DNA of 64,000 bases from Pseudovibrio ascidiaceicola (GTDB taxonomy: Bacteria > Pseudomonadota > Alphaproteobacteria > Rhizobiales > Stappiaceae), in the NCBI RefSeq assembly GCF_900114245.1, contig NZ_FOSK01000002.1:62001-126000 (forward strand). The letters run 5' to 3'. Within the stretch, counting starts at the first letter, position 1; each line of letters starts with the position of its first letter. A program made the position numbers and the translations under genes. Below, in pieces: positions 1 to 64,000 of this stretch. The notes below the pieces were generated by a model. The model had not been told where the DNA came from and did not search any database. It was given only the letters and a program-made list of their open reading frames with translations.

Positions 1-236
1 TTATTCTGGGTACGGATCATGCGTACCATGTCTGCACCATCGAGAATTGGCATAACCCAGTCGAGAATCAGGATATCCGGATTAGCGCGATCCATCGCTT
101 CCAGACCAGAAGCCCCGTCTTCCGCTTCGACGATTTTCCGGGCCCCAAAACTCTGAAGCATTGTACGCAGGATTGTGCGCATGTAAGCGCTGTCTTCAAC
201 CACCAAAAACGATAAGGATGAGAGGTCTATACTCAC
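1..236 (-). CDS. Response regulator receiver-domain protein, truncated by the left edge
   Basis: The first 78 codons of a minus-strand gene are present and the rest lies outside the window. The translation starts at a GTG preceded by a GGGG stretch; an upstream ATG in the next frame hits a stop after three codons. It reads as a CheY-like receiver: beta1 with the acidic pair at residues 14-15 (VVEDS), the phospho-acceptor Asp at residue 59 (LILDW), and the following MP-LDG loop. No output domain can be judged. It is divergent from hemA, with a 300-base gap. The family is clear; the partner kinase and function are not. Confidence 0.8.
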   Translation of the reverse strand, partial: MSIDLSSLSFLVVEDSAYMRTILRTMLQSFGARKIVEAEDGASGLEAMDRANPDILILDWVMPILDGADMVRMIRTQN

Positions 237-537
237 GCAGTCATGCCCCGGTCACTTGACGTAACCCAATTAAATTAGAACAGAAATTCAGTTATTAGTT
301 ACAAGGTGTGGCAGAGAACAAAACAAATTGCAAGACTGCCCAATTATAGTTCTATGTCAAAGACTATGTCTGCGATATATATAGGCTGATATGCGTTAGG
401 TGAAAATATCCTTTGATAAATCCGCAATTCCATGGACCGCGTCAATGTGTCCTTCGACAGGGATAAGGATTATCGCTAAGTTTAGGCTAACTCTAAAGTA
501 TCGCCAAATAATACCGCCGCAATATAAGGGGCAAAAA
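237..537. other. Divergent intergenic region upstream of hemA
   Basis: This must hold the promoters of the left-edge receiver gene and of hemA. It is A+T-rich. I found no TTGA-N6-TCAA FNR/FixK box and no clear terminator. A purine-rich AAGGGGC just before the hemA ATG is a good ribosome binding site. No other gene is supported. Confidence 0.5.
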
Positions 538-1815
538 ATGGACTACCAAAATATCTTCAATGAAGCGATTGCTTCTTTGAAGGATGAAAAACGGTACCGC
601 GTATTTGCTAATCTCGAACGCATTGCAGGGCGTCACCCACACGCTCTCTGGCGTAAAGAAAATCAAAACCTCCGTGAAATCGTCATTTGGTGTTCAAACG
701 ACTACCTCGGGATGGGCCAACACCCTAAAGTTATTGATGCCATGACGGAAACCGTTCAGCGTATGGGAGCAGGCGCAGGCGGCACGCGTAACATCTCAGG
801 CACGAACTACCCTCTGGTACAGCTTGAAGAAGAACTTGCTGATTTGCATGGCAAAGAAGGTGCCCTCGTCTTTTCCAGCGGTTTTGTTTCCAACGAAGCG
901 TCCATTTCAACAATTGCAAAATTGCTTCCTGATTGCCTGATCCTGTCTGACCAGCTGAACCACGCTTCCATGATTGCGGGTGTTCGCGGCGCAGGAACTT
1001 CCAAGCAAGTATGGCGACATAATGATCTTGAGCACCTTGAAGACCTGCTCAAATCTGCTGGAAACGACCGCGCAAAACTGATCGTGTTTGAATCCGTGTA
1101 CTCCATGGATGGCGATATCGCACCGATCGAGCGCATTTGTGATCTTGCCGACAAGTACAATGCAATGACCTACATCGATGAAGTGCATGCTGTTGGCATG
1201 TACGGTCCACGCGGCGCAGGTATTGCTGAGCGCGATAATGTTATGGATCGCATCGACATCATTGAAGGTACTCTAGCGAAAGCATTTGGTGTGATGGGCG
1301 GTTACATCACCGCTTCTCAGACCATCATTGATGCGGTTCGCTCTTATGCTCCGGGCTTTATCTTCACAACTGCTATTCCGCCAGGACTTGCTGCGGCTGC
1401 AACAGCTTCCATCAAGCACCTAAAAGAATCCGGCGTAGAGCGTGAAGGCCAACAACGTCAGGCACAGCGCACGAAAGACGTGTTGAAAGCGGCAGGTCTT
1501 CCTGTGATGCCTTCTGACACGCACATCATTCCGGTGCTTGTTGCTGATCCTGATCTGTGTAAGCAGGCAACCGACCTTTTGCTGGATAAGCATGGCATTT
1601 ACATTCAGCCAATCAACTATCCAACAGTTCCACGCGGTACAGAACGTTTGCGCATCACTCCGGGTCCAGTTCACAACGATGCTCTGATTGACCACCTGCG
1701 TGATGCTCTGGTGGATGTATGGCAGACGCTTGAGTTGCCATTCACCGATGCTCCAGCTGAAGAAGATCTGGATGCTGCGCAAGGTCAGGCTGTTTATCAG
1801 TTTGCAGGCGGCTAA
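538..1815 (+). CDS. hemA: 5-aminolevulinate synthase
   Basis: Pyridoxal-phosphate enzyme that condenses glycine with succinyl-CoA to 5-aminolevulinate, the first step of the C4 haem pathway typical of alphaproteobacteria. The 425-residue product is slightly longer than the usual ~405. Visible features are the substrate region around GGTRNISGT (81-89), the PLP-ring Asp in YIDEVHAVG (Asp214), and the Schiff-base lysine in GTLAKAFG at residue 248, the position known for Rhodobacter ALAS. The frame is open upstream to position 400, but the ATG at 538 has AAGGGGC in front and matches the family N-terminus. It is convergent with the cbb3 assembly genes and sits beside the haem-consuming oxidase cluster, so supply and demand are linked by location. 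No FNR box is seen upstream. Confidence 0.97.
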
Positions 1816-1835
1816 AAACCACTTCAATTCATTGC

Positions 1836-1866
1836 AAAAAGGCCGGCATATTTGCCGGCCTTTTTT
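1836..1866. terminator. Bidirectional intrinsic terminator between hemA and ccoS
   Basis: An 8-bp perfect stem (GGCCGGCA / TGCCGGCC) with a TATT loop is flanked by an A-run on the left and a T-run on the right, so it can terminate hemA on the plus strand and the cbb3 operon on the minus strand. Confidence 0.9.
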
Positions 1867-1972
1867 GTTAGCTACATTGGCGCATAGAAAAAGGCTTGAA
1901 GCGGATCGCTTACAAGCCTCTCATCTCGTTATGCTTTTCGCTAAATACAACTAGTAACGACCAGATATCTAC

Positions 1973-2161
1973 TCAGGAAACCTTGCGTTTCGCAGCTTCT
2001 ACAGGTGCACTATTTTCCTGCAAGTCACCATCATCCAGGATGCGCCATTTAGGCCCTTCCATGTCATCATACTGGCCAGAACGCAAGGACCACAAGAACG
2101 CTACCAAACCTGCGCCACCAAGAAACAACGCAATCGGAATGAGGTAGATTAAGACTTCCAT
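1973..2161 (-). CDS. ccoS: cbb3 oxidase assembly protein CcoS/FixS
   Basis: A 62-residue protein with one N-terminal membrane helix (about residues 4-26, LIPIALFLGGAGLVAF) followed by the family-typical WSLRSGQYDD-EGP segment. CcoS is needed for cofactor (haem/copper) insertion into cbb3 oxidase. It is the last gene of the ccoNOQP-ccoG-fixH-ccoI-ccoS operon and begins 8 bases after ccoI ends. Length and context fit the family well. Confidence 0.93.
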   Translation of the reverse strand: MEVLIYLIPIALFLGGAGLVAFLWSLRSGQYDDMEGPKWRILDDGDLQENSAPVEAAKRKVS

Positions 2162-2169
2162 AGTTCTGT

Positions 2170-4389
2170 TCAGGCCTCCGAATTGGGCTGAGTAGATGAG
2201 CCTGCGAGCATTCTCAGGCGTACAGCATTGAGCGTAACAATAATGGAAGAACCCGACATAGCCAAGGCTGCAACAAGAGGTGTGACAAAACCTAGCACCG
2301 CAAACGGTACTGCAATCATATTATAGACAACAGAAATGGCGAGATTTTGATTCATCACCCAGCGCGCTTTCTTCGAGATTGTCAGCGCACTCATGACAGG
2401 CGCAAGGCTATCTCCAAGGAAAACGGCATCTGCTGCTGCCTGACTGACGTGAACAGCAGAGACAGGTGAGATGGATACGTTTGCTGCGGCGAGCGATGGC
2501 GCATCATTGAGACCATCACCAACCATCAGAACCTTCTTGCCTTGTGCTTTCAGTTCTTCGATATGGTCGATCTTGTCTTGAGGCTTCATAGCAGCTTGCC
2601 AGGTTTCAACGCCAAGTACCCGTGCTGCATGTTCTACGGCGCCTTTATGGTCACCACTGAAGATTTCAATTGTGAAGCCCGCAGTTTTGAGCTTCTGGAT
2701 CGTGTCAGTTGCCCCTTCCCTCATAAATTGGCCAACAGGCAGCAACTGTGCTGCTTTATCTCCCGATTGGAAGGCCACAAAGGAAGCATCGGGTTGTAGT
2801 ATTTTCGCCTGCTCAAGCTGCTCGTCAGAAACACCGCAAAACGCCGGAGAACCTAGCTTAGCAGGCACGCCATCAATGATAGCTTCAACCCCTTTGCCCG
2901 CACTCTCCTTTGCATCCAGCAACGCTTGTTGTGCGCCGGTGGCTCTTGCTATGGCCTGCGACAGTGGATGTGACGAGGACAGAGCAAGACGACCAGCCAG
3001 CTCCAGTTGGTCTGCTGAAAGGTCATGTTTTTCTGAGAGTGAGGTTTCTGGCAGTGTCAGTGTGCCAGTTTTGTCGAACACGATGGTATCAACTGTCGCC
3101 AGACGCTCAATCGCATCACCAGCATTCAGCAGAACTCTCTCGTTAAAGAACAAACCACTTGCAACAACTTGAACTGCGGGTATCGCCAGTCCCAGAGCAC
3201 ATGGGCATGTGATGATGAGTACAGAGATTGCGATGACCAAAGCTGGTTGCCATGCCATACCAAGCATGATCCAGCCCACGAGTGTCAGAAGCGCAGCGGC
3301 GTGAACAACTGGCGCGTAAAGCTGTGAGGCGCGATCTGCTATATGAACGTACTTGGAGCGACCTTCCATGGCCGTTTCCAGAAGTCTGTTCACTTCATCA
3401 AGCAATGTGCCTTTGGCTGCGGCTGTTACCTCAATCTCCAACACGCCGTAGGTGTTCATGGTACCTGCGTAGACAAGGTCCCCTTCCCCAACGGGCTGCA
3501 AGAGGGTTTCACCTGTCACCAAACTCTGATCGACTTCTGATGTGCCCGTCGAGATTTTGCCATCAACGGAAATGCGTTCACCGGCTCTGACCAAAACGCG
3601 ATCACCGACGGACAACTTTGACAGAGGTACATCGAGTGCACTGCCGTCCTCTTGTATCTTTGCAGCGCTCTCAGCTTTCAAAGTCGCGAGGTTTTCAGCA
3701 AAAGAACGCGTTTTTCTGCGCATGAGATGATCGCAATAACGCCCGACAAGCAGGAAGAACAGCAGCATCACCGCGCTATCAAAATAAGCGTGTTCGGCTT
3801 CCTGAACAGTTTGCCACATGGACAGACCAGTTGCGAGCAACACACCGATCGTGATCGGCACGTCCATGTTCAAACGACCTGTTTTCACTGCCATATAGGC
3901 ACTGCGAAAGAAAATGCGGCCAGAGTAAACGACGGTCGGCAATGCAATGAGTGCGGAAATCCAGTGGAAGAAAGACCGGGTCTCTGGATCAATATCCGAT
4001 GCGTTACCAGACCAGATTGAGATGGATAGCAGCATGATATTCATTGCTGCAAAGCCAGAAATAGCCAGCGCCCGCAAGATCTCCTTGCCGACGGCATCGC
4101 CACGCGACTTCACCTGCGCAGGATCAAAAGGATACGCTTTATAGCCCAGCCTTTGGAGAAGATCGACAATAGGAGATGGGTTGGTCTTTTCGCCATCCCA
4201 GTCAACTGAGAGACGATGGGATGATAGGTTCACGCGTGCTTTTTCTACGCCATCCAACTTCTGGAGGCCGCGCTCAATTTCGTACATACATGCAGCACAC
4301 GTAATACCGTCAACGGCAAGGTCCATATGAGCCTTGCCATCGTCGGTGTTTGTTACGAATGCCGCCCAATCCCTTTCAGGCGCAGACAT
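2170..4389 (-). CDS. ccoI: Copper-transporting P1B-type ATPase CcoI/FixI
   Basis: Integral inner-membrane ATPase that moves copper for assembly of the cbb3 oxidase CuB centre. The 739-residue protein has a heavy-metal-associated domain near the N-terminus with CAAC at 31-34, then membrane helices, the CPC ion-binding motif at 395-397 in CPCALGLAIP, the phosphorylated Asp439 in DKTGTLT, and the hinge motif GDGLNDAP. This set defines a Cu-type P1B ATPase, and the position between fixH and ccoS identifies it as the cbb3-dedicated version rather than a general CopA. It lies 12 bases after fixH. All key residues are intact. Confidence 0.96.
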   Translation of the reverse strand: MSAPERDWAAFVTNTDDGKAHMDLAVDGITCAACMYEIERGLQKLDGVEKARVNLSSHRLSVDWDGEKTNPSPIVDLLQRLGYKAYPFDPAQVKSRGDAVGKEILRALAISGFAAMNIMLLSISIWSGNASDIDPETRSFFHWISALIALPTVVYSGRIFFRSAYMAVKTGRLNMDVPITIGVLLATGLSMWQTVQEAEHAYFDSAVMLLFFLLVGRYCDHLMRRKTRSFAENLATLKAESAAKIQEDGSALDVPLSKLSVGDRVLVRAGERISVDGKISTGTSEVDQSLVTGETLLQPVGEGDLVYAGTMNTYGVLEIEVTAAAKGTLLDEVNRLLETAMEGRSKYVHIADRASQLYAPVVHAAALLTLVGWIMLGMAWQPALVIAISVLIITCPCALGLAIPAVQVVASGLFFNERVLLNAGDAIERLATVDTIVFDKTGTLTLPETSLSEKHDLSADQLELAGRLALSSSHPLSQAIARATGAQQALLDAKESAGKGVEAIIDGVPAKLGSPAFCGVSDEQLEQAKILQPDASFVAFQSGDKAAQLLPVGQFMREGATDTIQKLKTAGFTIEIFSGDHKGAVEHAARVLGVETWQAAMKPQDKIDHIEELKAQGKKVLMVGDGLNDAPSLAAANVSISPVSAVHVSQAAADAVFLGDSLAPVMSALTISKKARWVMNQNLAISVVYNMIAVPFAVLGFVTPLVAALAMSGSSIIVTLNAVRLRMLAGSSTQPNSEA

Positions 4390-4401
4390 GCTATTACCGC
4401 C

Positions 4402-4929
4402 TTACTCAGCGAAGAAAATCTTGTTTTTGGAACGGAAAATCGGAAGCGTCTTATCGCTTCGATCCGCGATTTCTACGACCACGTTCCAGTTGCCAGCCCC
4501 AATACCAGATGCATTGGCTACATATTCACCTGCGGAGCGCTCAGACAATATAAGATCCTGATCAGCTGCGGTGATTGTTGGGCGGTGCAGTTTAACGGTT
4601 ACCATTTCACCGGTGATCGGAGCACCGGCTTTATCTTTTGCCAAAACGCGCACATGAGCAGAACCGTCGCCATTGCGTTCAATGGCAGCATTTACGCTCC
4701 AGTTAAGAGCGGCCTGAGCATTCGCGTTGGCGATTTCTTTGTTGTATCGCTGGCTTACCTTATAGGAACTATCGACTTCCAGTCCTGGGAAGGTGTCAAT
4801 TGCGATATAGACCATAACAGCATTCATTGCAGCGATAGCGCCGAAGAACGCAATGAGGCTGAACAGAACCGTGCGGCCGGTAATCTGCCGAGGTTTACGC
4901 GGAGACTTGTGGTCTACAGCCATTGTCAT
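4402..4929 (-). CDS. fixH: FixH family protein (cbb3 oxidase assembly)
   Basis: A 175-residue membrane-anchored protein: short basic cytosolic tail, one helix at about 21-45, then a periplasmic beta-rich domain ending in FRSKNKIFF. FixH is required for cbb3 maturation with FixG and FixI; its exact chemistry is not settled. The start at 4929 is preceded by AAGGAG at good spacing; an ATG two codons further in is an alternative. It is separated from ccoG by 124 bases containing a strong hairpin. Confidence 0.93.
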   Translation of the reverse strand: MTMAVDHKSPRKPRQITGRTVLFSLIAFFGAIAAMNAVMVYIAIDTFPGLEVDSSYKVSQRYNKEIANANAQAALNWSVNAAIERNGDGSAHVRVLAKDKAGAPITGEMVTVKLHRPTITAADQDLILSERSAGEYVANASGIGAGNWNVVVEIADRSDKTLPIFRSKNKIFFAE

Positions 4930-4991
4930 ATCCTAGCTCCTTTTTGGCGGCTCATAAGATGGGGGTGAGCTTCGCCTTTTTGATCGTTTAA

Positions 4992-5017
4992 GTGATAAGG
5001 GGCGTACCCCTTATCAC
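4992..5017 (-). other. Perfect hairpin between ccoG and fixH
   Basis: GTGATAAGGGG and CCCCTTATCAC form an 11-bp perfect inverted repeat around a 4-base loop, lying after the ccoG stop and before fixH. No T-run follows on the minus strand, so it looks more like an mRNA-processing or stability element, or a weak attenuator, than a full terminator. Confidence 0.7.
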
Positions 5018-5053
5018 GCAAGTTGAATTAGGTGTTTTTACAGCCTGTGACGA

Positions 5054-6529
5054 CTATTTGCCGGGTGCCCGGAAGAAGTCGCTGATCACTGTTGTTTCAC
5101 CAGTCTCTGTGTCCACCAGCTTAAAGCTCATAGGCAGAGAACTTGGCATTTCGACACCAGCTGGAGAGAACACGAGTGCTCGTACAGAACGAGTAGTGTC
5201 AGCATCTACCGACAAACTCAGTTGAGTATCCTTTGTCACGTCAGCCGCATTCTTGTGAATGCCCACAACTTCAAGGGTCGCCCCTTTAGGCATGTCCTCA
5301 ACACTCAGCGTAAAGGATTGCTCGTTGTTGTGTTTGTTCAGCAGGCGAAGCGAGTAGCCGTTTCTGAAGGACCCGTCACTTTGTTGAACGTAGAGCGGGT
5401 TCCGGTCATGAACGACAGACAGATCCGTCATGGAACGGTTGAGCTGTGCGTACAACATCACACCCGCAATCAACGCAATGATTGCTGTATAGACAACAGT
5501 ACGAGGACGGATCAGACGATAAACTGATGCCTCACCTCTTTCGCGGCGCTCAATGTTGTCGTCCGTGTCATACGCGATCAGACCCGTTGGCTTGCCAACC
5601 TTAGTCATGATCGAGTCACAGGCATCGATACACAAGCCACACTGGATGCAATCGAGCTGCGCGCCTTTACGAATATCGACACCTGTCGGACATGCATAGA
5701 AACACTGGTTACAGTCGATACAGTCACCCGCAGGCAAGCCATCTGCGATGCGTTTTTTGCTCTCTTTCAAGTGACCACGAGGTTCACCACGGTCATAACG
5801 ATAGGTTACGTTTAGAGCGTGCTCGTCAGTGAGAGCTGCCTGAATACGTGGCCAAGGACACATATACACACAGACCTGCTCACGCATATGACCAGCCAGC
5901 GAGTAGGTGGTGAACGTCAGGATTCCAATCCAGACGTAAGCAGAGAATGCAGCTTGCCCTGTTGCAAGATCATATACAAGGGTTGGTGCATCCGCGAAGT
6001 AAAGAACCCACGCCCCTCCGGTCCACCAGGCAATCATTAGCCAAAGAAAATGCTTTGTTCCCTTTTTGAGAATTTTTTCTGCATTCCAAGGCTGTTTGTC
6101 CAGCGTAATCCGTTTGCGGCGATCGCCTTCAATCATGCTTTCTACGCGAAAGAACAGGTCTGTCCAAACTGTCTGCGGGCAAAGATAACCGCACCATAGG
6201 CGACCTGCGATCGCGTTCATCAAAAACAGAGCTACCGATGCAATGATGAGCAAACCGGCAAGGTAGTAGACTTCCTGCGGCCAAATTTCGAGAAAGAAGA
6301 AGTAACCTCTTTTTCTCTCAAAATCGACGAGAACAGCCTGATCAGGGAGCAAAGGCCCTCTGTCCCAACGAATGAAGGGAGTAAAGTAATAAATTCCAAG
6401 GGTAATAAAAAGGATTGCCCATTTGATTTTCCGAAAACGGCCTTTTACCTCCATGGGGTAAACTTTAGCCGCTGACGCGAACCAGGCTTCGTCCTCTTCT
6501 TTATCGATGGGTTCAACTTGGCTAGACAT
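5054..6529 (-). CDS. ccoG: cbb3 oxidase accessory protein CcoG/FixG
   Basis: Polyferredoxin-like inner-membrane protein of 491 residues; CcoG is known as a cupric reductase in cbb3 biogenesis. It shows several membrane helices (about 37-52, 88-108, 158-178, 196-214 and one after the ferredoxin region at about 345-362), two CxxxC pairs in CGYLC and CVYMC (113/117, 220/224), and two [4Fe-4S] motifs, C270-x2-C-x2-C-x3-C-P and C294-x2-C-x2-C-x3-C. The C-terminal periplasmic part has an Ig-like fold in the family. It opens the ccoG-fixH-ccoI-ccoS half of the cluster, 96 bases downstream of ccoP. Confidence 0.95.
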   Translation of the reverse strand: MSSQVEPIDKEEDEAWFASAAKVYPMEVKGRFRKIKWAILFITLGIYYFTPFIRWDRGPLLPDQAVLVDFERKRGYFFFLEIWPQEVYYLAGLLIIASVALFLMNAIAGRLWCGYLCPQTVWTDLFFRVESMIEGDRRKRITLDKQPWNAEKILKKGTKHFLWLMIAWWTGGAWVLYFADAPTLVYDLATGQAAFSAYVWIGILTFTTYSLAGHMREQVCVYMCPWPRIQAALTDEHALNVTYRYDRGEPRGHLKESKKRIADGLPAGDCIDCNQCFYACPTGVDIRKGAQLDCIQCGLCIDACDSIMTKVGKPTGLIAYDTDDNIERRERGEASVYRLIRPRTVVYTAIIALIAGVMLYAQLNRSMTDLSVVHDRNPLYVQQSDGSFRNGYSLRLLNKHNNEQSFTLSVEDMPKGATLEVVGIHKNAADVTKDTQLSLSVDADTTRSVRALVFSPAGVEMPSSLPMSFKLVDTETGETTVISDFFRAPGK

Positions 6530-6567
6530 AATGTCTTCCTCAGTTGGCGATGTGCTTTGTGCAAGTG

Positions 6568-6595
6568 AAGCGAGGGCACTTACGCGTCCTCGCTT
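6568..6595 (-). other. Hairpin between ccoP and ccoG
   Basis: An 8-bp perfect inverted repeat (AAGCGAGG / CCTCGCTT) with a 12-base loop lies between the ccoNOQP genes and the assembly genes. There is no T-run. It could define a transcript-processing boundary between the two halves of the operon. Confidence 0.55.
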
Positions 6596-6625
6596 ATGTC
6601 GTCATCTCAAAAATATTCAGAGATC

Positions 6626-7501
6626 TTATTGACCGCCACCGAGAGAGTGAACGTACACAGCCAGTGATTTAACTGTGGTCTCACCCAGACGGTCGATCCA
6701 TGCAGGCATCACACCGTGACGTGGTGCATTCACCTGCGCGATGATGTCTTCTACAGACTTGCCATAGAGATAGGTTGGTGCTGTCAGGTTCGGAGAACCT
6801 GTTTCCAAGTCGCCCTTGGCGTTTTCCATATGGCAGGCAGCACAGTTCTCTTCATAGATCACTTTGCCCGCTTCCAGATCAACGCCTTCTTGCGTTGGCA
6901 GACCAGCTACAGAACCGACATAGTTTGCAACCTGAATAATCTCTTCTTTTTCAAGCAGCTCATCACGACCGAATGCAGGCATTTCCGCATACCGGGTTTC
7001 GTCATGCTCCGCACGAACACCATAAGAGATAGTGGTTGACAGGGTGTCCAAATCGCCACCCCAGATCCAGCTGTCGTCCTGAAGGTTTGGATAGCCCTCA
7101 AAGCCTGTCGCACCAGTTCCATGACAAGGTGCACAGTTGTCACCAAATGCCACTTCACCCTGAGCCATAGCAAACTCGAGCAGTGCCGGAGTGTCACGAA
7201 TTTCTTCGAGAGATGCTTCGAGAAGCATCTTGCCGGTTTCTGCACGTTCTGCTGCTGCTACATCAAAATTCTCCGTCGCTACCGCACGCTGGCTGTAATT
7301 CAGAAGGCCTTTTGTGTAGCCATTGACCAATGGCCAGCTTGGCATGAGGATCCAGTAGATCACGGACCATACGATGGTGCCGTAGAACATGTAGAGCCAC
7401 CACTTAGGGAGCGGGTGATTGAGTTCCTTCAGGCCATCCCATTCGTGACCAGTGGTTTCAACACCTGTTACCTGGTCGATTTCCTTTTTGTGCTCAGCCA
7501 T
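6626..7501 (-). CDS. ccoP: cbb3 cytochrome c oxidase subunit III, dihaem (CcoP/FixP)
   Basis: Membrane-anchored dihaem cytochrome c that feeds electrons into the oxidase. In 291 residues there is one N-terminal helix (about 35-58, WLYMFYGTIVWSVIYWIL) and two c-type haem motifs, CAPCH at 123-127 and CAACH at 220-224. Candidate Met ligands are in EMPAFG (174) and in the C-terminal GVMPAW. The start overlaps the ccoQ stop by one base (TAATG), implying translational coupling. Length and domain order are canonical. Confidence 0.96.
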   Translation of the reverse strand: MAEHKKEIDQVTGVETTGHEWDGLKELNHPLPKWWLYMFYGTIVWSVIYWILMPSWPLVNGYTKGLLNYSQRAVATENFDVAAAERAETGKMLLEASLEEIRDTPALLEFAMAQGEVAFGDNCAPCHGTGATGFEGYPNLQDDSWIWGGDLDTLSTTISYGVRAEHDETRYAEMPAFGRDELLEKEEIIQVANYVGSVAGLPTQEGVDLEAGKVIYEENCAACHMENAKGDLETGSPNLTAPTYLYGKSVEDIIAQVNAPRHGVMPAWIDRLGETTVKSLAVYVHSLGGGQ

Positions 7502-7662
7502 TAATCGTCCTCCCGAAGCGGGATCTGTGAAGCATCGTTAAAGCGCTCCCCATTACTTGGCCAGCAAGCGTAAAGAACTACGCCTGCAAAGATTGCCATG
7601 AAATAGAGCAGGCCACCAGTTTGCGCGAAGTGTGCAAGAGCGGTGTAAGTCGCGTCCATCAT
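7501..7662 (-). CDS. ccoQ: cbb3 oxidase subunit CcoQ/FixQ
   Basis: A 53-residue gene read directly from the minus strand between ccoO and ccoP. The product begins MMDATYTALAHFAQ, has one membrane helix (about 18-34, LLYFMAIFAGVVLYACW) and a short polar tail ending LREDD. AGGAGAAG directly precedes the ATG at 7662 and overlaps the ccoO stop; the stop overlaps the ccoP start. CcoQ stabilises the cbb3 complex. Size, position and topology all fit the family. Confidence 0.93.
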   Translation of the reverse strand: MMDATYTALAHFAQTGGLLYFMAIFAGVVLYACWPSNGERFNDASQIPLREDD

Positions 7663-7669
7663 CTTCTCC

Positions 7670-8404
7670 TTAGCGCAAGTTGGCTTTTTCGTCGTAGAGG
7701 CTAAAGTCTACGAGTGTGCCAAGCATCTGCAGGTAAGCCACAAGTGCATCCATCTCAGTCACATCTTTGGCGTTGCCGTCGAAGTCACGGATGAGAACAT
7801 CAGGATAACGTTCTTCGAACCCTTCTGCTGCATCGCTGTCAGGCTCGGCCTGAGCGAGAAGATCCACTTTAGCGTTTGCAATCTGTTCCTCAGAGTAAGG
7901 AACGCCATACAATGCATTCACTTTCAGATGGTTCTCGATCTCGATTGTGGAGAGCTTGGCATCCATCAGGAATGGATAGCCGGGCATCACAGAGGTCGGA
8001 GACACTGAACGTGGGTTGATCAGGTGATCACGCTGCCACTCATCAGAGTACTTACCGCCCACACGAGCAAGGTCAGGACCGGTACGCTTAGAGCCCCACT
8101 GGAATGGGCGGTCATACATAGATTCCGCTGCCAGTGAGTAGTTACCGTAACGCTCCAGCTCGTCGCGCATCGGACGGATCTGCTGTGAGTGACAGGCATA
8201 GCAGCCTTCACGTACGTAGATGTTACGTCCAACAAGCTCAAGCGGGGTGTAAGGGCGCATACCCTCAGTTTTTTCGATCGTGCTCTTCAGGTAAAAAAGA
8301 GGCACGATTTCTACGAGACCGCCGATTGAGATCATGATGACGATGCCAACAATCAGGATCAGCGAGTTTTTCTCGAAGATTTGGTGTTTTTTCCAAGCAG
8401 ACAT
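7670..8404 (-). CDS. ccoO: cbb3 cytochrome c oxidase subunit II, monohaem (CcoO/FixO)
   Basis: Membrane-bound monohaem cytochrome c, 244 residues, that passes electrons to the CcoN haem b. It has an N-terminal helix (about 14-34), the family segment [16 protein letters not shown] with the haem site C68-x2-C71-H72, and a conserved C-terminal half containing the PTSVMPGYP region with the probable Met ligand. It starts 14 bases after ccoN and its stop overlaps the ccoQ ribosome binding site. Confidence 0.97.
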
Positions 8405-8418
8405 TCGTGATCTCCCGA

Positions 8419-10065
8419 TTATTCCGCTGGCGCCAGGGCAGACTGATCTGCACTTTCAACCGCTTCACCGGCACGAACAGTCATCACAAGGTTGTAAACC
8501 ATGATGAATGCACCTGCGAGGAACAGAAGACCGCCGAATGCGCGCATTACATAGAACGGGTACATCGCATCTACTGTTTCGATGAAGGAGTACTCAAGGA
8601 AGCCGAGGCTGTCGTATGCACGCCACATCAGGCCCTGCATAATACCGGATACCCACATTGAACAGATATAGAACACGATTCCCAGTGTTGAGACCCAGAA
8701 GTGCCAGTTAACCAAGCGCAAAGAGTACAAAGACTTATTGTAAAGCCAAGGAACCAGACAATACAGAGCACCGAAGGAGATGTAACCAACCCAACCGAGC
8801 GCACCAGCGTGTACGTGACCAATAGTCCAGTCAGTGTAGTGTGACAGACCATTCACAGCACGGATGGACATCAAAGGCCCTTCGAAGGTCGCCATACCGT
8901 AGAATGCAACGGAAACAACCATCATGCGCAGAACAGGGTCAGTCCGCAGCTTGTCCCAAGCACCGGAGAGCGTCATCAGACCGTTGATCATACCACCCCA
9001 GGATGGCATCCAGAGGATGATGGAGAAGGTCATGCCGAGCGTACCTGCCCACTGAGGCAGAGACGTGTAGTGCAAGTGGTGAGGACCGGCCCAGATGTAT
9101 AGGAAGATCAGCGCCCAAAAGTGCACGATTGACAGGCGGTAAGAATACACCGGACGTTCAGCACGTTTTGGAATGAAGTAGTACATGATTGCCAGGAAGC
9201 CAGCAGTCAGGAAGAAGCCAACAGCGTTGTGACCGTACCACCACTGCACCATCGCATCCTGAACGCCACCCCAAACAATGTAGGATTTGGTGGAGTAGAT
9301 GCTGACAGGAATAGACGCGTTGTTAAACAGATGCAGAACTGCAATTGTCACGATAAACGCAAGGTAGAACCAGTTGGCTACGTAGATGTGAGCTTCTTTA
9401 CGGCGCCAGATTGGGCCCAAGAATGTCAAAAGATAAGCCACCCAGACAATAGTCAGCAGCAAATCTGCATACCATTCTGGTTCAGCGTATTCTTTACTCT
9501 GTGTAACACCAAGCAGGTAGCCGGTACCTGCAACAACGATAAACAGATTATAGCCAAGAACAACAAACCAAGGCGAAATCGCACCCATCAAACGGGCCTG
9601 ACACGTGCGCTGCACAACGTAGAACGATGTTGCAATCAACACGTTGCCGCCGAAGGCGAAAATCACGGCTGAAGTATGGAGAGGACGGAGACGTCCAAAA
9701 TTAGTCCAAGGCAGATCAAAGTTCAGCGCTGGGAATGCCAACTGCGAAGCGATAATCACACCGACTGAAAAGCCAGCGATACCCCAAAAAACAGAAGCCC
9801 ACGTAGCAAATTTTACGGGCCCCATATTATAGTTCGGCTTGCCGTTAATTTCTAACGGTGCCGGACTGTTGTTTCCGTCGAAGTATCGGCGAAAAATATA
9901 AAAGATACCTGCCAGTGATGCTAATGCTATCAAAGCGGTATGAAATGCCAAGACCTGATCCCAGGTTTTCCCTGCAATGATCAGACAGAAAATCGCTGCT
10001 ACCAAAAGAAGTACGGAGTAACCGCCTTCTTCAAGCGACAGATATCTGACTTTCCGCTCACCCAT
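8419..10065 (-). CDS. ccoN: cbb3 cytochrome c oxidase catalytic subunit I (CcoN/FixN)
   Basis: Haem-copper oxygen reductase subunit, 548 residues from the ATG at 10065 ([17 protein letters not shown]). About twelve membrane helices are visible. Conserved His regions include [11 protein letters not shown] (low-spin haem), [11 protein letters not shown] and [12 protein letters not shown] (CuB side) and [11 protein letters not shown] (haem b3 side). The frame is open to 10158, but that upstream ATG lies inside an FNR/FixK box and upstream of the expected transcription start, so the shorter product is chosen. First gene of the cbb3 operon. Confidence 0.97.
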
Positions 10066-10149
10066 GATGTTCGCCCCATATAAAGTAAACAAGTTCGTCC
10101 AGATAGGACTACCTGACCGTAGTTCTATGGGTGGCAAATTGCCCCGCCC

Positions 10150-10163
10150 TTGATACATGTCAA
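10150..10163 (-). promoter_or_regulatory. FNR/FixK box (anaerobox) upstream of ccoN
   Basis: TTGAT-ACAT-GTCAA on the plus strand matches the FNR/FixK consensus TTGAT-N4-ATCAA, with perfect TTGA/TCAA cores. Its centre is about 91 bases upstream of the ccoN ATG. A class II activation site at -41.5 would use a -10 element TAGAAC (10127-10122) and start transcription near 10115. A FixK-type regulator is encoded 3 kb away. Confidence 0.88.
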
Positions 10164-10424
10164 AAAGAACTCGAACAAAAAAAATAAAATTACTCTAATT
10201 CGCAACTACACCCCCCATTATTGGGTTTTCGTCATATATTACATGATTTTAGGCCAAGATGCGTTGTTTTGGCGCAGCCTGAAGCGAGTTTCAGCAGTTC
10301 CCGCAAAGATTAGCGTAATTTGATAGGTAGAGCGGTGGGAGCACGCATATATAGAATCATGATTAGCTAGATAAGTTCTCTTGATGATACCGCAGCGCAC
10401 AAAACTTTCGTGGTGTCACTTCAC
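10164..10424. other. Intergenic region between the AbrB-family gene and ccoN
   Basis: A+T-rich gap downstream of the AbrB-family gene and upstream of the ccoN anaerobox. I see no further TTGA-N6-TCAA site, no strong hairpin with a T-run and no supported small gene. Confidence 0.4.
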
Positions 10425-11537
10425 CTAGGTCGCGACTGGGTTTTCCGTGGCATCTGTTTTTTGCGCGGATGCAGGGCCCAACACGTATCTAGTCACAATC
10501 GGCATGAATGCTAAAAGCCCCATAAAGCGAGCCAATTGGTGTGTGGCCACGAACACCGGATCGATGTCCAGCAGGATGGATATAAGAAGCATTGCTTCCA
10601 TACCTCCGGGAGCAAAGGCCAGAAAAACTTTATCGAATGAGATGTCCAGAACCCAAGAGATCATCAGTGCCCCTGTTAGCGCGACTGACAGGCTGATCAC
10701 AAACACCACAAGAGACGTGCTAAGCATGGGTTTGAGGGTGCTGCTGTCCATCTTTCCGATGTAGAGGCCAACATTGGTTCCCATTATGATGTAGCAAGGC
10801 GTTGCAAGCCATATTGGCAAAGCAAACTCCAACAGCCCCGTTGAGTTAAGAGCCGCACTGGCAAAGAATGCTCCGGTGAGCAGTCCTGCAGGCGCTTTGA
10901 GCTTCTGGGCAAGAACCGCAAAGATCGCGCATATTAGAAGAGCAGTCATAAGTTCTATAACAGCCGCCAAACTTAACGTCGCCTCGACATCTTGAGCCGC
11001 CACGTCAACCGACCCGTTTGGATCGACCATATTTGTGACAATCAAAGGCAGGACAGCAATCAGAAGAAACAGGCGTACGAGCTGCACGATCATAATCCGA
11101 TCCATAGGCGCCCCTCTTTCCTGCGCAAGTGCGGCTGTCATTCCAAGTGCGCCCGGCAAACCCGCGAAGAATGCCTCATCCCTTCCCCACTTGCATTTTT
11201 TGTAGGCGTAAAGATAGACCGCTGTGGTGATGCCACCGACAACAGCAACCAGTGCCAACATCGACAAAGGCCACAAAGAAGCACCTTCCCAAAAATCAGG
11301 AGAGACCGCAGATCCCATAGCAGCGCCGATGAAGATGTAATTGGTGGACGTTAGCATTGTAGGAAACGTGAAGTCCTGGTCGCCGATCAATGGCAGAGAA
11401 AGAGACTTTACCAGAACCAAGGCAACCATTGGCCCTGCCAGAAAACCAGCGGGGAGAGACAATAGTTCAAAGACAGCAGCTCCTGCTCCTCCAAGCGCAA
11501 GAACTCCAATTAAAGTCAGAATGTCTTTTCCGCTCAC
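10425..11537 (-). CDS. AbrB-family (PF05145-type) membrane protein
   Basis: Very hydrophobic 370-residue inner-membrane protein with about ten helices. It resembles the duplicated AbrB/'ammonia monooxygenase' family: two Gly-rich repeats, an N-terminal LPAGFLAGPMVALVL segment and a central FAGLPGALGMTAAL segment, followed by a similar second half. Despite the name these are putative transporters, not transcription factors; the substrate is unknown. The GTG start has an excellent GAGGAGG site. It is a single gene, divergent from hemN, and its role in the microoxic island is not evident. Confidence 0.82.
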   Translation of the reverse strand: MSGKDILTLIGVLALGGAGAAVFELLSLPAGFLAGPMVALVLVKSLSLPLIGDQDFTFPTMLTSTNYIFIGAAMGSAVSPDFWEGASLWPLSMLALVAVVGGITTAVYLYAYKKCKWGRDEAFFAGLPGALGMTAALAQERGAPMDRIMIVQLVRLFLLIAVLPLIVTNMVDPNGSVDVAAQDVEATLSLAAVIELMTALLICAIFAVLAQKLKAPAGLLTGAFFASAALNSTGLLEFALPIWLATPCYIIMGTNVGLYIGKMDSSTLKPMLSTSLVVFVISLSVALTGALMISWVLDISFDKVFLAFAPGGMEAMLLISILLDIDPVFVATHQLARFMGLLAFMPIVTRYVLGPASAQKTDATENPVAT

Positions 11538-11705
11538 GGCGTTACCTCCTCAGGTCATAACGACACAAGAAGTACGAATTGAAATTCATATGATCAATCT
11601 TGATAGAACCAATCAATATATAATTTCAATCAGAGAGTTTAGAACTGTTCGCAAACAGCCGCGAATTGTTTGAAGGGACTTGAGTTTTTTAAAAACTCAG
11701 TGTTG

Positions 11706-11719
11706 TTGACAGGGATCAA
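11706..11719 (+). promoter_or_regulatory. FNR/FixK box upstream of hemN
   Basis: TTGAC-AGGG-ATCAA has perfect TTGA/TCAA cores. Its centre is about 40 bases before the hemN ATG. A TATGGT hexamer at 11741-11746 sits where the -10 of a class II FNR promoter should be, placing the transcription start at or next to the start codon. Confidence 0.88.
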
Positions 11720-11752
11720 AGTTCAATTAGTCCATTTGCGTATGGTAGCGTC

Positions 11753-13102
11753 ATGACCGATCTAGAGCAAAAATATGCGTCCCTGAACGTACCCCGTTAT
11801 ACCTCCTACCCCACGGCTCCTCACTTCAGTGAAGCCGTGACACCGTCTCTCTATGGTGACTGGCTGGAGAGTATTCCTCATGACACTCCTTTGTCGCTTT
11901 ATCTGCACGTGCCGTTTTGTCAGGAAATGTGCCATTACTGCGGATGTAACACCAAGGCGACACGCAAGATAGCGCCGGTGCTTGCGTATGTGGAGTTGAT
12001 GCTCAAAGAGATCGACCTTGTGCTGAAGCGCCTTGGTACAGGCCGCTTGGTGCACCACATCCATTGGGGTGGCGGCACACCGAGTCTCGTTCCGCGCGAA
12101 GCCTTTTTGAAGATTGTCGAAAAGCTGAAGGACAACTTCGTTTTCTCCGAGGACATTGAGCACGCGATCGAGCTCGATCCGAGAACCGTTGGTGATTATC
12201 TGGCCGAGACACTTAAGATGGCTGGCATCACACGGACCAGCTTGGGCGTTCAGGACTTTGATGAAGACGTTCAGAAACAGATTGGCCGCATTCAGCCCTA
12301 CAAAACAGTGATGAAGGCTGTTACCGCTCTTCGTAATGTTGGATTGAACGATATCAACTTTGACTTGATGTACGGGTTGCCGGGACAATCTGAGCAGACA
12401 ATTCGCGAGACAGTTGAGTACACCAAAGAACTTGCGCCGGGCCGTGTTGCTCTGTTCGGTTACGCGCATGTACCTTGGTTCAAGAAACACCAACAGTTGA
12501 TCAAAGAAGAGAACCTGCCAGGCGCGAACGAGCGTATCCGCCTTTCGGACGTTTCTCGTGATGCACTCGTCGATGCTGGTTATGAAGTGATCGGTCTTGA
12601 CCACTTTGCTCTACCAACTGACGAGATGGCAATCGCCCTGAAAGAAGGCCGCCTACGCCGGAACTTCCAAGGGTACACGACAGATACAGCTGACACTCTG
12701 ATCGGCTTCGGTTGTAGCTCCATTGGTTTCTTGCCACAGGGCTATGTACAAACAACACCATCGGCTCGCGAATGGGAGCGCATGGTTGTCGATGACGTGC
12801 TGCCGATCAAGAAAGGCATTGCCGTTGACAAAGTTGATCTGTGCCGCGCTGAAATCATCATGCAGCTGATGACCTACTATGAGGTCGATTACGCAGCCAC
12901 TGCAGAAAAGCACGGATTGCCAGTCAGTGAGTTTGACAGCATTCCAGCTGAGATGCAGGAGATGATTGATGATGGTGTTGCGACCCTAGAGGGCACCGTT
13001 GTTGGCGTGACTGATGCAGGCCGGCGCTATGTACGCGTTGTAGCAGCTGCGTTTGATACTTATCTTGCAACTCAGCAAGCACGCCACTCTGTTGCGGTAT
13101 AA
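11753..13102 (+). CDS. hemN: Oxygen-independent coproporphyrinogen III oxidase (dehydrogenase)
   Basis: Radical-SAM enzyme that converts coproporphyrinogen III to protoporphyrinogen IX without O2, sustaining haem synthesis when oxygen is scarce. The 449-residue product shows the family N-terminus PRYTSYPTAPHFS, the radical-SAM cluster C56-x3-C60-x2-C63 followed by the extra Cys65, and the GGGTPS motif. The last start codon before the conserved PRYTSYPTA block is the ATG at 11753; no good Shine-Dalgarno sequence precedes it. Regulation by FNR/FixK is supported by the box immediately upstream. A terminator follows. Confidence 0.96.
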   Translation: MTDLEQKYASLNVPRYTSYPTAPHFSEAVTPSLYGDWLESIPHDTPLSLYLHVPFCQEMCHYCGCNTKATRKIAPVLAYVELMLKEIDLVLKRLGTGRLVHHIHWGGGTPSLVPREAFLKIVEKLKDNFVFSEDIEHAIELDPRTVGDYLAETLKMAGITRTSLGVQDFDEDVQKQIGRIQPYKTVMKAVTALRNVGLNDINFDLMYGLPGQSEQTIRETVEYTKELAPGRVALFGYAHVPWFKKHQQLIKEENLPGANERIRLSDVSRDALVDAGYEVIGLDHFALPTDEMAIALKEGRLRRNFQGYTTDTADTLIGFGCSSIGFLPQGYVQTTPSAREWERMVVDDVLPIKKGIAVDKVDLCRAEIIMQLMTYYEVDYAATAEKHGLPVSEFDSIPAEMQEMIDDGVATLEGTVVGVTDAGRRYVRVVAAAFDTYLATQQARHSVAV

Positions 13103-13125
13103 TCGCGACCTGATCCAATGATGAA

Positions 13126-13156
13126 AGAAGCGGCCTTTATGGGCCGCTTTTCTTTT
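13126..13156 (+). terminator. Intrinsic terminator of hemN
   Basis: AAGCGGCC and GGCCGCTT form an 8-bp stem around a 6-base loop, followed by TTTCTTTT. Confidence 0.85.
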
Positions 13157-13166
13157 GTCCGGACAA

Positions 13167-13193
13167 CAAAAAAGGCGCTGAGTTTTCAGCGCC
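13167..13193 (-). terminator. Intrinsic terminator of fixK
   Basis: GGCGCTGA / TCAGCGCC stem with a GTTT loop. On the minus strand it is followed by a run of T, so it serves the fixK gene that ends 60 bases away and is convergent with hemN. Confidence 0.85.
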
Positions 13194-13253
13194 TGTTTCA
13201 TTCATGTACTATGGATGCCTTAGTCGGGCATCTTTGATCTTACAGCGAGCTTC

Positions 13254-13973
13254 TTAGTGCATACCGGTCAGCTGACAGATGCCGCAGATGTTGGTGATGT
13301 GGATGCTGTCCTGCTTTTCAACCTTGATCAGACCACGACGCTTCAACTGAGAAATCACGCGGCTTACGGTTTCAATGGTCAGACCGAGATAGTCGGCAAT
13401 TTCCTGACGAGTCATGGACAGTGCAACAGTCTTGGTATCTGGTCGACCTTCTTCATTTGGGCCTGAACAGCCGTGTCCGCCACGATTTGGCACCAAGCTC
13501 ATCAGGAAGGTAGAAACGCGCTCCAGTGCTGATTTACGGCCCAGCAGAACTGTATGTTCGTGAAGGATCTCCATCTGGGAGAGCAAGCAACGATTTACAT
13601 AGTGCTGCATCATCGGAGATGTAGAGATCTCGCGGCTTTCAAAAACCTGCAGTTCAACTTCGGTCAACGCCTCTGCCGTGCAGTCAAAGAAGTCACGGTT
13701 GGAAAAACCAAGCATATCGCCTTCACGCAGAATATAGACCACCTGGCGGCGACCGTCCGGAAGCAGCTTGTAGAGCATCATAACCCCACGCACGACTTCA
13801 TAGAGGCGCTCTGCCTTGTCACCTTCGTAGAAAAGCACGTCATGCGCAGACAAACGCTGCTTACGACCAAGATGCTTTCCCGCGGCTTCTGGCTGCTTGA
13901 AGTTTTCCTGACAACCGCTGAATGGTGCCTGGCCATCAAGGTCGCTAAGCTTTGTCAATGTGGCCGATACCAT
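13254..13973 (-). CDS. fixK: Crp/Fnr-family transcriptional regulator, FixK type
   Basis: 239-residue regulator: cyclic-nucleotide-like beta-roll (about 35-125), dimerisation helix (about 128-160), and winged helix with MTRQEIADYLGLTIETVSR (187-205). The recognition helix keeps Glu201, Ser204 and Arg205 of the FNR E-x2-S-R signature, which reads TTGA half-sites like those before ccoN and hemN. It has only one Cys near the N-terminus (Cys21), so no FNR-type iron-sulphur sensor is likely; this favours FixK over FnrL. Other cysteines are Cys98, 129, 169, 230 and 233. The ATG at 13973 is chosen because GGAGGG lies just upstream; the frame is open to 14000. Confidence 0.92.
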   Translation of the reverse strand: MVSATLTKLSDLDGQAPFSGCQENFKQPEAAGKHLGRKQRLSAHDVLFYEGDKAERLYEVVRGVMMLYKLLPDGRRQVVYILREGDMLGFSNRDFFDCTAEALTEVELQVFESREISTSPMMQHYVNRCLLSQMEILHEHTVLLGRKSALERVSTFLMSLVPNRGGHGCSGPNEEGRPDTKTVALSMTRQEIADYLGLTIETVSRVISQLKRRGLIKVEKQDSIHITNICGICQLTGMH

Positions 13974-14208
13974 AATCCCTCCTCGCGGATATCTCCGCAA
14001 ACATCGTGCCTAGGCAAGTAGCGAGAACTATTCGTCTATTCTCTAAATGCCGCTTGGCCATGGCAAACATCCGTCATTGCTTGCCTGACCTGTTGATGCA
14101 GATTTACTGATTAGAATGCAACGTCAAAATACGCATTAAAACTTATAGAGCAGGTTCATATCTCAGTAATTTGATCTGAAACAACCGAAATTTTGCGTTA
14201 GATCAAGT

Positions 14209-14544
14209 TTACACGTATACCAATAAATCCTGTTCTTTCAATGGCTTACGAACAACAGGCGTTGTGGTGATTTTTGGTAAATCTCGCGTAATCTTCCAGA
14301 GAGGCTGGCCGCTGATTGCGACAATTTGTGGCGCCTCATCCAAAGCAGCAACCTTCTCAATGAGATCAGATCCCGCTAATCCGGGAAGGTGCAGATCAAC
14401 AAAGACAGTGTCATCTATACGAGGTGAAGCATCTGAGAGAAACGATTCTCCATCTGCAAAAGCGGCGCATGAAAGTTCGAGGCTCTCAAACATCCTAGCA
14501 ATTGCATCTCGCACAGATACATCATCTTCGACAATATAGATCAC
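14209..14544 (-). CDS. Single-domain response regulator, possibly FixT-like
   Basis: A 111-residue receiver with no output domain, between fixK and fixJ on the same strand. All phosphorylation residues are present: acidic pocket Glu6-Asp7-Asp8, acceptor Asp50 (VFVDLHLPG), Ser78 and Lys100 (VVRKP). It resembles the FixJ receiver (IVAISGQ versus FIISGQ), but alpha4-beta5 is different. In Caulobacter a receiver-only protein, FixT, encoded with fixLJK, inhibits FixL. Position and architecture make this a FixT candidate, but it carries a single Cys (Cys26), and I cannot confirm orthology. The start is a GTG; no ATG fits the family N-terminus. Confidence 0.8.
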   Translation of the reverse strand: MIYIVEDDVSVRDAIARMFESLELSCAAFADGESFLSDASPRIDDTVFVDLHLPGLAGSDLIEKVAALDEAPQIVAISGQPLWKITRDLPKITTTPVVRKPLKEQDLLVYV

Positions 14545-14574
14545 AACAAACCCCAGCGTTGTTCTCGTAGCTCA

Positions 14575-14609
14575 TGAGACAAAGCACAAAGGTGCAGCAC
14601 TTTGTCTCA
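14575..14609. repeat. 10-bp perfect inverted repeat in the leader of the receiver gene
   Basis: TGAGACAAAG and CTTTGTCTCA are separated by 15 bases, 30 bases upstream of the GTG start at 14544. No T-run follows on either strand. It may be an operator or an RNA hairpin close to the ribosome binding site. Confidence 0.6.
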
Positions 14610-14716
14610 CCAGTCACCATAACCAAGCGCTGGGGTCTTGTAATGCGTAGTAACACTCGGGAATAACAAGATTGGCCGAAAGTATAGCCAGTCATTCCCT
14701 ATGAAGTTGCGCTACA

Positions 14717-15325
14717 TCAAGCAGCTGGTGGCTCACCTGTGAGGACGATGCGGACGAGATCCGCAGCATTACGTGCACCAAGTTTTTCCATGATGCGCGC
14801 GCGGTGAACTTCAACAGTACGTGGAGAGATCTTGAGGTTTCTACCAGCTTCCTTGTTGGAAGAGCCAGCAGTGATCTCAGTCAGCACCTGACGCTCGCGT
14901 GGTGTCAAAGTTTCTGCGCCAGGGAATGTCAGTGTGTTTGCACCACTTGCCTGCGCGTTTCTGGAAACAGCTTCACGTACACGGGAGATGATGGATTCAA
15001 CGTCGAACGGCTTTTCAATGAAGTCGTAAGCGCCTGATTTGATCGCTTCAACAGCCATTGGGATATCGCCCTGACCGGAAATGATAAAGATTGGTGCAGG
15101 GAAGTTCTCACCATTCAGACTTTTCAGAATATCAATGCCTGAGCGTCCTGGCATATGAACGTCAAGAAGAACACAGTTCGGTGTTTCTTCTTCTACCCCA
15201 CCAAGAAACTCTTCAGCATTCGCAAAGGATTTTACGCGAAACCCTTCTGTTTCAAACAGCAGAGAAAGCGCGTCGCGAACCGCTGGGTCATCGTCAACAA
15301 TATGGATCACAGACGGCATGGTCAT
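14717..15325 (-). CDS. fixJ: Two-component response regulator FixJ
   Basis: 202-residue NarL/FixJ-family activator. The receiver has acidic residues DDD at 11-13, acceptor Asp55 (VLLDVHMPG), Thr/Ser switch in ISGQGD and Lys in EKPFD, a highly FixJ-like set. A linker leads to a LuxR-type helix-turn-helix (about 138-195; LTPRERQVL, then SPRTVEVHRARIMEKL). Phosphorylated by FixL at low O2, FixJ normally activates fixK. It starts 46 bases downstream of fixL, so the two form an operon. An ATG two codons inside is an alternative start. Confidence 0.95.
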   Translation of the reverse strand: MTMPSVIHIVDDDPAVRDALSLLFETEGFRVKSFANAEEFLGGVEEETPNCVLLDVHMPGRSGIDILKSLNGENFPAPIFIISGQGDIPMAVEAIKSGAYDFIEKPFDVESIISRVREAVSRNAQASGANTLTFPGAETLTPRERQVLTEITAGSSNKEAGRNLKISPRTVEVHRARIMEKLGARNAADLVRIVLTGEPPAA

Positions 15326-15371
15326 GATTGCTCAGGTCCTTATTCTTGTTGTTCTAAACAACAGCTTCAGC

Positions 15372-16478
15372 TTAGCTCGTTGCTTTTGAGTTTACCGGGA
15401 GCCTCAAAGTGAAGGTTGCACCTTTACCTTCCTCATATGGCTCTACAAGTAAATCGCCACCATGGTTTTGGGCTATACTCCGAGAAATCGCAAGTCCAAT
15501 ACCTAAACCGCGCCGCTTTGTCCCAGTAAAGGCCTTGAAAAGGTGCGACACTGCTTCCTCATCCAGCCCCGGTCCAGTGTCCATAACCTTAACAAACACA
15601 TTGTCATCGTCGCGTTCGACGGAGACAATTACTTGCTTAACAGGTTGATCCTTTACGGCTTCGCCTGCATTTCGGATCAAGTTTACAAGAATCTGTTGTA
15701 TTTGTACGGAGTCCAACTCAAGCTGGTAGTTATAGTCCACGAAAGTAGAGATAAACTCGACATCATCCGCTTCGTGCCCTACCCGGACGAGCTCAAGACA
15801 ATCGTCAATGAGCGTTGCCAGGCCTGTTCCGATGCATTGCGGAGCTTGCCGTTCAACAAAATTACGCATCCGCTGGATGATATGGCCAGCACGTTCAGCT
15901 TCCACCACAGCCTTATCCATCAGGCTGATCATAGGATCATCAGGCTGATCAGCAGCTCTTGCACGGCGCGCTGCCGTTTGCAGATAGAGCATCAGAGCAG
16001 TGAGTGGCTGATTAACCTCGTGCGCAATCGCAGCGCCCATTTCGTCCAGCGCATTCACTCGGGTCATCGTCACCAGGTTAGATTGCAACACACGAAGGCG
16101 TTCTTCATATTCCTTGGTTGCCCGAAGATCTTTCAGGACGCCAATGAACTGGTGGCCACTTTCGGTCTGAGCTTCACCAACGGACAGCTCTATTGGAATT
16201 TCGGTTCCATCTTTATGGCGACCGACGACTTCGCGGCCAATGCCGACAACTTTTGGGTCTCCGGATTTCAGATAGTTCCGAATGAACTGGTCATGCTGCT
16301 TAGCTATGGCGCTCGGCATCAATGTGTTGACATTCTTGCCAACGACTTCGGCGCTCTTGTAGCCAAACATGTTCTCGCAAGCACGGTTATAGATCAGGAT
16401 AGTTCCGTTATCATCTATGACGATGATGCCATTAACGGCTGTATCCAGAACACTGTGCAAGCATGAAGAGGAGACCAT
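15372..16478 (-). CDS. fixL: Oxygen sensor histidine kinase FixL
   Basis: 368-residue soluble kinase beginning almost directly with a PAS domain (about 8-120) and no membrane helices. The haem-PAS signature is present: proximal His62 in KQHDQF (equivalent to His200 of Bradyrhizobium FixL) and the oxygen-gating Arg82 in VVGIGR (equivalent to Arg220). The propionate-contact His214 position is Lys76. A short coiled linker precedes the phospho-acceptor His153 in AIAHEVNQPLTAL, then the N box (NLIRNAGEA), G1 (DTGPGLD) and G2 (GLGIGLAI). AGGA lies at good spacing before the ATG. The single-PAS, membrane-free layout is shorter than the textbook proteins. Confidence 0.94.
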   Translation of the reverse strand: MVSSSCLHSVLDTAVNGIIVIDDNGTILIYNRACENMFGYKSAEVVGKNVNTLMPSAIAKQHDQFIRNYLKSGDPKVVGIGREVVGRHKDGTEIPIELSVGEAQTESGHQFIGVLKDLRATKEYEERLRVLQSNLVTMTRVNALDEMGAAIAHEVNQPLTALMLYLQTAARRARAADQPDDPMISLMDKAVVEAERAGHIIQRMRNFVERQAPQCIGTGLATLIDDCLELVRVGHEADDVEFISTFVDYNYQLELDSVQIQQILVNLIRNAGEAVKDQPVKQVIVSVERDDDNVFVKVMDTGPGLDEEAVSHLFKAFTGTKRRGLGIGLAISRSIAQNHGGDLLVEPYEEGKGATFTLRLPVNSKATS

Positions 16479-16518
16479 AGTAGTTTCCTAGTTGTTGTAG
16501 GCGTACCCGTACGCTTAT

Positions 16519-16542
16519 CTAAACGGGTATCTAGATGGGTAT
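16519..16542. repeat. Two 12-bp near-identical tandem repeats upstream of fixL
   Basis: CTAAACGGGTAT is followed directly by CTAGATGGGTAT (10 of 12 identical), 41-64 bases upstream of the fixL ATG. Adjacent copies at this distance could be a binding site in the fixLJ promoter; no known motif is recognised. Confidence 0.5.
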
Positions 16543-16571
16543 TTTGACTAATCAGCTATCCCATGGCCCGA

Positions 16572-16590
16572 GCTAGGTCAATCACCTAGC
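16572..16590. repeat. 7-bp perfect inverted repeat upstream of fixL
   Basis: GCTAGGT-CAATC-ACCTAGC, about 95-110 bases before the fixL start. No T-run follows, so an operator is as likely as a hairpin with an RNA role. Confidence 0.5.
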
Positions 16591-17011
16591 CTGCGACTGA
16601 TTTAACGATTAATTCCCGCTAATTCATTGATATATTACGTAGGAGACGAGCGTTCTCTAAACCTGAGCGTGTAAATTTGAAGTTTGAAGACATTGATAGC
16701 GAGATGAACCCCCGCCTAGATAATGCACTTACCTATTGCAAAACCCAGAGAACCCTTAGGTTAGTTTATGTAAAATATTATTTTACGAGTTTTAGGTGGT
16801 GACGCAAAATCATTGCGTAATTTGGAATAAGACTAAGTAGAGTAAACCAAAAGTAGTAAGCGTGTTCACCTATACGGCGCGTATATGTCGCAGGATACAT
16901 CATGCCCTGAACCCATGTTTTCCACCGAAGCACAACGTTTTCGGCTCTTTGGCTCCGTTATCGAAGCTTCTCTTTGAGTCGTGTTTGCCAATTGAAATTT
17001 TATTTCGCCGC
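16591..17011. other. Gene-free stretch between fixL and the next minus-strand gene
   Basis: A+T-rich region. Short open frames on the plus strand overlap the 3' end of the hypothetical gene and show no family signature or ribosome binding site, so I call no gene here. No FNR box was found. Confidence 0.4.
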
Positions 17012-17737
17012 TTACAAGTCGGGATCAGGAGATCGGATTTGATGGTTTTGCGCCAACTCAGTGAGCGCTTTGAAATTGGCACGTATTGAGAACTCATGCT
17101 GCAACTGCAAAAGGTTCAACCTCAATCCGTTGAGAAGTAACAGCTCATCGTGACCATGCAGACGTTTGTGAACCGGCAGACTTCCAAAGATCTTTGAGAC
17201 CTGTGTAGCTGCAATGTCGGCAACACTTCGAGTTGGTACCAAAGCATCAGTGCGCATTTTGGTTGGCATGTTCTGAGCCGCAGATGTCCATTCCTGCACT
17301 GAGCAAACGGAAGCTTCCTGATGTTCGACTAAGATTTCTTTGAGGAGTTGTCCGATCATGCCTGCAAGATCCTGCGGATCCATTCTCGTTTTTTGTCGCA
17401 ACACAATGAGAGCCATTTCACCAACAAGCTCAACCGTGATGGAGAAAGAGTTCCAACGGGAGGCTTCCAGCGCCTGCTGAAAATCTTCCTCATCGAGTAA
17501 TGTCTTCCAATGGACACCAGCCCGAGAGCGGGAGTATTCCTGCACATTCTTATAAGTCAGATAGGCCGCACTGCGCCCAAGATACCCTTTTAACTTAGCA
17601 AGGGTATCCAAGTCGGATCTATAAAAGAAGAAAGCATAGATGCGCTTCAGCCAGCTTGGACTGTCGAGAGATACATTCTCGATATTTTCAAAGGCACCCA
17701 GCAGGTTCTCTTTGGTAGAATTGCGTTGCTGTCCCAA
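17012..17737 (-). CDS. Hypothetical protein
   Basis: An open frame of 241 residues that I do not recognise. No signal peptide or confident membrane helix is seen; a short aromatic hydrophobic patch lies at 33-39 (YAFFFYR), and the rest looks mixed alpha-helical and soluble. The only in-frame start near the 5' end is a TTG preceded by AAAGG at fair spacing. Codon use looks like that of its neighbours. It is divergent from the symporter-kinase gene and upstream of fixL by 533 bases, so an operon with fixL is unlikely. No function is proposed. Confidence 0.62.
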   Translation of the reverse strand: MGQQRNSTKENLLGAFENIENVSLDSPSWLKRIYAFFFYRSDLDTLAKLKGYLGRSAAYLTYKNVQEYSRSRAGVHWKTLLDEEDFQQALEASRWNSFSITVELVGEMALIVLRQKTRMDPQDLAGMIGQLLKEILVEHQEASVCSVQEWTSAAQNMPTKMRTDALVPTRSVADIAATQVSKIFGSLPVHKRLHGHDELLLLNGLRLNLLQLQHEFSIRANFKALTELAQNHQIRSPDPDL

Positions 17738-17897
17738 CTCATAGCCTTTCGTCGCGGTCGGAAAAATCTACAGTTACAAAGACGCAATAACTCGTATTGA
17801 ACTCTTGCCTTTCACAAAAGATCGGTCAACTGTGCAACATTGAGAGACAAAAAACATTTAATGGAAGTAACGGACCTACCAGTCCGGCGGGGGAAGC

Positions 17898-20800
17898 ATG
17901 CTTCAAGGTTGGATCGTAGTCCTTGTCGCTTTGGCATATATACTGCTCTTATTTGTTATCGCGAGTTACGGTGACAAAGTCGCCAAGAACCGCGTTAAGA
18001 AGACAAGAGGGCGGCCACTCATCTATGCCCTCTCACTCTCCGTTTACTGCACATCATGGACATTTTTTGGATCTGTTGGATCTGCTTCGAGAAATGGTTT
18101 CGAGTTTATTGCCATTTACCTCGGGCCTATTCTTGTGTTCGCCTTTGGGTTTCCGCTGATCCTGCGAGTGATCCAACTTGCGAAGGCGGAGAAAATTACA
18201 TCCGTTGCCGACTTTATTGCTGCCAGGTATGGCAAAAACCCTATGGTTGGCGCGATTGTAACGTTGATCGCCTTTATCGGCATGATCCCTTACATCGCAC
18301 TTCAACTGAAGGCACTGGATCTGTCTGTCGGCACAATTGTACTGCATCCATTATTGTCTCTTGATGATGCGGAGATCTCGATCTTCGGTGATGAAACACT
18401 GATGATCGCCATTTTCATGGCAGTGTTTACATGGTTGTTCGGCACTCGTCATATTGATGCGACCGAGCACCAAGAAGGCTTGATGCTGTCCATCGCTACT
18501 GAAGCCGTCGTTAAGCTCATTGCTTTCCTCGCGATCGGTATCTGGGTCACCTTCATGTTGTTTGATGGCCCTTGGGATCTCCTTCACGCTTCCTTTGCCA
18601 ACACCAACAGTTCGCAGGATCTGTTCACGAATATCAACGCGAGCAAGTGGGCCGTTATTACGCTTCTCTCTTTATTCTCTATTGTGCTTCTGCCGCGCCA
18701 GTTCCATGTGACCGTGACGGAATACAACAGTGAAGCAGAGTTGAAACGGGCGACATGGCTGTTCCCGAGTTACCTGATCGCTATCAACCTGTTTGTCGTA
18801 CCAATTGCCCTTGCAGGTCTGACGATTTTAGGAAACACGGTTGATCCAGACATGTTCGTGCTGGCGCTGCCGCGTGCTTATGATGCTGACTGGCTGACCT
18901 TACTGGTGTTTATTGGTGGCCTTTCCGCCGCTACAGCCATGGTGATTGTGACCACCGTTGCGCTTTCCATCATGGTTTCCAATGATCTGGTGATGCCGAT
19001 CATTCTGCGCCGGCGTAGTGAAGACGAGATTATCTCGACTTCAGGCGAAGACATGAGCCAGCTTGTGTTGGGCATTCGGCGCATGTCAATCTTCCTCGTC
19101 ATTCTGGGAAGCTATGTCTACTATCGCGTTGCAGGTGATAGCGCGGCTCTTTCAAGCATCGGTCTCCTCTCATTTGCAGCAATTGCGCAGTTCGCTCCAG
19201 CCTTTATCGGTGGCTTGATCTGGCGCAGAGCAACGGCGCGCGGCGCGATTGCTAGTATGACCGCTGGATTTGCTGTCTGGTTCTACACGCTACTGCTTCC
19301 TGTCTTTGCACGTGAGAGCATCTTTGGCTCAAACATCCTGAATGATGGGCCGTTCGGCATAGAGATCCTGAAGCCTGAAGCACTGCTGTATCTTGATATG
19401 GATCCGTTTGTGCATGGTGTACTTTGGAGCCTTTTATCAGGACTGTTGTTCTATGTGGTCTTCTCACTCACGCGGCATCCAACTGCGATTGAGCGTATAC
19501 AGGCAAACACTTTTGTGCCCACCGGGATTGCGCAGGCCCCTGCTCTAAGGAAGCTGCGAACAACAGTGACGATCGGAGATCTACAAGCAACGATTTCTCG
19601 CTATGTTGGAGAAGAGCGGACACAACGCTCCTTTGATACTTATGCTGCGGAGCATCGCATCACGATTGACAGCAGCGAAGAAGCCGATGCCGTGATCCTG
19701 CGTTTTTCCGAGCAACTGCTTGCCAGTGCAATCGGTTCAGCCTCCGCACGACTGGTGCTTTCCCTTTTGCTCAAACGGCGAGACCCGGGCACTCAGGAAG
19801 CGATCAAGCTGCTGGATGATGCGACTGAGGCTATTCAGTATAACCGTGATCTTTTGCAGATCGCGCTAGACCAAGTGCGGCAGGGTATTTCGGTTTATGA
19901 TAAGGATCTGCGTCTGATCTGCTGGAACCGACAGTATCGCGAAATGCTTATGTTGCCGGCCAAATTTGGACAAGTTGGCACTTCGCTTGAAGAGATGATC
20001 CGCCATATTGCGGAGGCAGGCGAGTTTGGTGATGGCGACGTTGACGAGATTGTCGGCCTGCGCATGCACAACTTCATCAATCGCCAAGAGACCTATCAGG
20101 AACATCTGGTCAGCACCGGCACGGTGTTGGAAGTGCGTACAAGCCCGATGCCTTATGGTGGTCTGGTCACCAGCTACACCGATATTACAGAGCGTGTCTT
20201 TGCAGAGGAAGCTCTGGCGCGCGCCAATGAGAATCTGGAGCAGCGGGTTCGTGACCGGACCGAAGAGCTGACAAAGGTGAATGAGCAGCTTGAGGCTGCA
20301 AAGAAGACAGCTGAGCTGGCTTATCAGGACAAGACGCGGTTCCTGGCAGCTGCAAGCCATGACATTTTGCAGCCTTTGAATGCGGCGCGGCTTTATTCTT
20401 CTACCCTTACAGACCGCTTCATGGACGGAGACCCGGAAGACCGTAAACTGGTCAGCAATATCGAGGCCTCGCTGGAGTCTGTGGAGGAGATCATTGGTGC
20501 CGTTCTCGATATCTCTCGTCTGGATACGCGTGCGTTCAAAGCAGAGATTTCGACGTTCCGCCTTGATGACATTCTTAATCCGCTGCGCGTGGAGTTCACT
20601 CCAATTGCCAAGGAAAAAGGGCTTAAGCTCAAAATCCGCAGCACTGATGTGTGCGTACGCTCAGATCGGCGTCTCTTGCGGCGTTTGCTGCAGAACCTCA
20701 TTTCGAATGGGCTGAAGTACACCACAAAAGGTGGTGTGGTTGTTGGCGTTCGCAAAACGAAGAACAACATGGCGAATATTGAGGTCTACGATAGCGGGAT

Positions 20801-21431
20801 CGGCATTCCAGAGAAGCAACAGGAGCTGATTTTCAAGGAATTCCGTCGCCTTGATGATGGAGCACGCATTGCCTCCGGGCTTGGGCTTGGCCTTTCTATC
20901 GTAGAACGCATCAGTAAGGTGTTGGCGCTCAACGTGGCACTCAAGTCTCAGGATGGGAAAGGCTCTCGCTTCTCTCTTGCCATTAAAGAGGCCATGAGCG
21001 TGCCGGTTGCCGCGAAGCAAGCTCAACCTAGCGCTATCGTCAGCCAGCTGGCTGGTCTCAATGTGCTGGCCATCGACAACGAACCTCAGATTCTGGAAGG
21101 CATGGAGTCTTTGTTGCGGACATGGAAATGCAACGTGCTGACCGCCCCAAATGCACAGGATGCTGCCAAGGCGATCTATGCCAGCAAGACACAGCCAGAC
21201 ATTATTCTGGCAGACTACCACCTGGATCAGGGCACTGGCATTGAAGCGGTTGTTCACTTGCGCTGGAAGTTTGGTGTCCATTTCCCCGCTATGCTTATTA
21301 CTGCAGACCGAACAGCTGAGGTACGGGCAGAAGCCTCTGACAAAGATATGGAGATGATCCATAAACCGCTGAAGCCAGCTGTGCTCAGAGCACATCTGAT
21401 GCGTTGTAAGGCAGCTCTCGGAGATACGTGA
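17898..21431 (+). CDS. Hybrid sensor histidine kinase with sodium/solute symporter domain (CrbS-like)
   Basis: 1177 residues. Roughly the first 530 form an SSS-family symporter fold with about thirteen helices. Then come a linker, a PAS domain (about 655-770), a coiled coil rich in Glu/Arg, a HisKA domain with phospho-acceptor His821 (AASHDILQPL), a HATPase (NLISNGLKYT, DSGIGIP, GLGLGLSI), and a C-terminal receiver with Asp1106 (ILADYHLDQ). This domain order is that of CrbS/CbrA-type kinases that couple nutrient sensing to transport. A strong GGGGGAA ribosome site precedes the ATG. It is convergent with a LuxR-type regulator and near a true SSS permease, which suggests acetate-type substrate control. 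The ligand is inferred. Confidence 0.9.
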   Translation: MLQGWIVVLVALAYILLLFVIASYGDKVAKNRVKKTRGRPLIYALSLSVYCTSWTFFGSVGSASRNGFEFIAIYLGPILVFAFGFPLILRVIQLAKAEKITSVADFIAARYGKNPMVGAIVTLIAFIGMIPYIALQLKALDLSVGTIVLHPLLSLDDAEISIFGDETLMIAIFMAVFTWLFGTRHIDATEHQEGLMLSIATEAVVKLIAFLAIGIWVTFMLFDGPWDLLHASFANTNSSQDLFTNINASKWAVITLLSLFSIVLLPRQFHVTVTEYNSEAELKRATWLFPSYLIAINLFVVPIALAGLTILGNTVDPDMFVLALPRAYDADWLTLLVFIGGLSAATAMVIVTTVALSIMVSNDLVMPIILRRRSEDEIISTSGEDMSQLVLGIRRMSIFLVILGSYVYYRVAGDSAALSSIGLLSFAAIAQFAPAFIGGLIWRRATARGAIASMTAGFAVWFYTLLLPVFARESIFGSNILNDGPFGIEILKPEALLYLDMDPFVHGVLWSLLSGLLFYVVFSLTRHPTAIERIQANTFVPTGIAQAPALRKLRTTVTIGDLQATISRYVGEERTQRSFDTYAAEHRITIDSSEEADAVILRFSEQLLASAIGSASARLVLSLLLKRRDPGTQEAIKLLDDATEAIQYNRDLLQIALDQVRQGISVYDKDLRLICWNRQYREMLMLPAKFGQVGTSLEEMIRHIAEAGEFGDGDVDEIVGLRMHNFINRQETYQEHLVSTGTVLEVRTSPMPYGGLVTSYTDITERVFAEEALARANENLEQRVRDRTEELTKVNEQLEAAKKTAELAYQDKTRFLAAASHDILQPLNAARLYSSTLTDRFMDGDPEDRKLVSNIEASLESVEEIIGAVLDISRLDTRAFKAEISTFRLDDILNPLRVEFTPIAKEKGLKLKIRSTDVCVRSDRRLLRRLLQNLISNGLKYTTKGGVVVGVRKTKNNMANIEVYDSGIGIPEKQQELIFKEFRRLDDGARIASGLGLGLSIVERISKVLALNVALKSQDGKGSRFSLAIKEAMSVPVAAKQAQPSAIVSQLAGLNVLAIDNEPQILEGMESLLRTWKCNVLTAPNAQDAAKAIYASKTQPDIILADYHLDQGTGIEAVVHLRWKFGVHFPAMLITADRTAEVRAEASDKDMEMIHKPLKPAVLRAHLMRCKAALGDT

Positions 21432-21463
21432 TCTTTCAGCAGACATTTATTTGGCATTGCCAA

Positions 21464-21495
21464 CAAAAAAGGCGCTCCAAAGAGCGCCTTTTTTC
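21464..21495. terminator. Bidirectional terminator between the symporter-kinase and its regulator
   Basis: GGCGCTC / GAGCGCC stem with a CAAA loop, an A-run on the left and a T-run on the right. It serves both convergent genes. Confidence 0.9.
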
Positions 21496-21516
21496 GTAGA
21501 TCATCTCGAAGAATGC

Positions 21517-22176
21517 CTAGCCAGCAATGCTTTGCCACTGACCAGCTTCGATTTTTGCCGCTGCAATGACTGCCTGTGTCCGACTTTCAACGCCCAGCTT
21601 CTGCAAAATAGCAGAAACGTGCGCCTTTACAGTCGCTTCAGATACAGACAACTCATAAGCGATCTGCTTATTCAGCAAACCTTGCGAAAGCATCATCAAC
21701 ACACGCACTTGCTGCGGTGTTAAAGACGCGAGACGCTGAGCCATTTTGGTTGCTTCATCAACGGTGTTCAGGTCAATGTCTGGTGGAATCCAAACGCCTC
21801 CCTCCAGAACTACTGAAACACCATCCTGAATGACATCGATACCAAGTGACTTTGGAATATACCCGGACGCGCCAAACTCAATGGCACTGCGAATTGTAGT
21901 CGGATCTTCTGTTCCGGAAACGACAACAATTGGCACACCCACATATTGAGCACGCAAGTACATTAATCCAGAGAACCCTCGCATGCCCGGCATGGACAGA
22001 TCCAGAAGGATCATGTCTACGTCTTCCTCCCGATCGAGAGCAGCGGTGACTTCATCAAGGCTCCCAGCCTCGATAATCTTTACCGATGCGAACTGTTTCT
22101 CGATTGTTTGACGCATTGCACCACGGAACAGCGGGTGGTCATCAGCGATAATAAAGCGGTGGACCGCGTTGTGCAC
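21517..22176 (-). CDS. LuxR/NarL-family response regulator (CrbR-like)
   Basis: Receiver plus LuxR helix-turn-helix, about 219 residues. It begins at the GTG at 22176, which has GGAGGAG at ideal spacing; an ATG at 22191 would add five residues, and the frame is open to 22314. The receiver has IIADDHPLFR, acceptor Asp in ILLDLSMPGM and Lys in GYIPKS. The output domain is SLTPQQVRVLMMLSQG and SVSEATVKAHVSAIL. Its convergent position next to the hybrid kinase, with a DUF4212/SSS transporter beyond, matches CrbS/CrbR layouts that control acetyl-CoA synthetase and acetate permease genes. Target genes are inferred. Confidence 0.87.
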   Translation of the reverse strand: MHNAVHRFIIADDHPLFRGAMRQTIEKQFASVKIIEAGSLDEVTAALDREEDVDMILLDLSMPGMRGFSGLMYLRAQYVGVPIVVVSGTEDPTTIRSAIEFGASGYIPKSLGIDVIQDGVSVVLEGGVWIPPDIDLNTVDEATKMAQRLASLTPQQVRVLMMLSQGLLNKQIAYELSVSEATVKAHVSAILQKLGVESRTQAVIAAAKIEAGQWQSIAG

Positions 22177-22664
22177 GCTGTGCTCCTCCATTTCTTGTCG
22201 TGGACTGCCTCCAATGATCTTCGATCCGTCTCGTCGAAATAAGATCATCAGATTTGCAGTTTTCGACGCCTCGGGAGCATAAACGAGAATTTCGCAGCTC
22301 TCCCAAAACGCCACGATAGATATTTTACAACCTTAGAACTCCGCGGAGTTTCAACCGGTCGCATCCCCCTATACAAAAGCATTATGCGAAACAGGGAGGT
22401 GCTGGCAAGCATGAAGTTGATTGTTTTCACTCATCTCACGTACTTTTACCACAAAACCGTCAGTAATCATTAAGATATTGCAAGAAGGCATGCAGAGAAC
22501 TCAAGAGTTGCTCCCAAAGTATGGGCTACCTAAATCGTGCGTTTTTCTGTTTTGTGCACTTCAAGGATTGGGGATTAGTATTAGGTAGTAGAATTTTAGT
22601 CTAGCGGTTCGCTTAGGGGACTGTAGAGTATGTATACGTTGGGTAATCATTACTGGAGGTGGGA
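22177..22664. other. Divergent regulatory region between the LuxR regulator and the SSS transporter genes
   Basis: Holds the promoters of both directions. I looked for a sigma-54 TGGCAC-N5-TTGC element and for FNR boxes and found none. No small gene is supported. A TGGAGG ribosome site for the DUF4212 gene lies at the right end. Confidence 0.4.
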
Positions 22665-22961
22665 GTGCGTACACCAAATAGAGTCGCCTACTGGACCAAA
22701 ACACGTGCGCTCATGGCTGCAACGCTCATTCTCTGGCTCATCTTCTTTGGCGTCGCTATCTTTTATGGAGCACCCGGCTCTGATCCCAATGCCCCTCAAA
22801 ATGATTTGAGTGGGCTTTTCGGTTCTCTTTCAAACAGTTATGTGTGGGGATGCCTCCTGTTTTTCGTCGCAAGTATCCTGATCTCATGGTTTTGCGGTGC
22901 ACAGGACAGGCTTGATGAAGGCAGCACTGGTTCATCTCAGCGACGGGGGAGCACATCATGA
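22665..22961 (+). CDS. DUF4212 small subunit of a sodium/solute symporter
   Basis: About 98 residues with two membrane helices (about 18-38 and 60-82) and a Pro/Asp/Asn-rich loop between them. DUF4212 proteins are encoded directly before SSS permeases of the acetate/short-chain acid type and are thought to be an accessory subunit. The GTG at 22665 follows GGAGG at good spacing; a GTG two codons earlier overlaps that site. The stop overlaps the permease start as ATGA, so translation is coupled. Confidence 0.85.
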   Translation: MRTPNRVAYWTKTRALMAATLILWLIFFGVAIFYGAPGSDPNAPQNDLSGLFGSLSNSYVWGCLLFFVASILISWFCGAQDRLDEGSTGSSQRRGSTS

Positions 22962-24670
22962 CACTCTCCAGTCTCGATCCTCATCCTTCGCAATATAAAG
23001 GCCTTCCGCTTGCGCTTTCTCTGTTTACGCTCGCACTCTTTTTGCTGACTGGCTTACTTGCAGTTATGGAGAAAGCTGGTGTTGTTGTCGTGCTCATTGA
23101 AGCGTTGATGGCTTTGCTGCCATTGCTGGTATTCGCCATGGTAGGTGTTCTGGCGCGGACCATGAAGCTCTCCGAGTATCATTGGGGCGGTAAGAGCGTG
23201 CCTGCAGGTTTGACAGGCGTGACCTTGGCTGCATGCTTTGTTGGTGGCAGCTTCTTTCCGCTGTTTCTCTCTGTCATTTTCCTGCCAGAATACATCAGCT
23301 TCCCAATTGTTTTGGGATGGGTGAGCAGTCTTGTCTTGTGTGCAGTGCTATTTGCCTCCCCTCTCCGGAAGTTTGGTTCAGCGACGGTTCCTGAGTTTTT
23401 GGGTGTCCGTTTGCAGAGTAATTTGGTTCGGTTGATCGCCAGCGGATTGGTTATTCTTGTTGGCATTCCTCTCCTATGCACCGAGATGTTGATTGGCGGT
23501 CAGGTACTGGCAACATCTCTCAGCGCGACCTCTACGACAGGTATTCTGCTCTTTTCTATGGTGTTGCTCATTTCTGTTGTGCTTGGCGGTGTCAGCAGTG
23601 CTGTGTGGACCCAGGCTCTACAAGGCGTGCTGATGGTGTTTGCCTGTCTTTCGCCAGTCATCTTGCTAGGGTTAGACCAGCTGACATCACCTATGATCAC
23701 TGAAAATGCCGGTTTCACCAGCGTTGTCAGCACCTCGCTCACAGAGCAACTCACTGCAATCATTGATCTTGAGAATACGAGTATCGGTTGGTTCTTAATG
23801 CAAAGTCCATATGCTGGTGGGCTCTGGCCGTTGATTGGAACAGCTCTTTTCTTTGCCATTGGCATGGCTAGCCTTCCCCACCTTCTCAGCAAATTTTTGG
23901 GTACTGGTAGTTCGTCGTCTTCTCGTCGTGCGGCCGGGTATTCTCTTTCCTTCCTTTTACTCCTGATGGTCGTTGGTTCGGCTTATTTCCTATTGCTGGC
24001 AGATGAGCGGCTTCAGAGCTTGCTTGGTCCGAACGCATTGGATCAAGGTCATCAAAGCGGTCTCATTGCCGCGCTGATCAGGTCCGGGATTGTTGCAGCA
24101 GCACTTGCGGCAAGTTCGGCCCTCTTAATGGCACTTTCAACAAGCGTTTCGCGAGATCTCATTGAGGCTTTGGTGCTGCCGCGTGCTTCACTCAACCAGA
24201 AGATCGTGCTGGCACGTGTTGTGGTGCTGCTGATTTGTGCCTTTGTCACGTACCTGGCCTATAGCGAGAGCTTGTTGTTTCTGGACATGTTGACATTGTC
24301 GCTCTCCCTTGCAGCAGCAGCCTTCTTTCCTGTGCTTGTACTTTCATGCTGGTGGAGCAGGTTTCACGCAACTGCGGCTTACAGCGCAATGCTTGCAGGC
24401 AGCCTGGCGACTTTGTTTTACGCTCTTGCGGTGACCAGTGGCTCTACCGGTTTCTGGTTTGGGTTTCCTGCGGAGATGGGCGGGCTGCTCGGTGTGTTCC
24501 TTGGGTTTGCCGTCGGAATTTCACTTTCGTACGTTACTTTTTCCGAGGACGAGCGGCATTTTCATCTGGCAAGTCTACTAGAGCAACCAGGTGAACGTGA
24601 CCTCTCGATAGATCCACCTGATACTTCTGACAAGGATGAACCAGAAGAACTCATAGAGATTAAGACGTAA
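22958..24670 (+). CDS. SSS-family sodium:solute symporter, acetate/short-chain acid type
   Basis: 570-residue inner-membrane permease with about thirteen helices, paired with a DUF4212 subunit (VC_2705-like subfamily). Typical segments include LSEYHWGGKSVPAG near the start, the GGVSSAVWTQALQGVLMV block, and the ALSTSVSRDLIEAL block. The tail is acidic and cytosolic. It lies beside a CrbS-like kinase and CrbR-like regulator, suggesting uptake of acetate or a related carboxylate under their control. The substrate is not proven by sequence; the proline/pantothenate branches are less likely because of the DUF4212 partner. Confidence 0.88.
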   Translation: MTLSSLDPHPSQYKGLPLALSLFTLALFLLTGLLAVMEKAGVVVVLIEALMALLPLLVFAMVGVLARTMKLSEYHWGGKSVPAGLTGVTLAACFVGGSFFPLFLSVIFLPEYISFPIVLGWVSSLVLCAVLFASPLRKFGSATVPEFLGVRLQSNLVRLIASGLVILVGIPLLCTEMLIGGQVLATSLSATSTTGILLFSMVLLISVVLGGVSSAVWTQALQGVLMVFACLSPVILLGLDQLTSPMITENAGFTSVVSTSLTEQLTAIIDLENTSIGWFLMQSPYAGGLWPLIGTALFFAIGMASLPHLLSKFLGTGSSSSSRRAAGYSLSFLLLLMVVGSAYFLLLADERLQSLLGPNALDQGHQSGLIAALIRSGIVAAALAASSALLMALSTSVSRDLIEALVLPRASLNQKIVLARVVVLLICAFVTYLAYSESLLFLDMLTLSLSLAAAAFFPVLVLSCWWSRFHATAAYSAMLAGSLATLFYALAVTSGSTGFWFGFPAEMGGLLGVFLGFAVGISLSYVTFSEDERHFHLASLLEQPGERDLSIDPPDTSDKDEPEELIEIKT

Positions 24671-24681
24671 TTTTCAGAAAG

Positions 24682-24701
24682 TTGTAAGTAAACCCTTACA
24701 A
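24682..24701. repeat. 7-bp perfect inverted repeat after the symporter gene
   Basis: TTGTAAG-6 bases-CTTACAA, 12 bases after the symporter stop and about 120 bases before the next gene. No T-run follows. It may be an operator for the downstream membrane protein or a weak hairpin. Confidence 0.45.
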
Positions 24702-24817
24702 ACACCAAAGGTCGTTTGCAGTCCATTTACGCCGATTCAAATTTACAACTTCCGCTAAGTCGAATTCAATAGAGCTGCGTCTATAGTTTATCTCCAATAG
24801 AAGCCTAGGAGAAACCT

Positions 24818-25180
24818 ATGGACGCTTTACAACGTGCTGCCCGTGCCAGCGTTGCTCGTATCTGCGGATTTTATTGCCTCGGCGTGCTCCTCATTATGGC
24901 AGCGCTCAGCTTTGATCCAGCCAGTTCCTTTCGCACAGGTGCCATGCTCGCAATCGCTCTGAGTGCTGTGCTGGTTTACAAGGCCTGGATCATGCCAAAC
25001 GGCAACCATGAAGGCGATGATGCGTGGGCCTTGATCAAGGGGCAGGATAGCAGTGGGCAAGATCCAAACAGGATGCAAAGCGACGCGCTACGCACCGCCT
25101 ATCACGAGTACTCCAAACGTGCGATGGTTGTCGCTCTGGGGCTCTGGTTCGTAAGTGTTGTGGCTAGTATTTCTGACTGA
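24818..25180 (+). CDS. Small hypothetical membrane protein
   Basis: 120 residues with three hydrophobic segments (about 14-30, 42-58 and 101-117) and a polar central loop rich in Asp, Gln and Asn. AGGAGA precedes the ATG at good spacing. I recognise no family. It follows the symporter by 147 bases and is convergent with yjbQ, with only 13 bases between the stops. Function unknown. Confidence 0.72.
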   Translation: MDALQRAARASVARICGFYCLGVLLIMAALSFDPASSFRTGAMLAIALSAVLVYKAWIMPNGNHEGDDAWALIKGQDSSGQDPNRMQSDALRTAYHEYSKRAMVVALGLWFVSVVASISD

Positions 25181-25193
25181 CGTTCACTAGCGG

Positions 25194-25676
25194 TCAGGAA
25201 CCAAGATAATGCAGGGTCATGGAGCGTCTATGCGGCGCTCTTCTATGCTCGATCAGGTAGATACCCTGCCAGGTCCCCAAATCCAACTCCCCGTCGACCA
25301 CCGGTATTTGCAAGGACACTCCTGTGAGCATCGTTTTGATGTGGGCAGGCATATCATCCGGACCTTCATAAGAATGGAGCCACCCACCATTTTCAGGTGC
25401 GACATTTACCAGGGCCTTTTGCAGGTCCTGCAAAACAGTTGGGTCGGCATTTTCCTGGATGGTGACAGAGGCCGAGGTATGGCGAACGAACAATGTGAGC
25501 AGTCCGTCTTTCAATTGAAGCGACTTGGCCCATTCCCGGATCTCTTTGGTAACTTCATAAAAGCCCAAACCTTCCGTCATGAACACCAGTCGTCCCATAG
25601 ATTGAGAGAGTTGCGTCTGACCACTATCGATGGTCCAGACTTCGCAGCTGTTCTTCGTTTTTGACCAACCCGACAT
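25194..25676 (-). CDS. yjbQ: YjbQ/UPF0047 family protein (secondary thiamine-phosphate synthase-like)
   Basis: 160-residue single-domain protein. The family blocks are visible: GFYEVTKEI near the start of the fold, LTLFVRHTSASVTIQENADP with the conserved His and Asn, the Asp/His region around GGWLHSYEGPDDMPAHIK, and the C-terminal GTWQGIYLIEHR. Proteins of this family can substitute weakly for thiamine-phosphate synthase; the native role is uncertain. The first ~25 residues before the conserved fold are less certain, and an internal Met near residue 28 is an alternative start. Confidence 0.9.
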   Translation of the reverse strand: MSGWSKTKNSCEVWTIDSGQTQLSQSMGRLVFMTEGLGFYEVTKEIREWAKSLQLKDGLLTLFVRHTSASVTIQENADPTVLQDLQKALVNVAPENGGWLHSYEGPDDMPAHIKTMLTGVSLQIPVVDGELDLGTWQGIYLIEHRRAPHRRSMTLHYLGS

Positions 25677-25802
25677 GTTCGAAATCCATCCCCTTATTAT
25701 TCGTTAATTAAGATCGTGTCGTTGTCATTGACGCGAGATTGCGCGACAACTTCTATAATAAACATCTTGGCAACATCTTATTGTCGCTTCCGGAGAAACT
25801 GC

Positions 25803-26768
25803 ATGTCCGAGAATTTCGCTCCTCTGTCGATAAGTCAAGAGGCCGTCGCTGAAGCAAAGGCATTTAACAAGGAAATGACGGAACAGCTGCGCGCGCTTCC
25901 TGATCCATGGAGTTTCCCCCCAACTGTCACCCGTGAACGCCGGTTACAGGGGCTTGGTGCGTTTCCTATCCCCACTTATTCGGAGCAGGCTGAAGATCTG
26001 GAGATTGAGGGACAGCACGGTTCTATCACTCTGCGGTTCTTCAAAGCTGACAATAACTCATCAAAAGGTGTGATTATTCATTTCCATGGTGGAGGCTTTG
26101 TCTTCGGCTCTGCCTCTTTTCAGGATCCTTACCTAGAGAGCATGGCGAAGACTATAGGGTTAGATGTAATCTCAGTTGAGTACCGGCTTGCTCCAGAACA
26201 TCCCTTCCCTCAAGGACCTGATGATTGTGAAGCGGCTTGTCATTGGATCTTGAATGAAGGTGCAAGTAAGTATGGTTGGAACTCCTTCGCTCTGACCGGG
26301 GAGAGTGCGGGGGCAACGCTGGCTTTGACGACCGCCCTACGGTTACGTGACAAGCATGGGATGATCCCCTTTAAGGCCTTGGTTTTACTATCAGGTTGGT
26401 ATGACATCGGCCTTACACCGTCTGCTCGCCTTTGGGGTGAGGAGGTGCTTTTTCCAACAACCCGCGACCTTCAAATGTTCAGCCGGCATTTTCTGCTGGG
26501 AGAGGAAAATACGGACAATCCGGCTGTTTCCCCTTTGTATGCACGACTAGAAGGATTGCCGCCAACGCTGCTAAGTGTAGGTACAGAAGATCCACTACTG
26601 GATGATACTTGTTTTCTCGCGTCCAGGTTGAAATCTGCCAGGGTGGAGACTTCACTTGAGGTTTATCCCCATGGATGTCATGTTTTTCAAAGTTTTGATC
26701 TTGCTCTTGCCAAGCTGAGCACCCAAAGGATAGATAGTTTTTTTCGGACGAAATTCGGTTCGACCTAA
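25803..26768 (+). CDS. Alpha/beta hydrolase, hormone-sensitive-lipase type esterase
   Basis: 321 residues. It has the HSL-family oxyanion motif HGGGF at 95-99, the nucleophile Ser168 in GESAG, the acid in VGTEDPLLDD and the catalytic His in HGCHVF, so the triad is complete. This family hydrolyses short acyl esters; no natural substrate can be named. The ATG at 25803 follows GGAG; the frame is open to 25716 but that stretch lacks family features. The next gene encodes a thioesterase-like hotdog protein. Confidence 0.88.
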   Translation: MSENFAPLSISQEAVAEAKAFNKEMTEQLRALPDPWSFPPTVTRERRLQGLGAFPIPTYSEQAEDLEIEGQHGSITLRFFKADNNSSKGVIIHFHGGGFVFGSASFQDPYLESMAKTIGLDVISVEYRLAPEHPFPQGPDDCEAACHWILNEGASKYGWNSFALTGESAGATLALTTALRLRDKHGMIPFKALVLLSGWYDIGLTPSARLWGEEVLFPTTRDLQMFSRHFLLGEENTDNPAVSPLYARLEGLPPTLLSVGTEDPLLDDTCFLASRLKSARVETSLEVYPHGCHVFQSFDLALAKLSTQRIDSFFRTKFGST

Positions 26769-26769
26769 C

Positions 26770-26787
26770 CTAATTATTAATAATTAG
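26770..26787. repeat. 18-bp perfect palindrome before the thioesterase gene
   Basis: CTAATTATTAATAATTAG is a perfect palindrome with no loop, pure A/T apart from the ends, between the esterase stop and the thioesterase start (50 bases downstream). A dimeric regulator site is the simplest reading. Confidence 0.65.
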
Positions 26788-26837
26788 TGAGGTATCGCAG
26801 TAGCGCTTATGGACCGAGGCTGCACAAAGGGTTGGAT

Positions 26838-27707
26838 ATGGCAAGCTTAGAAACACTTCTCTCGTTTGTGAATACATGGGAATGCGACGAGAACGACCAT
26901 TTGAACGTGCAGTTTTACTTCTCCAAATTTGAAGAAGCTGACCGTCAATTCAGAATGATGACCGGATTTAGCGAAGCATTGGTTGGTGCGCGCCGTGTTC
27001 GGCACGTGCGTTACCATGCAGAGCTGGTTGCTGCATCCCTGATTACCGTGAAGTCTTATGTGGCCTTTGATGGGCCGCACATGCTCTCTGTTGTGCATGA
27101 AATGATTGAAGGCTCCACCGGGGAAATTTGTGCAACAGCTATCGACGGATATACGCCAAATCCTAGTTCTGCAAAGCAGTTGCGTGCGCGCTTCAAAGAT
27201 GTTGAGGAGAATATCTCCAAGCCAGCTGTCCCGCGCGGTATCTCTCCAAGCCCGTTCTCCGGCAAACCGACCATTGATGATTTACTCAAGAGCGGTGCGC
27301 AGATTACTGGCCGCTCAACAGTTCTGCCACGTCATCTGAATGCTGAACAGAAAGCTGAAGACGCGTTTGCTCTTGCCTGCTTCTCTGATGCAGCAGCACA
27401 TGTGTGGGAGCGGACTCCGATGAACACAGCGTGGCTGGATGAGAATGAATATGGCCGGGTTGCGCTGGAGCAGAAGCTTTCCTGGATCAGCCCGCTGAAG
27501 CTGGGGGATATGGGTCTGGTGATTTCTACGCTGACCAGCGTTCAGGAAAACACCTTTACGATCCGCCATCATTTGTTTGAATCTCGCACCAAGCGTTTGG
27601 CGGCGGTGTGTGATCAGGTGTCTATCAGCATGGATCTGAACAGTCGTAAGACTGTTCCTCTGACCGCAGATTTCCGCACAGCACTGGTCGCCTTACAAAC
27701 ACAGTAA
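26838..27707 (+). CDS. Thioesterase-like protein with two hotdog domains
   Basis: 289 residues from the ATG at 26838. The N-terminal hotdog resembles 4HBT acyl-CoA thioesterases: WECDENDHLNVQFY carries the typical Asp-His-x-Asn start, followed by RVRHVRYHAEL and a central helix. The second half (about 160-289) repeats the fold loosely: LACFSDAAAHVW, then GRVALEQKLSW. Probable hydrolysis of an acyl-CoA; the substrate is unknown. The frame is open to 26787, but an AAAGGG site supports the downstream ATG. A terminator follows. Confidence 0.8.
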   Translation: MASLETLLSFVNTWECDENDHLNVQFYFSKFEEADRQFRMMTGFSEALVGARRVRHVRYHAELVAASLITVKSYVAFDGPHMLSVVHEMIEGSTGEICATAIDGYTPNPSSAKQLRARFKDVEENISKPAVPRGISPSPFSGKPTIDDLLKSGAQITGRSTVLPRHLNAEQKAEDAFALACFSDAAAHVWERTPMNTAWLDENEYGRVALEQKLSWISPLKLGDMGLVISTLTSVQENTFTIRHHLFESRTKRLAAVCDQVSISMDLNSRKTVPLTADFRTALVALQTQ

Positions 27708-27728
27708 GCTTTGCGATCAACGCGTTAA

Positions 27729-27758
27729 GAACCGCCTTCCTTGGAAGGCGGTTTTTTT
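27729..27758 (+). terminator. Intrinsic terminator of the thioesterase gene
   Basis: ACCGCCTTCC / GGAAGGCGGT stem followed by seven T. Confidence 0.9.
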
Positions 27759-27768
27759 ATGCCCGCTG

Positions 27769-28293
27769 TTACTGTGCTGGCTGTTCGTTTTCGGCTTTTT
27801 GGAAATCGTCTTTCATTTCTTCAACAACAGAGAAGAAACGGCGCATGGCGTTCTCGGTGAACTCCAGTGCTTCTTCCAGTTTTTGCTCTTCCTCGTCGCC
27901 GAACCAGCCTTCTTCCTGTTGTTTGGTGATGGAGAGGTCGAGGCCTGCTTCGGGTTTGATTGCGGCGATGCTGGCGTCTTCGGTCAGGGTAGCAAGTGCC
28001 TCTGAGATGCGTCTAAGTTCCTGACGCATCTTGTCATTTTCTGCTTCCAGACGGGTAATTTCGTCCTCGTAGACCATGATGCCGTCGAGGGAGGGCTGGC
28101 AGACGAGTTTTTCGGCCTTGGTGGCGCAGAGTGAGACTATCCCCGTGCGGGTATCGAGGCGAACCAGCCCTTTATCCGTCTGCTGCATTTCAAAGCGAAC
28201 GGGCACATCCTGCTCAGTTTGGGCAAATGCGCTTTGTCCGCTCATCGCAAAGATGACCGCGAGAATTCCACTGGCCAGATAAGACTGTTTCAC
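27769..28293 (-). CDS. Secreted hypothetical protein with coiled coil
   Basis: About 174 residues from a GTG at 28293, which has GGGAAG upstream and gives a clean signal peptide (basic start, hydrophobic core LASGILAVIFAM, cleavage after SAFA). A TTG at 28317 would lengthen it by eight residues. The mature part has a beta-like segment with two Cys (about 56 and 65), a coiled coil (about 80-105) and an acidic Glu-rich C-terminus. Probably periplasmic. Function unknown. Confidence 0.75.
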   Translation of the reverse strand: MKQSYLASGILAVIFAMSGQSAFAQTEQDVPVRFEMQQTDKGLVRLDTRTGIVSLCATKAEKLVCQPSLDGIMVYEDEITRLEAENDKMRQELRRISEALATLTEDASIAAIKPEAGLDLSITKQQEEGWFGDEEEQKLEEALEFTENAMRRFFSVVEEMKDDFQKAENEQPAQ

Positions 28294-28436
28294 GATTTCT
28301 TCCCATCTCTGTTTCAAATCAACGATTTAGAGCAGCTGGAGATTGCAGCGCCATACCTGCTGGCAGATATGGCTTTCAGTTTAGCAGCAATCAGAGCGCC
28401 TTGACCATCCGATCAGACATAGGTGTGAAATGGGGA

Positions 28437-29060
28437 CTACTCGAGGCTTTGATAAGGGCCGCGGCCACTTTTCAACGCATCTTCCAGCAGGTCAAGACGG
28501 TCTTGTCCCCAAAATGGCTCGGAGTTGAGCAGGTAGGTTGGTGAACCGACGGCATTTGCCGTTTCAGCCATGCGGGAGTTGACGGTGTAGGCTTCCAGCA
28601 TCTCATCAGACTTTCCAGCTGCGATGAGGTTATCCGCGTCCAGACCGAGTTCATTCAGGATGGCTGTCAGGACGTTTTCATCGGCTGCGTTCAGGTCTTT
28701 TTGCCAGACAGCTTCGAAGACTTTCTGGGAATAAGTGCCAACCGGGCCGCCCTGCTCCTGCAGACGAATTGCGATGGAATCTGCCAGTGCGATGTCCGTC
28801 GGGAAATGGGCTGGCTTGTAGCTCATTGAAACGCCGCGCTTTTCTGCCCAGCGCTGGAGTTCAATAAACCGATACTTCTGGCGGGCCGGATGGCGTTTGC
28901 CCAGAGGCAGTCCGCCCGTCAGCGGGAACAAGACGGCAAGATTGACTGGCCGAAAAGTTACTGTGACATCATATTTATCCGCGATGCGCAGAAATTCCTG
29001 ATGGCCCAGATACGCCCATGGTGACAGGTGCGTATAGAAGTAATCGATCTGTGCAGTCAT
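28437..29060 (-). CDS. 2-hydroxychromene-2-carboxylate isomerase / DsbA-fold protein
   Basis: 207 residues with a DSBA-like thioredoxin fold of the HCCA isomerase/kappa-GST family. The start DYFYTHLSPWAYLGH places Ser13 where the glutathione-binding Ser sits; no CxxC is present, so it is not a disulphide oxidase. The C-terminal VGSPTYLLNSEPFWGQDRLDLLEDAL is the family signature with the cis-Pro. Members act in aromatic degradation or glutathione-dependent isomerisation; no pathway neighbours are seen here. The ATG follows GGGGAA. Confidence 0.87.
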   Translation of the reverse strand: MTAQIDYFYTHLSPWAYLGHQEFLRIADKYDVTVTFRPVNLAVLFPLTGGLPLGKRHPARQKYRFIELQRWAEKRGVSMSYKPAHFPTDIALADSIAIRLQEQGGPVGTYSQKVFEAVWQKDLNAADENVLTAILNELGLDADNLIAAGKSDEMLEAYTVNSRMAETANAVGSPTYLLNSEPFWGQDRLDLLEDALKSGRGPYQSLE

Positions 29061-29299
29061 GATTGTTCCCCAATGTATACACTCAGTCTATCCTCTTGCA
29101 AAAACAGACAGATTTCAATGAGAAAGCCCTGCGCGGGCGTTCACAAAAACGCGCAGACCGTATGAGCAGCTATAAAGATTTGTTTTTGTGGGAGTTTATG
29201 CAAAATGCAGCCCATTTCGAACGGGATGAGGTCGTCAAAACCCCTTTGCGTTCTTTTGTGCGTTGGTTTGCGTTAAAGGCGTTCTTTGTGCGTTGGATA

Positions 29300-29333
29300 C
29301 AAAAAAGCCCCCAAACTTCGCAGTCGGGAGCTT
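29300..29333 (-). terminator. Terminator of the NTF2-like gene
   Basis: On the minus strand an imperfect stem (AGCTCCC... pairing with ...GGGGGCT through two G-U wobbles) is followed by TTTTTT. It lies 28 bases after the stop of the 29361-29753 gene. Confidence 0.6.
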
Positions 29334-29360
29334 CATTCTTCATTGCTGAGCCAAATTCAA

Positions 29361-29753
29361 TCAGGCAGGCTCGTTCACGATGCTTGCAATCTTCCACCGG
29401 CCTTCGATGTTGATGAGCAGGTAGTGGCAGGTGAAATCGAAGACCGCTTCGCCTTCGTCATCTTCCTGCTGCCAGTCGAGGCTGACGCTCGCGGTAGAGC
29501 CGGAGATGTGAGAGGACACCACTTCGTAGATGGAAGAGGTTACATAATGCTCGCGGTGCACTTCAAGGAGTGCTTCGATGTTCTCGCAAAGCTCAGCCTT
29601 GTCGTTGAAGACATGGCCTTCTTCCAGCTGCCAGATTACACAGGGAAACGCGAAGCAATCTGCAATCAGCCCGGCGTCATAATCCTCATAGGCATCTGCA
29701 TAGCTATCAAACAACTCGGAGAGCATTAGTTCTGTTTCGTCCTGAACACTCAT
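29361..29753 (-). CDS. NTF2/SnoaL-like domain protein
   Basis: 130 residues. The pattern of an N-terminal helix pair (LMLSELFDSYADAYEDYDAGLIADCF), FPCVIW, and a curved beta sheet ending GRWKIASIVNE matches the DUF4440/SnoaL NTF2-like fold. No catalytic set can be assigned. GGGG lies upstream of the ATG. It is a stand-alone gene with its own terminator. Confidence 0.78.
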   Translation of the reverse strand: MSVQDETELMLSELFDSYADAYEDYDAGLIADCFAFPCVIWQLEEGHVFNDKAELCENIEALLEVHREHYVTSSIYEVVSSHISGSTASVSLDWQQEDDEGEAVFDFTCHYLLINIEGRWKIASIVNEPA

Positions 29754-30103
29754 AGTGACTGCCCCTTTTCCCAGCTTATTGATGTGCCAGCATTTTTCAC
29801 GAAGGTAAGGCTTCTGGAGCCCGTTTTCCCTTATATGCCGTGGATAGGGCTCAGTTTGCCAGTCCTTTTTTCAGAAGGAAACAAATTTCATGGGTATTTT
29901 CCGCTTTTTGTGCCGATATCCCGACCACCTCACAGAATAAATCTCATGGTTTGACACCAATGGGTTGAGTGAGATCGGTTTATCCCCCTCCCTTCTCCTC
30001 TTTGCTAAAATGTTCTTGGTTTGCCCCATTTCTGATTGGCACATGTGATCATTGGTGGCAAAGTGCGCTCAACTGTTTTCAGGATCGGACCTTTTCGTCG
30101 TTT
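29754..30103. other. Intergenic region upstream of lhr
   Basis: Divergent promoter region of the NTF2-like gene and the lhr-pdeM operon. An open frame extends upstream of lhr to 29969 but encodes no family-like sequence. I looked for the alphaproteobacterial SOS box GTTC-N7-GTTC and found only a half match. Confidence 0.4.
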
Positions 30104-32632
30104 ATGACAGATACCTCTCACCTTCCCTCAGTCTTTGACGATTGGTTTGGCAGCCGTGGTTGGGCACCGCGTGCCCACCAGCTGGAACTGTTTGACAAGG
30201 TGACCTCTGGCAATTCCGCCCTTCTGATCGCTCCAACCGGTGGCGGTAAGACACTGGCGGGCTTTTTACCCTCGCTGGTGGACCTGCATCAAAAACGTGA
30301 GGTGGACAAGCGCAAGGCCGGAGAAGCGAAGGCTGCTGGAACAGGCGGTCTGCACACGCTTTACATGTCTCCCCTCAAAGCTCTGGCGACGGATATTCAC
30401 CGGAACCTTGAGGTGCCAATTGAGGAGATGGGGCTTTCCATCAAGCTGGAGACACGCTCCGGCGATACGCCCAGCCACAAGAAGCAGCGCCAGAAACGTC
30501 TTCCACCCGATATTTTGCTGACTACACCAGAGCAAATCTCGCTTCTGCTTTCTGACAAGAATGCCGAGCGGCTGTTTGCTGATCTGCACTACGTCATTTT
30601 GGATGAGTTGCACGAGCTGGTGACATCCAAGCGCGGGGATCTGCTTGCACTGGCTCTGACCCGCTTGCGCAAGCTGGCGCCTAACCTGCGCTGTATCGGG
30701 CTTTCGGCCACAATTGCTCACCCTGATGATCTGCGCGCCTATCTGGTAGAGCAACCTCTGTCACAAGACGTTCGCCATGCTGAGATTGTGCAGGCCAAAG
30801 GTGGAGCCAAGCCTCATATCACCATTTTAGAAACGCAGGAGCGTCTTCCATGGTCTGGTCATTCCTGCATCTATGCTTTGCCGGAGATCTACGAGGAGAT
30901 TAAAGCCCACAACACTACGCTGGTGTTTGTAAACACGCGCTCACAAGCAGAGCGGTTGTTTCAGGAACTTTGGCGCATCAATGAGGATACGCTGCCCATT
31001 GCGCTTCACCATGGTTCGCTGGATGTGGGGCAACGCCGCAAGGTGGAAGCGCATATGGCCGCGGGCCAGCTGAAAGCTGTGGTGTGTACCTCCTCGCTGG
31101 ATCTGGGCATCGACTGGGGCGATATCGATCTGGTGATTAATGTGGGTGCTCCTAAAGGAGCAAGCCGACTGGCACAGCGCATCGGGCGCGCCAATCACCG
31201 CATGAATGAAGCCTCCAAGGCCATTTTGGTACCCTCCAACCGGTTTGAGGTGTTGGAATGTCAGGCAGCCCTGGAAGCCTCTGAAGCAGGAGAGCAAGAT
31301 ACCCCTCCTCTTCGTGAGGGCGGGCTGGATGTTTTGGCCCAGCACATTATGTGCGTTGCCTGTGCTGCGCCGTTTGAGCCTGAACAGCTTTATGAAGAGG
31401 TGATCAGCAGTCAGTCCTACAGGCATCTGGGTTATGATCTGTTTGTAAAAGCTGTAGAGTTTGTGGCAACTGGTGGCTATGCCCTGAAAGCCTATGACAG
31501 ATACGCCAAGTTGCGCCCAACCAAAGAGGGCTTGTTTCGCGTATCCCACCCACAGTTTGCCCAGCAGTATCGCCTGAACTCCGGCACAATTTTAGATGCA
31601 GCAACCCTTAAAGTACGACAGGTGAAACCACGGGGAGCCAACAGCAAGCGGCCTCTTGGGTTTGGCGGCAAGATGCTGGGAGAGATTGAAGAGTGGTTTA
31701 TTGAACAGCTTGCTGTTGGTGACACCTTTGTGTTTGCTGGTCAGGTGCTGAAGTTTGAGGGCCTTAAGGAGAGCGAGGCCTATGTATCTCGCAGCGCTTC
31801 ACAAGACCCGAAGATCCCAAGTTATCAGGGGGGTAAGTTTCCGCTCAGCACCTATCTTGCTGAAGGTGTACGCAACTTTGCCTCTGATCCAAACAGTTGG
31901 TCTTCTTTGCCAGGTCAGGTTCGTGAATGGTTGGAATTACAAAAAGAGAAATCACAGTTACCAGATTATGAACGTCTTCTGGTAGAGACCTTTCCGCGGA
32001 ACGATAAGCACTACCTTGTGTGCTACCCGTTTGAAGGCAGATTGGCTCACCAAACGCTGGGAATGCTGCTGACACGCCGTCTTGAGCGCGCTGGTCTGCA
32101 TCCTCTGGGGTTTGTGGCAACTGAGTATTCACTGGCCCTGTGGGGGCTGACAGATCTGGGTACCGCCATCAAAAGCGGGCGCCTGCAACTGGATGAACTG
32201 TTCGAAGAAGATATGCTTGGTGATGACCTTGAAGCGTGGCTTGCTGAAAGTAGTTTGATGAAACGTACCTTTAGAAATTGCGCTATGATCTCTGGTCTTG
32301 TAGAGCGAAGGCACCCTGGCAAAGAGAAAACCGGGCGGCAGATAACTATAAATACGGATCTTATTTATAACGTACTGCACGAACACGAGCCCGATCACCT
32401 GCTTTTACAAGCAACTTGGACGGATGCCGCTACAGGACTTCTGGATATCTCTCGGTTAGGTCACTTTCTTTCTCGTATCGACAAAAGAATCACGCATAGT
32501 GCTTTGGGTCGCGTTTCCCCTTTGGCTGTTCCGGTTCTTCTTGAAATTGGAAAAGAGCCTATCTTCGGAAGTGCGACTGAAGAACTGCTGGCGGACGCAG
32601 CAGATGATTTAATACTGGAGGCCCAATTGTGA
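30104..32632 (+). CDS. Ligase-associated DNA damage response DEXH-box helicase (Lhr-like)
   Basis: 842-residue SF2 helicase. Walker A is APTGGGKT (Lys49), the DEXH box is VILDELHEL, motif III is GLSATIAHP, and motif VI is AQRIGRANHR. It is followed by the Lhr-type winged-helix and C-terminal domains (LNSGTILDA, GEIEEWFIEQL, GDTFVFAG). This is the bacterial 'ligase-associated' Lhr branch that usually sits with an ATP-dependent DNA ligase, an MBL-fold exonuclease and PdeM. Only PdeM is adjacent here (GTGA overlap). The ATG at 30104 matches the family N-terminus (FDDWFGSRGWAPRAHQ). Confidence 0.93.
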   Translation: MTDTSHLPSVFDDWFGSRGWAPRAHQLELFDKVTSGNSALLIAPTGGGKTLAGFLPSLVDLHQKREVDKRKAGEAKAAGTGGLHTLYMSPLKALATDIHRNLEVPIEEMGLSIKLETRSGDTPSHKKQRQKRLPPDILLTTPEQISLLLSDKNAERLFADLHYVILDELHELVTSKRGDLLALALTRLRKLAPNLRCIGLSATIAHPDDLRAYLVEQPLSQDVRHAEIVQAKGGAKPHITILETQERLPWSGHSCIYALPEIYEEIKAHNTTLVFVNTRSQAERLFQELWRINEDTLPIALHHGSLDVGQRRKVEAHMAAGQLKAVVCTSSLDLGIDWGDIDLVINVGAPKGASRLAQRIGRANHRMNEASKAILVPSNRFEVLECQAALEASEAGEQDTPPLREGGLDVLAQHIMCVACAAPFEPEQLYEEVISSQSYRHLGYDLFVKAVEFVATGGYALKAYDRYAKLRPTKEGLFRVSHPQFAQQYRLNSGTILDAATLKVRQVKPRGANSKRPLGFGGKMLGEIEEWFIEQLAVGDTFVFAGQVLKFEGLKESEAYVSRSASQDPKIPSYQGGKFPLSTYLAEGVRNFASDPNSWSSLPGQVREWLELQKEKSQLPDYERLLVETFPRNDKHYLVCYPFEGRLAHQTLGMLLTRRLERAGLHPLGFVATEYSLALWGLTDLGTAIKSGRLQLDELFEEDMLGDDLEAWLAESSLMKRTFRNCAMISGLVERRHPGKEKTGRQITINTDLIYNVLHEHEPDHLLLQATWTDAATGLLDISRLGHFLSRIDKRITHSALGRVSPLAVPVLLEIGKEPIFGSATEELLADAADDLILEAQL

Positions 32633-33372
32633 GACTTAACAGTCAGTTGCAGCCACGAGTAGAACCGAGTTATCGTCAACCTATTCCTGTATGCCATGAC
32701 TTGTCTCTCGCAAGAGAACTTGTTGGCCTTCACGACAGTGGAGCCCTATGGTGGCCAGAAGAGCGGACCCTTGTGGTTTCCGATCTCCATCTGGAAAAAG
32801 CAGCCAGCATTGCCAAGAGCAAAGGCCTGATGCTGCCTCCTTATGATACAGCTACCACACTGGAAAAGCTCTCCGCCCTGATCGATCTGTTCGATCCGCG
32901 CCGCGTGATCTGCCTTGGTGACAGTTTCCACGACTGCGAAAGCTCCGAGCGCATGCCAGCAGCGTATCTTGCCATGTTGGCAACCATGCAGCTGGGGCGT
33001 GAGTGGATCTGGATCACCGGCAACCATGACCCTGAGATTGCCGGACACATTTGCGGTGAGCGCTATGAAGAGCTGTCCATCAAATCCCTCAGTTTCCGGC
33101 ATGAGCCGATTGAAGGCGCCGAGCGCGGCGAAATTTGCGGGCATTTGCATCCAGCAGCCAAAGTGCGCCGCATGGGCCGTACTATTCGCAGAGCCTGTTT
33201 TGCGACCAATGGCAACCGCCTTGTGCTGCCAGCGTTTGGCGCGCTTACAGGTGGCCTGAATGTGATGGACAGAGCTTTTTCTGATGTGTTTGCCGAGAAG
33301 CGGTTCTCGGTGTTCATGCTGGGCAACGGGCGATTGTTCCCATTCACTGCCTCTAAGCTCCTAAGCGAATAA
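32629..33372 (+). CDS. pdeM: Ligase-associated DNA damage response endonuclease PdeM
   Basis: 247-residue calcineurin-like metallophosphoesterase. Metal ligands are visible in order: SDLHLEKAA (Asp52, His54), GDSFHD (Asp98), GNHDP (Asn132, His133) and GHLHPAAK (His172, His174). The family acts with Lhr in DNA repair. The GTG start overlaps the lhr stop, so the two are translationally coupled. The terminator lies directly downstream. Confidence 0.93.
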   Translation: MRLNSQLQPRVEPSYRQPIPVCHDLSLARELVGLHDSGALWWPEERTLVVSDLHLEKAASIAKSKGLMLPPYDTATTLEKLSALIDLFDPRRVICLGDSFHDCESSERMPAAYLAMLATMQLGREWIWITGNHDPEIAGHICGERYEELSIKSLSFRHEPIEGAERGEICGHLHPAAKVRRMGRTIRRACFATNGNRLVLPAFGALTGGLNVMDRAFSDVFAEKRFSVFMLGNGRLFPFTASKLLSE

Positions 33373-33375
33373 CAA

Positions 33376-33408
33376 AAAAGGCCCTTCTGATTTGAGGGCC
33401 TTTTCTTT
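33376..33408. terminator. Terminator after pdeM
   Basis: AAAAGGCCCT / AGGGCCTTTT stem with a 9-base loop and T-rich tail on the plus strand; the A-run on the left lets it work for the convergent minus-strand gene as well. Confidence 0.85.
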
Positions 33409-33433
33409 TATCTGTACGTCAGAACTTTACTTC

Positions 33434-34219
33434 CTAATCTTTCTTGAAGATCACGCCTGCGAGCCAACCGGTGAACAGAGCCAGAATAATGGCCAGTGCG
33501 CCGTAGACTGCCGGATGTTGCCGGGACAGGTTGAACGTCACCTGCTCAAAGCCTGTTTTCGCCACGGTCAGCACTTGCTCCTGCTGGTCCAGCAGCACGC
33601 CGCCGCTGAAGAGAAAGGTCGTGACCTTGTAGTCGCCCGTCGGGATTGTGGCTGGAAGGTCCACTGTGGTGGAGAACAGGGTTGGGCTCAGGAAGTTGAT
33701 GGACTTGGACATCTGCGAGTAAAGGCCGTTCTGAACACGAGAGCGCAGAAACGCTGCCTTGAATGCATTGCGCTCTAACGCTGGCGCGCGGGTGCCCAAG
33801 GCTGCAAGCGGCAAGTGTTCCAGGCCAATGCGGTACTGTTTGAGCCAGTCGTCTGATGCGATGTTGCGCAGGTCATCGGTTGCGTGGACGGCGTAGAAAC
33901 TTGGGACAGCGATATAGGTTTGCGAGGTGGCGTTGATCCAGAGGCCAACGATACGGTCCTTGCGCCATGTGGTGACGCGCTCCAGCGGACCTTCCACAAC
34001 GACAACCACATCCTGATTACCGGTTCTGGAGACGGTTTCTGCGTCTCGCGCAATCTCTCCGTAAACAAGAATCTCCGTTCCGGTGAAGTTGGAGGTGATG
34101 GCCACGTGAGAGGATGAGACGGCAGACACGAGCTTTTCAGCCAGAGCGGGCGCCCCAGAGATGAGTGCCAGAAAGAAGACCGTCAGCAGCGTTGTGAGTG
34201 AGTGCATCGCTTGTCTCAT
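33434..34219 (-). CDS. TIGR02186 family membrane protein
   Basis: 261 residues: signal peptide (hydrophobic core about 8-24, cleavage after ALA), a periplasmic beta-rich domain, and a C-terminal membrane helix (about 234-255, VYGALAIILALFTGWLAGVIF) ending in a basic tail. Proteins of this family are found next to TauE/SafE-type exporters in alphaproteobacteria, as here. The start overlaps the exporter stop (ATGA), so the two proteins probably form one system. The biochemical role is not known. Confidence 0.87.
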   Translation of the reverse strand: MRQAMHSLTTLLTVFFLALISGAPALAEKLVSAVSSSHVAITSNFTGTEILVYGEIARDAETVSRTGNQDVVVVVEGPLERVTTWRKDRIVGLWINATSQTYIAVPSFYAVHATDDLRNIASDDWLKQYRIGLEHLPLAALGTRAPALERNAFKAAFLRSRVQNGLYSQMSKSINFLSPTLFSTTVDLPATIPTGDYKVTTFLFSGGVLLDQQEQVLTVAKTGFEQVTFNLSRQHPAVYGALAIILALFTGWLAGVIFKKD

Positions 34220-35163
34220 TTGACAGGCTCCTCAATCACGCTGACGGAATAGAGGTCTTCCGGTTCTACAATAAGGTTGAACGCAAAGCGCAGGCCGACG
34301 AGCAGCACCAGCAGGCCGAGGCCGAGGCGCAGGTGCTCACCGCGCATGCCCTGCCCCACTTGAGCGCCGAACTGGGCGCCAATCACGCCGCCGATCATGA
34401 GCGTCAGGGCGAGCACGATATCAACGGACTGGGTGTTGATGGCATGCAGGAAGGTTGCCACAGCCATAGTGCCGAGGATTTGCAGCAGCGAGGTGCCGAT
34501 GACGATGTTGGCCGGTACACGCAGCAGGTAGATGAGCGCTGGTACCATCATGAAGCCGCCACCGATGCCGAGAACGGAGCCGAGGAACCCGATGGAGCTG
34601 CCGATGCCGAAGATCGGGATGACGCTCACATAGAGTTTGGACCTGCGGAAGCGGACCTTGAACGGCAGGCCATGCACCCAGTTGTGTTGTCCGGGTTTGC
34701 GGCCAGCAGGTGCTTTCCCGCTTTTGCGGCGCATGATGGCCTTCATGGATTCACCCAGCATCAGCACGCCGATGGTGCCGAGGAAGGTGACATAGGCCAG
34801 CGAGATCACCAGATCCAGCTGCCCGAGGCTGCGCAGGATGCCGAAGATCCAGACACCGATTGCCGAGCCCACAATACCAGAACACAGCAGAACTCCAGCG
34901 AGTTTGAAGTCAATGCCCGCTTTGCGCCAGTATGACAGCACACCAGAAGCCGAAGAAGCAACGATCTGTGTGGTGACGGTTGCAACGGAGACGGCTGGCG
35001 GAATTCCGGAGAAAATGAGCAGTGGCGTGAGCAGGAATCCGCCGCCAATGCCGAAAAGCCCTGAGAGGAACCCGACGGTTCCGCCCATGGCGAAGATCAT
35101 GAAGACATTAATCGGCAGTTCTGCGATGGGTAGATAGATCTGCAAAATGGCACCGCGGGTCAC
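34216..35163 (-). CDS. TauE/SafE family sulfite/anion exporter
   Basis: 315 residues with eight or nine membrane helices in two repeats, each opening with a Gly-rich block (GFLSGLFGIGGGFLLTPLLIF and GSVLGIGGGFMMVPALIYL), the TauE/SafE signature. The family exports sulfite, sulfoacetate or other organic anions; the substrate is unknown here. The GTG at 35163 is taken as the start; a TTG six codons in (LQIYLPIAE) is also possible because family members often start there. Coupled to the TIGR02186 gene. Confidence 0.88.
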   Translation of the reverse strand: MTRGAILQIYLPIAELPINVFMIFAMGGTVGFLSGLFGIGGGFLLTPLLIFSGIPPAVSVATVTTQIVASSASGVLSYWRKAGIDFKLAGVLLCSGIVGSAIGVWIFGILRSLGQLDLVISLAYVTFLGTIGVLMLGESMKAIMRRKSGKAPAGRKPGQHNWVHGLPFKVRFRRSKLYVSVIPIFGIGSSIGFLGSVLGIGGGFMMVPALIYLLRVPANIVIGTSLLQILGTMAVATFLHAINTQSVDIVLALTLMIGGVIGAQFGAQVGQGMRGEHLRLGLGLLVLLVGLRFAFNLIVEPEDLYSVSVIEEPVK

Positions 35164-35302
35164 TCAGATGACCTGACAGTGCGCCCCGAGTCACCTTTTA
35201 TCCAACAACATTGTAGAGTGTTAAGCGCCATTCCGGACGCTCTGTCAATCTACGCGGAGCAGCAAGTGCAAATCTAACCAGAAATCCCCTAGTAACGTGA
35301 AA

Positions 35303-38300
35303 TTATATGGTCTGAGAGGCCAGCGCCGTCATCAGACGCCGATCAGGTTCACCCGTTGCTTCCATTCCCAGGCGCGCTTGCAAACTCTTGATTGCGCGCC
35401 GTGTATTAGGTCCCATTACACCATCTGGGTTGCCTGGATCATACCCCATATCGAGCAAGGCTTGCTGTATTTTTTTCACAGATGGGGAACCAGATTGTGA
35501 AACTGTGGTTTTCGGCTTGCCGGACCACTTGGTGTCGATCATGACTTTGTTGGCTGCAGGGTCGACTGGCTTCATCTGATAGGTCGCGACTGCTTCCAGA
35601 GCCTGTCCGTGCTGGCGCTTGGTCAGGCTGGCGGCAACTTCGTCGCGTTTTCCGGCGGCGTCATCGTCGCCTTGCAGGGCTGCGAGGGCGAACCACTTGT
35701 AGCTTTCAACCAAATCCTGCTTCATGCCAAGGCCACGCGCTGCAAGGATGGCAAGGTTGAACTTGCTGTCCGCTACGCCATGGTCAGCGGCGATGCGGAA
35801 CCATTTGACGGCGGAGGTGTAGTCCGGTTTGCCATCGATGCCCTCTACGAAGAGAACAGCGAGGTTGTGCATGGCTTTGATGTTGCCTTGCGCGGCTGCC
35901 AGTGAATACCAGTCGCGTGCCTGTGCCAGATCTTTCTCAACACCACGGCCTTTTTCATAGAAACTGCCGAGGCGGTACTGCGCTGGCGCCAGACCTTGGG
36001 CTGCTGCTTTGCGGTACCAGTCCGCTGCGGCTCCCAGATTGGCCGGAACCAGATTGCCTTCGGTGTAGCGACGGGCCACTTCAAACTGGGCGGCGGCTTC
36101 GCCAGTGGCGGCGGCTGTGCGCAGATCAATCGGACCGATTGCATACGGCAGATCGTAAGCTGACTGTTTTGGCGCAACTTGCTGAACTGGCTGCTGCGGA
36201 ATGATTGGTGTCACCTGCTCGCCAAACCCAGAGGCAGTTGCCTGTGTGGTTGGGACGCTTGCCGTTGTGATCGGATCAGCGGCTCCATTGGAAGCAACTC
36301 TTTGAGCTGGCTGTGCTTTGCTATTTGCCCCGCCAATGTCAGTTGCCTGACCAAAGATCAACTCTTTGGTCGGCTCGGACGGTGCAGTGGCGGAGCCAGA
36401 TTGCCAGATGCTTGTGGAACTGACGGGTGATGGTAACTCTGCACCAGAGGGCATGGAGGATACACGGCTCACAACATCAGGAGCAGCAATCGCGTCTACA
36501 CCACCGCTCAGCAACGAGGAATTATCTTTGCCCGGCATTGGCGCATCTGGTGCCATGATGCTTGGCGGTGTGTCAGACCCTGCTGTGTCAACGCTGTCTG
36601 AGCTGGAAAACAGACCTGTGTCGTACACTTTCAACGCGCCGATGGTCAGAAGAAGAGCTGCGGCTGCCAGCATGATTGCGCGGCGGCGGCTGGATTTGCT
36701 TTCTTTCTTCTTCCCTTTTGTTTCTGTTTCAACCTTGCCCAGTTCAACTGGTGCAGCAGACAGATTGATCGGCTCTTTCACCGCAGTTTCTGTCTCGCTT
36801 ACGATGTCTTCTGAGCTTAAAGAAATAGGTTCTTCGGCCACCTGAAGTTTGCTGAGAACCTCAGCCGTTGCAGCTGCCTTTTTGGCACGCAGGTTTTCAG
36901 GAACCTCAATGTTCTTGGTCCGGTTCGGGCTGATGTAGTCGCGCAGACGACGTGCCCGCTCTGGTGCTTTGCTTGTACCAGATGCAGGTTTTTCTTCTTC
37001 CTGCTTGGCTGTTTTCGCTTCTTTGGCCGCTGCTTTCGCAGCACGGCGGGCCGCTGCAATAAAGTCAGCCTTCCGGTTGCGTGGACCTTCCGGTTCAGCT
37101 GCCAAAGCGGCCTGATCAGCCGAGTTACCCTTACGCCCCATTGTGAAGGCGCCCAGAATGCTGCTGATCTGCGTGTCGCCAACCAGCTTCTGGTGTTCGT
37201 TGGAGATCTCTGTGTTGCCGATGGCGTGGCGGATGCTTTCCAGATTTTCCAGACGATGGGAAATGGTGCCCAGAACATCACGCACATCTTGCAGAGCATG
37301 CTGATCTACATCGTCTTTCGGGCCAGATGCTTCCAGCAGAGATTGCAGGTCGAGGCGCAGTGCGGAGATTGCAGCTTCAACAGCTTCGCCCTGCTCTGCA
37401 CCATTGCCCAGAGCCAGATTGTCTGTTGCGGCCTTTACTGCGTCCTGTGCGATCTGCTGTGCCTTATCCACCATATCGGTGTGAAGGCCTTTGATTTCTT
37501 GCTCGATGGTCCCGAAGCTGTTTTCCAGATTACCGATCGCGCCAAACTGGGTCTGAGACATATCCAGTTTGTGAGAAAGGTCCGCAATCTGTTGTTCCAG
37601 ACGGTCAATCTCAACATCAGAGGACAGACCAGACGGGCTGGAGATGGTTGCAGCCAGCTCCTGCAGTTGGGATTCAATGTCGCCAGAGGTTGCCAATGCG
37701 CCGATGTGGCCGCGCAATTCCGCGATCTCGGCGCGGATCATGGACATCGCTTTGTCGGAGGATCCAGCGTGCGCGCTGTCTTCAACCATCTGGGTCAGCG
37801 TCATTACACGCTGTTCAAGACGGGCAAGAGCCGCACTTTCATTCTCATTCAGAGCAACTTCGAAAGAGGTTTCCGCCAGACGAACTTCGATGCCATCCAC
37901 TTTATTGCAGAGATGGTCGAGGCGTCCTTCGATGGAAGAGAAAGCCTGATCGAAGCCAGTTGAGGCCTCCGGGCTTTTCTCCATGCGGTCCAGTTTCTGG
38001 CCGATATCGGAAAGGCGATCTTCCAAGCGGTTCAGCTGATCGTTGTTACCTGCTTTTTCCGGGCCTTCAGCCAAAATGTTGGAGATGGAGTCCAGACGGC
38101 CATGCAAGCGGTCAATCACTTCACCATCCGGCATGCGTGTTTCAACACTGCTGAGGCGAGACTGGATATCGCGTTGGATGGCAGAGAAGTGGTCCAGCTC
38201 ATCCATGCGGGCTGTCAGGAACCGGATGCGCTGATCCACATCATGGATCATGCGGCCTGAGTCCAGACGGTCGATTACTTGTCTCAGCTGAGCAACTTCA

Positions 38301-39886
38301 TCGCGGACGACTTCCAGACCAGCGGTGCCGGAGCGCAGCAAAACATCTTCCAGACGGTCCCCCATGGAGGACAGGCGGTTTTCCAGCGAGTTGAGTTGAT
38401 CAACGCGAGGCAGCTGGCGGATTTGGTTTTCCACCTCGGCCATACGCTCAGACAGGCTCTCGTAGATCGCCGGGTCAACATTCTTTTCTGCCAGTTCCTG
38501 CAAGCGAGACTGGATGGATGCGTGCGCCATACCCAGAGCGTTCAGGCTATCCTCAATGTCAGAGCGGGACAGCGCAGATTTCATCTGCTCCAGTTCGTGG
38601 CGCAGTTCTTTCAGCAACAGGCCGTTGCCCTCTTCATCGCGCAGGCGACCAATAATCTCGGAGAGCTGCGAGCGATTGTCTGAGGTGCGATCCATCATTT
38701 CATCGCGCAGGCTGTTGAGCTGTGTCTGCATGCCATCATGCAGTTGCTCAAAGCGTGCTTCATCTGGCTCACGCAATGTATCCAGTTGACTGGCCAGCTG
38801 CTTGAAGTGGCCATCAATCATTGTGTTGAGCTCAGAATACTCCGCAGTTTGTGATGGCTGCGGAGCTGCTGGTCTCTGGCTTTGCCGTGCTTCTACACCG
38901 TGTGGCATTGCGCCTGCGTTGAAGCGAGGCTCCATCTGAGTGACGGGAGGATGAGCATAGTCTTGTGCGGCAGGTGCCCAGTTTTGCTCCACAGGTGCAG
39001 GCTTTGGCTCCTGCATAGGCGCAGCATTTTCAGCTTTAGGCGGAACACCCTTCCCTTTTTCATTTTCATTATGAGCCAGGGAGTTCAAGCGTTCATCCAA
39101 GGCATTCAAGGCATCTAACACAGAGCTGATACGCTTTACCTTGGAATTTTCCGCGTTGGACTCTTCTTCCTGTCTGGCCACTGGCGCAGCCCATTCCGGC
39201 TTTTCCGCCTGTATAGGGGCTGCCGGATGAGCTGATGGCTGGTGCGTGCGCGGCTGCATTGGTGCGGGCTCAGCATATGACTGGGCATGGCGCTGCGGCG
39301 CATAAGCTTCGGGAGCCTGTGGTAAAGGAGCCTGTTCCTGTCTGCGCATCACTGGTGGGCGTGGGTGCATGAGCGGATCACGCGAAATTCCAGCGCGCGC
39401 ATAAGAATATTGATCGGCAGATGGGTTGTACTGATCCTCATAGGCATGCGGGCTTGTTGAATGGTCCAGACCGGATCTCAGGTCAGAGCGGTGCCATGGG
39501 TCACGCATATGGGGATCACGCACATGGGGTTCACGAATGTGGGCATCACGCTCATGCGGTGCCTGCATGTGTGGAGCATGAGCGCGTGGCTGTGGCTCTG
39601 CATGTGCGGGGGGCGTACGGCCTTCAGACTGCATCAGGCGGCTTAATGCCTGCGCAACTTCATTCATCGCAGCTTCCTGAGACGTGGGATGGGGTTGTCC
39701 GTAGGGTTGCTGTGCCGCTGTGCCAAAATCATCAGAATAGGGAGAATGGGCCGCATGCCTTGCTGCTGCAGGATTTTGTTGGGCCATTCCACTTTCCTCC
39801 AACCACTTTACGTGGTCTGCATCCAGCCCTTCACCAAAGGACTTGTCTGAAGCGGATTTTCCAAATTCTGGTTTATTCCAAGACAT
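35303..39886 (-). CDS. PodJ-like polar localisation protein with Sel1 repeats and peptidoglycan-binding domain
   Basis: 1527 residues. N-terminal ~240: Pro/His/Gln-rich, disordered, with four 5-residue repeats (HERDA-HIREP-HVRDP-HMRDP). About 260-900: long coiled coils with many RLDSI/DRLEQ heptads. About 1066-1088: a single membrane helix after SRRR. About 1259-1412: four Sel1-like repeats (e.g. WYRKAAAQG, WYSLAAAQG, WFRIAADHG, WFALAALQG). About 1469-1525: a PG_binding_1 domain (IQQALLDMGYDPG-PDGVMG). This is the order of PodJ, which organises a cell pole in Caulobacter and relatives; the first part would be cytosolic and the Sel1/PG part periplasmic. The upstream promoter region carries a 20-base copy of sequence from its own 5' end. 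Confidence 0.88.
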   Translation of the reverse strand: MSWNKPEFGKSASDKSFGEGLDADHVKWLEESGMAQQNPAAARHAAHSPYSDDFGTAAQQPYGQPHPTSQEAAMNEVAQALSRLMQSEGRTPPAHAEPQPRAHAPHMQAPHERDAHIREPHVRDPHMRDPWHRSDLRSGLDHSTSPHAYEDQYNPSADQYSYARAGISRDPLMHPRPPVMRRQEQAPLPQAPEAYAPQRHAQSYAEPAPMQPRTHQPSAHPAAPIQAEKPEWAAPVARQEEESNAENSKVKRISSVLDALNALDERLNSLAHNENEKGKGVPPKAENAAPMQEPKPAPVEQNWAPAAQDYAHPPVTQMEPRFNAGAMPHGVEARQSQRPAAPQPSQTAEYSELNTMIDGHFKQLASQLDTLREPDEARFEQLHDGMQTQLNSLRDEMMDRTSDNRSQLSEIIGRLRDEEGNGLLLKELRHELEQMKSALSRSDIEDSLNALGMAHASIQSRLQELAEKNVDPAIYESLSERMAEVENQIRQLPRVDQLNSLENRLSSMGDRLEDVLLRSGTAGLEVVRDEVAQLRQVIDRLDSGRMIHDVDQRIRFLTARMDELDHFSAIQRDIQSRLSSVETRMPDGEVIDRLHGRLDSISNILAEGPEKAGNNDQLNRLEDRLSDIGQKLDRMEKSPEASTGFDQAFSSIEGRLDHLCNKVDGIEVRLAETSFEVALNENESAALARLEQRVMTLTQMVEDSAHAGSSDKAMSMIRAEIAELRGHIGALATSGDIESQLQELAATISSPSGLSSDVEIDRLEQQIADLSHKLDMSQTQFGAIGNLENSFGTIEQEIKGLHTDMVDKAQQIAQDAVKAATDNLALGNGAEQGEAVEAAISALRLDLQSLLEASGPKDDVDQHALQDVRDVLGTISHRLENLESIRHAIGNTEISNEHQKLVGDTQISSILGAFTMGRKGNSADQAALAAEPEGPRNRKADFIAAARRAAKAAAKEAKTAKQEEEKPASGTSKAPERARRLRDYISPNRTKNIEVPENLRAKKAAATAEVLSKLQVAEEPISLSSEDIVSETETAVKEPINLSAAPVELGKVETETKGKKKESKSSRRRAIMLAAAALLLTIGALKVYDTGLFSSSDSVDTAGSDTPPSIMAPDAPMPGKDNSSLLSGGVDAIAAPDVVSRVSSMPSGAELPSPVSSTSIWQSGSATAPSEPTKELIFGQATDIGGANSKAQPAQRVASNGAADPITTASVPTTQATASGFGEQVTPIIPQQPVQQVAPKQSAYDLPYAIGPIDLRTAAATGEAAAQFEVARRYTEGNLVPANLGAAADWYRKAAAQGLAPAQYRLGSFYEKGRGVEKDLAQARDWYSLAAAQGNIKAMHNLAVLFVEGIDGKPDYTSAVKWFRIAADHGVADSKFNLAILAARGLGMKQDLVESYKWFALAALQGDDDAAGKRDEVAASLTKRQHGQALEAVATYQMKPVDPAANKVMIDTKWSGKPKTTVSQSGSPSVKKIQQALLDMGYDPGNPDGVMGPNTRRAIKSLQARLGMEATGEPDRRLMTALASQTI
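39501..39560. repeat. Four tandem 15-bp repeats within the podJ-like gene
   Basis: Four consecutive 15-base units beginning TCACG, diverged at a few positions, encode on the minus strand the pentapeptides HERDA, HIREP, HVRDP and HMRDP. In-frame minisatellite that can change length without a frameshift. Confidence 0.8.
39800..39819. repeat. 20-bp direct repeat, copy in the podJ-like coding sequence
   Basis: CAACCACTTTACGTGGTCTG, inside codons 23-29 of the podJ-like gene. An identical copy lies at 39964-39983. Each contains the 15-base inverted repeat ACCAC-TTTAC-GTGGT. Confidence 0.8.
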
Positions 39887-39963
39887 GCCTGAAGGGCCTC
39901 ATAAAACTGTCCGGACCGCGCCATGTCATCTTTCCCTGCTCAAATCACATTATAAAAATAAAC

Positions 39964-39983
39964 GTCAACCACTTTACGTGGTC
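39964..39983. repeat. 20-bp direct repeat, copy upstream of the podJ-like gene
   Basis: Second exact copy, 78-97 bases upstream of the podJ-like ATG. The flanks differ from the other copy on both sides, so identity is limited to 20 bases. Confidence 0.8.
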
Positions 39984-40294
39984 TGTGACTGGGTCAAGAA
40001 ACGAATCACTTTGCGGTTTTGCACCGGTCTTAAAACTCGTAGGACTAGTTTTTTACTCGTTAGGGTAAATAGCGGGTTAATAGCTCGAATTCTGCGTGAA
40101 GAGCCCTTAAGGAATGTGAATTACGGCCCTAATCGTGCAGATACCCTGCAATTTCAGGGAGTACGGAACAAACTCATGAAAATAATTCGTGTCCCGATTT
40201 ACTCGAATTAAGGGTTATCGAGCCGCGCACGCTGGACCTACGTGTTCTTGCCAATGTATAAACTTGATAGAAATTGCGCGGTGCATCATTTAGC
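39984..40294. other. Divergent intergenic region between the podJ-like gene and merR
   Basis: A+T-rich with several short open frames, none with a family signature. I looked for CtrA sites (TTAA-N7-TTAA), expected for a cell-cycle gene, and saw no full match. Confidence 0.4.
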
Positions 40295-40321
40295 ATGTAC
40301 TTAAGTACGGGTGTCGTACAT
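40295..40321 (+). promoter_or_regulatory. Nested palindromes upstream of merR, putative operator
   Basis: ATGTAC (40295) and GTACAT (40316) form an inverted repeat, and the perfect palindrome GTACTTAAGTAC overlaps the left arm. It lies 42-68 bases before the MerR-family start. MerR-family proteins commonly bind such sites in their own promoters. Confidence 0.5.
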
Positions 40322-40363
40322 TAGAGACAGCGTCGTGAGAGCAAAGAAGAACAGGTCAAGCAG

Positions 40364-40810
40364 ATGAGCGAAGCCCTACATATCAATGAGATGATTGTTG
40401 ATGTTGTTGCCAATGAGCTGGGTAAGGGAAAGAAGACACAGTTTACCATTGGCGACCTGGCAAAAGAATTTGATGTTACCCTCCGCACTCTTCGGTTTTA
40501 CGAGGACAAAGGCCTCTTGAATCCTAAGCGTGACGGGCTTAATCGCATTTACAACCGTCGGGATCGGGCGCGCCTGAAGCTGGTTTTGATGGGAAAACGT
40601 GTCGGTTTTTCTCTCACTGAAATCCGCAGTATGCTGGATCTTTATGATCTGCGTGACGGCCAGGTCACACAGCTTGAAGTGGCACTGAGCCGCTTTCAGG
40701 AGCAGATTAAAGTGCTTGAAGGTCAGCGCGCCAACATTGATGAAGCGGTCGAAGACCTGCAGAGAACCGTCACTATTGTTGAGGGTATGCTGCGTGAGAA
40801 ACGTGGCTGA
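40364..40810 (+). CDS. MerR-family transcriptional regulator
   Basis: 148 residues. After a 25-residue extension the winged helix reads FTIGDLAKEFDVTLRTLRFYEDKGLL, then the wing LNRIYNRRDRARLKLVLMGKRVGFSL, then a dimerisation coiled coil (about 100-145). There is no Cys-rich metal site, so it is not a metal sensor. Similar regulators (LiuR/SoxR-like branch) control acyl-CoA catabolism; an acyl-CoA dehydrogenase operon lies 2 kb downstream, but a direct link is inference. Confidence 0.87.
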   Translation: MSEALHINEMIVDVVANELGKGKKTQFTIGDLAKEFDVTLRTLRFYEDKGLLNPKRDGLNRIYNRRDRARLKLVLMGKRVGFSLTEIRSMLDLYDLRDGQVTQLEVALSRFQEQIKVLEGQRANIDEAVEDLQRTVTIVEGMLREKRG

Positions 40811-40824
40811 TTTCTAGCTCGATC

Positions 40825-40852
40825 AGGTGGGGCATTTACCCCACCTTTTTTT
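40825..40852 (+). terminator. Terminator of the merR gene
   Basis: AGGTGGGG / CCCCACCT stem, CATTTA loop, followed by a run of seven T. Confidence 0.92.
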
Positions 40853-40950
40853 GTTCTAGTGGCTCAGTAGGTGCTCGAATTTATTCCTGAGGAATACGTT
40901 CAATATTTTTCACCTATAGGATGACCTCGAACTTTCCGAATTGTCTTAAT

Positions 40951-41259
40951 TTAATTGTTATCCAAACCATAATCTCGCAAAATGCTTGCCACGCGGATGC
41001 GATACTTCTGGAAATACTCATTTTTTCCCAGTTGCTGCGCCTCCTGATGCTTTTCCTGAGTACGCCAGCGCTTCACGGCTTCCTCATCCTCAAAAAATGA
41101 CAGTGACAAAATTTTCTCAGGATTGGTGAGACTCTGAAATCGCTCCACCGAGATAAACCCCGGGATCTTCTCCAGTTCAGGCTTAATTGAGGCGGCCATA
41201 TCCAGATAGCTGGCTTTGTGGTTTGCGAAGGGTTCAACTTCAAAAATAACGGCAATCAT
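40951..41259 (-). CDS. Antibiotic biosynthesis monooxygenase (ABM) domain protein
   Basis: About 102 residues, a single ferredoxin-like ABM domain: MIAVIFEVEPFANHKASYLD, then PGFISVERFQSL-NPEKILSLSFFEDEEAVKRWR. The first ATG at 41274 adds five residues; the second at 41259 matches the usual family start. It forms a pair with the NIPSNAP-like gene upstream (29 bases apart) and is the second gene of a unit that diverges from an ArsR-type regulator. The substrate is unknown. Confidence 0.85.
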   Translation of the reverse strand: MIAVIFEVEPFANHKASYLDMAASIKPELEKIPGFISVERFQSLTNPEKILSLSFFEDEEAVKRWRTQEKHQEAQQLGKNEYFQKYRIRVASILRDYGLDNN

Positions 41260-41288
41260 GCTGGGAACTCTCATGGCTTGTAAGGCGA

Positions 41289-41609
41289 TTACGGCTTTGC
41301 ATGCGGCGTGGATGCAAGAGTGAGAAATGTTCGGTCTTCTTTCAGGATGAACTTCTCTCTCATAGCGAACTCATAGTTTTCGCGTCCAAGTGGGTCATTT
41401 GCAAGAGTGGCTCTGTATTCTTCATAGTGAGCCAAGCTTTGCACATTGTAGATGCCATAGGCTAATGTGGTGGAACCTTCATGAGGGGCATAATAGCCAA
41501 TCAGGTCTGCTCCACAGCGTGGGATCGCCTGCCCCCAATTGCGTGCATATTGTTGAAATTCTGCCTTTTTCGTTGGGTCTATCTGGTAGCGGATGACACA
41601 GGTGAGCAT
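41289..41609 (-). CDS. NIPSNAP family protein
   Basis: About 106 residues from the ATG at 41609, preceded by GGAGA. It begins MLTCVIRYQIDPTKKAEFQQYARNW, the N-terminus typical of bacterial NIPSNAP proteins, and keeps the dimeric alpha-beta barrel pattern (GADLIGYYAPHEG, then LAYGIYNVQSLAHYEEYR). The frame is open to 41693 but that part lacks family features. Probably co-transcribed with the ABM gene; both have the same fold class. Confidence 0.86.
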   Translation of the reverse strand: MLTCVIRYQIDPTKKAEFQQYARNWGQAIPRCGADLIGYYAPHEGSTTLAYGIYNVQSLAHYEEYRATLANDPLGRENYEFAMREKFILKEDRTFLTLASTPHAKP

Positions 41610-41670
41610 CACAAATCTCCGGTTCAAGTTTTCGATGTCCCCGGTGTAGCAAGCTGGTCTGCGCAATTGT

Positions 41671-41686
41671 TTCGATCGTGATCGAA
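41671..41686. promoter_or_regulatory. Palindromic operator candidate in the ArsR/NIPSNAP divergent promoter
   Basis: TTCGATC-GT-GATCGAA is a 7+7 perfect inverted repeat about 62 bases from the NIPSNAP start and 59 bases from the ArsR start. The central position between divergent genes is typical of an ArsR-family operator controlling both. Confidence 0.65.
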
Positions 41687-41744
41687 CAATCAATTCTGCG
41701 TGTGTGCTATAGTCATCCAGTACGTTTTAAGGATGGAACCCCAC

Positions 41745-42425
41745 ATGAAAGAAGGTCCGAATATTGCCGGGATTGCCGCGCTCATTGGAGATCCGGCACG
41801 GGCGAACATGTTGCAGGCTCTTATGACCGGCGTGGCGTTGACGGCCAGTGAACTGGCTCAAGAGGCTGGTGTCACGCCTCAGACCTCCAGTTTTCATCTG
41901 GGACGGCTAGCGGAGGCCGGTTTGGTTACCCTGCGCAGACAAGGACGGCACAAATATTACAATCTGGCAGATGCTGATGTTGCGGCTTTGCTGGAAGCCA
42001 TGAGCGGGATTGCCATGCGCGCTGGTATGACCCGTGTGCGGACGGGACCGAAGGAGCCTGCCCTGCGCAAAGCCCGAGTTTGCTACAACCATCTGGCTGG
42101 AGAATACGGGGTGCAGGCCTATGACAGTCTGCTGGCACGAGCGTTTTTGGTGGAGGACGGCGAGCAGCTTCATCTGACCGGCGACGGGCGATCCTTCCTC
42201 AGTGAACTGGGCGTGGTGCTACCGGACAAAGAGAGCAAGCGCCGCCCTTTGTGTAAATCCTGTCTGGATTGGAGTGCTCGGCGCTCGCATCTGGCAGGAA
42301 TTGCGGGAACCTCCCTGCTCTCGTTTTTTCTGGAGCGAGGCTGGGCCAAGCGTGTGGACGGAAGCCGCATTATCGAGTTTTCCAAAAGCGGCGATTCTCA
42401 CTTTCACGCCATATTCTCCCTTTAA
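41745..42425 (+). CDS. ArsR-family winged-helix regulator
   Basis: About 226 residues from the ATG at 41745, which follows AAGGATGG. The N-terminal helix-turn-helix reads LIGDPARANMLQALMTGVALTASELAQEAGVTPQTSSFHLGRLAEAGLV. A longer C-terminal region (100-226), containing CKSCLDWSARRSHLAG, exceeds the usual 100-residue ArsR length, as in the 'ArsR with extended C-terminus' group. Two Cys in CKSC could bind metal or sense redox, but that is speculation. An ATG four codons earlier (41733) overlaps the ribosome site. Confidence 0.85.
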   Translation: MKEGPNIAGIAALIGDPARANMLQALMTGVALTASELAQEAGVTPQTSSFHLGRLAEAGLVTLRRQGRHKYYNLADADVAALLEAMSGIAMRAGMTRVRTGPKEPALRKARVCYNHLAGEYGVQAYDSLLARAFLVEDGEQLHLTGDGRSFLSELGVVLPDKESKRRPLCKSCLDWSARRSHLAGIAGTSLLSFFLERGWAKRVDGSRIIEFSKSGDSHFHAIFSL

Positions 42426-42670
42426 AATTGAGGGGCAGACAAAGCTTACACGTCACTTTCATAGTGCCAGAGGCAGGGCACACTAAGATTTCACAGGGAA
42501 GTTATGAGGTACAAACCCGCGGGTTTCCGCGGATACGTACCTACCCCTAAGAAATTACACTTGGGTATAACTTGCCGCAGGCGCGAGGGCGCTCTATATT
42601 CCGTCACAAGTTGACGTTTACGCAAACGTTAAAGCCATGCCTCAAGGGTTGGTCGGAAGGAAAAATTGCT

Positions 42671-44467
42671 ATGCCGAGTTATAGTGCTCCCGTCGAAGAC
42701 ACTCTCTTTTTGCTCAAAGATGTTTTGGGTTACGAAAAACATTCCAACTTGCCTGGGTTCTCCGAGGCAACGCCGGATCTAGTTGAAGCCATCTTGAAAG
42801 AAGGCGCAAAGTTCTCTGAGGAGATCGTGCAGCCGCTGAACCATTCTGGCGATAAAGCTGGTTGTATCCGCCATGATGATGGCTCTGTGACAACGCCTCC
42901 AGGCTTTAAAGAAGCCTACAATGCGTATGTTGAAGCTGGTTGGGGTGGTTTGTCCGTTCCTGAGCAGTATGGCGGTCAGGGTCTTCCATCGATCTTCTCC
43001 GGCATTGTGAATGAGTACATCTGTTCGGCCAATATGGCGTTTGCCATGTATCCGGGTCTGACAGCTGGCGCGATGGCTGCTCTGCACACTCATGCAAGTG
43101 ACGAGATCAAGGACACCTACCTGCCTAAGATGGCAACGGGTGAGTGGACTGGCACCATGAACCTGACCGAGCCACATTGTGGTACGGATCTGGGCATGCT
43201 GCGCACCAAGGCTGTTCCTCAGGCGGATGGCTCCTACAAGATTTCCGGTACAAAGATCTTCATCTCTGCAGGTGACAACGATCTTTCCGAGAACATCATT
43301 CACCTCGTTCTGGCTCGCATCGAAGGCGCTCCTGCTGGCACCAAGGGTATTTCCCTGTTTGTTGTGCCGAAGAAGTCGCTCGATGCAGACGGCAATCCGG
43401 GTGAAATGAACGGCGTTTCCTGTGGTTCCATTGAAGAGAAGATGGGTATTCACGGCAATGCGACCTGTGTCATGAACTATGACGATGCGACTGGTTTCCT
43501 CGTTGGTGAGGAAAACAAAGGTCTACGCGCCATGTTCGTGATGATGAACGAAGCGCGTCTTGGCGTTGGTATTCAGGGTCTGTCCCAGTCAGAAGTGGCT
43601 TACCAGAACGCGGTTATCTACGCGAAGGATCGCCTGCAGGGTCGTTCCCTGACCGGCCCTAAGGCACCAGATAAACCAGCTGATCCAATCATCGTGCACC
43701 CGGATGTGCGCCGCGTGTTGATGACTATCCGCTCCTTTAACGAAGCGGCACGTGCTCTTTACATGTGGACTGGCCTGCATGGTGATGTGTCTCATCTTTC
43801 CGAGGATGAAGCTGAAAGACAGTCTTCTGACGACATCATGGGTCTTCTGACCCCAGTGATCAAAGGCGTTATCACCGATAAGGGCTTTGACAACGCTGTG
43901 ATGGCTCAGCAGCTTTACGGTGGCCACGGTTACATTCAGGAATGGGGTATGGAGCAGTTCGTTCGCGACGCTCGTATCGCCATGATCTATGAAGGTGCCA
44001 ACGGCATTCAGGCGCTTGACCTTGTTGGCCGTAAGCTGCCAGCAAACGGTGGCCGCGCTATTCAGGCATGGTTTAAAGAAGTTGGTGCGTTCATCAAAGA
44101 GCATGAAGGCGATGAAGAGCTGAGCGTTTACACCACAGCGCTGAAGCAGTCTTTGAAGGACCTTCAGGCCGCGACCATGTGGTTTATGCAGAACGCAATG
44201 AAGAACCCGGACAATGCGGGTGCCGGATCCAACGACTACATGCACCTGTTTGGCCTTGTTGCTCTTGGTTACATGTGGACCAAGATTGCGATTGCAGCAA
44301 AAGGAAAAATTGCTGAAGGCGCAAACGGCAAGGAAGACTGGCTGAACACCAAACTGACCCTTGGTACCTTCTTCATGGAGCGTATCATGCCAGAATCTTC
44401 AGCTCATCTGGCTCGCATCTCCACTGGTGCGGACACAATGATGAGCCTGGACGCAGAAGCGTTCTAA
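42671..44467 (+). CDS. Acyl-CoA dehydrogenase (long form with C-terminal domain)
   Basis: 598 residues. The layout is an N-terminal extension (about 1-40), ACAD N and middle domains ([13 protein letters not shown] at the flavin/substrate region), the catalytic helix with [16 protein letters not shown], where the Glu acts as base, and the extra C-terminal domain of the FadE/DmdC-type ~600-residue class. It oxidises an acyl-CoA to enoyl-CoA with FAD. It begins the beta-oxidation run with thiolase and FadB, suggesting fatty acids rather than DMSP as substrate. GGAAGG lies 11 bases before the ATG; an open frame back to 42572 is not supported. Confidence 0.9.
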
Positions 44468-44485
44468 TCACATTACCGTAACTCG

Positions 44486-44514
44486 AGGGCCCGGGACCTA
44501 TCCCGGGCTCTTGT
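44486..44514 (+). terminator. Probable weak terminator after the acyl-CoA dehydrogenase gene
   Basis: GCCCGGGA-CCTA-TCCCGGGC is a perfect 8-bp GC stem, followed by TCTTGTCC rather than a clean T-run. It may attenuate read-through into the GST and thiolase genes. Confidence 0.6.
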
Positions 44515-44567
44515 CCTGCCCTATTCTCAATCTGATATATTAAGCTGACAGATTTTAGGAGTGCGAT

Positions 44568-45206
44568 ATGGCGGAATATGAACTTCAGTGTTTTGCGCAA
44601 AGCGGCAATGCCTACAAGGTTGCGCTGATGCTGGAGCTTTCCCAGGCATCATGGACCCCGACTTGGGTTGATTTTTTCAATGGTGCAACCCGCGATCCTG
44701 AGTTCCGCAGTGAGCAGAACGAGATGGGGGAGATTCCCGTGCTGATCCACGGAGAAACACGGCTGACCCAGTCTGCTGTGATACTGGAGTACCTTTCCCA
44801 GCAGCTTGGCACGTTTGGCTGGGAGAGCGAGGAAGAACGCCGGGAAATCCTGCGCTGGCTTTTCTGGGACAACCACAAGCTGACCAGCTATGTGGCGACC
44901 CTGCGTTATATGCGAGCCATGGTGAAGACCGGTGAAACCGATGTGACCCGCTTTTTTGAAGGCCGGACCATCGCCACTTTGAAGGTGCTGGACCAGCGCC
45001 TTGCAAACAGTGACTTCCTTGTTGGAAATCGCCCAACAATCGCAGACCTTTCGGTGTGCGGATACCTATTTTGGCCAGAAGAGATTGGTGTGGACTTCGG
45101 CCCTTATTCAAATGTGAATGCATGGCTTGAGCGGATTAAGGCCCTGCCCCATTGGGTAGCCCCTTATGACCTGATGCCCGGCCACCCCTTGCCTACACCA
45201 GCCTGA
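44568..45206 (+). CDS. Glutathione S-transferase family protein
   Basis: 212 residues, thioredoxin-like N-domain (YELQCFAQSGNAYKVALMLEL, then GEIPVLIHGETRLTQSAVILEYL with the cis-Pro and the Gln-Ser glutathione contacts) and an all-helical C-domain (LANSDFLVGNRPTIADLSVCGYL). A catalytic Ser/Cys at the first helix (QSGNAYKV) is plausible. It lies between fadE-type and fadA genes, 21 bases before thiolase, so it is likely co-transcribed; a role in handling reactive acyl products is inference. Confidence 0.88.
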   Translation: MAEYELQCFAQSGNAYKVALMLELSQASWTPTWVDFFNGATRDPEFRSEQNEMGEIPVLIHGETRLTQSAVILEYLSQQLGTFGWESEEERREILRWLFWDNHKLTSYVATLRYMRAMVKTGETDVTRFFEGRTIATLKVLDQRLANSDFLVGNRPTIADLSVCGYLFWPEEIGVDFGPYSNVNAWLERIKALPHWVAPYDLMPGHPLPTPA

Positions 45207-45227
45207 CCAATTTTTGCGGAGGACAAT

Positions 45228-46436
45228 ATGGCAGACGCCCTTATATTCGATCATGTGCGCACCCCACGCGGGCGCGGCAAGAAAGACGGCTCCTTGCATG
45301 AAGTTTCGACAGCGCGCCTTGCAGCGAACGCTCTTGAAGCCATCAGAGACCGTAATGAGCTTGATACGAAGCTTGTAGACGACGTTGTGCTTGGCTGTGT
45401 TGACCCAGTGGGTGATGCAGGCTCTGACATTGCACGCGCTGCTGTCTTCGCAGCAGATTATGACCGCTCAGTCCCTGGTATGCAGATCAACCGCTTTTGC
45501 GCGTCTGGTCTGGATGCTGTGAACATGGGTGCCTCCCAGATCATGTCCGGTCAGAACCAGCTGGTTATTTCCGGCGGTGTTGAAGCAATGAGCCGTGTTG
45601 GTCTTGGTGCATCGGGCGGTCCTTGGCCTGCAGACCCGCAGGTGGCTATTCCTGCCTACTTCATGCCGCAGGGCGTTTCTGCTGACCTGATCTCCACCAA
45701 ATACGGTTTTTCCCGTGATGACGTGGATGCATACTCCGTGGAAAGCCAGCGTCGTGCAAAACAGGCATGGGATGAAGGCCGCTTCAAGAACTCAGTTGTT
45801 CCTGTGCGCGACATCAATGGACTGACCATTCTGGACCATGACGAGCACATGCGCCCACAAACAGACATGCAGTCACTTGCAGGTTTGAACCCATCCTTTG
45901 AGATGATGGGCAACATGGGCGGCTTTAATGCTGTTGGTATTCAGGCACATCCTGAGATCGAAAAGATCAACCACATGCACCATGCTGGTAACTCCTCCGG
46001 TATCGTGGATGGTGCTGCGGCTGTTTTGATGGGCACGAAAGAGGCTGGTGAGGCTTATGGCCTGAAAGCACGTGCACGCATTAAAGCGTTTGCAAACATT
46101 GGTTCTGACCCGGCACTCATGCTGACAGGTCCGGTTGATGTGACCGAGAAGCTTTTGAAAAACGCTGGCATGGAAATTGGCGACATCGACCTGTTTGAGC
46201 TGAACGAAGCCTTTGCTGCTGTTGTTCTGCGCTACATGCAGGCGTTTGAGATTGACCACGCCAACATGAACGTAAACGGCGGTGCAATTGCAATGGGTCA
46301 CCCACTTGGTGCAACCGGCGCAATGATCCTTGGTACAGTTCTTGATGAACTGGAGCGTCAGGACAAAAACACTGCTCTTGTTACGCTGTGTATTGGTGCT
46401 GGCATGGGCACAGCAACCATCATTGAGCGCGTTTAA
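45228..46436 (+). CDS. fadA: Acetyl-CoA C-acyltransferase (beta-oxidation thiolase)
   Basis: 402 residues with the full thiolase active site: nucleophile Cys91 (INRFCASGLDAV), His358 (GGAIAMGHPLGATG) and Cys388 (TLCIGAGMG), plus the NEAFA motif. It cleaves 3-ketoacyl-CoA to acetyl-CoA and a shortened acyl-CoA. GGAGG precedes the ATG. The next gene, 14 bases away, is the FadB-type enzyme, so together they provide the last three steps of the cycle. Biosynthetic PhaA is less likely in this context. Confidence 0.94.
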   Translation: MADALIFDHVRTPRGRGKKDGSLHEVSTARLAANALEAIRDRNELDTKLVDDVVLGCVDPVGDAGSDIARAAVFAADYDRSVPGMQINRFCASGLDAVNMGASQIMSGQNQLVISGGVEAMSRVGLGASGGPWPADPQVAIPAYFMPQGVSADLISTKYGFSRDDVDAYSVESQRRAKQAWDEGRFKNSVVPVRDINGLTILDHDEHMRPQTDMQSLAGLNPSFEMMGNMGGFNAVGIQAHPEIEKINHMHHAGNSSGIVDGAAAVLMGTKEAGEAYGLKARARIKAFANIGSDPALMLTGPVDVTEKLLKNAGMEIGDIDLFELNEAFAAVVLRYMQAFEIDHANMNVNGGAIAMGHPLGATGAMILGTVLDELERQDKNTALVTLCIGAGMGTATIIERV

Positions 46437-46450
46437 GGGGAGAGACGAAC

Positions 46451-48664
46451 ATGACTTACACACACTTTACCCTTGAAACCGATGCAGACGGCTTTGCAGT
46501 TCTGAAATGGGACTCGCCTGAAAAGCCGATGAACGTGTTTGACGAGTCCGTCATTAACGAGCTGGACACAATCATCGACGACATCACCGCTGATGACGCC
46601 ATCAAAGGTGTTGTGGTTGCGTCTGGCAAGAAAGCGTTTTCCGCTGGTGCTGACCTTTCCATGATTGGCAAGGCTCTTGCCGGCTTTAAAAAGCGTCAGA
46701 GCGTTGACCCGGAAGGTGCTGCGAAAGAGCTGTTTGAAGGCACTCGCAAGCTTTCACTCGTGTTCCGTAAAATGGAAACCTCCGGCAAGCCATATGTGGC
46801 TGCAATCAACGGCGTTTCCATGGGTGGTGGCACTGAGCTGGCGCTTGCCTGTCACAAGCGCATCGGCGCTGAGGAAAGCCTGAAGATGGCTCTTCCTGAA
46901 GTGAAGGTTGGCCTGTTCCCAGGTGCTGGTGGCACTCAGCGTGTTATGCGTTTGGTTGGTGACCTTCAGGGTGGCCTGCAGTTCTTGCTGATGGGCCAGA
47001 ACCTTGATGCGAAAAAGGCCATGCGCCTGAAGCTGATTGACGCCGTTGCACCTGAAGCTGAGCTGGTTTCTGCTGCCAAGAAGATGCTCGCAGAGGGCGT
47101 TGACCCAGTTGCGCCTTGGGACAAGAAGGGCTTCAAAATCCCAACCGGTAAGGTTTACTCCCCATCCGGTATGCAATTCTGGCCTGCTGCAAATGCGATT
47201 TACCGTCAGAACACCTATGACAACTATCCGGGCGCACGCTACATGCTGCACTCTGTTGTTGAAGGCCTGATGGTGCCAATGGACACTGGCCTGACCATTG
47301 AGAGCCGCTACTTTGCCCATGTTCTGCAGAGCAAAGAAGCTGCCGCTATGGTTCGCTCCCTGTTTGGTTCCATGCAGGAGCTGAACAAAGGGGCTCGCCG
47401 TCCAGCTGGTGTGCCTGAGACACAACTGAAGAAGGTTGGTGTGCTTGGCGCTGGCATGATGGGTGCAGGCATTGCTTATGTCACAGCAAAAGCTGGTCTT
47501 GAGGTTGTTCTGATCGACCAGTCTCAGGAAGCTGCTGACAAAGGCAAAGCTTACTCTGAAGGCCTTTTGGACAAAGCAATCAAGCGCAGCAAGTCTACTC
47601 CTGAGAAAAAAGAGAAGCTGCTGAGCCTGATCACTGCAACCACCGATTACAACGCATTGAGCGATGTGGACCTGGTGATTGAAGCTGTGTTCGAAGACCG
47701 CGAAGTGAAGCGTGTTGTGACTGAAAAAGCTGAAGCAGCTATGCCAGCTTCCGCAGTTTATGCGTCCAACACCTCTACTCTTCCGATCACATCACTGGCA
47801 GAAGCGTCATCCCGTCCAGCTGACTTCATCGGCATTCACTTCTTCTCTCCAGTCGACAAGATGATGCTTGTTGAGATCATTTTGGGTGAGAAGACCGAGG
47901 ACAAGGCAACAGCTGTTGCTCTGGACTACGTGAAAGCCATCAAGAAGACCCCGATTGTTGTGAATGACAGCCGAGGTTTTTACACCTCCCGCGTGGTTGG
48001 CACTTACGTTCGCGAAGGCATCATGATGCTTTCCGATGGTGTACCGGCAGCCATGATCGAGAACGCTGGCAAGATGGCAGGCATGCCTGTTGGCCCGCTG
48101 TCTCTGGGTGATGAAGTTGCTCTGGACCTTGCCTGGAAGATTAAGGAAGCGACCAAGAAAGACCTTGGCGATGCTTATCCTAACAGCGGTTTTGACACCA
48201 TTTTGGATGCAATGGTTGTTAAGAATGAGCGTTTTGGCCGTAAGAACACCAAGGGCTTTTACGACTACAAAGGCAAAGACAAGGCTCTGTGGCCTGGCAT
48301 TACAGACATCACAGGCCCATCCAAGTCTGCCGATGAGTTCGACGTTGAAGAACTGAAGGATCGTCTGCTCGGCATTCAGGCTCTTGAAACCGCTCGCGTG
48401 TTTGAAGAGAACTGCCTGACAGACGTTCGTGAAGCAGACGTTGGCTCTATCCTCGGCTTTGGCTTTGCACCGTTCTCCGGTGGCACGCTGTCCTACATCG
48501 ACGGCATTGGCACCAAAGAGTTCGTAGAGCGCTGTGACAAGCTGGCTGCCAAATGGGGCGACCGCTTCGCACCAAACAAACAGCTGCGCGCAATGGCAGA
48601 CGCTGGCGAGACCTACTACGGTAAGTTCTCCCCTGCCGAGGCTGTCGCAGAAGCTGCTGAGTAA
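46451..48664 (+). CDS. fadB: Multifunctional 3-hydroxyacyl-CoA dehydrogenase / enoyl-CoA hydratase
   Basis: 737 residues. The N-terminal crotonase domain (about 1-280) has the oxyanion region KAFSAGADLSM and AINGVSMGGGTELALACH, with the catalytic Glu in LPEVKVGLFPGAGGTQR. The Rossmann domain starts at about 327 (VGVLGAGMMGAGIAYV), with the His of IGIHFFSPVDKMMLVEII and the C-terminal 3HCDH domains to the end. It performs hydration and NAD-dependent oxidation of the cycle. It follows fadA by 14 bases with a GGGGAGA site. FadJ is an equally valid label. Confidence 0.93.
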   Translation: MTYTHFTLETDADGFAVLKWDSPEKPMNVFDESVINELDTIIDDITADDAIKGVVVASGKKAFSAGADLSMIGKALAGFKKRQSVDPEGAAKELFEGTRKLSLVFRKMETSGKPYVAAINGVSMGGGTELALACHKRIGAEESLKMALPEVKVGLFPGAGGTQRVMRLVGDLQGGLQFLLMGQNLDAKKAMRLKLIDAVAPEAELVSAAKKMLAEGVDPVAPWDKKGFKIPTGKVYSPSGMQFWPAANAIYRQNTYDNYPGARYMLHSVVEGLMVPMDTGLTIESRYFAHVLQSKEAAAMVRSLFGSMQELNKGARRPAGVPETQLKKVGVLGAGMMGAGIAYVTAKAGLEVVLIDQSQEAADKGKAYSEGLLDKAIKRSKSTPEKKEKLLSLITATTDYNALSDVDLVIEAVFEDREVKRVVTEKAEAAMPASAVYASNTSTLPITSLAEASSRPADFIGIHFFSPVDKMMLVEIILGEKTEDKATAVALDYVKAIKKTPIVVNDSRGFYTSRVVGTYVREGIMMLSDGVPAAMIENAGKMAGMPVGPLSLGDEVALDLAWKIKEATKKDLGDAYPNSGFDTILDAMVVKNERFGRKNTKGFYDYKGKDKALWPGITDITGPSKSADEFDVEELKDRLLGIQALETARVFEENCLTDVREADVGSILGFGFAPFSGGTLSYIDGIGTKEFVERCDKLAAKWGDRFAPNKQLRAMADAGETYYGKFSPAEAVAEAAE

Positions 48665-48713
48665 GACAGGCCAGGCTGAGCTTTATTGCTCAGCAGTCTG
48701 GTTTGAGATTGAA

Positions 48714-48747
48714 GCGCCGGTGGGAGAAATCTCGCCGGCGTTTTTTG
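48714..48747 (+). terminator. Terminator of the fad operon
   Basis: CGCCGG... / ...CCGGCG stem extended through two G-T wobble pairs to about 11 bp, followed by TTTTTTG. A second GC hairpin (GGCTGAGC / GCTCAGC) without a T-run precedes it. Confidence 0.85.
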
Positions 48748-48826
48748 TTGGCCTACATTACGGAGTTCAGCTTGGAAACTTTTCTAGATGGTACCTTAAT
48801 CGTTCTGTTTTCTGGTTGGAGCGCCA

Positions 48827-50338
48827 ATGATGACCGTAACTGAAGACGCATTTGAGAGTTTCATTGCACAAAATACGCATACTGCAATTGCGCTCGAACT
48901 CAGGTTACCCAAAGGTAAAACGACCAGCTATTTCGGCGGAAAACCTCTGGCTTCGCCTGATTTTAAATGGCCAAACGATGATGGTAAGCTTGGGCAGTTC
49001 GCTGACATGTTTCTGGGGCAAATTAACATTGGTGAGTTGCCTTGGCTTCCAGAAGGTATGGTAAGAAGCGGTATTCTCTACTTTTTCATCAACGTGGGTG
49101 CCGCCGAAGACGGAGATGCAGATGCGGCTACAGTGATCTATCATCCTATAAGTGATAATCTGATCAAACATATTCCTCAGCACAGCCCGCTCTACTCAAA
49201 CGCAAGTAATTTCATGCACCACTCTCGTGGGCGCTCCATTACCGGAGAGTTTGATGAAGGCTACCTGCGTAAAGTTGAATACGATCCTATTGCCTTCAAT
49301 ACGTTTCGGTCTCCTGATTACTTTGAGATCGATAAGTTGCCAGACAGGACACATGAACGGATTGATAGTTTCACAAAGAACTCAAGATATGAAGCGTACT
49401 CGTTAGCTTTTGGAAAACAGAAAGCGGATCAGTATTTTTTGGGCGTGCCTGAAACTATTCGACTGTCAGATTTATCGGTGGCTTACAAAACCAAGCTTAT
49501 GAGCTACGCGAATGGTACAGAGAATGTACTAAACGATCACTTCTGTAAGGCATTTTGTTCTGATTGGCCGCAGAGATGGGGTTTAGTGGATATCTTTTGC
49601 CAAGAACTCATTCACGAACTGCACTACCAGCCATTGTCACAAAAACGCAAACGCATGAAATCCAGCCTTTTCGTGGAGTTTCATCAAGAAGTACTTTCCT
49701 GGCAGCAACAAGCATTAACTTACTCTCCTCACGCGACTGTTGCAGAATACAAACAGAATGAGTTCCGCAGCTGGTTGATGGAACGCTTTGACGAGTTTGT
49801 AAGTCTGGAGGGTGTTAAAAAATCCACAGCTGGCAAAGCGAAGCAAGATCCTTTGAGCAACTTTCTTAGTTCAATCTTGGGCTTGGGCTCGTCGCACTCG
49901 CTAAGAGTGCTGTCATCAGCGCAAAGTGACCAAGTCAATCTACCGCGCCTCTTTGATGCCACCAGTTCAAACTCGCTCAATGACATGATAAACGCTGTCA
50001 GAAAAGCACTAAGCTCTTGCTTAGGAAGCAAGAGTAAGTCCTTTAAGAGTCTGCTTGATGCAGAACGAGTTAGCTTTTCAGAACTGCCTTCAAGTTGCCT
50101 CTCAGCTTTCGAGCAAGTGATCAGGAGTAGAACACCGCATCAGATGTTTGGCATAGGAGCGGACTATCAAGGCCATGTTGAGACTGCTCTTTCAGAGAAA
50201 AAACTTCTTCTTCTGCAACTCGAAGATAATAACACAATCGGCTTCTCTTATGGAGCCGGGAACATCCAACTCTGGATTTCACCAGAAGATCTGACTGCCG
50301 GAAACTGGGCAGGCGTAACCTTCACCGGTGCTTGTTAA
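48827..50338 (+). CDS. DUF1963 (YwqG-like) protein with a long central insertion
   Basis: 503 residues. The N-terminal part has the DUF1963 pattern: SYFGGKPLASPDFKWP, FLGQINIGELPWLP, SGILYFFINVG. The final 66 residues carry the family's C-terminal block: HQMFGIGADYQGHVE, LLLLQLEDN, GAGNIQLWISPEDL. Normal family members are about 260 residues; here roughly 240 extra residues (about 195-435) separate the two halves, helical and rich in Lys, Ser and Gln, with no recognised domain. The gene looks more A+T-rich than the flanking fad genes, a possible sign of transfer. Molecular function of the family is unknown. Confidence 0.75.
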   Translation: MMTVTEDAFESFIAQNTHTAIALELRLPKGKTTSYFGGKPLASPDFKWPNDDGKLGQFADMFLGQINIGELPWLPEGMVRSGILYFFINVGAAEDGDADAATVIYHPISDNLIKHIPQHSPLYSNASNFMHHSRGRSITGEFDEGYLRKVEYDPIAFNTFRSPDYFEIDKLPDRTHERIDSFTKNSRYEAYSLAFGKQKADQYFLGVPETIRLSDLSVAYKTKLMSYANGTENVLNDHFCKAFCSDWPQRWGLVDIFCQELIHELHYQPLSQKRKRMKSSLFVEFHQEVLSWQQQALTYSPHATVAEYKQNEFRSWLMERFDEFVSLEGVKKSTAGKAKQDPLSNFLSSILGLGSSHSLRVLSSAQSDQVNLPRLFDATSSNSLNDMINAVRKALSSCLGSKSKSFKSLLDAERVSFSELPSSCLSAFEQVIRSRTPHQMFGIGADYQGHVETALSEKKLLLLQLEDNNTIGFSYGAGNIQLWISPEDLTAGNWAGVTFTGAC

Positions 50339-50394
50339 GTCGTACTCGGGAGAAAACTGCTGTCTTAGGTGCTAATGCGTCTACAGTGCGGCAA

Positions 50395-52188
50395 CTAAGC
50401 TAAACTACTGTCAGGTGCAAACTTATAGACCGTCTCCTCTTCCCTCTCTTCAACTAGCTCAAATCCTTGGCGGAGATAGAATGCGTTGGCGCGGCTTTTG
50501 GGGAGGACTTCGAGGCGGATGGGTTTGGTTTGGGTGGTGGCTTGTTGCTTCAGGAGGTTGAGGATCTTTGCTCCTATACCGCGACCTTGTGCATTCGGGT
50601 GGAAGTAAAGACGCTCCAGATAGAGGTGGTTTTGTTTGTCCCACAAAACGTAGAAGCCCAGAACGTCTTCGTTCTCGATGATCTTCCATGTAGAGGCAGG
50701 ATCAAAGCTGTCTTTGAAGTATTGCCGGTAGAGCTCATGGTCGAACATGCCATTGGCTTCCATATTGTCCTTCATAGCCAGATGGCAGAGGTCTGCGAGC
50801 AAGTCGAAGTCAGAGGAGTTTGCAGGTTCTAAGCACCACTTTGAACATTTCGGCGCATACTCATAGTAGTTGTTAACGCCCTCAGAATGTGTGAGGTGGA
50901 AGCCGTGGTGCTGGTAGAAGGCGTTGGCGCGGCTGATGCGGAGGGCGTCGAGGCGGATGGGTTTGTTTTGCTCATCCGCTTGATCCTTGATCTGTTGCAG
51001 GATCTTCGAGCCGATGCCTAGGCCTTGCGCTTCAGGTAGCAGGTAGAACATATCCAGATACAGGTGATCAGGGTGGTTCAGGACTACATAGAAGCCGATG
51101 GTTTTGCCGTTCCTCAGGATTTTCCGGGTCTTCTCAGGGGCGTACTCGCTTAGGAAGATCTCGCGGGCTTTGTCGTGCTGAAACAACCCATTGGCTTCCG
51201 CGCTTTCCTTCATGGCCGTATAGCGAATGTGCTGGAGTTCTTCGAAGTTTTCCGGCGCTGCTGTTTCAAATTGGAAAACAGGCTCAGGCGTGAACTGGTA
51301 ATAATTGTTGAACTCCACATTGTGCGTGAAGTTGAAGCCTTGTGCCTGATAGAACTTATTGGAGTTGCTGACACGAAGCGCACCCAAGCGGATTGGCTTG
51401 CTGACTTGAACTGCGTGCTGTTTGATGTTTGCAACAATCTGCGCACCTATGCCCTGCCCTTGTGCCTTCGGGTGCAGGTAGATCATGTCGAGATGGATGT
51501 AGTCCTGATATTCATGCACTGCTGTGAAGCCGAGCAATTCTCCGTCTAGCGCAATCTTTAGTGTGGCTTCCGGTTTGTAGTCTTCAAAGAAATGTCTGCG
51601 CGCAAGGGCGTAGTCCGTCAGACCGTTGGCTGCCCATTCGTCCTTCATTGCCTCATGTCGCAGGTTTGCAAGCTGTTCGATATCTTCCGGTTCGGCACGT
51701 TTCAGAATGAAAACTGGCGGACTTGGCTCGATGCTTTCCAGCGGGAGTTCGTAGTAGTTGTCGAAGTCTTCGCTGTGGGTATGCTGGAAACCGTGACGTT
51801 GGTAAAAGGCGTTGGCTTTGCTTTGTTTCAACGCACCAAGGCGGATGGGTTTTCCGTTTGAAACCGCATGTGCCTTGATCCGGGCGATTACTGCAGCTCC
51901 GATGCCAGTGCCTTGAGCGCTTGGGTGGAGGTAGAGATGATCCAGCCAGATGTGGTCTGGCCGGTCCCGCAGAACATAAAACCCAAGTATCTGCTGTCCG
52001 CTCACGAGCTTGAAAGTGTCTTCGCAGGCAAAGCTTTTCAGGAAACGCTCACGTGCTCTTTCAGGGTCGAAACGACCCAGCGCTTCGAGGCTTTCGCGCA
52101 TGGCCTGAACACGGATGTTTGCGAGGAGATCTGCGTCGTGTGGTTCCGCAGCGTAGACAATAAACGACACACCAATAACTTTCAGCAC
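50395..52188 (-). CDS. Protein of four tandem GNAT acetyltransferase domains
   Basis: 597 residues made of four consecutive ~147-residue GNAT units (about 9-148, 158-299, 304-445, 449-591). Each has the acetyl-CoA pyrophosphate loop, A-Q-G-x-G-I-G-A/S at 91, 242, 387 and 533, and the late Tyr of the active site (Tyr129, 280, 425, 571) in an AFYQxxGF-type motif. No unit has lost the binding loop. Repeats share LYLHPxAQGxGIG and KPIRLxAL blocks, so they arose by internal duplication. Substrate unknown. The GTG start at 52188 is preceded by a weak AGG; a GTG further in (MSFIVYAAEP) is possible. Stand-alone gene, convergent with the DUF1963 gene. Confidence 0.9.
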   Translation of the reverse strand: MLKVIGVSFIVYAAEPHDADLLANIRVQAMRESLEALGRFDPERARERFLKSFACEDTFKLVSGQQILGFYVLRDRPDHIWLDHLYLHPSAQGTGIGAAVIARIKAHAVSNGKPIRLGALKQSKANAFYQRHGFQHTHSEDFDNYYELPLESIEPSPPVFILKRAEPEDIEQLANLRHEAMKDEWAANGLTDYALARRHFFEDYKPEATLKIALDGELLGFTAVHEYQDYIHLDMIYLHPKAQGQGIGAQIVANIKQHAVQVSKPIRLGALRVSNSNKFYQAQGFNFTHNVEFNNYYQFTPEPVFQFETAAPENFEELQHIRYTAMKESAEANGLFQHDKAREIFLSEYAPEKTRKILRNGKTIGFYVVLNHPDHLYLDMFYLLPEAQGLGIGSKILQQIKDQADEQNKPIRLDALRISRANAFYQHHGFHLTHSEGVNNYYEYAPKCSKWCLEPANSSDFDLLADLCHLAMKDNMEANGMFDHELYRQYFKDSFDPASTWKIIENEDVLGFYVLWDKQNHLYLERLYFHPNAQGRGIGAKILNLLKQQATTQTKPIRLEVLPKSRANAFYLRQGFELVEEREEETVYKFAPDSSLA

Positions 52189-52379
52189 TAACCTGAGCGT
52201 ACAATTTGGATTTGCATCTATGCAATATCCCTCAGGCTTCCTATATAGAAATCAATGTTAAGCAGTATGCACTAAACTTAGAACAGTCAAACTGCTTTAG
52301 CCTTTGATTTCAGCGCGTATTCTTATTCCAAAACCGGCTTTGGCTTTTGCGGTGCGCTTTAAAATTTGCGGAGATTTTG

Positions 52380-52652
52380 ATGTCAAACGATAAGTTCAAC
52401 CGTTTTCTGGGAGACTCGCCGGGGCGCGTTCTCATTCGGCTGATTTTTCTATCTTTGATTGTTGGGATTGTTTTGGCTGCGCTGGACTTTTCACCGCTGA
52501 GCCTGATCTATTCCGTGCAGGACTTCTTTGTCAGAATCTGGAATATGGGCTTCTCAGCGATTGAACGCTTTGGCTCCTACTTCTTCCTTGGAGCCATCGT
52601 CGTCGTGCCGTTGTGGTTCATTACTCGCCTTATGAACTGGCGCGGGCGTTAA
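52380..52652 (+). CDS. Small inner-membrane protein, DUF6460-like
   Basis: 90 residues from the ATG at 52380 (GGAG upstream). It has two hydrophobic helices (about 18-36 and 64-82) with RFLGDSPGRVLIRL at the N-terminus and VVPLWFITRLM near the end. This resembles a short conserved alphaproteobacterial family I recall as DUF6460; the label is from memory and the function is unknown. It is convergent with the TetR gene. Confidence 0.72.
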   Translation: MSNDKFNRFLGDSPGRVLIRLIFLSLIVGIVLAALDFSPLSLIYSVQDFFVRIWNMGFSAIERFGSYFFLGAIVVVPLWFITRLMNWRGR

Positions 52653-52678
52653 CCGCGCCTGCTCCGGCAGGGAAACCA

Positions 52679-53242
52679 TTACTGCATACAGATGTTGTGT
52701 ATGTTGGTTGACAAGTTGTCGAAGATCTCCGGATCTTCGCTTGTGTTGCCAATCAAAACGGCGACTTCCAGTGCTGCTAGCACGAAATCGGATTTCACCA
52801 GCGCTTCTTCAGAGGACCAGCTGCCACTGTATTCCAGCAGGTCTGCCAACCAGACACGGTTGCGGCGAGCGAAAGTCGCAGCAAGTTCCTGAAGTTCATC
52901 CGGCAGTTCTTCGTCCTTATCGCCCAGCACCGCTGAGAGGAACAGTTCGCCACCATCTGCCATACCTGCCTGGAAGGCGGCAATGTATGTATCCAGCGCT
53001 CTGCGGAAGTGAAGGGTTTGCGTGGAAGGGTCACCCAGGATCTGCAGGAAGCGGTCGATGTACCTTTGCAGCACGGCATGCTCTACCCCCTTATTGGAAG
53101 AGAACATTTTCGAGATATCCTGCTCGCTTGTTCCAGTACTGCTGGCAAGCTGATCGACATCCAAGCCCAACAGCCCGCTTTCCCGGATCATGTAATCCGC
53201 AGTATCCAGTACAACGCTTCTATTGGTGACCACAACACCCAT
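52679..53242 (-). CDS. TetR/AcrR-family transcriptional regulator
   Basis: 187 residues. The N-terminal ~55 form the TetR helix-turn-helix (VLDTADYMIRESGLLGLDVDQLASSTGTSEQDISKMFSSNKGVEHAVLQRYIDRF). The rest is a helical ligand/dimer domain. The DNA-binding segment is somewhat unusual (EQDISKMF in place of the common KGTLYHYF). Regulated genes are not evident; the nearest candidates are the small membrane protein and the deacetylase. Confidence 0.82.
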   Translation of the reverse strand: MGVVVTNRSVVLDTADYMIRESGLLGLDVDQLASSTGTSEQDISKMFSSNKGVEHAVLQRYIDRFLQILGDPSTQTLHFRRALDTYIAAFQAGMADGGELFLSAVLGDKDEELPDELQELAATFARRNRVWLADLLEYSGSWSSEEALVKSDFVLAALEVAVLIGNTSEDPEIFDNLSTNIHNICMQ

Positions 53243-53399
53243 ACGTGTCTCCTAGCCTTCCGAGGCATTTTATTTGCACTTTACGGAGGGGATACTGCGC
53301 ATTTTTCATAAAATGGCAAGACACATTTACTTATTCAGTTCTTAAAGGTGGAATATTATATTTTACTAAAATTTTATATAAATAGGACTTGTTTTTGAA

Positions 53400-54305
53400 T
53401 CATAAGTACTTCGCTGCCACTTGATACAGATTAGAATGCCGGTTAACCAATAGTCTAAGATTATACGAATAACCACCTCCCAGCACACCTGCAAGTGGAA
53501 GTCCCTCATTTCTTACCAGTTTAAAGACCAGTTCTTCTCGTTTTCTCAGTCCCTCATCAGAGAGAGCAAGGCGCCCTAAGCGGTCATCATGATGAGGGTC
53601 AACACCCGCATTGAAGAACACCAGATCGGCTTTGAAGGTGTTGAGAACCTGCTTGAGCGTGTCCTCCAGGATCTCAAGATATTCGTCATCCTCCATGCCA
53701 TCAATCAGAGGCACATCCAGTGTGGAGGCTTTCTTTCGGACGGGATAGTTCTTTTCTGAATGGAGGGAGAGTGTGAAGACACTGGTGTCATGTGCGAAGA
53801 TATCAGCCGTCCCATCTCCCTGATGGACATCCAGATCAATAATGAGCACGCGGCGTGCCATGCGCATGGCCTGTACCGCCCTCACCGCGACGGCTACATC
53901 GTTGAACACGCAAAACCCCGCTCCTTGCGCGATACGGGCGTGATGCGACCCACCGGCAGTGTTGCAAGCGACACCATGTTCCAGAGCCAACATTGCCGTG
54001 AGCAAAGACCCTCCTGTTGCGCATTGCGCTCGGAAGGAAACGCTTTGGGTCATGGGAAAGCCGATTTCACGAGCGATGGCGTGGGGAACGTTGCAGCTGA
54101 GGACCTGATCTACATAGTCTTTTGCGTGCACCCGCAGCAGGTCTTTTCTGGAGATTGGCTCTGGCTCATGGAAATCATAAAGAGCACCGTCTGGATCGGT
54201 TTGTTTCAACCACTGAGCCAGTTCAGCATACTTGCGCATTGGGAACCGATGATTTTCGGGAATGTCTGCCGTGTAGGCTGGATGGTGCACGATTGGGAGC
54301 TTCAC
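53400..54305 (-). CDS. Histone deacetylase family protein
   Basis: About 301 residues from a GTG at 54305, with GAAGG upstream (the frame is open to 54386). Zinc-hydrolase signatures are present: GGSHHARIAQGAGFCVFND with the tandem His, DLDVHQGDGT with metal-binding Asp and His, and NAGVDPHHDD with the third Asp, plus GGGYSYN near the end. Bacterial members deacetylate acetoin-utilisation proteins, polyamines or acyl-lysines; the substrate cannot be read from sequence. It is divergent from the MATE gene and 1.2 kb from the four-GNAT protein. Confidence 0.9.
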   Translation of the reverse strand: MKLPIVHHPAYTADIPENHRFPMRKYAELAQWLKQTDPDGALYDFHEPEPISRKDLLRVHAKDYVDQVLSCNVPHAIAREIGFPMTQSVSFRAQCATGGSLLTAMLALEHGVACNTAGGSHHARIAQGAGFCVFNDVAVAVRAVQAMRMARRVLIIDLDVHQGDGTADIFAHDTSVFTLSLHSEKNYPVRKKASTLDVPLIDGMEDDEYLEILEDTLKQVLNTFKADLVFFNAGVDPHHDDRLGRLALSDEGLRKREELVFKLVRNEGLPLAGVLGGGYSYNLRLLVNRHSNLYQVAAKYL

Positions 54306-54521
54306 AAGGGCAGTACCTTCTCTGAAATCACTTTGGCTTTGTCGTTTCCTGATCCGAAAACTGGTTCCCATGTTTGGGAGGTACACTCTTATCTATAGCA
54401 GGTCTGCGCAATATGGTATGGACAAACGAAGAACAAACCAATATGCCAATGATACTTTGATTATCCAATCCATTTTGAGCTGCTTGCTGGTGCTGCACTC
54501 GTTCGTTTGAAGGTCTCCTGC

Positions 54522-55853
54522 GTGTCTACAAGTTTCAAGGTGACGAACCGCTCTTTCCTTGCGCTCGCCGTTCCTATGACACTGGCGTATATCTCTACTC
54601 CATTGCTGGGGTTAGTTGATACTGCTGTGATTGGACAGCTGCATGATGCGGCCCTTTTGGGTGGGTTGGCTGTTGGCACGATCCTTTTTGATGTGATTGG
54701 CGCTTTCTTCTATTTCTTACGCGCAGGAACGACAGGCCTTGCTGCTCAGGCTCTTGGTGCCAACAATGGCAATGAACTGCGTGCAGTGCTCGCCCGTGCC
54801 CTTCTGCTGGGTATCATTGGCGGCATTGTCGTCATCTTTTTACAGTGGCCGCTTCTAAGGTTTGGCTTACCTATTATTGGCGGGACGGATGCGGTACAGG
54901 AAGCCGCGGCCACATACTTTGCGATCCGTGCGTTCTCAGCACCGTTTGTACTCGCCAACTATTCCATTCTTGGCTGGTACCTGGGCCTCAGCAAAGCTGG
55001 TATCGGACTGCTCATTCAAACCTTCCTGAATGTCATCAATATGGTGCTTTCTGTTGTGTTTGTGCTCGTGTTTGACTGGGGTATTCCCGGTGTCGCCGTG
55101 GCAACCTTTATTGCCGAGATGCTTACATTTGGCCTCGGCCTTTTTCTAATCAAGCGCGAACTCCGCGGTGCACGCCTGCCTTCATTTTCTCAGATCATCA
55201 TTTGGGAGAAACTGAAGCCGATGCTGGCACTGAACCGGGACATCATGATCCGGTCCATGGTGATGCTATTTGCTTTCGGCTTCTTTACCTCTCGCAGTGC
55301 TGCTCAGGGAGAAGTGGTGCTTGCCGCCAATGCTGTGCTTGAGAAGTTCATTCTGATCGCAGCCTTCTTTCTGGATGGCACGGCATCAGCTGCAGAACAG
55401 GTGATTGGGCAAGCAATCGGAGCCAAACAGCGGACTGCCTTCCGCAAAGCACTGCGGCTGTCCATCGGCTGGGGCTTTGGGCTTTCCTTTGGTGCGGCAG
55501 TCGTGTTGTGGGTGGCTGGCGGACCAGTTATTGACCTGCTGACAACGCATACAGAGGTGCGAGAAACAGCGCGTACCTATATGATCTGGGCTGTACTGAC
55601 GCCGATCATTGGCACGTTGGCCTTCCAGATGGATGGCGTATTTATTGGCGCGACATGGTCTCAGGACATGCGGAACTCTGTTGTGGTCTCCACCATTCTA
55701 TTTCTTGCCAGCTATTACCTGCTTTATCCGCTCTACGGAAACCACGGCCTGTGGTTCTCATTGCTGGTGTTTTTCGGGGCGCGTGGTTTGACCCTTAGTT
55801 ATCTCTGTGTGGTTCGCGAACGTCAGTATTTTGGTGCTCTCCAAAAAGCATAA
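54522..55853 (+). CDS. MATE-family efflux transporter (DinF-like)
   Basis: About 443 residues with twelve membrane helices in two six-helix halves. Typical features: FLALAVPMTLAYISTPLLGLVDTAVIGQL at the start, ALGANNGNEL after helix 2, and the corresponding AEQVIGQAIGAKQR in the second half. It belongs to the DinF branch of sodium- or proton-driven drug and organic-cation exporters. The GTG at 54522 has AAGG upstream; the frame begins at a TTG at 54507. No SOS box is visible. Confidence 0.88.
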   Translation: MSTSFKVTNRSFLALAVPMTLAYISTPLLGLVDTAVIGQLHDAALLGGLAVGTILFDVIGAFFYFLRAGTTGLAAQALGANNGNELRAVLARALLLGIIGGIVVIFLQWPLLRFGLPIIGGTDAVQEAAATYFAIRAFSAPFVLANYSILGWYLGLSKAGIGLLIQTFLNVINMVLSVVFVLVFDWGIPGVAVATFIAEMLTFGLGLFLIKRELRGARLPSFSQIIIWEKLKPMLALNRDIMIRSMVMLFAFGFFTSRSAAQGEVVLAANAVLEKFILIAAFFLDGTASAAEQVIGQAIGAKQRTAFRKALRLSIGWGFGLSFGAAVVLWVAGGPVIDLLTTHTEVRETARTYMIWAVLTPIIGTLAFQMDGVFIGATWSQDMRNSVVVSTILFLASYYLLYPLYGNHGLWFSLLVFFGARGLTLSYLCVVRERQYFGALQKA

Positions 55854-55926
55854 TTTCAGGACTTCCTCTGCTGAAGAAAGCTTGTCTTGCCCGATATGCA
55901 TACCCGGGCAAGACGCAAGTCACATG

Positions 55927-56964
55927 CTAAGCAATGTCGATGGTGACTTTGCCCATGTGCTGTGCCTGATCCATGTAAGCATAGGCCTCATTGATCTGGG
56001 ACATGGAGAAGGATTTGTCTATGAGCGGTTTGATCTGGTGCTTGGAGACAAACGCACACAGGTTCTCAAAATAAGCGCGGGAGCCGACCAGAACACCTGA
56101 CAGCGAGGAGTTGTTTAGAACCAGCTGACTGATGTTCTCAGGGGCGTGAGCCCAACCTGTCAGAACGCCTACCTGCGTGATCAAGCCATGAGCGGCTACG
56201 GCACGTATGGATCGCTCCAGTGTTTCCTTACCGCCAAGGTCCAGAACCACATCAGCGCCATGCCCATCTGTCAGTTTTCTCAGTTCGACATCCCAATCTG
56301 GTGTTGTTTTGTAGTTGATGGTTATGTCCGCTCCCATCTCCTTTGCTTTCTCCAGCTTTTCATCAGAGGAGCTGATGAGAGCAACACGGGCGCCAAACGC
56401 TTTGGCGAGTTGTAGAGCAAAGATTGCAACACCGCCTGTACCTTGTATCAGGACAGTGTCGTCTGGCCGCAACGTACGATGTTGCTCAAAAAGGGCGTGC
56501 CATGCTGTGACACCAGCACAAGGGAGTGTTGCCGCGTCCTGAAAACTCATATGATCTGGTACGCGTACAAGAGTGTCCTGATGAAACTTCGCTTGCTCTC
56601 TTAAGACACCCGGCTGTTCAGCTGAGCTGAGTGCAGATGAGAGGGCATGTGGCTGGAAAGGCCCCTCCAGCCAATCCTGAAAGAAAGTCGGCATGACACG
56701 GTCTCCAACAGACCACTTTGTAACCTGCTCACCCACTGCGATAACTTCCCCTGCCCCATCGGACAAAGGCACAAGATCCGCAGGCATTTCGCCGTACAGG
56801 CCCTTTCGGATCATCTGATCCCGCGCATTCAAGCTTGCTGCCTGCAGGGCGATCTTTACCTCAAACGGGCCAAGTGCTTCAGATAGGAATTTATGAGGAG
56901 TAAATGTACTGGCGTTTAAAACGATACCCTGATGATGAGTATCTGCGTGATTGAGGGTGGTCAT
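55927..56964 (-). CDS. NAD(P)-dependent alcohol dehydrogenase / quinone-oxidoreductase type MDR protein
   Basis: 345-residue medium-chain dehydrogenase/reductase. It has the GroES-like N-domain (ARDQMIRKGLYGEMPADLVPLSDGAGEVIAVG), then the Rossmann nucleotide site (VLIQGTGGVAIFALQLAKAFGARV) and VLDLGGKETLERSI. The catalytic-zinc Cys/His set is not evident (SLNARDQMI replaces the Cys), so a zinc-free quinone reductase-like enzyme is likely. The ATG at 56964 gives the family N-terminus. It lies downstream of wrbA on the same strand, separated by 136 bases. Confidence 0.86.
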   Translation of the reverse strand: MTTLNHADTHHQGIVLNASTFTPHKFLSEALGPFEVKIALQAASLNARDQMIRKGLYGEMPADLVPLSDGAGEVIAVGEQVTKWSVGDRVMPTFFQDWLEGPFQPHALSSALSSAEQPGVLREQAKFHQDTLVRVPDHMSFQDAATLPCAGVTAWHALFEQHRTLRPDDTVLIQGTGGVAIFALQLAKAFGARVALISSSDEKLEKAKEMGADITINYKTTPDWDVELRKLTDGHGADVVLDLGGKETLERSIRAVAAHGLITQVGVLTGWAHAPENISQLVLNNSSLSGVLVGSRAYFENLCAFVSKHQIKPLIDKSFSMSQINEAYAYMDQAQHMGKVTIDIA

Positions 56965-57100
56965 TGAATTAACTCTTATCGGAAAATGTATGGGGCTGGC
57001 CTTATCGGCCTTGAGCACTATGAGTTACGGGTGTGCCTGCTCCCATCAAGGGATCAGCAAAATTGCATCTCGTTGACGTAAACAGGCGCACAGGTAGGAT

Positions 57101-57700
57101 TTAGCTGGCGAGCTTGCTTGCAATTGTTGCAACATGGCGCCCTTGATCACGGGCCAGCTTCAACTCCACTTCGCTTGGCTGGCGAGAGCCATCCGAGCCA
57201 GCAAGGGTGCTGGCGCCATATGGGGAGCCACCGCGCACTTCAGTGATCTTGGCCAGTTCCTGGCTTGAATATGGAAGTCCGACAATCATCATTCCATGGT
57301 GTGCCAAGGTCGACCAGAAGCTGGTGATGGTTGTCTCGTTACCACCGCCTGTTCCGGTGGATGTAAACACCGAGCCAACTTTGCCAATCAGCTTACCACC
57401 AACCCACAACCCTCCGGTTTGATCCAGAAAATTACGCATCTGCGATGCCATATTACCAAAGCGAGTGGGGGTTCCAAAGATGATGGCATCATAGTCTGCC
57501 AGCTCACCCGGCTGCGCTATTGGTGCTTTTTGATCCAGCTTGAAGTGACCGTTTACAGCAACCTCTTCAGGCACAAGTTCCGGCACGCGTTTCACGACCA
57601 CAGTCGTTCCGGCGACGTCTTCAGCCCCCTCACGGATGGCCTCTGCCATTGTTTCGATGTGGCCGTAGCTTGAATAATATAAAACGAGAACTTTGGTCAT
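57101..57700 (-). CDS. wrbA: NAD(P)H:quinone oxidoreductase WrbA
   Basis: 199-residue flavodoxin-like enzyme. FMN-binding segments are clear: [14 protein letters not shown] at the phosphate loop, [25 protein letters not shown], and [11 protein letters not shown]; the C-terminal [20 protein letters not shown] block is diagnostic for WrbA. It makes two-electron reductions of quinones, limiting redox cycling. Single gene next to a quinone-oxidoreductase-like dehydrogenase. Confidence 0.95.
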
Positions 57701-57860
57701 GGGTCTTCCTTCGTGTTGTTCTTACAGCGAAGGTAGAGCACCATGGAGAATGAACAATATTACAATATATAGATTGTCTGTTCATTAAATATTGACAGTC
57801 AAAGGAGATTTTATACCGCTCTGAGGGAAGGCAAATGTCTTTGACTGGCGTTTTCACACA

Positions 57861-57891
57861 GAAAGGGCCGAACTTCGCCGAAGCCCGGCCC
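57861..57891 (-). terminator. Terminator of pyrD
   Basis: A 12-bp stem with two G-U wobbles on the minus strand (GGGCCGGGCTTC pairing with GAAGTTCGGCCC) and a GGC loop, followed by TTTC. It lies 24 bases after the pyrD stop. Confidence 0.75.
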
Positions 57892-57914
57892 CCTTTACCG
57901 ATATGAATGCGCCT

Positions 57915-59021
57915 TTAGCTCTCCAACGATTTATCTGCCCAGATGTCATTGTCGATGCCGACAAGTTCCTGCAAGTTGGCAACACCGCGTGCGGCGACCA
58001 GACGCGACAGATGATGATTGATCTTCTTCACCAGCGTTTGCCCCTCATAGACCATGCCGGAATAAAGCTGGATCTGGTTTGCACCTGCGAAGATCTTTGC
58101 AGCTGCTTTTTCTGGTGTGTCCACACCGCCTACTCCAAAGAGCGGTAGTTCGGGGCCAACTGCGCGTCGGGTTTTCGCCAAAGCGATGGTGCTGCGCTCA
58201 AACAGAGGTGCGCCTGACAGGCCACCTGCTTCCTTGGCCTGCTTCTGATCCTTCAGCGTGGATGGGCGGACGATGGTGGTGTTGGAGACAATCATGCCAT
58301 CGACTTTGCTGGTCAGGACGACTTCTGCGATTTCCTTGAGCGCCTCATCGGTCACATCTGGTGCGATCTTGAGCATGACGGGCACCTTACGGCCCAGACG
58401 GTCTTCCTGCTCGTTACGCGCTTCCATGATGGCTGTGAGCAAATGTCCCAGCGCATCCTTTTCCTGCAGATCTCGCAAGCCCGGTGTGTTGGGAGAGGAA
58501 ATGTTGGCCGTCAGATAGTCCGCCAGTTCTGCAAAGCGCTTTATGCCCAGAACATAATCCGCAACACGGTCTTCTGAGAGCTTGTTTGCGCCAACGTTGA
58601 TACCAAGCACTCCTGGTGTGCGGCCTGCTTTGCGGATGCGCTCGTAGACGACATCGTGGCCGTCATTGTTGAAGCCATAGCGATTGATCACAGCACGGTC
58701 TGCACTCAGGCGGAAATTCCTAGGCTTTGGATTACCTTCCTGCGGCAACGGTGTAACGGTTCCCACTTCAACATGCCCGAATCCAAGTTTCATCAGTGGG
58801 GTAATTGCTTCAGCGTTCTTATCAAAGCCTGCTGCCATACCCACCGGATTTTTGAAGGTGAGAACGCCCCACTTGTATTCTAAGGCCTTGTCCTCGATCT
58901 GGCCGAATGTTGGCGCCAGACCTGAGGCCAGCATCTTGATGGTTGCGTTGTGGGAGGTCTCTGGGTCCAGACAATGCAGTGCCCGGATACCGACTTTGTT
59001 TATGAGGTTTTCAATCGACAT
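57915..59021 (-). CDS. pyrD: Quinone-dependent dihydroorotate dehydrogenase (class 2)
   Basis: 368 residues. Class 2 features: N-terminal amphipathic helix region for membrane association, NPVGMAAGFDKN, GFGHVEVGTVTPLPQ-GNPKPR, the NYR/NR-YGFNN block and NISSPNTPGLRDLQ, in which the Ser acts as catalytic base, and KIAPDVTDEA. It oxidises dihydroorotate to orotate with quinone in pyrimidine synthesis. Its ATG directly follows the stop of the DUF952 gene, so the two are translationally linked. Confidence 0.96.
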   Translation of the reverse strand: MSIENLINKVGIRALHCLDPETSHNATIKMLASGLAPTFGQIEDKALEYKWGVLTFKNPVGMAAGFDKNAEAITPLMKLGFGHVEVGTVTPLPQEGNPKPRNFRLSADRAVINRYGFNNDGHDVVYERIRKAGRTPGVLGINVGANKLSEDRVADYVLGIKRFAELADYLTANISSPNTPGLRDLQEKDALGHLLTAIMEARNEQEDRLGRKVPVMLKIAPDVTDEALKEIAEVVLTSKVDGMIVSNTTIVRPSTLKDQKQAKEAGGLSGAPLFERSTIALAKTRRAVGPELPLFGVGGVDTPEKAAAKIFAGANQIQLYSGMVYEGQTLVKKINHHLSRLVAARGVANLQELVGIDNDIWADKSLES

Positions 59022-59363
59022 TTACAGCTCCGGAAACTCGTGATTGCCATTTGCATCCAAGGACAGAGATTTGACCCATACAGCTTTGGAGGCAGGAAAC
59101 TTACCATAGAGATGCGGAAAGAGCGTTCCGCCCCGGGAGGCTTCCCACTTCATCTGATCTTCAGGGAAATCTTCGCTTTCGACGGCAATCAGCAGTAAGT
59201 CAGTTTGTCCCGCAAAATACAGAGCTGCTGTTTCTTTCACGGTCTCGGCGCTGGAAAAGTGGATGTAACCATCGGCCAGATCGATCGGTGCACCCGCAAA
59301 GAAACCGGCTGCTTCAGCTTCTTGCCAAAGCGCCTTGGGGGCGATCTTGAATATGAGGGACAT
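59022..59363 (-). CDS. DUF952 family protein
   Basis: 113 residues, a single compact domain: IFKIAPKALWQEAEAAGFFAGAPIDLADGYIHFSSAETV, then LFPHLYGKFPASKAV. This is the DUF952 pattern, in which the conserved HFS and the HLYG segment are hallmarks (fold related to glutathione S-transferase-like or ADP-ribosyl-binding proteins; role unknown). The stop codon abuts the pyrD ATG with no spacer, a pairing I recall from other alphaproteobacteria. Confidence 0.9.
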   Translation of the reverse strand: MSLIFKIAPKALWQEAEAAGFFAGAPIDLADGYIHFSSAETVKETAALYFAGQTDLLLIAVESEDFPEDQMKWEASRGGTLFPHLYGKFPASKAVWVKSLSLDANGNHEFPEL

Positions 59364-59575
59364 GGGACTTGCCTTTCAGGAGAGACGTCTACTCAACTGA
59401 AGTCATGCTCTTACATCCACAAATCAGTGACTGGCAACCCCTCTCTTTCGTCTAGAGCTTGCAATAGGATTTTATTCACCACATACAAGATTTCTTTGAG
59501 ATGTGGGTGCAGTTAGCTTTTTTAGTCATATCTGCGTTCGTTTCAGGTAACGCCGTTGCTGCTGCTGGAGGACAT

Positions 59576-60220
59576 ATGCTGGATCACGAACACCTTTGGG
59601 CTGCGCTTGATAAGCTGGCCGAGCTGCACCAATTGACGCCTTCAGGACTGGCGCGCAGGGCTGGGCTAGATCCGACCTCTTTCAATCCTTCCAAACGGTT
59701 CGCTGCAGATGGCCGCCCTCGTTGGCCTTCCACGGAGTCGCTCGCCAAAGTGCTGGAAGTCACCCAGATGCCTTTCTCGGACTTTGCCGCTTTGCTGCAA
59801 GATAAAGCAGAGATCTCAAGTACACATTTCAGGTCTTTTCCAGCTTATCTGTGCACGAGTGATGAGTTACGGGAGGTTGATCCGCAGCAGCTTACCGATT
59901 TTCAGTTGGATAAATTCTGCGATAGCTTCATTTTTCCCAGTTCTCAGAGTGAGAAATTCTTCGCGCTTGAAGTTTCGAGTAATAGTTTTGAACCATACTA
60001 CCGGGAAGGACAAATTCTAATCGTCTCTCCCGAGGCTTCATTGCGGCGTCATGATCATGTTTTGATAGCAACTAAATCCGGAGATCTTCATTGCGGTGCT
60101 TTGCAGCGGCAAACAAACGAGCGCATTGAATTTCGGCGGGACACCCCTGACGATAAGCCAAGGGTGGTTCAAGTTGCAGACCTGATCTGGACAGCAAGGG
60201 TTTCATGGGTGAGCCAATAA
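59576..60220 (+). CDS. XRE-type regulator with S24 peptidase-like domain
   Basis: 214 residues from the ATG at 59576, preceded by GGAGG. N-terminal helix-turn-helix: LWAALDKLAELHQLTPSGLARRAGLDPTSFNPSKR. C-terminal S24/LexA-like fold: FFALEVSSNSFEPYYREGQILIVSPEASLRRHDHVLIATKSG. The Ser expected of the GDSM motif is kept as NSF, but the catalytic Lys position appears to be Gly (HCGALQ). If so, it would not self-cleave and may be a non-SOS regulator. It is followed by the nuclease-like gene 15 bases away. The open frame to 59501 is not supported. Confidence 0.85.
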   Translation: MLDHEHLWAALDKLAELHQLTPSGLARRAGLDPTSFNPSKRFAADGRPRWPSTESLAKVLEVTQMPFSDFAALLQDKAEISSTHFRSFPAYLCTSDELREVDPQQLTDFQLDKFCDSFIFPSSQSEKFFALEVSSNSFEPYYREGQILIVSPEASLRRHDHVLIATKSGDLHCGALQRQTNERIEFRRDTPDDKPRVVQVADLIWTARVSWVSQ

Positions 60221-60235
60221 GCAAACAGGGCGCTT

Positions 60236-61132
60236 ATGCGGATTACCAAGACCACGAGTATTCTTTTTGGAGCTTTGCTTCTTGGCGCCGGGTATTATGC
60301 GCTTACAGGATACAATGCAGCGACGGCCCTGCGTGGGAATGCGCGCACACTGTACCGCCCTTCCTCGTTTCCTGTTGAGCATAAGCCGACAGCAGAAGAG
60401 AAACAGCTGGAACTGGCCGCTCTTGAAGCTGCCCGCGTTGCTGTTGAGGCGAAGATCCCCAAAACGCCGCCCAAGCATCCTGAAACGCTCCGCAATGTTG
60501 GCGGCAACCGAACGCCGCCTCCACCCGTCACAACACCGCTCCAGCGTGTTGCACACGTCAAAGAGGCACGCAGGTCAAACCAGCCTCCGCCGAAAGAACT
60601 GGTGTTGTACCGCCCAGTTGCCGTTGATGGGGCAACGCTAAGTGATAAAAAGAAGAGAATTTCTCTTCATCACATTCAACCTGTACCGCTCAGCACAACA
60701 TGCCCCAGTGAAGATGGTGAAAGATGGCCATGCGGTATCAGAGCACGGACGGCTTTGCGTGCTTTCATCCGTCAGAAACGTGTCACTTGTTCGGATATGA
60801 AATCTGTGCAAACAGATGAATATGCTGCTTCCTGCAGTGTGGGCAAACATGATCTTGCCACTTGGCTGGTTGAAAACGGTTGGGCAAAGGCAGAACGCGA
60901 TGCTCCAGATTCACTAAAACAGATCGCGGCACGGGCGCGTCGCTCCGAACAGGGCATCTGGCGTTCCAAGCTGGTTCAGCTGAGCGAGGATGAAACCGCA
61001 ACATTGGTGAACTCCTGGGAGGAGCTGGATGATGACAGCACCTCAACCACGCCGCTGGTGATGGAAGGTGAGCCTGCAATAATCTGGCGTCCACGCAACA
61101 GCGCGACTGCGGAGACGTCTGCCACAGAATAA
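60236..61132 (+). CDS. SNase-like (thermonuclease family) protein, probably degenerate
   Basis: 298 residues: N-terminal signal anchor (about 9-25, ILFGALLLGAGYYALTG), a Pro-rich linker, then a staphylococcal-nuclease-like fold (about 150-245) with ISLHHIQPVP, CGIRARTALRAFIRQKRVTC and the C-terminal LATWLVENGWAKAERDAPDSLKQIAARARRSEQGIWR block, which is diagnostic. The usual first catalytic Arg-Asp-x-Pro-Glu region reads HHIQPVPLSTTC, so active-site residues look altered. Periplasmic or membrane-anchored. A non-enzymatic role is possible. Confidence 0.78.
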   Translation: MRITKTTSILFGALLLGAGYYALTGYNAATALRGNARTLYRPSSFPVEHKPTAEEKQLELAALEAARVAVEAKIPKTPPKHPETLRNVGGNRTPPPPVTTPLQRVAHVKEARRSNQPPPKELVLYRPVAVDGATLSDKKKRISLHHIQPVPLSTTCPSEDGERWPCGIRARTALRAFIRQKRVTCSDMKSVQTDEYAASCSVGKHDLATWLVENGWAKAERDAPDSLKQIAARARRSEQGIWRSKLVQLSEDETATLVNSWEELDDDSTSTTPLVMEGEPAIIWRPRNSATAETSATE

Positions 61133-61168
61133 TTCATTTTTTACAGGGCCTTGGAGAAGAAAAACATA

Positions 61169-62341
61169 ATGTCAGGGTTTTGGAATACACTTAAACGAGA
61201 GGCCTGCTTTCTTGCAGGTGCTGCAACCACAGCCTTCTTCTTTCTGGCTGGGGCGGATCTGTTACTGCCCACCTCCGGTCTCCTTGTGCAGATGTTCTGC
61301 TTTATCTGGCTCTTCGGTGTCATGCTGTGGTGCGCCTTTGGTGTGGTGCGCCATGCAGACTGTCTGGCCGTCATTCTGGGAGAGCCCTACGGAACGCTGA
61401 TCCTAACGCTCTCAGTAATCGGCATTGAGGTCTCCCTGATCGTTTCTATTATGCTGACAGGTGGGACAAACGAGCCTCTGGCACGGGATACGATGCTGGC
61501 GGTGCTCAATATCGTGCTGAATGGCATGGTGGGCATCAGTTTGCTATTGGGAGGGCTCAAGTACGGAGAACAGCCTTTCAACACTCAGGGCGCTCGTTCA
61601 TTCCTTTCAGTCCTTATTCCCCTTGCTACATTCTCTCTGATCCTTCCCCGCTATACGACTTCAACCGCTGACCCTTCCCTTTCCACGGGACAGCAGATCT
61701 CGTTTGCGGTGATGATTAGTCTGCTCTATGCGATCTTCCTGGCGACTCAAAGCATCCGGCATAAGTCCTTCTTCATTCAGCCCAAACCACACTCTGGTGT
61801 GGCTTTGTCCTTCCTGATGGCGAAGGATGAGGCGGAAGACGACAAACACGCCCACGACGATGATGACCACCATCATGATCTGGAGATCTATTCAACAGGC
61901 TATCACGCCGCATTCCTGCTCCTGACCATGCTACCGATCGTGCTGCTTTCCAAGAAGTTCGCGGTGCTGGTGGACTTTGGTATCGCAAGTTTCCATATGC
62001 CAGCTGCGTTTGGTGGTGTTCTTGTTGCGCTTCTGGTTCTGACACCTGAGGGGTTGGGCAGCTTTAGAGCAGCGTTGTCGAATAGGCTTCAGCGCTCTGT
62101 TAATATCTGCCTTGGATCAGCTCTGGCGACCATCGGTTTGACAGTCCCGGCTGTTTTGATTGCAGCCGGGATCTTTGACATTCATATTGTGCTGGGTGTG
62201 AAGGATACGGACATGATCCTCCTCCTCCTGACACTCATACTGAGTATGATCACCTTTACAGGTACCCGAACGAACGCCCTACAGGGCGCCGTCCATCTGG
62301 TCTTGTTTATCTTCTACTTCATTTTGATCTTCCAGCCCTAG
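61169..62341 (+). CDS. chaA: ChaA-type calcium/sodium:proton antiporter
   Basis: 390 residues from the ATG at 61169, with GGAGAAG upstream; a TTG six codons earlier is also in frame. About eleven helices in two CaCA repeats: GEPYGTLILTLSVIGIEVSLI and LTPEGLGSFRAALSNRLQRSVNICLGSALATIGLTVP, each carrying the acidic ion-binding residue. A central cytosolic loop (about 224-239) is packed with Asp and His (DDKHAHDDDDHHHD). It exchanges Ca2+ and perhaps Na+ or K+ for protons. Its last 63 bases overlap the tail of the convergent SGNH gene. Confidence 0.88.
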   Translation: MSGFWNTLKREACFLAGAATTAFFFLAGADLLLPTSGLLVQMFCFIWLFGVMLWCAFGVVRHADCLAVILGEPYGTLILTLSVIGIEVSLIVSIMLTGGTNEPLARDTMLAVLNIVLNGMVGISLLLGGLKYGEQPFNTQGARSFLSVLIPLATFSLILPRYTTSTADPSLSTGQQISFAVMISLLYAIFLATQSIRHKSFFIQPKPHSGVALSFLMAKDEAEDDKHAHDDDDHHHDLEIYSTGYHAAFLLLTMLPIVLLSKKFAVLVDFGIASFHMPAAFGGVLVALLVLTPEGLGSFRAALSNRLQRSVNICLGSALATIGLTVPAVLIAAGIFDIHIVLGVKDTDMILLLLTLILSMITFTGTRTNALQGAVHLVLFIFYFILIFQP

Positions 62342-63055
62342 CAGGTTGCCCTGCACCAGCTCGCTGACCACATGATCCACCCAGTGCTGATTACCAATCG
62401 GCTCTGCGTGGATCCCATCCTCACAAAAACCTTCTGCCGTTATTCCCGGCGTTACAGAAATGGCAATAGCGCCACGCTCATGGCACAGCTGCGTGCCAAC
62501 ACGATTGATCATCTGGCGGCGAGGTTCCAAAACAGCACCCAGCGCCCACGAAAGCGCAGGCACGTTCATTGGTGACATGAGGTTGGACCAGTAAATCCGT
62601 GCATGAGGGTACTTGGTACGCAAAGCATAAATCAGCTCGCCAAACCCTTTCTTCCACGCCTTGCCAGAGCGAAAGTTCTTCAGGTCGTTAAAACCGATAC
62701 TGATGTAAATGTGTGTGTAGTCGGCGTGCGGCAGATTGGGTACGACCACATCGCGGATCTGGCTGGAGGTTGCAGAATTACTGCCAGCAGCCCGCCATTT
62801 AACAGGCTGTCCGGTTACCTCTGCAATTTTGTGGGCCATCTTGCAGGTTAAACCGTTTGTCGTGTGGTCCAACCCCACTCCGGCAACGGAGGAGTCGCCA
62901 ATAACAAGCAGATTGATCGCCTGGCCCTGACCGGAAACCGCACCAAATTGCGGACCAGGTGCTGGTGACAGCCTTAGTGAATTTGCACGAGCACGTAGGC
63001 CTTCGAAAATGTAGACCGGTAAAAGTGCCCAAGTTAGCCAGCTAGGAAAAGACAT
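62279..63055 (-). CDS. SGNH/GDSL hydrolase
   Basis: 258 residues. One N-terminal membrane helix (about 5-19) is followed by an SGNH domain: LLVIGDSSVAGVG with nucleophile Ser55, the block-III SIGFND with Asn, and DGIHAEPIGNQHW with the Asp and His of the triad. Members are esterases or lipases acting on small acyl groups; a periplasmic side is likely. The ATG lies just downstream of the lysK terminator, whose stem supplies the GAGGGGG ribosome site. The last 63 bases overlap chaA in antisense. Confidence 0.85.
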   Translation of the reverse strand: MSFPSWLTWALLPVYIFEGLRARANSLRLSPAPGPQFGAVSGQGQAINLLVIGDSSVAGVGLDHTTNGLTCKMAHKIAEVTGQPVKWRAAGSNSATSSQIRDVVVPNLPHADYTHIYISIGFNDLKNFRSGKAWKKGFGELIYALRTKYPHARIYWSNLMSPMNVPALSWALGAVLEPRRQMINRVGTQLCHERGAIAISVTPGITAEGFCEDGIHAEPIGNQHWVDHVVSELVQGNLLGLEDQNEVEDKQDQMDGAL

Positions 63056-63084
63056 AAAAAAAAGCCCCCTCGTTTGAGGGGGCT
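63055..63084 (-). terminator. Terminator of lysK whose stem contains the next gene's ribosome site
   Basis: AGCCCCCTC / GAGGGGGCT, 9-bp perfect stem with an AAAC loop on the minus strand, then eight T and directly the ATG of the SGNH gene. The 3' arm GAGGGGG is 9-10 bases before that ATG. Confidence 0.92.
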
Positions 63085-63090
63085 AATTCA

Positions 63091-64000
63091 TCACGCTGCA
63101 AGCTCTCCTGCAAGTGCTTTTGCAATCAAACTACGAGTTTCCGGAATACCGTAGAGGGCGATGAAGGATCCGAAGCGCGGTCCCTTCTCTTGTCCCAGAA
63201 GTACCTGATAAATCGCAGAAAAGAAGATCTGCGCAACACCAGGACGCCCATCAGGACCCGGCTTTGCAGTGTTCTGATAACGTTCAATATTACGACCAAT
63301 GTCGTAAATTGCGTTCTGGATATCGCCGCCGTCAGTCTCTGCAGGCAGGCCAGCAAGCACTTCATCCAGCTTGGTGAGCATTTCTGTCTCAACTTCATCC
63401 GGTGCTTTAAACTTCTTCGTTGGTTTCACAAAGTCGTCGTAATAGCGAATTGCGTAGCCGACCAGCTCATCCAGCATCTTATGCGTTGCAGCAGAAGAGC
63501 CCGGTGCGTAGCGAGAGATAAACGCCCACAGGACGTCCTTGTTCTCTGCGTTGGATGCAGACACTAGGTTGAGCAGCATCGCGAAGGAGATCGGCATTTC
63601 TTCTTTTGGCGGTGTACCGTAGTGAATGTGCCAGACCGGGTTCATCAGCTTCTGCGCTGCATCCATGTTGTCGAACTTGGACAGGAAGGTGCAGTACTCG
63701 TCAACCGCTTTCGGGATGACGTCAAAATACAGCTTCTTCGCAGTTTTCGGCTTCTGGAAGTTGAACAGGGACAGGCTTTCCTGATTGGCGTACTGGAGCC
63801 ACTCTTCCATCGTCAGGCCGTTGCCTTTGGACTTGGAGATTTTCTGGCCTTTGTCGTCCAGGAAGAGCTCGTAGTTGAAGCCTTCCGGAGCAGGACCGCC
63901 CAGAGCCTTACAGATCTTGCCAGACAGGTTCACGCTGTCGATCAGATCTTTACCAGCCATTTCATAGTCGATGCCCAGCGCGTACCAACGCAGCGCCCAG
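63091..64000 (-). CDS. lysK: Class I lysyl-tRNA synthetase, C-terminal part (5' end beyond right edge)
   Basis: The last 302 residues of a class I (not class II) lysine-tRNA ligase; the start lies outside the window. The reading frame runs open to the right edge with [21 protein letters not shown]. The KMSKS signature is KISKSKG, followed by the anticodon-binding helical domain ([24 protein letters not shown]... DILGRN/ERY segment). Class I LysRS is typical of alphaproteobacteria and archaea. The terminator immediately follows. The product charges tRNA-Lys with lysine. Confidence 0.93.

Follow-up and report, generated by a model that had tools for sequence, protein, structure and literature searches.

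A four-unit GNAT acetyltransferase chain with reshuffled modules in Pseudovibrio

The window analysed here is a stretch of 64,000 nucleotides from Pseudovibrio ascidiaceicola (NCBI RefSeq assembly GCF_900114245.1, contig NZ_FOSK01000002.1, positions 62,001 to 126,000). On its reverse strand, an open reading frame with a GTG start and a TAG stop encodes a protein of 597 aa that contains four GNAT units, and TetR-like, HDAC-family and MATE efflux genes are present at the same locus. The features are listed below in window coordinates; the unit types are described in the second section.

50395..52188, reverse strand: gene of the four-GNAT protein (597-aa ORF; start-codon comparison; Pfam)
51733..52167, reverse strand: unit 1, type A, with the single-domain family signature S26, L27, R32, R37, R41, H77, D136
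51280..51714, reverse strand: unit 2, type B
50848..51279, reverse strand: unit 3, type D
50407..50841, reverse strand: unit 4, type E, with Cys replacing an invariant Arg at unit position 19
51285..51302, reverse strand: recombination junction, end of type B to end of type C as in strain Ad37 (three-way DNA comparison)
52679-53242: TetR-like gene
53400-54386: HDAC-family gene (PF00850)

An alternative GTG at 52170, which would give a product of 591 aa, is conserved in all five genomes with common upstream sequence; at 52188 the same five genomes have GTG (two), TTG (two, also a possible start) or GTA (one). Judged from these codons, translation may begin at the GTG of 52170 rather than at 52188.

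Four GNAT units in one chain

Three Pfam models each match four stretches of the protein (PF13508, E = 4.8e-51; PF00583, 3.1e-47; PF13673, 7.7e-46), with curated cut-offs exceeded by PF13508 (171.5 bits; cut-off 27) and PF00583 (160.1 bits; cut-off 20.7), which places the four stretches well above chance. Together with the four GNAT folds predicted by AlphaFold (see below), this bears out the preliminary description, made from the sequence alone, of four complete GNAT domains in a single 597-aa chain. Its count of the acetyl-CoA loop AQGxGIG(A/S) was also exact: the four copies, at residues 91, 242, 387 and 533, are spaced by 151, 145 and 146 residues. The late Tyr said to be kept in each copy is indeed present in all four units (Y122, the Tyr of the FY pair), as is the motif FYxxxGF, and pairwise identities of 39.7–48.3% between the units support internal duplication. 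The two sequence blocks that had been named as common to the units were stated somewhat too strictly: KPIRLxAL is exact in three units, but the fourth reads KPIRLEVL, and AFYxxxGF is exact in three, but unit 2 has KFY. An assembly artefact, which the preliminary description had listed as a possible objection, is unlikely, because the units differ in sequence and separately assembled congeners carry comparable arrays at the same site.

In the AlphaFold predictions, unit 1 alone reached a mean pLDDT of 95.4 (57-row alignment) and the full-length chain a mean pLDDT of 87.2 with a pTM of 0.57 (8-row alignment). The full-length model comprises four predicted GNAT folds in which helices and strands follow one another identically from unit to unit, some strands being shortened, and every unit combines this predicted fold with a Q/RxxGxG/A pyrophosphate loop. 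Given the pTM of 0.57, the mutual arrangement of the four units is uncertain, and a test for two lobes joined by crossed last strands likewise found four units of uncertain placement. A fold search with the full-length model returned two-domain tandem GNAT entries in the first ranks, matches that hold at the domain level only (TM-score per query 0.16–0.19, r.m.s.d. about 20 Å). Proteins of the cilia axoneme (8glv_LZ, 8j07_d0, 9fqr_Xg and 9d2f_J) also ranked high in Foldseek with poor r.m.s.d.; perhaps these large eukaryotic structural proteins contain GNAT-like repeats.

Several assignments were considered and rejected. The model of the ribosomal S18 N-acetyltransferase RimI (TIGR01575) scores 106.9 bits against a cut-off of 86.4 for the whole protein, but this is the sum over four stretches; the single units score 28.0, 31.6, 28.5 and 34.0 bits, all below the cut-off. 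Summed weak repeat scores of this kind can lead to a protein being called RimI automatically. A PaiA-type polyamine acetyltransferase was dismissed because the whole protein reaches 39.7 bits with NF053587, a model whose cut-off is 250 and which no single unit matches at E ≤ 1e-4. An anti-phage role was likewise set aside, PADLOC giving no match for the GNAT, HDAC or DUF1963 proteins. A trace of a type-F unit at the C terminus of unit 4, hinted at by residues, was not supported by the DNA comparison.

Unit line-ups and recombination across Pseudovibrio

Among 16 Pseudovibrio genomes (one per species, that of the window included), the unit profile matches at E ≤ 1e-12 in 12; at this threshold no match was found in G001, G008, G012 and G014. 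In ten genomes, the family lies at one chromosomal site, nine of them with at least three intact units and G005 with one. G011 and G013 (P. flavus RKSG542) have a single-unit gene in a different neighbourhood, and one additional weak profile match occurs in each of G011 and G006. A class-wide draw of 385 genomes, with at most ten first-look candidates scored per genome, gave matches at E ≤ 1e-12 in 19 genomes, with multiple units in frame in that of the window only. A contig search of named relatives (80 of 116 retained) yielded multi-unit ORFs at five loci, all in Pseudovibrio; at the remaining 75 of these 80 loci, that of P. flavus included, no ORF holds more than one unit. Four of these 75 non-array loci have a second match in a separate ORF, three of them weak and in other genes (L089, L103 and L120), the fourth (L127) being one unit split over two ORFs. 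In a plasmid collection searched with the protein, 21 records match, and the 15 listed among them are single-unit places of 417–480 nt.

Because multi-unit ORFs occur only in Pseudovibrio among the searched genomes, multi-unit chains of this GNAT family look confined, judging by sequence matches, to part of one genus within the searched set; the preliminary description had said that finding such four-domain proteins widespread and characterised would speak against it, and the searches for this family point the other way. A limited literature search, covering parts of the sources, found no paper describing a four-GNAT chain. The portion of PMC5112248 (on Pseudovibrio) that was available does not describe the locus, and the words 'acetyltransferase' and 'GNAT' occur zero times in the main text of two comparative genomics papers on the genus (PMC5959193 and PMC4811931).

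The units at the shared site fall into six types, A to F, arranged as follows.

Window: A-B-D-E
G004 (Pseudovibrio sp. Ad37): A-B-C-D, with D frameshifted
G002 (Pseudovibrio sp. Alg231-02): A-B-C, start of D joined to end of E, F
G010 and G006: A-C-D, with E as a separate gene
G009 (uncultured Pseudovibrio X9): A-B-E
G003 (uncultured Pseudovibrio 151-G): A-D-F-like, then a stop, then E with its own start
G007 (P. axinellae DSM 24994): A-C-E-F (or A-B-E-F)
G015: truncated A-B-E-F
G005: E alone

Ten genomes thus display nine distinct line-ups, or eight by type if unit 2 of G007 is taken as B. The order A-B-C-D-E-F fits nine of the ten, G003 being the exception; in G002, the start of D is retained, fused to the end of E between C and F, and three genomes (G010, G006 and G003) have E in a gene of its own. 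Broken units are found in relatives, namely D in G004, D/E in G002 and A in G015. Around the frameshift in unit D of Ad37 (L041, around 8165–8190), a 7-nt tandem repeat is present three times, against twice in the window, and could slip.

In a tree of 42 units, built without the weak matches of G008, G012 and G032, the remnant in G002 and the second piece of unit D of G004, grouping follows position and not genome: A, D, B+C and E+F form starred clades that each span several genomes, with E alone lacking a star (81/83) and with weak placement of G007 unit 2 and of the F-like G003 unit 3. The former, here assigned to C, joins B with weak support (90/72) and is mixed in sequence. Mean identities within types are 63% (A), 80% (B), 77% (C), 84% (D), 73% (E) and 58% (F), and the highest means to another type are 43, 61, 61, 48, 54 and 54%, respectively, with the truncated G015_1, the partial G004_4 and the doubtful G003_3 included. 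Each type is therefore closer to itself than to any other, the closest pairs being B/C (61%) and E/F (54%). A tree of flanking genes unites the window, G004, G002 and G009 (100/100), which have four different line-ups.

How line-ups change can be traced by comparing the window (A-B-D-E) with Ad37 (A-B-C-D), which differ by exactly one unit at B/C. Their DNA is colinear, at 97.8%, through the end of unit B, beyond which the window follows the sequence that Ad37 has at the end of its unit C, the switch falling within about 18 nt. At the junction, exactly one unit has been cleanly lost (or gained) between homologous ends of units, and the reading frame is kept. Synonymous divergence (pS) from other congeners is uneven along the locus. 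Against G002, units A and B have values of 0.44–0.46 and five flanking genes 0.14–0.23; against G009, units have 0.58–0.78 and four flanks 0.22–0.41; and against G010, unit A has 0.69, D 0.37 and E 0.345, with flanks of 0.33–0.58. Values against G004 (0.09–0.14) stay within the range of the flanks (0.03–0.20). We read this unevenness as probably a mosaic left by exchange from lineage to lineage, locally faster mutation being an alternative; mixing of B and C within units is seen in G007, G009 and others.

The array site of the ten genomes has fadJ and a thiolase gene on one side (beyond the contig in G003) and DUF6460 and the TetR-like gene on the other. In G008 and G012, DUF6460 follows fadJ within about 200 nt, and no GNAT or TetR gene lies between them or next to them; the otherwise kept fadJ-DUF6460-HDAC-MATE block thus lacks both the TetR-like gene and the array, and each of these, on its own side of DUF6460, was either gained or lost. 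No GNAT was found within the 14–15 kb examined in G014 and G001. The HDAC-family gene is present in G008, G012 and G014, is matched only piecewise in G006 and G009, and is missing between TetR and MATE in G003, the last three genomes keeping their arrays. In G010, G006, G003 and G005, a gene 30–34% like the quinone-oxidoreductase neighbour lies between DUF6460 and the array (L039 5732–6319, L040 4991–5578, L044 2257–2844 and L047 5219–5869), a gene that is not in this place in the window.

A second, unrelated GNAT cluster was also observed in the genome of the window (G000). It comprises nine separate genes at L053 (G000:C31, 705000–722000; positions 4470–5012 and 8577–13420), seven of them in a row with gaps of at most 12 nt or a 1-nt overlap; they share 22–53% identity and are not matched by the unit profile. 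Relatives of these genes are found in all 16 Pseudovibrio genomes, with 3–12 matches each at E ≤ 1e-10, mostly clustered.

Unit-specific residues and candidate functions of the array

Seven residues (S26, L27, R32, R37, R41, H77 and D136) are each conserved in 47–49 of 49 single-domain relatives, a set hand-picked without a formal rule from the 75 non-array loci. Unit 1 keeps all seven. Units 2–4 lack L27, R32, R37, R41, H77 and D136, with Lys at position 37 of unit 3, which retains S26. The four window units have Q85, G90, N119, F121, Y122 and Y139 in common. In the model of unit 1, Y122 is predicted to lie at the end of α4, the position of the general-acid Tyr in VipF (available text of PMC10936415). 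The Cys at position 19 of unit 4 stands where all 49 single-domain relatives and all seven other type-E units have Arg.

The units differ from each other in a regular manner. Positions 26, 27, 32, 37, 77 and 136 vary from type to type but little or not at all within a type across the species compared. At position 77, for example, A has H, types B, C and D have M, and types E and F have R, and at position 26 types A to F have S, E, E, S, N and E, both positions with a within-type conservation of 1.00. Counted without G015_1, G004_4 and G003_3, type-distinguishing positions make up 0 of 8 in the P-loop, 2 of 16 in α3, 4 of 10 in β3, 7 of 8 in β4, 3 of 6 in β5 and 13 of 36 in α1-loop-α2; the total for all counted elements is 38 of 117. 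By these raw sequence counts, the CoA side is conserved, β4 stands out and α1-α2 is near average. In GNATs, the P-loop binds CoA, and the acceptor site is lined by α1-α2 and the β4-β5 region. The pattern suggests that the units share the cofactor and differ in the acceptor, and we infer different substrates for the different units. The idea of four substrate specificities put forward in the preliminary description thus has indirect support, in that residues differ by type but are largely fixed within type, least so near the CoA loop.

Pairwise dN/dS of window units against congeners, with many dS values close to saturation, was 0.03–0.29, plus one value of 0.39 (19 of 23 comparisons computable). 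By unit, the ranges are 0.03–0.39 for A (6/8 computable; maximum against the truncated unit A of G015), 0.08–0.23 for B (4/4), 0.05–0.29 for D (4/4) and 0.14–0.20 for E (5/7). That no copy shows obvious decay, as had been noted, agrees with four complete copies and low dN/dS, but has to be qualified for unit 4 by the change from Arg19 to Cys.

Our main reading, to which we assign a probability of about one half, is that the protein is a multi-specificity N-acetyltransferase, assembled and pared down as units recombined with each other in frame. The chain would be a string of beads, four independently folded GNAT units that each bind their own acetyl-CoA and hold their own acceptor pocket, such that several different amine substrates might be acetylated. 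A single-domain enzyme would have been duplicated in the Pseudovibrio lineage, giving an array of up to six types in the order A-B-C-D-E-F; homologous recombination between units would then have deleted some of them in frame and passed sequence from one lineage to another, leaving nearly each species with its own selection. The six-unit ancestor is proposed rather than observed, as are the activity of all four window units, presumed from their sequences, and acetyl as the transferred group. The substrates are likely to be amines carried by small molecules or peptides, and a changing set of amine-bearing natural products, encountered in association with marine hosts, would be consistent with how fast the units turn over. 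A more specific form, a combinatorial repertoire in which a six-unit ancestor with one amine per unit has given in-frame species sets and all four window units are active, is tentative and somewhat doubtful; if it holds, an altered line-up would mean an altered set of compounds that a strain acetylates.

The catalytic-side residues are identical across all units, and units are gained or lost between species, which would equally suit an array of one specificity that multiplies active sites or increases avidity towards a large substrate, acetylating it processively or at several sites. Such a dosage effect, however, needs no type-specific positions fixed or nearly fixed within types, and its processive form is at odds with unit E being a separate gene in three genomes and with the single unit of G005; we regard it as unlikely. 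Since relatives lose units or split them off, having three units or one, or E apart, processivity is also improbable as the obligate reason for the chain, a role that had earlier been entertained. A division of labour as in MshD or VipF, with one or two catalytic units and the others binding CoA or substrate or being only structural, is the rule in tandem GNATs characterized to date (consulted part of PMC10936415). Because only one domain appears active in these, some window units could by analogy be non-catalytic despite their motifs, and the loss of six signature residues from units 2–4, and of Arg19 from unit 4, points in the same direction. Against this stand the pyrophosphate loop and the FY Tyr in all four units, the low dN/dS, and identities of 40–48% between units where the VipF lobes are less than 14% identical (same source, in part), and we consider this division rather unlikely for the window protein. 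Lastly, the adjacent HDAC-family enzyme could form with the array a reversible acetylation pair, for example on polyamines. Loss or fragmentation of the HDAC gene in three genomes that keep arrays, and its presence without any GNAT in three others, weaken an obligate pair; the PaiA score lies far below its cut-off; and GNAT fold similarity, with 728 PDB matches at E ≤ 0.001, does not give a substrate. This pairing is very improbable, and neither an operon partner nor a substrate follows from the HDAC neighbour.

Relation to known tandem GNATs

The single-domain relatives (from Kiloniella, Hahella, Stappia, Marinomonas, Reinekea and more, in Proteobacteria and others) belong to the same domain family; the 49 aligned are 45–57% identical to unit 1 and carry its signature. 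They have one unit per ORF at all 75 loci, against four in the window protein. The locus is of interest as a natural series of chains that have between one and four intact units, occupy one fixed site in species near enough for comparison, and include one ancestral-type unit and several diverged ones; it bears on whether duplication makes new specificities. Why GNATs duplicate within a chain has been called unclear, because a single domain appears active in the tandem enzymes so far studied (accessible portion of PMC10936415).

Class III / type V bacterial lysine acetyltransferases likewise have multiple GNAT domains per protein, Eis being the only characterized case (PMC6456759, as far as its text was available), and Eis homologues also have a sterol-carrier fold (part of PMC5799202). 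These proteins are about 400 aa long, whereas the window protein, known from sequence alone, has 597 aa.

The two-domain tandem GNATs, among them MshD, ORF14 of the clavulanic acid cluster (2WPX), GlmA (5KF1), VipF and MAB_4324, also place several GNAT domains in one chain. By contrast, the window protein has four, with CoA-loop and Tyr motifs intact in all, and arrays of its type vary in line-up between sister species. Recombining catalytic repeats, with few module types in varied combinations, are found in the AlgE mannuronan epimerases, which are not GNATs.
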